Shown: positions 1 through 22,350 of the stretch, piece by piece
Position numbering within the stretch: the first letter of the stretch is position 1
How the letters are laid out: each line of letters starts with the position of its first letter
DNA from: a virus
Virus record (IMG/VR): IMGVR_UViG_3300046169_000003
Location: 1 to 22,350 of that record
Length of the DNA: 22,350 nt
Reading direction: 5' to 3' (one strand)
Notes under the pieces: generated by a model
What the model saw: the letters and a program-made list of their open reading frames with translations, nothing else
Database searches by the model: none
What the model was told of the DNA's origin: nothing
Position numbers and translations under genes: made by a program

Positions 1-1
1 A

Positions 2-310
2 GATAGATACATAGTAGATAACAGACGAATGGCTTTTGTACTTTGTAGAGATGTTTTAGAGATGGGATGGACACAAATAGCTAGAGAGTTTAAACTCAAT
101 CACGCTAGTGTTATGCACCACTACAAAAAGCACAAAGATTTAATTATATTTGACGAATACTACAGAGATAAGTATTTAGATATGCTTGAGGTGTTTAAGT
201 TACAAATAGACTATGTAGAGCCAAAAGAGCTAATTAGAGAAGTAGTAAACATCAAAAGAAAGAGATATAACGATTATTTAAAACAAAAACTAAAAAACAA
301 TGAAAACTAA
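2..310 (+). CDS. DnaA domain-IV-like DNA-binding protein, 5' partial
   Basis: The frame is open from base 2, so the gene is probably cut by the window edge; an internal ATG lies at 29. Translation of the first 45 or so codons gives a basic stretch (DNRRMAFVLCRD) followed by a helix-turn-helix pattern (WTQIAREFKLNHASVMHHYK). This resembles the C-terminal DnaA-box-binding domain of DnaA, whose signature has a conserved R/A-rich helix and then I-G--F----H-TV-HA-. No AAA+ ATPase region can be seen in what is present. The remainder is a charged helical tail. It overlaps the next gene by 11 bases. In phages, stand-alone DnaA-C-like domains usually sit in replication or regulatory modules, which fits the neighbours. 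Binding to DnaA boxes is inferred from the fold only. Confidence 0.7.
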   Translation, partial: DRYIVDNRRMAFVLCRDVLEMGWTQIAREFKLNHASVMHHYKKHKDLIIFDEYYRDKYLDMLEVFKLQIDYVEPKELIREVVNIKRKRYNDYLKQKLKNNEN

Positions 311-527
311 ATTATCACAGAAACAGAAAGTATTAAGACATCTTAAAGAGATTGGACCAATAACACCATTAGATGCTTTTAATGATTATGCAATTATGAG
401 ACTAACCTCCAGGATATGCGAATTAAAAGATGAAGGTTATGATATAAAATCAGAACTTATATCAAGTCAAAACAGATTTAACGAAAAAGTTTCATTCTCT
501 AAATATACACTCAATGAGAAGAATTAG
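300..527 (+). CDS. Small helix-turn-helix phage protein
   Basis: This 75-residue protein has a winged-helix-like pattern: an N-terminal helix (QKQKVLRHLKEIG), then PITPLDAFNDYAIMRLTSRI and CELKDEGYDIKSE. That order matches the small phage helix-turn-helix family PF14090, in which 'I-T-L-A----I--L--RI--L---GY-I' is typical. It is probably a DNA-binding accessory protein of the replication/regulation module. It starts inside the last codons of the preceding gene and overlaps the following one by 14 bases, so it is part of one tightly packed transcription unit. Target and exact role cannot be read from the sequence. Confidence 0.75.
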   Translation: MKTKLSQKQKVLRHLKEIGPITPLDAFNDYAIMRLTSRICELKDEGYDIKSELISSQNRFNEKVSFSKYTLNEKN

Positions 528-1218
528 AGTAGAAAAGTCCACTAACTATACAACTATAAACAATGAGTTTATATTTAACAAGGACTTATCGTTAAAAGCT
601 AAGGGATTGCTATGCCATCTCTTGGCTTTACCTAACGACTGGAAGTTATACGTTGAGGAGGTAGAGAAATGGCATACAGACGGCAAGGCTGCAATTTACT
701 CAGCGTTTAAGGAGCTGACATCTAATGGCTATATGAAACGAGAGCAAAAACGTGAAAAAGGTAAGATAGTTTCTTGGGATTATATAGTCTTTGAGAAACC
801 ACATACCGATTTTCAAGAAATAGAAAAGTTAGATATAGAAAAATTAGATATAGAAAATCGACCACTACTAAATACTAATAATACTAAATACTTAAATAAA
901 CTAAATACTGATAATACTAAAACAGAAGGAGATTATCCTTTTGAATTAAATTTAGAGGCTTGGAATTTATGGAAAGAATTTAGGAAAGAGCAATTTAGAA
1001 CTACCTATAAAAAACTAGGAGAAGCTGCTGCTATTTCTAAGCTATTAAGAATCTCCAACAACAACAAAGAAAACCAGGCGCAAATTATCCAGCAGTCTAT
1101 AGAGAATGGATGGAAGGGATTGTTTGAGCTTAAAACAGAAAAACAAACCAAAGTCCAAAAGATACTAACTAACTATCAGAAAGGACTTGAAATGATAAAC
1201 AAAGAATATGATGACTAA
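514..1218 (+). CDS. Winged-helix replication-initiator-like protein
   Basis: The 234-residue protein starts with a beta-strand segment (VEKSTNYTTINNEFIF) and a winged-helix domain over roughly residues 1-95. The stretch LSLKAKGLLCHLLALPNDWK and the later IYSAFKELTSNGYMKRE are typical of phage replication initiators and DnaD-like helicase-recruiting proteins (HTH_36 type). A low-complexity Asn/Thr/Lys/Leu linker (about residues 104-138) follows, then a helical C-terminal domain (WNLWKEFRKEQFRTTYKK, later IIQQSIENGWKGLFE) of the kind found at DnaD/gpO-like C termini. The DNA encoding the linker is repeated and very AT-rich (see 826-855 and 868-920), as in lambdoid O genes where the origin lies inside the gene. 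The role as initiator is inferred from domain order and context. Confidence 0.72.
   Translation: MRRIRVEKSTNYTTINNEFIFNKDLSLKAKGLLCHLLALPNDWKLYVEEVEKWHTDGKAAIYSAFKELTSNGYMKREQKREKGKIVSWDYIVFEKPHTDFQEIEKLDIEKLDIENRPLLNTNNTKYLNKLNTDNTKTEGDYPFELNLEAWNLWKEFRKEQFRTTYKKLGEAAAISKLLRISNNNKENQAQIIQQSIENGWKGLFELKTEKQTKVQKILTNYQKGLEMINKEYDD
826..855 (+). repeat. 15-bp tandem repeat in the initiator gene
   Basis: Two adjacent 15-base units, 826-840 and 841-855, are identical except at their third base (AAG versus AAA). They encode KLDIE twice. They sit at the start of the linker-coding region of the replication gene, just before the iteron-like repeats. Confidence 0.85.
868..920 (+). repeat. Iteron-like AT-rich direct repeats, candidate replication origin
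   Basis: A 20-base unit at 868-887 recurs at 901-920 with one mismatch and a 33-base period. The hexamer AATACT occurs five times within 48 bases, starting at 871, 880, 887, 904 and 913. The block is almost entirely A/T and C. It lies in the linker-coding part of the replication-initiator-like gene, where lambda-type phages carry iterons and an AT-rich unwinding region. The repetition is seen directly; origin function is inference, because a low-complexity protein linker alone could also produce it. Confidence 0.5.
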
Positions 1219-1459
1219 AGAACAAACAGCAGAGCTTAATTTATTAATCGCTACCTTTAGGTGCTTTAATGAGCAACTATACAATCTAAAAGGCTCACAT
1301 TCTGGAGTAGTAAAGATGAAGTTTAATAGGCTAGTAAAAGTGGCTAATCAATATGAGAGAGAGATAGTCCAATGGACAGAGGGAAGCGAACAACTAGAGC
1401 TGATATATGACAGCCTAATGGAAGTATTAATAGAAGTTAAAAAGCAAGTAAATGAGTAA
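1208..1459 (+). CDS. Small helical protein of unknown function
   Basis: I do not recognise this 83-residue protein. It is predicted largely helical: LNLLIATFRCFNEQLYNLK, then FNRLVKVANQYEREIVQW, ending in an acidic/hydrophobic helix. It begins with two consecutive ATG codons (1208 and 1211) inside the end of the initiator-like gene and ends in an ATGAGTAA overlap with the next small gene. The tight packing and the absence of internal stops support a real gene in the replication operon. Confidence 0.6.
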   Translation: MMTKEQTAELNLLIATFRCFNEQLYNLKGSHSGVVKMKFNRLVKVANQYEREIVQWTEGSEQLELIYDSLMEVLIEVKKQVNE

Positions 1460-1619
1460 ATATTACGAGATTAAAAAACGTGAAGATGTAACGGTTAAAA
1501 ATATGCTTGAGATATATGGTAAAAGCTCTAAATATCGAAAGAAAATAACTTGGGACACATTATACTTAATAACTGGATGGACACACATACAACAAACTAA
1601 AGATGAAAGACAAAAGTAA
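1452..1619 (+). CDS. 55-residue protein of unknown function
   Basis: This short frame runs from the ATG of an ATGAGTAA overlap with the preceding gene to a TAA that overlaps the next gene by 17 bases. The product begins MSKYYEIKKREDVTVKNMLE and continues YGKSSKYRKKITWDTLYLIT; it is basic and has no recognisable domain. It fills what would otherwise be an unexplained 140-base gap in a fully packed operon, which is the main reason to call it. Confidence 0.55.
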   Translation: MSKYYEIKKREDVTVKNMLEIYGKSSKYRKKITWDTLYLITGWTHIQQTKDERQK

Positions 1620-2010
1620 ACAAGTGTGGTATTTATATGCTCACGACATTAAAGAACTAAAAAGAGAATGCTATGAGATAATAGCTACGCTTTACGTTCA
1701 GCTAGGACAAGCTCCAGAAGCTGAAATAGTAGTACAGATGACTAATTTATTTTGTAATGACTTAGCTACTAACTATGGCTCAATGGAATTAGATGAGGTA
1801 AAGTTTGCTCTTAATAAACACATAAGAGAGAACGATGGTCCACATTTTGTTAATGTTCCAACGTGGAATGAAGCTCTTAGAAGTTACAAGATGACTAAAG
1901 CACTTAAAAAGCAGACTAATCAAATAGACCAATACGAAGTCTATAAAAAGCGTGTTGAGTCTTTTAGCAAGGCAATAGATAAGAGAGAGATTAAAAAGAT
2001 AGGCAAATGA
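1603..2010 (+). CDS. Phage protein of unknown function, possibly replication-associated
   Basis: The 135-residue protein is helical and charged. The core LFCNDLATNYGSMELDEVKF, then ALNKHIRENDGPHFVNVPTW and LRSYK, resembles a pattern I associate with small proteins of replication modules in Bacteroidota phages (a 'f--lt-dEi--Af--g------lsv-t----l--Y' motif). I cannot name the family with certainty. Such genes often sit next to the initiator and may act in helicase loading, but that is a guess from position. Its stop overlaps the ATG of the methyltransferase gene (ATGA), so the two are translationally coupled. Confidence 0.6.
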   Translation: MKDKSKQVWYLYAHDIKELKRECYEIIATLYVQLGQAPEAEIVVQMTNLFCNDLATNYGSMELDEVKFALNKHIRENDGPHFVNVPTWNEALRSYKMTKALKKQTNQIDQYEVYKKRVESFSKAIDKREIKKIGK

Positions 2011-2641
2011 AGATATTAAATTTATACGCTTGTTTAGGTGGTAATCGCTATAAGTGGGGAGATGAACACGAGATTACAGCAGTAGAGTTAGATGAAGAAC
2101 TAGCTAATTTATATCAAGAGAGGTTTCCTAATGATACAGTAATAGTAACTGATGCACATCAATATCTAATTGACAACTATAAAGAGTTCGATTTTATATG
2201 GACTTCGCCATTTTGTCCAACACATTCAAGAGCAAGATATTGGGCGATAGGTGCAAATGGTAAAAGTCCAATTTATCCAGATATGAAACTTTATCAAGAA
2301 ATATTATTGCTAGATTATCATTTTAAAGGTAAATATGTTGTTGAGAATGTTATACCATACTATCAACCAATGTTAAATCCTAAAAAAAGAGGTAGACATT
2401 TATATTGGACTAATTTTAATCTACCGAGTGATTTAGGAGATAGGAGTGCTAAAGTTTGTCAAGGTAAAGATGAGCTTAATAGATTATGTGAATTTCATAA
2501 ATTTGATTTTAACAGATATAAAGGAGAACAAAATAAAGTAAGGATAGAAATGCAGTTAATTCTGAATTAGGTTTACATATTTTAAATCAAGCTCAAGGTA
2601 TAATACAAGACAGAAAAATTAAACAAACAGAATTATTCTAA
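2007..2641 (+). CDS. C5-cytosine DNA methyltransferase, phage type, frameshifted near its 3' end
   Basis: The product has the order of motifs of C5-cytosine methyltransferases. The SAM-binding motif I is LNLYACLGGN (residues 4-13). An acidic strand AVELDEE follows. The catalytic loop TSPFCPTHSRAR has the probable nucleophile C70 (SPFCP in place of PPCQ). Motif IV is VVENV (111-115), and RGRHLYWTNF (128-137) follows. It is short, lacking a large target-recognition domain, like other phage versions. The frame entered at the ATG stops at 2568-2570. In another frame, 2537-2641 encodes RNAVNSELGLHILNQAQ and more, the usual family C terminus, and ends as TAATG with the next gene. A one-base loss around 2538-2549 explains this. 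Restored length would be about 211 residues. Likely role: methylating phage DNA against host restriction. Confidence 0.85.
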
Positions 2642-3031
2642 TGCCAACGACAATAAGTAAACTAAAGAAAAAGCTAGACATATTGTTTAGTCAGTACATA
2701 AGACGTAGAAATGCAGACCACTTAGGTAGAGTTAAGTGCTTTCACTTGTGGAGTAGAGAAACATTGGAAAGAGCAACAAGCTGGACACTTTCAGAGTCGC
2801 AGTCATCACTCTACTCGTTGGGATGAGGTAAACGTACAAGTGCAATGCGTTAAGTGCAATATGTTTAGACAAGGAGAGCAATATAAGTTTGGACTATACT
2901 TAGACGATAGGTTTGGAGATGGCACAGCAGAGGAGTTAGAATACAGAGCAAAGACAATAGTAAAACTAAACAGAGTAGACTATGAAGAAGCAATCGAAAG
3001 GTATAAACAAAAGATTAGAGAGCTGGATTAA
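2641..3031 (+). CDS. NinG/Rap-like recombination protein, frameshifted
   Basis: The first frame (2641-2826) begins MPTTISKLKKKLDILFSQYI and the later frame (up to 3031) contains QCVKCNMFRQGEQYKFGLYL. Dropping one base at about 2743 joins them into TCGVEKHWKEQQAGHFQSRS, then HHSTRWDEVNVQVQC and the CxxC of QCVKCNM. That is the zinc-binding, HNH-like core of lambda NinG (Rap), a protein acting on recombination intermediates such as D-loops and Holliday junctions. The restored protein has about 129 residues. It starts at a TAATG junction with the restored methyltransferase frame. As written, the sequence would yield only a truncated protein without the zinc site. Family assignment is strong; whether the frameshift is biological is uncertain. 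Confidence 0.82.
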
Positions 3032-3043
3032 CAATCGATTGTT
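3030..3043. promoter_or_regulatory. 14-bp perfect palindrome, possible operator
   Basis: AACAATCGATTGTT is a perfect 14-base palindrome overlapping the NinG stop codon. With no spacer loop it looks more like a dimeric protein-binding site than an RNA hairpin. It lies about 20 bases upstream of a promoter-like sequence and may regulate the genes starting at 3101. Function is inferred. Confidence 0.4.
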
Positions 3044-3065
3044 TAAAACTTTAGACCCAAGAAGA

Positions 3066-3095
3066 TTGGATAATTGAATCTATTTTATATATTTA
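3066..3095 (+). promoter_or_regulatory. Possible Bacteroidota-type promoter
   Basis: TTG at 3066-3068, a 19-base spacer and TATATTTA at 3088-3095 resemble the Bacteroidota -33 (TTTG/TTG) and -7 (TAnnTTTG) elements, with one mismatch in the -7 box. This is the largest gap (3032-3100) in the left half of the window. The expected transcription start would be only a few bases before the ATG at 3101, which is unusual, so support is weak. Confidence 0.3.
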
Positions 3096-3100
3096 CAATA

Positions 3101-3463
3101 ATGAAGAAAACAGTAATATTCGAGGGAGGAGTGAACAAGGTAAGCACTCTAGCAGACGGAACTCTTAGTATAAACATACATACTCAAGAGCTACCAGAAG
3201 AAACAATGATGAGAGTGTTTAGCTTACGTAAGTCTCCTGGAATGGTTTTAATAAGCTCTGACGATATAAGCAAGGCAGAGGTTGAAGAGGTTGAGAAGTT
3301 TACCACAGACTTTGAAGTTGGTAAGACTAAGACAGCTTCACAAAGATTAAGAGCTGTATTATATAGAGTATGGGAGCAAAGCGAACAAGCCTATGATTTT
3401 CCTATATGGTATGAGTCACAGATGGAAAGGATAATAAATAAGTATAAGACAACACTTGAGTAA
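3101..3463 (+). CDS. Conserved-looking phage protein of unknown function
   Basis: The product starts MKKTVIFEGGVNKVSTLADG and has a beta-rich first half (TLSINIHTQELP, MVLISSDDISKAEVEEVEKF) and a helical C terminus (SQRLRAVLYRVWEQ, then FPIWYESQMERIINKYK). The C-terminal pattern 'SQRLRAVLYR-WEQ' followed by an aromatic/E-rich helix looks like a conserved phage family, but I know no function for it. I chose the ATG at 3101. An in-frame TTG at 3074 would add nine hydrophobic residues and lies inside the promoter-like stretch. The stop overlaps the next frame as TTGAGTAA. Confidence 0.65.
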   Translation: MKKTVIFEGGVNKVSTLADGTLSINIHTQELPEETMMRVFSLRKSPGMVLISSDDISKAEVEEVEKFTTDFEVGKTKTASQRLRAVLYRVWEQSEQAYDFPIWYESQMERIINKYKTTLE

Positions 3464-3677
3464 TAATAGGGCGACCAGGCATCAAGAGATATGGAAGAGA
3501 ACGAAGAACGGACTAGAGCTTGTATTACCCAAAAAGATTAAAACAGATATAGGATTTCAGCTAATGTTTGGACATAGAGAGGACTATAGAGTAGAAGAAA
3601 AAAGAATAGAAGATAACGCAAACAGATACCAAGCAAAAACATATTTAAGTATTGAAGATTTTAAGCAGCATATTTAG
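3456..3677 (+). CDS. Small basic protein of unknown function, TTG start
   Basis: The 73-residue frame has no ATG until about residue 33. The only early start is TTG at 3456, which overlaps the previous stop exactly as ATG does at 1452 (TTGAGTAA versus ATGAGTAA). The product (RATRHQEIWKRTKNGLELVL, then a tail AKTYLSIEDFKQHI) is basic and unrecognised. Its 3' end overlaps a small membrane-protein frame. The coding style and packing favour a real gene, but the start is uncertain. Confidence 0.5.
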   Translation: MSNNRATRHQEIWKRTKNGLELVLPKKIKTDIGFQLMFGHREDYRVEEKRIEDNANRYQAKTYLSIEDFKQHI

Positions 3678-3804
3678 AACACTATTTGCACTGTTAGTTA
3701 TAATCAGTTGTTTGCCTATATTTGTATTAATATTCTTACACTTTTTTATAGTGGGATTTGTAGCAGAAGAAAATAAAAGGAATGAAGATAGTAGCATCAG
3801 TTAG
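3652..3804 (+). CDS. 50-residue membrane protein, TTG start
   Basis: This frame starts at TTG (3652), overlaps the preceding gene by 26 bases and the next by 23, and explains the stretch 3678-3781. The product begins MKILSSIFRTLFALLVIISC (with TTG read as Met) and continues LPIFVLIFLHFFIVGFVAEE before a charged tail. Residues of about 8-40 are almost uninterrupted hydrophobic, enough for one long or two short membrane spans. A basic N terminus and an acidic/basic C terminus flank them. It could be a small membrane modulator such as an exclusion or lysis-related peptide, but nothing in the sequence decides this. Confidence 0.5.
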   Translation: MKILSSIFRTLFALLVIISCLPIFVLIFLHFFIVGFVAEENKRNEDSSIS

Positions 3805-3979
3805 TATAGAGGTTAGAGTAGACGATACAGAGCTATTAGACGATGCTAAGGAAAGAGCAATAGACGAACTAATAGACTCTTTAGAGGATTGGATAAACAA
3901 TAATGGTATTCCTCCAATAATATCTATAGAGTATAAGTTACCAGAATACGATGACAACGATATAGAATTTTTAAACTAA
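3782..3979 (+). CDS. Small acidic protein of unknown function
   Basis: The 65-residue protein is very acidic and has a beta-alpha-beta pattern: MKIVASVSIEVRVDDTELLD, a helix AKERAIDELIDSLEDWI, then IPPIISIEYKLPEYDDND. No family is recognised. Such small acidic phage proteins are sometimes DNA mimics or inhibitors of host proteins, but that is speculation here. The stop forms TAATG with the HNH gene, indicating coupled translation. Confidence 0.6.
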   Translation: MKIVASVSIEVRVDDTELLDDAKERAIDELIDSLEDWINNNGIPPIISIEYKLPEYDDNDIEFLN

Positions 3980-4320
3980 TGCCAAGTCTACCAAAGGGAA
4001 AGAAAAAGAAATGGATAGCAAGTAGCAAAAAGACTACTGGCTTTACAGAGAAGCATAAGAGCGAGAACTATGACTTCTATAATAGTAGAGCTTGGAGAAA
4101 CCTTAGGAAGTGGCACATAGAACGAGAGCCACATTGTCGCTGGTGTACTGAGGAAGGCAAAGTAAATTATAAAGATAAGATAATCATAGACCACATTATA
4201 GAGATTAAAGATGGTGGAGATAGACTAAACCAAGATAACCTAATGACTTTATGTCTACCACATCACAATCAGAAGACAGCGTGGGCAAAATCAAAACGTA
4301 AAAGAAATGGCAAAGAGTAA
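3979..4320 (+). CDS. HNH endonuclease
   Basis: The 113-residue protein has a lysine-rich N terminus, the conserved NSRAWRNLRKWHI stretch and a complete HNH site. CRWC (C53, C56) and C92/HH (95-96) supply the zinc ligands, and DHIIEIKDGGDRLNQDNLMT (from D71) supplies the catalytic His and the Asn. This is the standard small phage HNH protein found next to terminase genes. In HK97-like phages such proteins work with the terminase during DNA cutting for packaging. Here only the small genes at 4307-4818 and a non-coding stretch separate it from the small terminase, so a packaging role is plausible. It overlaps the next gene by 14 bases. Confidence 0.88.
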   Translation: MPSLPKGKKKKWIASSKKTTGFTEKHKSENYDFYNSRAWRNLRKWHIEREPHCRWCTEEGKVNYKDKIIIDHIIEIKDGGDRLNQDNLMTLCLPHHNQKTAWAKSKRKRNGKE

Positions 4321-4594
4321 ATACTACTACGACTATACAAGGAATAGAGATGAAGCTAAAGAAGTTATAGAGGACTTAAAGAGTAATCCTATACCAAACT
4401 ACTATGTAGGTAATACTTATGGTTATGAAGCTCGTAAAGTATGTGAGGACTGGGATTTAAGCTATAACTTAGGAACAGCAGTAACCTATCTACTTAGAAG
4501 TAGTTACAAGCACGATAGTCCATATGATTGCATACAGAAGGCTATAAATCATTTACAATTTGAATTAGATAAACTAAACAACAGAGAACAATGA
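4307..4594 (+). CDS. DUF3310-like protein
   Basis: The 95-residue product has an N-terminal YYYDYTRNRDEAKEVIEDLK and then VCEDWDLSYNLGTAVTYLLR followed by SSYKHDSPYDCIQKAINHLQ. This matches the DUF3310 pattern of a compact helical domain with 'f--GNaiKYl-Ra--K----eDL-KA--yl'. DUF3310 proteins are common in tailed phages and have been linked to nucleotide metabolism by annotation only. The HY motif often present at the start of this family is not clear here. It overlaps the HNH gene by 14 bases and the next by 4 (ATGA). Confidence 0.65.
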   Translation: MAKSKYYYDYTRNRDEAKEVIEDLKSNPIPNYYVGNTYGYEARKVCEDWDLSYNLGTAVTYLLRSSYKHDSPYDCIQKAINHLQFELDKLNNREQ

Positions 4595-4818
4595 CAAGCG
4601 AACTAATAGACTTATTCGAGGAAGCAAAGAGAATAATAGATAAGCAAGAGGAATTAATTAAGATGCAACAATCTTTAATTAAGACAATGCAACAAGGACT
4701 GCAAGGAGTAGAACTAAATGAGTTACTACTAAAGAAACAACTAGCAGACTTACAAGAGGAACTAGAAACTATTACAAAAGATTATATAGATGTAATGGGG
4801 GGGGGCGAAAAAGTATAA
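4591..4818 (+). CDS. Short coiled-coil protein
   Basis: The 75-residue product is almost wholly helical with heptad-like spacing (LIDLFEEAKRIIDKQEELIK, MQQSLIKTMQQGL, LLLKKQLADLQEELETITKD). This suggests an oligomeric coiled coil. A run of nine G residues (4797-4805) encodes Gly-Gly-Gly three codons before a short end. A one-base error in that run would change the C terminus. Function unknown. Confidence 0.6.
   Translation: MTSELIDLFEEAKRIIDKQEELIKMQQSLIKTMQQGLQGVELNELLLKKQLADLQEELETITKDYIDVMGGGEKV
4797..4805 (+). repeat. Nine-base poly-G run
   Basis: An uninterrupted G9 tract occurs near the 3' end of the coiled-coil gene in otherwise AT-rich DNA. It would be prone to slippage and to sequencing miscounts, so the reading frame after it is less certain. 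Confidence 0.9.
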
Positions 4819-4960
4819 CCAATATGTCAGTACATCGCACGGGGGAGCTTTCATTTTTCTTACGCAAAATTAAATCTAAATCGTGTGGGTATAGATATAC
4901 CAAACTAAAACCAGTTTAAGTTCAGTATGTTAGTTGTAATATGGCCAAGCTAAAAATAAA
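4819..4960. other. Non-coding region before the small terminase, candidate packaging site
   Basis: No convincing gene lies in these 142 bases. They hold a GC-rich island (GCACGGGGGAGC, about 4837-4850). They also hold an inverted repeat GGTATA-GA-TATACC (4888-4901) and a second short one, AAACT/AGTTT (4902-4917). The position immediately upstream of the terminase operon, in a genome where genes otherwise overlap, is where cos or pac sites of HK97-like phages lie. Cleavage site and end type cannot be determined from sequence alone. Confidence 0.4.
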
Positions 4961-5434
4961 ATGAGAGGGAGAAAAAAAATACCAACAAAAGTAAAGGAGC
5001 TAAAAGGTACTATTGAAAAGTCTCGACTAGTGGGAAACGAGATGGAGACTTCGGCAGTTGTCTCAATGCCTCTAGCTCCCTCCTTTCTCAATAAACAAGG
5101 CGCAGACGAATGGGACTTAGTCACTAACGAACTAGCCAATATAAAGATGTTACATCTAACTGACTTATCAATCTTAGCAGCGTACTGTAACGAGATAGGT
5201 ATTTACAGAGAGATAGCTCAAGAGTTACAAGGTAACTTTACAGAACAGACCGTTGACAAAGATGGTAGGTTGAGGTCTAGTAAGATTGCACCAAAGTACA
5301 AGGTTATGCAAAACGCTTTACAAAACGCAATGAAAATTGCTACGCAATTTGGTTTCACTCCGAGCAGTAGAGCTTCCCTTAGTATGCCAGAGCAAGATGA
5401 GGAAAGGACTGACGATTTTAATTTTTTTGACTAA
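4961..5434 (+). CDS. terS: Terminase small subunit, P27 family
   Basis: The 157-residue protein begins RGRKKIPTKVKELKGTIEKS, the basic start typical of P27-type small terminases (Terminase_4). The helices DEWDLVTNELANIKMLHLTD and LSILAAYCNEIGIYREIAQE and the conserved KIAPKYKVMQNALQNAMKIA / FGFTPSSRASL region follow. It recognises phage DNA and hands it to the large subunit for packaging into the prohead. Length is typical. Position upstream of the large subunit fits, although a methyltransferase gene separates the two. Its stop forms a TAATG junction with that gene. Confidence 0.9.
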   Translation: MRGRKKIPTKVKELKGTIEKSRLVGNEMETSAVVSMPLAPSFLNKQGADEWDLVTNELANIKMLHLTDLSILAAYCNEIGIYREIAQELQGNFTEQTVDKDGRLRSSKIAPKYKVMQNALQNAMKIATQFGFTPSSRASLSMPEQDEERTDDFNFFD

Positions 5435-6060
5435 TGATAAACATTTACAATCAAGACTGCTTAGAAGCAATGAAAGAGATGTCAGATAATCAATTTGATT
5501 TGGCAATAGTAGACCCTCCTTATGGAATTGATGTAACAAAGATGACCTTAGGAAATGGCAAGAAAAAAATAAACAGAGGAACATCAGATTGGGATAGTTC
5601 AATACCGACAAAAGATTATTGGGATAATTTATTTAGAGTTAGTAAAAATCAAATAGTATGGGGTGCTAATTATATGACAACATATTTACCTCCATCAATG
5701 GGTTGGATATATTGGGATAAGGGAACTGGAGCAAATGATTTTAGTGATGGAGAACTAGCTTTTAGTTCATTTAATAGAGCCTTAAGAAGTTACAAAGTTT
5801 CTTGGGTTGGTGCTAATGCTAACAATGGAACTCCTAGAATACATCCAACAGAAAAACCGATTAGACTTTATGAGTGGCTATTAATGAACTATGCAAAAGA
5901 GGGAGATAAGATATTAGACACACACTTAGGAAGTGGAAGTATTGCTCTTGCTTGTCATAATCTAGGCTATGACTTAGAGGGGTACGAATTAGACAAAGAC
6001 TATTACGATAATGCTTTAAAAAGAATTAAAGAACACCAATCTCAACTAAGGCTGATATGA
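5434..6060 (+). CDS. DNA adenine/cytosine-N4 methyltransferase (beta-class order)
   Basis: The 208-residue enzyme has catalytic motif IV DPPYGID at residues 27-33, HPTEKP at 137-142 and the SAM-binding motif LDTHLGSGS at 161-169, followed by LEGYELDKDYYDNALKRI. The motif order IV then I marks the beta class of N6-adenine / N4-cytosine methyltransferases; DPPY favours N6-adenine but does not prove it. It transfers methyl from S-adenosylmethionine to DNA, and no cognate restriction gene is seen. It sits between the two terminase genes with 1-base and 4-base overlaps. That suggests methylation timed with late expression or packaging. The recognition sequence is unknown. Confidence 0.9.
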   Translation: MINIYNQDCLEAMKEMSDNQFDLAIVDPPYGIDVTKMTLGNGKKKINRGTSDWDSSIPTKDYWDNLFRVSKNQIVWGANYMTTYLPPSMGWIYWDKGTGANDFSDGELAFSSFNRALRSYKVSWVGANANNGTPRIHPTEKPIRLYEWLLMNYAKEGDKILDTHLGSGSIALACHNLGYDLEGYELDKDYYDNALKRIKEHQSQLRLI

Positions 6061-7625
6061 AACTTAAAGAGGACAAAACTTTTTACTTTGATGACAAGGC
6101 AGCCGATAGAGTAGTCTACTTTATAGAGAATCACATCAAGCACATCAAAGGAGAGTTAGGAGGACAGCCATTTAAGTTAGAGCCATTTCAGAAAACAATA
6201 GTTAGAGATTTATTCGGTTGGAAGTATAGAGATAGTGGTCTAAGAAGATTTAGGACTGCCTACATTTGTCTACCAAGAAAGAACGGAAAGTCTACTCTTA
6301 TAAGTGCTATTGCTTTGTATATGTTACTAGCCGACAACGAGCCTTCGGCTGAGTGTTACATTGCTGCTGGAGATAGACAACAAGCTGGTATTATATTTGA
6401 CGTTGCTAGTGGAATGGTTAGAGCTGACAATCAACTAAACAAGAATCTAAAAGTATTTAAAAACTCTATTATCCACGAGAAAAGCAACTCAGCATTTAAG
6501 GCTATTAGTTCTGAGGCAAGTTCTAAGTTTGGATATAACGCTAGTTTCATTTGTATGGATGAGTTTTTTGTCCAAAAAGATTCAAGCCTATGGGATGCCT
6601 TGACTACGTCGGTTGGTAGTAGGAGACAGCCAATGACTATAGCCATTACTACTGCTGGATATAATAGAGAGTCTATATGTTACAAGACAGAGGAGTATGG
6701 TCGTAAAGTATCTGAGGGTATAATCAAAGACGATAGCTTCTACTACGTTAAGTATTTTTGTGACTTAGAAACTGATTGGACTACAGAGGAAGCATTGAGA
6801 ATAGCTAATCCTGGAATAGAAACTGGAGTAGTTAAATTAGACTATCTTAAAAGAGAGCAAGAGAAAGCTATCAAGCTACCTAGCTATGAAAACACTTTTA
6901 GAATGTTACACCTCAACCAATGGATGTCATCAGCTAGTAAGTGGCTTAGTGACCAGCAATGGATGGAGTGTAATAAAGCTACAATAAACTTAGAGGATTA
7001 TAAAGGAATGACAGCTTACGCTGGACTTGACTTAGCTAGTGTTCGAGATGTTTCAGCTTTTGTTTTAATTATTCCAGAAGATGATAGGTTTACAGTAATA
7101 CCTTACTTCTTTGCTCCTAAAGAAAATGCTTTTATAAGAAGTAGAAGAGACCAAGTAGATTATATAAGTTGGGAGAAAGAGGGATTGATGGAACTAACAG
7201 AGGGCGATGTAACAGACTACAACTACATTAAGCGCAGAATAAAAGAAGTCGCTGAGGTTGTAAACATAAAATCTATTGCCTACGATAGATGGAACTCTAG
7301 CCAATTAGTGATTGATTTAACAGAGGACGGATTGCCAATGGAGAGCTATGGTCAAGGCTTTGCTAGTATGTCAGCACCAACTAAAGAACTTGAGAAGCTA
7401 GTATTAGGTAAACAGATTAATCACGCTGGTAATAAAGTACTACGTTGGATGTGTTCTAACTTAGCTATGAAAACAGACCCAGCTGGTAATATAAAAATGG
7501 ATAAGAGTAAGTCAAGCGAAAAGATTGACGGAATGGTTGCGCTTGTAATGGCTCTAGGATGCTATATGAATGACGATAGCAGCGACAATTCAACTTATGA
7601 TGACAGAGGAATAGTCTGGATTTAG
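6057..7625 (+). CDS. terL: Terminase large subunit
   Basis: The 522-residue protein is full length for a Terminase_1-type large subunit. The ATPase domain carries Walker A LPRKNGKST (residues 72-80) and Walker B FICMDEF (D168-E169), followed by the coupling region AITTAGYN (196-203). The C-terminal RNase-H-like nuclease has the acidic residues D325 (AGLDLAS), D410 (IAYDRWN) and D491 (KIDGMVALVMA). It packages DNA into the prohead using ATP and cuts it at the ends. Its ATG overlaps the methyltransferase stop (ATGA). A 52-base gap with a promoter-like box follows before the portal gene. Confidence 0.95.
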   Translation: MKLKEDKTFYFDDKAADRVVYFIENHIKHIKGELGGQPFKLEPFQKTIVRDLFGWKYRDSGLRRFRTAYICLPRKNGKSTLISAIALYMLLADNEPSAECYIAAGDRQQAGIIFDVASGMVRADNQLNKNLKVFKNSIIHEKSNSAFKAISSEASSKFGYNASFICMDEFFVQKDSSLWDALTTSVGSRRQPMTIAITTAGYNRESICYKTEEYGRKVSEGIIKDDSFYYVKYFCDLETDWTTEEALRIANPGIETGVVKLDYLKREQEKAIKLPSYENTFRMLHLNQWMSSASKWLSDQQWMECNKATINLEDYKGMTAYAGLDLASVRDVSAFVLIIPEDDRFTVIPYFFAPKENAFIRSRRDQVDYISWEKEGLMELTEGDVTDYNYIKRRIKEVAEVVNIKSIAYDRWNSSQLVIDLTEDGLPMESYGQGFASMSAPTKELEKLVLGKQINHAGNKVLRWMCSNLAMKTDPAGNIKMDKSKSSEKIDGMVALVMALGCYMNDDSSDNSTYDDRGIVWI

Positions 7626-7634
7626 TCGTCCACT

Positions 7635-7656
7635 TTTGCGATTTCTTTTATCTTTG
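7635..7656 (+). promoter_or_regulatory. Bacteroidota-type promoter before the portal gene
   Basis: TATCTTTG at 7649-7656 matches the Bacteroidota -7 consensus TAnnTTTG exactly and lies about 21 bases before the portal ATG, in a rare intergenic gap. A TTTG at 7635-7638 is present, but only 10 bases upstream of the box, too close for a standard -33 element. No better -33 was seen. The -7 match is direct; promoter activity is inferred. Confidence 0.5.
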
Positions 7657-7677
7657 TAAAGTAATTACAAATTATTT

Positions 7678-8868
7678 ATGGGACTATTTGACTTCCTCCG
7701 TTCTGAGAAGAGAGGAGATAACTTCTTAAAAGCAGTTTTTGGTGGCTATGGTGCAGCCAACAGAACAGCAGTTACTAGAGATACATCATTAACATTTAGC
7801 GCAGTCTTTGCGTGTGTAAGAGTTATCAGCGAATCAATAGCTAGTCTACCTATAAAAGTTTACAGAGTCGAGGAAGATGACGACAAAATAACTGACGTTA
7901 GCCATCCAATCTACCGACTACTAGCTACAAATCCTAATAGCTATATGACACCATACACATTTCTAGATACTCTAATGACCAACTTATTGCTAGAGGGGAA
8001 TGCGTATTTTTATATTGAGAGAGATAGCAACGCTAGACCAATAGCATTAATACCTATCAATCCTCAAGACGTTAAAGTAATTAAGCATGAAGGACAAATC
8101 TACTACGACATCAAAGACTATGAGATAGGAGTTATGAAGGAGGATATGCTACACTTCTTTAATCTATCGTTTAATGGTTGTGAGGGAGTTAGCGTATTGA
8201 AAGCACAAAATACAACAATAGCAACGTCAATAGCTGCTAACGACACAGCCAATAGTTATCTAGGAAACTCTGCACAAGTAGGTGGAGTAATTAAACATCC
8301 AGGTAAACTAAGTAAGGAAGCTGTAGCAAGATTAAAGAACTCTTGGAATCAGAATTACTCTGGTTCTTTTGTAGCTGGTAAGACTGCTATTCTTGAGGAG
8401 GGTATGACGTTTGAGCAAACTAACATTGATGCTAATAAGTATCAGCTTTTAGAGACTAGACGTTTCCAGATTGAAGAAGTGGCTAGAATATTTAAAGTGC
8501 CATTATCTTTGATTGGCCACTTAGAGAAAGCTGCTAACTATTCATCTATTGAGGCTTTAAGTATTGACTTCGTAAGATTTACGTTGATGCCTTATATGGT
8601 AATGGTAGAGCAAGAGCTTAACAGAAAGCTATTTAGAGAAACAGAGTTCGGCTCGTTTACTATCAAGCTAGATGCCAATGCTTTACTAAGAGGAGATAGT
8701 GCTTCTCGTGCAAGTTATTACAGAGAGATGGCTTCTATTGGTGCTTTGTCTATTAATGAGATTAGACGAATGGAGGACTTGAATAGAGTAGGACCAGAAG
8801 GCGACCAGTTGTTTATGCCGTTGAATTTTGCTCCAGTTGGAGACGTAGAAGAGGAGGATAAAGAGTAA
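7678..8868 (+). CDS. HK97-family portal protein
   Basis: The 396-residue protein is typical in length for an HK97-type portal (Phage_portal). Conserved pieces include LTFSAVFACVRVISESIASL near the N terminus, PIYRLLATNPNSYMTPYTFL, the loop LLLEGNAYFYIERD and the C-terminal FKVPLSLIGHLEKAANYSSI followed by FVRFTLMPYMVMVEQELNRK. It forms the dodecameric ring at one vertex of the head through which DNA enters and on which the neck assembles. Its stop forms TAATG with the protease gene, so the two are coupled. Confidence 0.95.
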   Translation: MGLFDFLRSEKRGDNFLKAVFGGYGAANRTAVTRDTSLTFSAVFACVRVISESIASLPIKVYRVEEDDDKITDVSHPIYRLLATNPNSYMTPYTFLDTLMTNLLLEGNAYFYIERDSNARPIALIPINPQDVKVIKHEGQIYYDIKDYEIGVMKEDMLHFFNLSFNGCEGVSVLKAQNTTIATSIAANDTANSYLGNSAQVGGVIKHPGKLSKEAVARLKNSWNQNYSGSFVAGKTAILEEGMTFEQTNIDANKYQLLETRRFQIEEVARIFKVPLSLIGHLEKAANYSSIEALSIDFVRFTLMPYMVMVEQELNRKLFRETEFGSFTIKLDANALLRGDSASRASYYREMASIGALSINEIRRMEDLNRVGPEGDQLFMPLNFAPVGDVEEEDKE

Positions 8869-9989
8869 TGCCGATACCTACTAAAAATATAGACGAAACT
8901 AACGAGGAGTTCATCGAAAGATGTATGGTCGATAATATTATGATTGAGGAATATGACGAGGACCAAAGGTTAGCTATCTGTTCTTTACAATTAGAAGAAG
9001 AAAGAGCTTTAGAGGATATAAACACTAAGCCAACTCAAGAGATGGCTGATGAAGCTGCACAAGGCTTAGAATGGCGTGAGGAGTTTGGTAGAGGTGGAAC
9101 AGAGGTAGGCGTAGCTAGAGCAAGAGATATTAAGAACAGAGTAAATCTTAGTATTGAAACGATAAAAAGAATGTACTCTTATTTTAGTAGGCACGAAGTA
9201 GACAAAGAAGGTCAAGGCTTTTATAGTGGAGACGAAGGTTATCCATCTGCTGGACGTATTGCTTGGGCATTATGGGGTGGAGATGTAGGCTTCTCTTGGA
9301 CTAAAAGAAAGATAAAAGAAATAGGTAAAGAAGAAAAATTTATAGATATGAAAAATAAAGAAGTAAGAACATTTAATGTTCAAGACTTAGAGCTAAGAAT
9401 GGATGGAGAGAATCCAGTAGTAGTAGGCTACGGAGCAGTCTTTAATAGTGAGTCTAATGACTTAGGAGGCTTTAGAGAGTTTATAGCTCCTGGTGCTTTT
9501 GAAGGACGTTTAGAGGACGATGTACGTTTCTTAATTAATCACGATGGTTTACCACTAGCTAGAACTACTAACGGAACGCTAAGACTATCAGTAGACGAAA
9601 GAGGTCTAAAGTACGAAGCTAAATTAAATCCTAATGTATCAACCTCAAGAGACTTAATCGAGTTACTAAAAGACGGAACTATCAACCAGTCTAGTTTTGC
9701 TTTTATTGTAGAAGACGACTCTTGGGAGATGAGAGACGGAACTAACTACAGAACGATTAACAAAGTATCTAGGCTTTACGATGTAAGCTCTGTGACTTAC
9801 CCAGCTTATGATGCTGCTAGTAGCTCTGTCGCTTTACGTTCTATGGAACAATGGCAAGAAAAAGAAGAAGCTAAAAAACTAGAAGAAAGTTTAGAGGCTG
9901 AAAAATTAGAGGGCATAAAAGAAGAAGAAGATTTAAAGCAACGCTCCCTCAATGAAATGCGTTTAAAAATCTTAAAAAATAAATATTAA
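8868..9989 (+). CDS. Prohead maturation protease with N-terminal accessory domain
   Basis: The 373-residue product has two parts. Residues of about 65-150 (GLEWREEFGRGGTEVGVARA through YPSAGRIAWALWGGD) form a domain I recognise from many phage head genes, of unknown function. Residues 161-320 are an S78-type HK97 prohead protease: VVVGYGAVFNS, the probable catalytic His in LINHDG (H225) and the Ser in INQSSFAF (S275/276), and YDVSSVTYPAYDAA. The C terminus is charged and helical (LEESLEAEKLEG), as in scaffolding-like delta regions. The protease cleaves the capsid protein's N terminus after prohead assembly. An ATG at 9348 (M161) after A-rich sequence starts exactly at the protease domain and could give a separate shorter product. 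Confidence 0.92.
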   Translation: MPIPTKNIDETNEEFIERCMVDNIMIEEYDEDQRLAICSLQLEEERALEDINTKPTQEMADEAAQGLEWREEFGRGGTEVGVARARDIKNRVNLSIETIKRMYSYFSRHEVDKEGQGFYSGDEGYPSAGRIAWALWGGDVGFSWTKRKIKEIGKEEKFIDMKNKEVRTFNVQDLELRMDGENPVVVGYGAVFNSESNDLGGFREFIAPGAFEGRLEDDVRFLINHDGLPLARTTNGTLRLSVDERGLKYEAKLNPNVSTSRDLIELLKDGTINQSSFAFIVEDDSWEMRDGTNYRTINKVSRLYDVSSVTYPAYDAASSSVALRSMEQWQEKEEAKKLEESLEAEKLEGIKEEEDLKQRSLNEMRLKILKNKY

Positions 9990-10006
9990 TATTAATTTTC
10001 TATAAA

Positions 10007-11212
10007 ATGAAAAACTCAAAATCTTACAAAGAGGAAAGAGCTGAGGTTATCGAAAAGATGGAAGGACTTGTAGCATCTGCTGAAGGTCGTGACTTATCTT
10101 CTGATGAGCAAAGCAACTTTGACTCTTTAAATGATAAAGTTGAGGAGTTAAATAAGATGGCAGTTCGTGCTGAATCTTTTGAGAAACTTCAAGCAACTAA
10201 AGCTGTTAAAGAAGTAACAGAAAACACTCCTAGCGAAGTGAGAGACTATTCTTTCCAAGATGCTATGAATCAAGCTGCTACTGGTCGTTTAGAAGGTCTT
10301 GTAAAAGAGATGGACCAAGAAGCAAGAAACGAGGCTCGTTACACTGGTCAATCGTTTAAAGGTATTGCTATACCATCTACAATCTTAACTCGTGCTGCTG
10401 TAGCTACTGCTGCTGGTAACGCTACTGAAGTTATGGCTTGGACTGACCAACTAGAAGCAAACTTAGTTTTAGCTTCTGCTGGTGCTAATTTTTACTCAGG
10501 AATCGATTCAATGAAATTCCCAGTATTTAGTGCTATCAACTCTGGCTTTGTTGCTGAGACTGGTGGTTCTGCTCCAGCTGCTAATGGTACTGCTTCAAGC
10601 GTTACATTAGAGCCACATAAATTAATTTCTATTGTAAATGTTTCTGCTGAGGCTATCGCTCAAAATGCTTCTATCGAAGCTGCATTGAGAAGAAACATGG
10701 CTCAATCTGTAGCTACTACTTTAGAGGCTGCTTTATTAGGAACTGGAGATGTAACTAACGCTCCTACTTCTATCTTTGCTGACGCTACTACTTCTGGTAC
10801 TGGTGTAACTGCTTCTGACTGGATTGATATGGAAACTAGCTTAATTGAGAATGGTGTTCAAATTAACGGAGCTAGATTAGCTTACTTATTAGACCCTTCT
10901 GCTTACGCTACTGTAAAAGCTTTAGCACAAGTTTCTAACGTATCTCCTATCTGGGACAACGCTAGAAAAGAGCTTAACGGCTACTTCTCTTTTGTATCTC
11001 CTAACGTAGGTAACGGTGGAACTGCTGGTAAAGACCACGCTCTATTCGGAGACTTCTCAAAATGTCACATAGCTCAGTTTGGTGGTTTAGACGTTATTTA
11101 TGACATCTATACTAACGCTGGAACTGGAGAGCCAAGATACATCTTGACTTCTTTAGTAGACGGAGATTGTGTTCAGAATGACACTGCTTTTGTTAATTTG
11201 ATTGAAGCATAA
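10007..11212 (+). CDS. HK97-fold major capsid protein
   Basis: The 401-residue protein has a helical, charged N-terminal delta-like region (residues 1-100, MKNSKSYKEERAEVIEKMEG, SSDEQSNFDSLNDKVEEL). The HK97 capsid fold follows: FVAETGGSAPA, VTLEPHKLISIVNVSAEAIA, AALLGTGDVTNAPTSIF, then DPSAYATVKAL and LFGDFSKCHIAQFGGLDVIY. The N-terminal segment would be removed by the protease encoded just upstream. Codon use shifts to GCT, ACT, TCT and GGT codons, consistent with very high expression. An A/T-only stretch containing the palindrome AATATTAATATT (9982-9993) precedes the ATG, as is common before strongly translated Bacteroidota genes. A terminator follows. Confidence 0.96.
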   Translation: MKNSKSYKEERAEVIEKMEGLVASAEGRDLSSDEQSNFDSLNDKVEELNKMAVRAESFEKLQATKAVKEVTENTPSEVRDYSFQDAMNQAATGRLEGLVKEMDQEARNEARYTGQSFKGIAIPSTILTRAAVATAAGNATEVMAWTDQLEANLVLASAGANFYSGIDSMKFPVFSAINSGFVAETGGSAPAANGTASSVTLEPHKLISIVNVSAEAIAQNASIEAALRRNMAQSVATTLEAALLGTGDVTNAPTSIFADATTSGTGVTASDWIDMETSLIENGVQINGARLAYLLDPSAYATVKALAQVSNVSPIWDNARKELNGYFSFVSPNVGNGGTAGKDHALFGDFSKCHIAQFGGLDVIYDIYTNAGTGEPRYILTSLVDGDCVQNDTAFVNLIEA

Positions 11213-11225
11213 TTTGTTTTTAATT

Positions 11226-11262
11226 GGAGGGTGGAGAAATCCACTCTCCTTTATTATTTTTT
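11226..11262 (+). terminator. Rho-independent terminator after the capsid gene
   Basis: GGAGGGTGGA (11226-11235), a GAAA loop and TCCACTCTCC (11240-11249) form a 10-bp stem with one G-T wobble, followed by a T-rich tail to 11262. It sits between the capsid gene and the first neck gene. This is the classic place to lower downstream expression relative to capsid. Confidence 0.85.
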
Positions 11263-11264
11263 AA

Positions 11265-11894
11265 ATGGAATACTATAACTACAACTTTAACACATTAAGA
11301 GGTTCTGATTATGTGCCTTATGGTAAGTTAGTTCTAAAGACTGCTCCAACGTCTACTGTTATATCATTATCAGAGGCTAAGGCATTTTTAAGAATAGACT
11401 CAGACTATGACGATGACAATACTTATATTACGTCTTTGATTAATGTTGCAACAAGTGTAGTTGAGGAGTTTACTAGACGAAGATTAATTACTCAGTCTTA
11501 TTATTTATATTATGACGAGTTTCCTCCATACATTGACTTACAGATAGGAATAATACAACCATTTTTTGCTATAAAATATTATGATACCGACAACGTACAA
11601 CAAACTTTAGCAACTTCAGAATACGATGTTGATGATAAAATAAGACCAGGAAGAATATATGAATCTAAAGACGGTAGTTTCCCAGATACTTACGAAAGAC
11701 CAAACGCTGTTGAAGTAGAGTTTGTAGTTGGTACTACAGCAAGTGAAGTTCCAGCTCCAATAGTACAAGCTGTTTATATTATCGTAGGTCGTTACTACGA
11801 AAATCGCCAAGACGTTGTTATGGGTACACAAGTAAATGAACTTCCATTGATGGTAGAACACTTATTAACTCCTTACCGATTGCTTGAACTATGA
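11265..11894 (+). CDS. Head-tail connector, phiE125 gp8 / gp6-like family
   Basis: The 209-residue protein has VISLSEAKAFLRIDSDYDDD followed by ITSLINVATSVVEEFTRRRL. This is the opening of the connector family that adds a ring under the portal (Phage_connect / gp8 type). A beta-rich middle follows (IDLQIGIIQPFFAIKYYDTD), then VEFVVGTTASEVPAPIVQAV and IIVGRYYENRQ near the end, all family-typical. The gene follows the terminator and precedes the head-closure gene, the standard order. It overlaps that gene by 4 bases (ATGATAA-like junction). Confidence 0.85.
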   Translation: MEYYNYNFNTLRGSDYVPYGKLVLKTAPTSTVISLSEAKAFLRIDSDYDDDNTYITSLINVATSVVEEFTRRRLITQSYYLYYDEFPPYIDLQIGIIQPFFAIKYYDTDNVQQTLATSEYDVDDKIRPGRIYESKDGSFPDTYERPNAVEVEFVVGTTASEVPAPIVQAVYIIVGRYYENRQDVVMGTQVNELPLMVEHLLTPYRLLEL

Positions 11895-13297
11895 TAATAG
11901 GCAAACTAGATAGAAAGTTAAAACTATATACACAGACTTACTCTACTAACGCTTATGGCGAGAGAGTAGTATCTGACAATAGTTATGTTACCATCTACGC
12001 AGACTTTGACTTCAAAGGTGGTAATACTAACTTCGATGCTGATGCCTTAATCAATGACGAGCGTATAGAGTGCTTAATAAGATACAGAACAAACATAGGA
12101 GTAAGTCCACAATACTTTATCTCTAATGGCTCTACTAATTATTCTATCAAGAGTATAAAGGAAGTAGGTCGTAAAGATGCTATGGTGCTTTTATTAGAGA
12201 AGAATGACGTAGTAGATTTATCACAAACAGCTCCTAATCAATTTGTCTTCACTATTGACACAGAGAATACATCTAGTGGCTCTAGCTTGAATACACAGTT
12301 TATGATGCCTTTAGTTAGTGGAGGTAGTTATAATGCTACAGTAAACTGGGGAGATGGCTCTAGCGATACAATAACAAGTTACAATCAAGCAGAGGTTACA
12401 CACACTTATAGTAGTGCTGGTCAATACGAAGTTAGTATAGAGGGAACATTACAAGGATGGCAATTTAATAACGCTGGAGATAGGCTTAAAATGCTTGACG
12501 TTAAACAATGGGGAGTATTAGACTTATCTACTTCTGCTGCTTTTTATGGTTGTTTTAATTTAGATGCTAGTGCTACAGATGCTCCTACTGTTTCTAGCAC
12601 ATCATTTTATAGAATGTTTAGAGATTGTACTAACTTCAATGGAGCAATTGGAAACTGGAATACATCTACTATAAATAACTTACAAGAAACTTTCTATAAT
12701 GCAAGTACATTTAATAAGTCAATAAATTCTTGGGATGTAAGTAATTGTACTATTTTTTCTAGAACGTTTAGAAACGCCAAAACTTTTGACCAAGATTTGA
12801 ACTCTTGGAATACTTCTAATGCTGAAAATATGTTTGAAACATTTAGAGATTGTACTCAATTCAATGGAGATATATATAGTTGGGACACTACTAATGTAGA
12901 AAATATGAATAGTATGCTTTACAACTGCGACCTATTCGACCAATCTCTAGCAGCGTGGAATATTTCTAATGTAACAAACTTTACTAATTTTATGCAGAAC
13001 GCTAGTGGTCTAAGCACATCTAACTACGATGCTACATTAATATCATGGGCTGCACAATCTGTATCACAAAATGAAAGTATAAACTTCGGTGGCTCACAAT
13101 TTACAGAGTCTGCTTATGCTTCAAGATTCAGCTTAATAGAGGATGATGGTTGGACTATTGTTGATGGTGGTATATTTGACCCAACACCAGTCGATTACAT
13201 AAGCATACTAACAACTAGAGTAGTAGCTGCTGGAGGTACTATAGAGAACACTACAGACAGCCAAGCATTCTTACAAACATTAAATGACATTGACTAA
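11891..13297 (+). CDS. Head-closure protein fused to PKD and BspA-like (DUF285) domains
   Basis: Residues 1-105 (IGKLDRKLKLYTQTYSTNAY, DALINDERIECLIRYR, YSIKSIKEVGRKDAMVLLLE) match phage head-tail adaptor/head-closure proteins (about 110 residues, Phage_H_T_join). A linker leads to a PKD-like domain: FVFTIDT at 118, WGDGSS at 153-158, HTYSSAGQYEVSIEG at 171-185. Five or so 25-residue DUF285/BspA repeats follow (about 220-370), with units such as MFRDCTNFNGAIGNW and TFRDCTQFNGDIYSW. The last 35 residues contain TTRVVAAGGTIENTTD, a short motif I associate with Bacteroidota phage virion proteins. The head-closure part caps the portal-connector; the added domains should project from the neck and could bind a surface or glycan. 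Gene neighbours and frame support a real fusion, but loss of a stop codon by sequencing error cannot be excluded. Confidence 0.82.
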   Translation: MIIGKLDRKLKLYTQTYSTNAYGERVVSDNSYVTIYADFDFKGGNTNFDADALINDERIECLIRYRTNIGVSPQYFISNGSTNYSIKSIKEVGRKDAMVLLLEKNDVVDLSQTAPNQFVFTIDTENTSSGSSLNTQFMMPLVSGGSYNATVNWGDGSSDTITSYNQAEVTHTYSSAGQYEVSIEGTLQGWQFNNAGDRLKMLDVKQWGVLDLSTSAAFYGCFNLDASATDAPTVSSTSFYRMFRDCTNFNGAIGNWNTSTINNLQETFYNASTFNKSINSWDVSNCTIFSRTFRNAKTFDQDLNSWNTSNAENMFETFRDCTQFNGDIYSWDTTNVENMNSMLYNCDLFDQSLAAWNISNVTNFTNFMQNASGLSTSNYDATLISWAAQSVSQNESINFGGSQFTESAYASRFSLIEDDGWTIVDGGIFDPTPVDYISILTTRVVAAGGTIENTTDSQAFLQTLNDID

Positions 13298-14865
13298 TGG
13301 CAGACGGACTATTAAATAAAGCAAGTATTATCTTAACTCCTACTGGTTACAAGGCTGGTACGCTTTACAACGTAGCTCCAGTAGTAGAGCCTTATGAGGA
13401 CTTTGATTTTGCTAGAGCTAGTGTTGCTAGTCGAGTTAATTCTAGTGGCTTAGTCGAGATGGTAGGACGTACTCTAGGGAATGAGTTAGTTACAGATGGA
13501 GATTTTACTTTAACTGGCACACAACCACCAAGCACAACTGGAACTTATTGGACAACTGCTAATAGTTGGACTATATCAAATAACAAAGCTAGTTATGATG
13601 GTACAACTAATGGTTCTATATTAGAACAAGCAATTACTTTAGATGATGGAAGCACTTATGAGGTTAAAATTACTATTTCAGATAATAGTGGTAGATTTAG
13701 ACTATCAATAGATAGTGGAACTGCTGACTTTAATACTTATACATCTGGAGATGGTACTTATACTTTCTATGTAATAGCTACAGCAGATGAGTTACAAATA
13801 AGAGGCTCATTATCTGATAGTGCTGCCACTTTTTCAGTTTCAAATATTTCACTTAAAAAAATAATAGACACCAACAACATTCCAAGAATAAACTATGATA
13901 GTAATGGAGATAATGGTCATATATTGTTAGAGCCTACTTCTACTAATCTATTACCTTATAGTGAGGATTTTGAGGCTGGCTCTTGGACTAATGAAAGTAT
14001 TGGTACTACTCCAACTTTAGATGGTGGCTATACTGCACCTGATGGTAGCAATAGTGCATATAAAATATCTAATGCTAATCAAGATAGTTTTTGGTATTAT
14101 CCAAGCGTTGCTGATTCTGATTATGCTAGAACGATATGGGCAAGAACTGTAAGTGGAACGGGAACTGCTCAATTAACATCACATAACTCTAATACTAACA
14201 ATACTTTCAACTTAACAGAAACTTGGCAGAGATTTGAGGTAAATTCTACAACATCATCAATAGGAGAGCAAAGTTTTTATGCAGTAGATTTTAGAGGTAG
14301 TGGAACTCTTACAGAGTTATTAATATGGGGTGCACAAGTAGAAGCCTTATCATACGCTACATCATACATACCAACACTAACTGGAAGCACAGTTACAAGA
14401 GCAACAGAGACTGCAACTGGTGCTGGTAGTGCTACATTAATAAACTCAACAGAGGGTGTGTTATATGCAGAGATAGCTGCATTAGTTAATGGTGGAGTTG
14501 ACAGAATAATTTCTTTATCAGACGAAACAAATAACAATTTAATTTATATAAGAATTGACAACACCGCCAACAGAATAAATTCATTTGCAAGAGGTGGAGG
14601 TGGTACTTATAATATATTAACAGTAAATGGAGTAAACCAAACAAACACTAATAAAATTGCTTTAGTTTGGGATGCTTCAAATGTTAGGGTTTGGATTAAT
14701 GGTAGTCAAAGCCTTACACAATCAATTAATAATACACCTACTGGAATAAAAACTTTAAGTTTTACAAGTCCAACTGGTGGCTCCCCTTTCTACGGTAAAT
14801 GCAAAGCTTTAGCAGTATTTAATGAGGCTTTAAGTGATAGCGAACTAACACAACTAACAACGTAA
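13297..14865 (+). CDS. LamG-domain virion protein (fibre/decoration-like)
   Basis: The 522-residue protein begins ADGLLNKASIILTPTGYKAG and RVNSSGLVEMVGRTLGNELV, an opening common in phage fibre-like proteins. Two beta-sandwich regions follow: NELVTDGDFTLTG... at about 62-190, carbohydrate-binding-like, and NLLPYSEDFEAGSWTNES... at about 215-355. A C-terminal LamG/concanavalin-like domain covers about 370-520 (TEGVLYAEIAAL, IALVWDASNVRVWINGSQ, GKCKALAVFNEALSDSELTQ). LamG domains bind glycans or proteins. Lying between head-closure and tail-completion genes rather than after the tape measure, it is probably attached to the neck or head. It starts at a TAATG junction with the fused head-closure gene. 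Confidence 0.75.
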   Translation: MADGLLNKASIILTPTGYKAGTLYNVAPVVEPYEDFDFARASVASRVNSSGLVEMVGRTLGNELVTDGDFTLTGTQPPSTTGTYWTTANSWTISNNKASYDGTTNGSILEQAITLDDGSTYEVKITISDNSGRFRLSIDSGTADFNTYTSGDGTYTFYVIATADELQIRGSLSDSAATFSVSNISLKKIIDTNNIPRINYDSNGDNGHILLEPTSTNLLPYSEDFEAGSWTNESIGTTPTLDGGYTAPDGSNSAYKISNANQDSFWYYPSVADSDYARTIWARTVSGTGTAQLTSHNSNTNNTFNLTETWQRFEVNSTTSSIGEQSFYAVDFRGSGTLTELLIWGAQVEALSYATSYIPTLTGSTVTRATETATGAGSATLINSTEGVLYAEIAALVNGGVDRIISLSDETNNNLIYIRIDNTANRINSFARGGGGTYNILTVNGVNQTNTNKIALVWDASNVRVWINGSQSLTQSINNTPTGIKTLSFTSPTGGSPFYGKCKALAVFNEALSDSELTQLTT

Positions 14866-15074
14866 TGAGTTTAAGATTAACAGAAATATGCTACCCAGAG
14901 GTAAAGAGTTACTACATCGTATGGAACGATAGTGATGCGATAGTATCTTATGGAGTGCTAGAAACCTATCAATGCTTAGAGACTAAGTGGGACAATGTAG
15001 ACTTATACACTAAAGAAATAGATTGGATAAATATATTAATAGATAACGGTATTAACCCTTTTCCAGAGCAATGA
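14865..15074 (+). CDS. Small protein following the fibre-like gene, unknown function
   Basis: The 69-residue product (CYPEVKSYYIVWNDSDAIVS, YGVLETYQCLETK, IDWINILIDNGINPFPEQ) resembles small proteins encoded after fibre genes in marine phages, with the pattern 'YG-l---Q-l-t---n---------W---L---gINPF'. I cannot name the family or its function. TAATG joins it to the LamG gene and ATGA to the next gene, so it is part of the inserted fibre cassette. Confidence 0.6.
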   Translation: MSLRLTEICYPEVKSYYIVWNDSDAIVSYGVLETYQCLETKWDNVDLYTKEIDWINILIDNGINPFPEQ

Positions 15075-15499
15075 TAGTATCAGCGCAAATAGATGAGAGA
15101 GAGCTAAATTCTTTAATTAAGGACTTAGAGAAACTTAATATGTCTGATAGTAAAAACAAGACACTACTAAGGCAAGGAATGAGAAAAGCTGCTAAGCCTA
15201 TACTGCAAGAGCTTAAATCTATTGTACCAGTTGAATCTAAACAGCTTAAAAAGTCTTTAGCTATAATCAACGGAAAGAATGTAAAAGGCAAACCTCCAAC
15301 GGTTTATATAGGACCAAGAGTTAAAAAATCATTTGCTAGTAAAGAGAAGTCTGGTTTTTATTTCTATTTCTTAGAGTATGGATTTAGAGGTATTCCTGGA
15401 CTAAGAATGTTAGATAAGACTGCTGCTAGTAAAGGCAATACAGCTATCAATAGTGTAATATCTGAAATAAAAAAACTCATTGACAAAAGAATGAAGTAA
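15071..15499 (+). CDS. HK97 gp10-like tail-completion protein
   Basis: The 142-residue protein has the family layout: an N-terminal helix (RELNSLIKDLEKLNMSDSKN), KTLLRQGMRKAAKPILQELK, IVPVESKQLKKSLAIINGKN and the C-terminal FYFYFLEYGFRGIPGLRMLD. This 'A---PI---lk---P--tG-Lk-si' plus 'y--f-E-Gt' arrangement is typical of HK97 gp10 proteins, which join tail to head. Its position before a DUF3168-like gene is the standard order. It starts at ATGA and ends at TAATG. Confidence 0.85.
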   Translation: MIVSAQIDERELNSLIKDLEKLNMSDSKNKTLLRQGMRKAAKPILQELKSIVPVESKQLKKSLAIINGKNVKGKPPTVYIGPRVKKSFASKEKSGFYFYFLEYGFRGIPGLRMLDKTAASKGNTAINSVISEIKKLIDKRMK

Positions 15500-15915
15500 T
15501 GGAGATAGGTAAAGTAATATATAATATATTAAGCAACGACTCAAACGTAGCTCCTTTAGTTACTACAAGTGGCAACTTGAGAATATTCCCTAGTCGTTAT
15601 AATTTCCCTAATGACGTTAAGTTACCTTATATAACTTATCAGATGTTTGCAGATGAGCCTAACAACACTAAGAACGGAGTAAGTACTTATGACTATGTTA
15701 GAGTACAGATAAGCATTTATCATAATAGCTATGCTGAAATGGTAACTCTAGCTGGTCACGTTAGAACAGCTCTAGACTACGTTAGTGGCACTTATAGTGG
15801 TGTAGTAGTAGATAAGATATTTTACCAAGACCAGAACGAGCTATATGATGATAGTGCTGGTTCTATTGGTTTGTATGGTATAGCACAAGATTACAGATTT
15901 AACATAAATAGATAA
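15499..15915 (+). CDS. DUF3168-like tail terminator
   Basis: The 138-residue protein (IGKVIYNILSNDSNVAPLVT, IFPSRYNFPNDVKLPYITYQ, YDYVRVQISIYHNSYAEMVT, LAGHVRTALDYVSG and a final YGIAQDYRFNINR) has the pattern of DUF3168 proteins. These cap the tail tube at the head-proximal end. Features are the P-I-Y--- strand, a variable loop and the R-Q-s-y- strand. Length and position between gp10-like and major tail genes fit. The catalytic question does not arise; it is structural. Confidence 0.82.
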   Translation: MEIGKVIYNILSNDSNVAPLVTTSGNLRIFPSRYNFPNDVKLPYITYQMFADEPNNTKNGVSTYDYVRVQISIYHNSYAEMVTLAGHVRTALDYVSGTYSGVVVDKIFYQDQNELYDDSAGSIGLYGIAQDYRFNINR

Positions 15916-15917
15916 AT

Positions 15918-16088
15918 ATGGAAACCTATAAAGTAAAGATAAAAAAGAACATTGAGTGTAGAGGAGTAGAATATGTAGAAGGCGAATCTTACAAAGTAGT
16001 AAGAGCAGTCTTTAACTTCTTACAGCATAACGATGCAATAGATACAACAAAGAAAAAGTCTAAAAAGAAAGATTTAGATATTAGCTAA
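15918..16088 (+). CDS. 56-residue basic protein of unknown function
   Basis: This short frame fills the gap between the tail terminator and the major tail gene. The product METYKVKIKKNIECRGVEYV, then EGESYKVVRAVFNFLQHN, ends in a run of lysines (KKKSKKKD). The ATG is two bases after the previous stop. It looks like a small beta-rich domain with a basic tail; no family is recognised. Its position is where some phages encode small tail or decoration accessory proteins. Confidence 0.55.
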   Translation: METYKVKIKKNIECRGVEYVEGESYKVVRAVFNFLQHNDAIDTTKKKSKKKDLDIS

Positions 16089-16112
16089 TTATAAATTTAA
16101 AATTAAAAGAAA

Positions 16113-16539
16113 ATGGCAATTTTTAACGGAACGGATTTAATCCTAAAAGTTTCTCCTAGTAGTGGAGGAGCGGAAGCGAAATTGATGCACTCACAGAATG
16201 TTTCACTTTCAATGAATGTAGATACAATAGACATCTCAACTAAAGACTCTAGCTGGTTTCAGAGAGTTATTAGGTGGTCAAAAGTCTTTCAGTCTTTCGG
16301 CTGATGGTCTTATGGACTTCTCAGCAACTGCTGGAGATACTGATGTAGCTGAATTATTTGACCAGATGATGGATAGAACAGCAGTAGACTTTACTTTTGC
16401 TCTAGCTACTCCAGCTGGTTATACAATAACTGGAGATGGTTTTATTACTTCTCTTGAGATTTCTGGTGGTACAGAAGATGCTCCTACTTACTCTTGTTCA
16501 ATAGAGGGAACTGGCGCAATCACTAAGACTGCTGTATAA
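16113..16539 (+). CDS. Major tail protein, frameshifted
   Basis: The first frame (16113-16304) gives MAIFNGTDLILKVSPSSGGA, then VSLSMNVDTIDISTKDSSWF. The second frame (open to 16539) gives SFSLSADGLMDFSATAGDTD, LFDQMMDRTAVDFTFA, YTITGDGFITSLEISGGTED and YSCSIEGTGAI. Removing one A at about 16272 joins them as VIGGQKSFSLSADGL, the usual central motif of TP901-1/HK97-type tail tube proteins. The restored protein is about 141 residues, normal for this family. It polymerises into the tail tube. As written, the tube protein would be truncated and the phage tailless, so the shift is probably a sequence error. A/T-rich sequence precedes the ATG. Confidence 0.85.
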
Positions 16540-16547
16540 TAATTTCT

Positions 16548-16590
16548 TTGTTGGTTGGGGTATGAGCTTAGGCTCTGCTCCAACTAGCAA
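16548..16590 (+). promoter_or_regulatory. Long nested stem-loop after the major tail gene
   Basis: TTGTTGGTTGG (16548-16558) can pair with CCAACTAGCAA (16580-16590) over 11 positions with two G-T wobbles. Inside it, GAGC (16564-16567) pairs with GCTC (16572-16575) around TTAG. No T-run follows, so it is not a standard terminator. It may act as an RNA-stabilising or attenuating element between the abundant tail protein and the chaperone gene. Confidence 0.6.
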
Positions 16591-16610
16591 TAACTTAAAC
16601 TAACAAAGAT

Positions 16611-16958
16611 ATGTACGAAGTAGTTATAATAAACGGTAAGGATTACCCAGTAAGATTTGGAATGAACTCGTTGAGGTTATTCTGTAAAGATACTGGAAGA
16701 AGTTTAGCTGACTTAGATAAGCTAGGGGAAGGAATGAGCTTAGACGATGCTTGTTATCTAATCCTAAACGGAATAAAAGACGGCTCACGAGTGAGTGGCC
16801 AAGAATGTTCTTTAAATGTTGATGATGTCGCAGACTTGCTAGATGAGGACTTTGAGGCTTTGAATAAAGTGTTAGAAGTATTCTCAGAGCAATTCTCTGC
16901 TAAATTTGAGACAGAGGGAAACGTGAAAGCTCCGAAAGGGGCGAAGAAAAAGAAGTAA
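16611..16958 (+). CDS. Tail assembly chaperone, short form (gpG-like)
   Basis: The 115-residue protein (MYEVVIINGKDYPVRFGMNS, LRLFCKDTGRSLADLD, DDACYLILNGIKDGSRVSGQ, VDDVADLLDEDFEALNKVLE) has the fold and position of tail assembly chaperones: a small beta segment, then helices ending in a D/E-rich helix. The C terminus is lysine-rich (KAPKGAKKKK), typical just before a frameshift site. It lies directly upstream of the tape measure. It binds the tape measure protein and recruits tail tube subunits. The following open frame is read as a -1 extension. Confidence 0.75.
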   Translation: MYEVVIINGKDYPVRFGMNSLRLFCKDTGRSLADLDKLGEGMSLDDACYLILNGIKDGSRVSGQECSLNVDDVADLLDEDFEALNKVLEVFSEQFSAKFETEGNVKAPKGAKKKK

Positions 16959-17284
16959 CTTGGGATAGTTTAGAAGCTATAGGTTATGGCTTCGGATTAC
17001 TTCCTCAAGACTTTTGGAGTTTGACTTTCCACGAGTTTCTGTGTATGCAGAAAGGCGTAAACGATAGAGTAGAGAAAGAACAGCAATGGGAGTGGGAACG
17101 AGTGCGATGGTTGGCTTGTGTTAATTTACAGCCACATACTAAAAAAGGACAAAACCTAACTCCAGACAAATTAATTAAATTTGATTGGGAGAAGAAACAA
17201 GTTAAGACCGACATCGAAAAACAACGACAAAGAGCAGAATATATTAAAAAGAAATACGAATTGCTAAATAAAGACAATGGCTGA
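16910..17284 (+). CDS. Tail assembly chaperone frameshift extension (T part of gpGT-like)
   Basis: This frame is -1 relative to the short chaperone and opens after a TGA at 16907-16909. It has no good start of its own; TTG at 17021 is inside the conserved region. It encodes EEKEVTWDSLEAIGYGFGLL followed by PQDFWSLTFHEFLCMQKG, matching TAC domains with the pattern 'LG--P-eFW-lT--Ef'. A charged tail follows (KQVKTDIEKQRQRAEYIKKK). The overlap with the short form is 16910-16958, and the run GAAAAAG at 16946-16952 is the best slip site in it. A fused product is expected in a minority of translations. It ends 8 bases into the tape measure gene. Confidence 0.72.
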   Translation, partial: DRGKRESSERGEEKEVTWDSLEAIGYGFGLLPQDFWSLTFHEFLCMQKGVNDRVEKEQQWEWERVRWLACVNLQPHTKKGQNLTPDKLIKFDWEKKQVKTDIEKQRQRAEYIKKKYELLNKDNG

Positions 17285-18925
17285 GAAAACATTAAGTATT
17301 AAATTAAGTCTAAACGACAAGCAGTTTCAGAGTAAACTCAAGAAGTCTATGAGGTCTATGAAAAAGTTTGGCAATAATATGAAGTCTCTAGGGCGTACTA
17401 TTTCGACTGGACTTACTTTGCCTATTATAGCTTTTGGAGCAGCTAGTGTTAAGGCTTTTGACGAACAAATAAAAGCAGAGACCAAACTTAGAACAGCTCT
17501 AGGCGATAGTGCAGAGGCTTTTGATGTATTAAAAAAACAAGCACAAGACCTACAGAAAATTACAATATTTGGAGATGAGGCTACTTTAGAAGCACAATCT
17601 TTTTTAGCACAGCTAGGACTTAATGCTGATGCAATACTAAGACTTACTCCACTTATTCAAGACTTTGCTACTGCTCAAGGTATTCAATTAACAGATGCTG
17701 CTAAATTAGTTGCTAAGTCAGTTGGTTCAAGTACTAACGCCTTGAGTCGTTACGGACTTCAAATAGAAGGAACTGTTGGAGAGCAAGATAGATTAGAGAG
17801 TGCTGTTAATGCTCTTACAAAGGCTTTTGGTGGTCAATCAGAAGCAATAGCTAAAGAAGGTCTAGGACCACTACAACAGCTTAAAAATGAGCTTGGAGAT
17901 GTTTCTGAAAAGTTTGGAGAGATTGTATTAGAATTTATAGACCCACTTAACAAAAGGGCTTAGAAAAAATATCGGATGCTCTTAGTGGTCTAACAAAAGA
18001 ACAAAAAGAGAACATAGTTCAATATGGTGCTATTCTTGCTGCTGTTGGTCCAGTCTTAATTGTGTTTGGAAGTTTAATATCTTCACTTAGTGTTTTAATA
18101 CCTTTAGCAATAAAATTTGTAGCTGCAATAAATCCAATCACTTTAGCAATAACTGCTGCTGGTGCTGCTGTTTTATATCTTGTAAATAGGTTTAGAGACT
18201 TACAAAAAGAGTATGAGGATTATAATAAAGTAGTAGGAGACTTTGAGCCAATGCAAGAGTCTTTTATTCCAACTACTATAACACCAAAAAAACCTAAAGA
18301 AAGAACACCAGACCCTAATTTTGAGTTTAAATTTGTTGAGCCTATAAAAGCATTAAATGTAGAGCTTAAATTACTTAAAACACTAACGCCAGTAATTGAG
18401 GAATTTGAGGAGAGTTTGTCTGGAATGGATATAGTAGCCAATGAAATAACACAAAGTTTCCAAAGTTTTGGCAATATATTCCAATCAGTATTTGCTCAAG
18501 CTTTACAAAGTCAAGAAGGATTTTTTAAATCATTTGTAGAAGGTACTAAAAGAGCAACTAAGGCTCTACTAGCGCAATTAGCTGCAACTGCTGCATTAAA
18601 TGCCATTATAGGTGGTTTGGGAATAGGCAAAGCCTTAGGATTTTCTAACATAGGTGGAGTAGGTGGCTTAGGAGATATGCTCGGTAGTGTTTTAGTTCCA
18701 TCATTTGCAACTGGTGGAATTGTAAGTGGACCTACTTTAGGACTTATGGGAGAGTACGCTGGAGCTAGAACTAATCCAGAAGTCATCGCTCCATTAAATA
18801 AATTAAAATCTATGATAGGAACAAACGGAGGCTCTACAGAGGTATTTGGTGTAATAAGTGGAGCTGATATATTACTAAGTTCAGACAGAGCAAGAAACAA
18901 TAGAAATAGAACAAGAGGTTACTAA
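17277..18925 (+). CDS. Tape measure protein, frameshifted
   Basis: The first frame (17277-17963) begins MAEKTLSIKLSLNDKQFQSK and KSMRSMKKFGNNMKSLGRTI, the usual tape-measure opening, then FGAASVKAFDEQIKAETKLR and FLAQLGLNADAILRLTPLIQ. The continuation from 17957 gives GLEKISDALSGLTKEQKENI, VQYGAILAAVGPVLIVFGSL and then a hydrophobic stretch AINPITLAITAAGAAVLYLV. The break at AACAAAAGGGCTTA (17949-17962) fits one lost base or two added homopolymer bases. The restored protein has about 548-549 residues. At the usual 0.15 nm per residue that predicts a tail of roughly 80 nm. The C-terminal part is Gly/Ala-rich (IGGLGIGKALGFSNIGGVGG) and ends near FATGGIVSGPTLGLMGEYAG. It sets tail length and helps DNA entry. 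Confidence 0.88.
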
Positions 18926-21075
18926 TGGCAATAGATACTAGATTAGTAGGAGAATTTCAAAGCGATAGAGGTACTTATTATAAAGTCTCTATAATTGACA
19001 CACAAAGCTCTACAGCTACTCAATATGATGTTGAGGTGGCTGGTAATGGTTTTGACTTAACATACCAAACAGATACAGATGATAGATTTACTGGTCTAAT
19101 TCCATCAGAGGTTAAGTTTACTATGTTTGTCAATGACCCTTTTAATAGTGCTAAACAAAGTATTTTAGCCTCTATAAGAACAAGCGAATATAAAAGGTGG
19201 CAACTAAAAATAGAATCATCCACTAACGGAAGCACCTTTTATTTGTTTTGGGCTGGTAATTTATTAAACGAAATAAATCCAGAGGCTGACGAATCTTTGC
19301 CAAGACAATTTACACTTACTGCTATCTGTGGTCTTGCTGCTTTAGAAAACATTCCATTCAATGAGGATGTAAATTATCTTTTTACATCAGCATATTCTTG
19401 TTATCGTTATGTATTTAACGCTATAAACACAGACATTAACACAGATAACAATTGGGCAACAGATGACCGATTTATCAGAACTATGGTAGATTGGACTAAT
19501 TCACAAATACCTAGAAACAATGCAACAGACCCACTTAACAACACAAGATTTATAGCTGCTACATTCGCTCCAGTTGATAACAATGGAGTAAGACAGCCAG
19601 AGACAGCATTTAAGCTGTTAAATCAAATCTGTAAAGCATTTGGAGCTAGATTATATCTAAGTGAAGGGATTTGGTATTTTATTCAAGTGAATACCTATGA
19701 AGAAATGGATAGTTCTGACCAATACTATAGAGACTATAAGAAAGGAAACAACGGAAGCACACATACTCCAGACTTCTATGGTACTATAGATTTAAACACT
19801 TCAGAAGATGGTACTAACATAACTAGATTGGCTGGTAATAAGTTTGACTTTTTAGGTATATTAAAACAAGCTAAAGTCTCTTATGAAATGTTTGGTAGTT
19901 ACGACTTACTACCATCAACAATAACTAACGCTAGTGGCACAAGTAACACAGTAAACAACTCTATAGTAGCTTGGAATGGTTGGCGTTCAACTGGTGCTGG
20001 TTTTAATACTGACTCTGGTATTTACGGAGTAAACGATTTAACTACTTCTACAGACTATGCTTCTTTTTATATGGGAGAGTTACAAGTATTAGATGGGCAG
20101 ACAATTAAAATAAATAGAACATTTAATAGAGCTATAAATGATACATACTCTGGTTGGGGATTTACTGACAATCAATCTATTTTATTTTATCACAGACTAA
20201 AACTAGACGATGGTGCTGGAGATGTTCGCTATGCTCGTTCTACTTATACTAATGGTGGTCTAGCTCAATGGACTTCTGATGATGTTTGGGGAAATGCTCC
20301 AGACTATAATGTGCCTTATACTATATTTGGTGCTTCTGAATTGTTTTACGCCACGCCAGATGTAAGTGGCGATTTAGGTTCTTTTGTTTTAAACTTTCAG
20401 ACTGCTGAAGTGCCAATAGCTGGAGACTTATATTTTGAGTGTTATGCAAAAGTATATTATGACTATGGAACAGACGACCCAGATACTGGCACAGAAATAA
20501 CATCTGCAACAGACCAAGCTAAATTATATATATATTCAGCTCCAGAAAACTCAGCAGAACAAATATTTCAAATTTATATCAACGGAGAAAGTACATCTAA
20601 GCAAACCTTCATAACATTACAAAACATAGCAAACGGATTAACTTATGAAGTTGGAGACTTATTAATAGGCTCTGGACCAACTGCAACGAATGTTGGTAGA
20701 CTACAATGTTATAACAATACGTCTTGGGATGATGGCACTAATATAACTTGGGAAGCATACGGAGGTGGTAGTGGTAAAGCTATCTCTAAGCTATTACTTA
20801 ATGAGATAATGGCTGGCCAAAACGAAGGAGCTAGAGTCTTTGATGGTTCTTTAAAAATATTGACTAATAATGTAAGTACTAATGGCTACAAATTTCACAA
20901 TGGAATTACTATAGACAGCTCTTTATTTGTGCCTTATCAGACAACATTTATAGCTAATGAAGATACTTGGCAAGGAGAATGGTATGAAATAAATACAAAT
21001 ACTACTACTTTGACTGATGATACTGAAGCTGAAACATTAAACACTAACAACACAATAAACACTAATAGCTGGTAA
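18925..21075 (+). CDS. Distal tail / baseplate structural protein
   Basis: The 716-residue protein is directly downstream of the tape measure, where Dit/Tal-like baseplate proteins are encoded. Its N terminus (GEFQSDRGTYYKVSIIDTQS, YDVEVAGNGFDLTYQTD, GLIPSEVKFTMFVNDPFNSA) and the following LFWAGNLLNEINPEADESLP and FTLTAICGLAALENI match the distal tail proteins of Bacteroidota phages, which begin with a beta-sandwich hub. Later regions are beta-rich with aromatic and Gly/Asn patches, likely receptor- or carbohydrate-facing. It probably caps the tail tip and nucleates the fibre. The name is by position and partial pattern. Confidence 0.7.
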   Translation: MAIDTRLVGEFQSDRGTYYKVSIIDTQSSTATQYDVEVAGNGFDLTYQTDTDDRFTGLIPSEVKFTMFVNDPFNSAKQSILASIRTSEYKRWQLKIESSTNGSTFYLFWAGNLLNEINPEADESLPRQFTLTAICGLAALENIPFNEDVNYLFTSAYSCYRYVFNAINTDINTDNNWATDDRFIRTMVDWTNSQIPRNNATDPLNNTRFIAATFAPVDNNGVRQPETAFKLLNQICKAFGARLYLSEGIWYFIQVNTYEEMDSSDQYYRDYKKGNNGSTHTPDFYGTIDLNTSEDGTNITRLAGNKFDFLGILKQAKVSYEMFGSYDLLPSTITNASGTSNTVNNSIVAWNGWRSTGAGFNTDSGIYGVNDLTTSTDYASFYMGELQVLDGQTIKINRTFNRAINDTYSGWGFTDNQSILFYHRLKLDDGAGDVRYARSTYTNGGLAQWTSDDVWGNAPDYNVPYTIFGASELFYATPDVSGDLGSFVLNFQTAEVPIAGDLYFECYAKVYYDYGTDDPDTGTEITSATDQAKLYIYSAPENSAEQIFQIYINGESTSKQTFITLQNIANGLTYEVGDLLIGSGPTATNVGRLQCYNNTSWDDGTNITWEAYGGGSGKAISKLLLNEIMAGQNEGARVFDGSLKILTNNVSTNGYKFHNGITIDSSLFVPYQTTFIANEDTWQGEWYEINTNTTTLTDDTEAETLNTNNTINTNSW

Positions 21076-21863
21076 TGAGTTTACAAGGATACTTAAATAA
21101 TCAAGTCTTAGCAACAGTTTCTGTTACATCTACAACAGCTACTACTACTTTTTTACAGATATATAGTCCAACTATGTTAATGGCTAAAAGTGGCGAAACA
21201 GTAAAGATTATACACAAAGGAACTGGTAGAGAATACAACGTGACTTTAACATCTGACTTAACTACCACAACCACTAGACTAGATTTTAGTTCTACTACAT
21301 TTGATACAATAATCCCAGAGGGAAGCATTATAATACAATCTAACCTTGATAAATGGGACACTATATTTAGAGATTATACTATAGTAACTCATAAATTATA
21401 TGAGTCTGGTAATACTCACGGTAATACATCTTTGATTAATCCACGATACCCTAGCATAATGGATATAAATGCTGGTAGTACTTGGTCTGATGGAGACACC
21501 TTAGCTAACTCTTATCTCAATAATAGCATTTTTAGAGCTCCACACGATGGATGTAAAATAGAGAGAGTTACTTGGGACATTAACTCAGATGCTACAACTG
21601 GTCACAATGCTGTATTTAGTTTATGGAAAAAACCTATAACAGAGTTAGGTAATACAGCAACAGATATTACTTTAGTAGATACAACTACTTACACAGCACA
21701 AAACGACATAAATTATGTTTTAAATAGAGACACACAAAACGCTACAACATTAAACTCTAACGATTGCTTAATACCATCTTTTAAAAAGTCTGGAAGCGCA
21801 TCTAGTAGCGACAAATTTTACGCAACATTAACGCTATTGATTAGCACAGACCCAAGACAATGA
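21075..21863 (+). CDS. Fibre-like virion protein of unknown type
   Basis: The 262-residue protein is beta-rich and rich in Thr/Ser (VSVTSTTATTTFLQIYSPTM, YNVTLTSDLTTTTTRLDFSS, SIMDINAGSTWSDGDTLANS). Its C-terminal part contains IFRAPHDGCKIERVTWDINS and a beta-sandwich ending FYATLTLLISTDPRQ. Lying between the distal tail protein and the lysis genes, it is probably a tail fibre or receptor-binding component. No named domain is recognised. TAATG links it to the gene upstream and ATGA to the holin-like gene. Confidence 0.65.
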   Translation: MSLQGYLNNQVLATVSVTSTTATTTFLQIYSPTMLMAKSGETVKIIHKGTGREYNVTLTSDLTTTTTRLDFSSTTFDTIIPEGSIIIQSNLDKWDTIFRDYTIVTHKLYESGNTHGNTSLINPRYPSIMDINAGSTWSDGDTLANSYLNNSIFRAPHDGCKIERVTWDINSDATTGHNAVFSLWKKPITELGNTATDITLVDTTTYTAQNDINYVLNRDTQNATTLNSNDCLIPSFKKSGSASSSDKFYATLTLLISTDPRQ

Positions 21864-22066
21864 TGAAAAATATATTAAAAGAAACATCAGACGTATTAGT
21901 ACTAAATACCACTACATTTACTTTTGCTACTTTAGCTGATGTTGAGGTAGTGTTAAAAATAGCTGTTTTATTACTCTCTATTATATATACAACTGACAAG
22001 ATAATTTACAACCGAAAACGAAGAAAAAAGAATGAATCTAAAGACGTGGCAAAAAAGTCTAAATAA
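21860..22066 (+). CDS. Holin-like small membrane protein
   Basis: The 68-residue protein has one clear membrane segment (VEVVLKIAVLLLSIIYTTD, about residues 28-46) and a strongly basic C terminus (NRKRRKKNESKDVAKKSK), with an N-terminal amphipathic region. Size, charge pattern and location directly before a peptidoglycan peptidase gene fit a single-span holin. Two ATG codons (21860, 21863) could start it. The ATGA junction overlaps the preceding stop. It would permeabilise the inner membrane at lysis; the single span makes this less certain than for multi-span holins. Confidence 0.7.
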   Translation: MMKNILKETSDVLVLNTTTFTFATLADVEVVLKIAVLLLSIIYTTDKIIYNRKRRKKNESKDVAKKSK

Positions 22067-22079
22067 GGCCGACGAAGAT

Positions 22080-22350
22080 ATGGCATTGAAACACTTTAAG
22101 TTAAGTGAGTTTGACTCAGACGTTAATGGAAGTGGGAAAAATATGAAAAGAAACTTCCTTAAAAAGCTAGACAAGGCTAGAGATATAGCTAAAATACCTT
22201 TTAAGATAACATCTGGATTTAGAACACCACAACACAATGAAAGACTAAGAAAGCAAGGTTATAAGGCTAGTGCTAACTCAAGCCATTTAAAAGGCTGCGC
22301 TGCTGATATATACTGCAAAGATAGTGGCACAAGACAAAAGATAGTTAATG
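22080..22350 (+). CDS. Peptidase M15-like endolysin, 3' partial
   Basis: The frame runs off the right edge. The product starts MALKHFKLSEFDSDVNGSGK and contains FKITSGFRTPQHNERLRKQG and SSHLKGCAADIY. The last is the zinc-binding S-H--G-A-D motif (H69, D76) of M15 (VanY / D,D-carboxypeptidase-like) peptidases; a second His near the C terminus would lie outside the window. These enzymes cleave peptide cross-links of peptidoglycan at lysis. I chose the ATG at 22080, 13 bases after the holin-like stop, because the conserved 'KYF-LSEFD' opening follows it. An in-frame ATG at 22032 would add 16 residues (NLKTWQKSLNKADED) and overlap the holin-like gene by 35 bases. Confidence 0.85.
   Translation, partial: MALKHFKLSEFDSDVNGSGKNMKRNFLKKLDKARDIAKIPFKITSGFRTPQHNERLRKQGYKASANSSHLKGCAADIYCKDSGTRQKIVN

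Follow-up and report, generated by a model that had tools for sequence, protein, structure and literature searches.

The DNA analyzed here, referred to as the window, is a stretch of 22,350 nucleotides from a viral genome (IMG/VR record IMGVR_UViG_3300046169_000003, positions 1 to 22,350). On its plus strand, an open reading frame (ORF) starts with ATG at position 11891 and runs without an internal stop to the stop codon that ends at 13297, encoding 468 amino acids. From the N- to the C-terminus, the product is composed of a stopper domain of the SPP1 gp16 type, a PKD domain, five BspA/DUF285 repeats, a cap and a two-helix tail. The gene lies within a head-tail block, with an HK97-type capsid gene and a gp6-like adaptor gene upstream. 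The downstream genes encode, in order, a LamG protein, a 69-aa ORF, an HK97-gp10-like protein and a tail terminator, and the stopper gene thus sits between the adaptor and tail-completion (HK97-gp10-like) genes. The features of this region are as follows.

11265..11894, plus strand: gp6-like head-tail adaptor, the ring where the stopper docks (Phage_connect_1, 1.6e-11; phrog_442/phrog_40)
11891..12220, plus strand: stopper/head-closure domain, residues 1-110 (Phage_HCP, Foldseek, single copy, pN/pS 0.10)
12221..12241, plus strand: linker after the stopper domain (homology to the relative L083 ends at 12220 by blastn; low pLDDT at residues 110-113)
12242..12460, plus strand: PKD domain, residues ~118-190 (Pfam PKD; model strands 117-190)
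12581..12970, plus strand: five 25-residue BspA/DUF285 repeats, residues ~231-360 (Pfam DUF285; entropy and lag-25 periodicity)
12971..13171, plus strand: cap at the C-terminal end of the repeats, residues 361-427 (model helices 376-388 and 406-417; conserved alignment block)
13172..13294, plus strand: 40-residue two-helix tail (helices 433-446 and 455-466, pLDDT ~65; co-occurrence with the LamG gene)
13297..14865, plus strand: LamG/concanavalin-type lectin protein, TAATG-coupled to the fusion (Pfam Laminin_G_3, 7.6e-8)
14865..15074, plus strand: small beta-rich ORF, 69 aa (accompanies PKD-BspA in 54/54 loci, against 0/19 without the module)
15071..15499, plus strand: HK97-gp10-like tail completion protein (Pfam, 2.8e-8; junction in L083)

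All three Pfam matches in the fusion exceeded their gathering cut-offs: Phage_HCP (PF05521) at residues 1-97 (27.6 bits against a cut-off of 25, covering profile positions 1-97 of 106), PKD at residues 133-185 (25.3 bits against 23.5) and DUF285 at residues 278-375 (137.4 bits against 25; 2.5e-40). A homologue, L085, matched Phage_HCP at 42.1 bits. Among the PHROG profiles, phrog_25 (head closure Hc1) matched residues 1-147 and phrog_10356 residues 3-109. The AlphaFold2 model of the full protein, built from 32 homologues, had a mean pLDDT of 82, with values above 90 in the repeats and weaker ones (50-77) in the stopper domain. It showed a stopper domain rich in beta strands, a sandwich fold for PKD, regularly stacked repeats, a helical cap and, with modest confidence, the two-helix tail at the C-terminus. 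When the model was searched against the PDB with Foldseek, the high-probability matches were the stoppers or neck proteins of T1, SPP1 (gp16), Pam3, FCWL1 and GTA, each over about 100-110 columns, with probabilities of 0.99-1.0 and TM scores (target) of 0.52-0.59. The E-values were weak (0.026-0.4, none at or below 0.001), as is expected because a domain of about 105 residues was queried within the whole long chain. The repeats have a period of 25 residues, with tryptophan anchors at 256, 281, 306 and 331 and a degenerate first copy at 231. Residues 1 to about 110 are therefore a stopper (head-closure) domain by both sequence and fold, and residues ~231-360 are a BspA/DUF285 LRR domain by profile match and period. 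The stopper, the PKD domain and about five repeats had all been listed in the first-pass annotation; three further members of the same cassette had been overlooked, namely the 40-residue tail, the small ORF and the LamG gene coupled to the fusion.

It could be argued that two genes were fused into this frame by a mistake in assembly or sequencing, since the window has probable frame breaks elsewhere (the major tail protein at ~16.25-16.31 kb and the tape measure at ~17.95 kb). The probability of such an error is practically negligible. The intact frame, with identical architecture, was found in about 60 other IMG/VR contigs, with homologues reaching down to 66% identity among those with the tail and to ~51-56% in a second branch, and these independent contigs already refute an error. 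The junction contains neither a start codon nor a stop. The sign of a false fusion that had been named, a stop plus a new start separating the stopper from the adhesin, was sought in relatives and not found: the relatives either keep the fusion or lack PKD-BspA. The earlier reading of stopper, PKD and BspA in one open frame is thus confirmed by its exact coordinates, by Pfam, PHROG and the model, and by the related contigs. A separate internal start for the adhesin was considered and rejected, as the first later methionine (138/139) lies inside the PKD domain. A programmed frameshift at the junction was likewise rejected, as no X XXY YYZ heptamer was seen by eye around codons 100-118.

The protein is long compared with the family members sampled. 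In a base-rate sample of 291 genomes of the class of Peptoniphilus and 298 genomes of the phylum of a Gemmatimonadales genome, the open frames of 67 PF05521 matches did not exceed 211 aa, compared with 468 aa in the window. The stopper of the cultured Cellulophaga phage phi39:1 has 116 aa and a weak Phage_HCP match, with a gp10-like gene directly downstream of it; a database record lists it as detected by MS in virions. Each of the seven genomes checked (the window and six relatives) carries one stopper-like gene. Because of this single copy, the fusion must perform head closure.

We compared 73 distinct loci, each spanning the stopper to the gp10-like gene, and found three architectures without exception. 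The full state, to which the window belongs, was present in 38 loci and consists of the stopper-PKD-BspA-tail protein, the LamG gene and the small ORF. In the half state (16 loci), the stopper-PKD-BspA protein is accompanied by the small ORF, and both the tail and the LamG gene are absent. The remaining 19 loci are bare: they encode a stopper of ~112 aa and lack PKD-BspA, the tail, the LamG gene and the small ORF, the HK97-gp10-like gene lying directly 3' of the stopper. The tail of the fusion was present only where the LamG gene follows (38/38 vs 0/16). The absence of exceptions in 73 loci indicates that the tail and the LamG gene are strictly linked, as are the small ORF and PKD-BspA. The small ORF yielded a model with a pLDDT of 90, and searches gave no database match and no convincing fold relative in the PDB. 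Members of its small family, with ~33% identity, also follow two PKD-BspA genes in an unrelated phage contig (L081:7671-7898 and L081:9737-9907). The family is a candidate assembly partner of BspA adhesins.

The borders of the variable segment were defined by the bare relative L083, whose stopper is 99% identical to that of the window. Its DNA showed 92% similarity to the window up to position 12220 (codon 110), and the homology resumed 2.84 kb later at 15065, in the last codons of the small ORF (blastn). This clean presence/absence junction shows the adhesin to be a cassette that is optional. Terminases are 88-99% identical across the compared loci, all three states included, and the states therefore change within one close group; relatives with a 97%-identical terminase lack the PKD-BspA part entirely. 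A tree of the adaptor and stopper domain required at least four changes among the three states; L083, a bare locus, and L052, a half one, both fell within the branch of the full device.

Two cassette-less contigs of 24-26.5 kb contain no BspA elsewhere. Their ends fall at the same gene border as those of a third contig, and they appear to be close to complete. In these phages the cassette is thus dispensable, and infection does not depend on it in every host. An adhesin relocated to another site was not found in the cassette-less contigs examined. The tail-tip region (18925-21863) also has homologues in cassette-less relatives, which points to the collar as an accessory structure. As a separate observation, the contigs G004, G005 and G013 (24-26.5 kb) start about 20 bases ahead of the reversed homologue of window 4591-4818 (window 4818-4961) and end beside the terminase small subunit gene. 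These are possibly the physical ends of a genome of ~26 kb.

The repeats differ from the rest of the fusion in their variability. Among 39 nucleotide-distinct full-device genes, the mean entropy was 0.13 bits in the stopper, 0.09 in PKD and 0.81 in the repeats. Variation within a repeat peaks at +9 and +10 from the tryptophan (means of ~2.6 and ~2.5 bits), followed by +7, +14 and +13. These offsets lie between conserved core positions, where W, F, C, N and G are nearly invariant. The autocorrelation of entropy at lag 25 was 0.71, a value reached by none of 20,000 shuffles. The variable sites, occupied mainly by Y, S, Q, R, D and N, formed 35 distinct signatures in 37 proteins, and pairs with identical stopper domains (n=111) had a median identity of 21% at these sites. 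The pN/pS ratio was ~0.95 at the variable repeat sites, compared with 0.10 in the stopper and 0.09 in PKD. The pattern of variation suggests that the variable positions are exposed at the surface and that the repeat region bears the signature of a variable binding surface. It also suggests positive selection at these sites, within the limit that saturation sets on a pN/pS of ~1. The same value, being not clearly above 1 in a test blurred by saturation, would also be expected if a generic repeat domain were simply drifting or under relaxed constraint, with the fusion as a nearly neutral hitchhiker. However, the frame is unbroken in all complete copies, the core residues W, F, C, N and G are hardly changed, and the linkage among the tail, the lectin gene and the small ORF is strict; we regard drift as very improbable.

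Mutagenesis by a DGR was considered and rejected as the source of this variation. All three codon positions vary (entropy 1.41, 1.44 and 1.17 at positions 1, 2 and 3), as opposed to an adenine-directed pattern, in which the changes would be mostly confined to positions 1 and 2. The variable sites carry whole-codon replacements such as TAT/AGT/CAA/AGA, and no reverse transcriptase (RVT_1) was found in the window and six relatives. The repeats are loosely correlated with each other (r 0.15-0.53) and include four clear mosaic pairs, which hints at a mosaic make-up of the repeats. The LamG protein also has a conserved base and a variable end, its N-terminal 56 aa having a median identity of 88%, compared with 46% for its C-terminal 130 aa. 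Its length among relatives ranges from 327 to 800 aa, and the TAATG overlap between the fusion and the LamG gene is present in the window and in the six relatives inspected. We tentatively propose, as one possible reading, that a diversified array of LRRs for recognition is borne by the stopper ring, in which a conserved 25-residue scaffold leaves the exposed residues nearly free to change. Such an array might be renewed by mutation and recombination of single repeats, not by a DGR, and be combined with an exchangeable lectin. Variable lymphocyte receptors would be an analogue in principle.

Taken as a whole, the putative collar borne by the stopper is probably an accessory, exchangeable adsorption device of the neck, the fusion to the stopper being what would place the adhesin arm there. 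The arrangement that we infer is as follows. Six copies of the fusion would assemble on the adaptor ring and close the portal as in SPP1, whose stopper has six subunits (PMC9701221). From each subunit, a PKD spacer followed by a BspA-type LRR domain would extend outward from the neck. In the full form, the C-terminal tail would probably dock or co-assemble with the LamG lectin protein, whose gene is translationally coupled to that of the fusion; the 69-aa protein would probably aid assembly. A single chain joining the tail and the lectin N-terminus was not found in a Rosetta-stone search of deposited phages. Before the tail tip comes into play, the collar may then hold the virion reversibly on host surface polysaccharide, protein or particle.

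BspA and PKD domains occur also in proteins without a proven adhesive role. The C-terminal part could instead form a structural collar, reinforcing the neck or the joint of head and tail and binding no ligand. Its fusion to a connector protein would fit this function, as would the peripheral Ig-like domain of the R4C adaptor, which has been described as a capsid-contacting attachment domain (PMC10276861). However, conserved partners would favour a conserved surface, whereas nothing in the protein varies more than the repeat positions, and close relatives (97%-identical terminase) do entirely without it. A purely structural role is decidedly unlikely. It is also possible that the arm binds mucus, gel or particulate polysaccharide, not a bacterial receptor, and thereby keeps the phage near its hosts. 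Such retention has been proposed for T4 Hoc. Adherence to mucus or epithelium is mediated by T4 Hoc and by PKD/Ig-like domains of gut phages (PMC13370021), and a dispensable cassette that pairs an LRR with a lectin-type partner is in keeping with such a role. The residue-by-residue diversification of the LRR among near-identical phages, however, fits strain-specific ligands better, and we consider binding to a matrix unlikely.

An adsorption device on the neck is not without precedent. The first-pass annotation had described the neck as a site not usually considered for attachment, a statement that is not supported in view of the collar-attached neck passage structure (NPS) of lactococcal P335 phages, which has variable carbohydrate-binding modules and is regarded as an ancillary adsorption device (PMC9692632), and of the Ig-like domain on the adaptor of roseophage R4C (PMC10276861). 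The NPS of P335/936 phages (TP901-1, Tuc2009, phiLC3) has a variable binding module between conserved parts, is attached to the neck and is read as a device for reversible host capture; in our phages, the fusion to the stopper would put the adhesin at the neck as well. The variable LRR positions and the variable C-terminus of the LamG protein, both on conserved bases, may correspond to the variable carbohydrate-binding module of the NPS. However, the NPS is a separate trimeric protein of ~700 aa with a BppU-like N-terminus, encoded beside the receptor-binding protein, whereas the adhesin of the window is covalently joined to the stopper, is built from PKD and a BspA LRR and has a separate LamG protein. 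No match to a BppU-like N-terminus was found in the 468-aa fusion (Pfam, PHROG). The fusion is therefore not an NPS, although its mode of action may be similar.

Other known proteins share single parts of this design. Members of the Phage_HCP/SPP1 gp16/lambda gpFII family (PF05521, PHROG 25) share residues 1-110 and the gene position between the adaptor and the HK97-gp10-like gene. In R4C and in Douge, an accessory Ig-like domain is likewise fused to a core virion protein, and the Ig-like domains of Douge, located on its capsid and tail tube, bind to the surface of the host (PMC13033339); the core protein is a different one, and a hypervariable LRR or a coupled lectin gene has not been reported. 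The BspA/DUF285 'surface' proteins of Goslar, PAU, S-SKS1 and other large phages belong to the same repeat family, and several combine PKD with BspA, but they are mostly encoded by separate genes, in contrast to the stopper-fused repeats of the window. No deposited phage record matched both the stopper and the repeats or reached at least 80% coverage, the matches listed starting at residue 93 or later, and the stopper part had no match among deposited phages. The 852-position profile phrog_10356 ('virion structural protein') matches the stopper domain with its positions 5-109; another of its matches is the bare stopper of G005, which has 113 aa. Together with a 193-aa BFVD entry named SPP1 head-tail adaptor, this profile hints that other extended stoppers exist. 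Nothing on a stopper-BspA fusion was found in the literature searched. Neck adhesins and fused accessory domains are thus already known, while the fusion to the stopper, the diversified LRR positions and the three-state cassette appear to be new.

Tail-tip proteins are the usual explanation for adsorption. If our interpretation is correct, an essential DNA-gate protein also serves as the foundation of an adhesin collar that is optional and varies fast. Otherwise similar phages with no device, half of it or all of it form a natural comparison set for the function of neck adhesins. The fusion shows where a stopper tolerates a C-terminal addition of ~40 kDa in nature, and the per-residue map of variable positions is a directly testable prediction of the binding face.

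With the search patterns used, no relative of the stopper fusion was found in a genome collection, either in a prophage or in a host. The terminase kin in this collection are ~45% identical and mostly from Firmicutes. SD-like motifs are rare in the window, being present at 4 of 30 starts, and the GC content is 35%; these two features are compatible with a Bacteroidota host. The phages belong to an uncultured group that probably infects Bacteroidota.

Several minor observations were made elsewhere in the window and its relatives. In the adaptor gene, the window reads IGIIQPFFAIKYYD at ~11540-11590 where relatives read VGDVASVTHIKYYD, a difference that looks like a pair of compensating indels. 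The major tail protein (16113-16539) is in two frames of 63 and 75 aa, broken at ~16.25-16.31 kb, where relatives have one frame of ~143 aa; a sequencing error or a real frameshift is the probable cause. The tape measure (17277-18925) is broken near 17950 into two frames, and relatives have a single frame of ~610-640 aa. The DNA methyltransferase by the terminase (5434-6060) is 29-66% identical or absent in relatives whose neighbouring genes are >90% identical, and judging from these identities its locus is a second swap site. In the branch with 66% identity, the neck locus of L065 (3046-6546) encodes a longer lectin-like protein of ~775 aa and an additional protein of ~390 aa of similar design.
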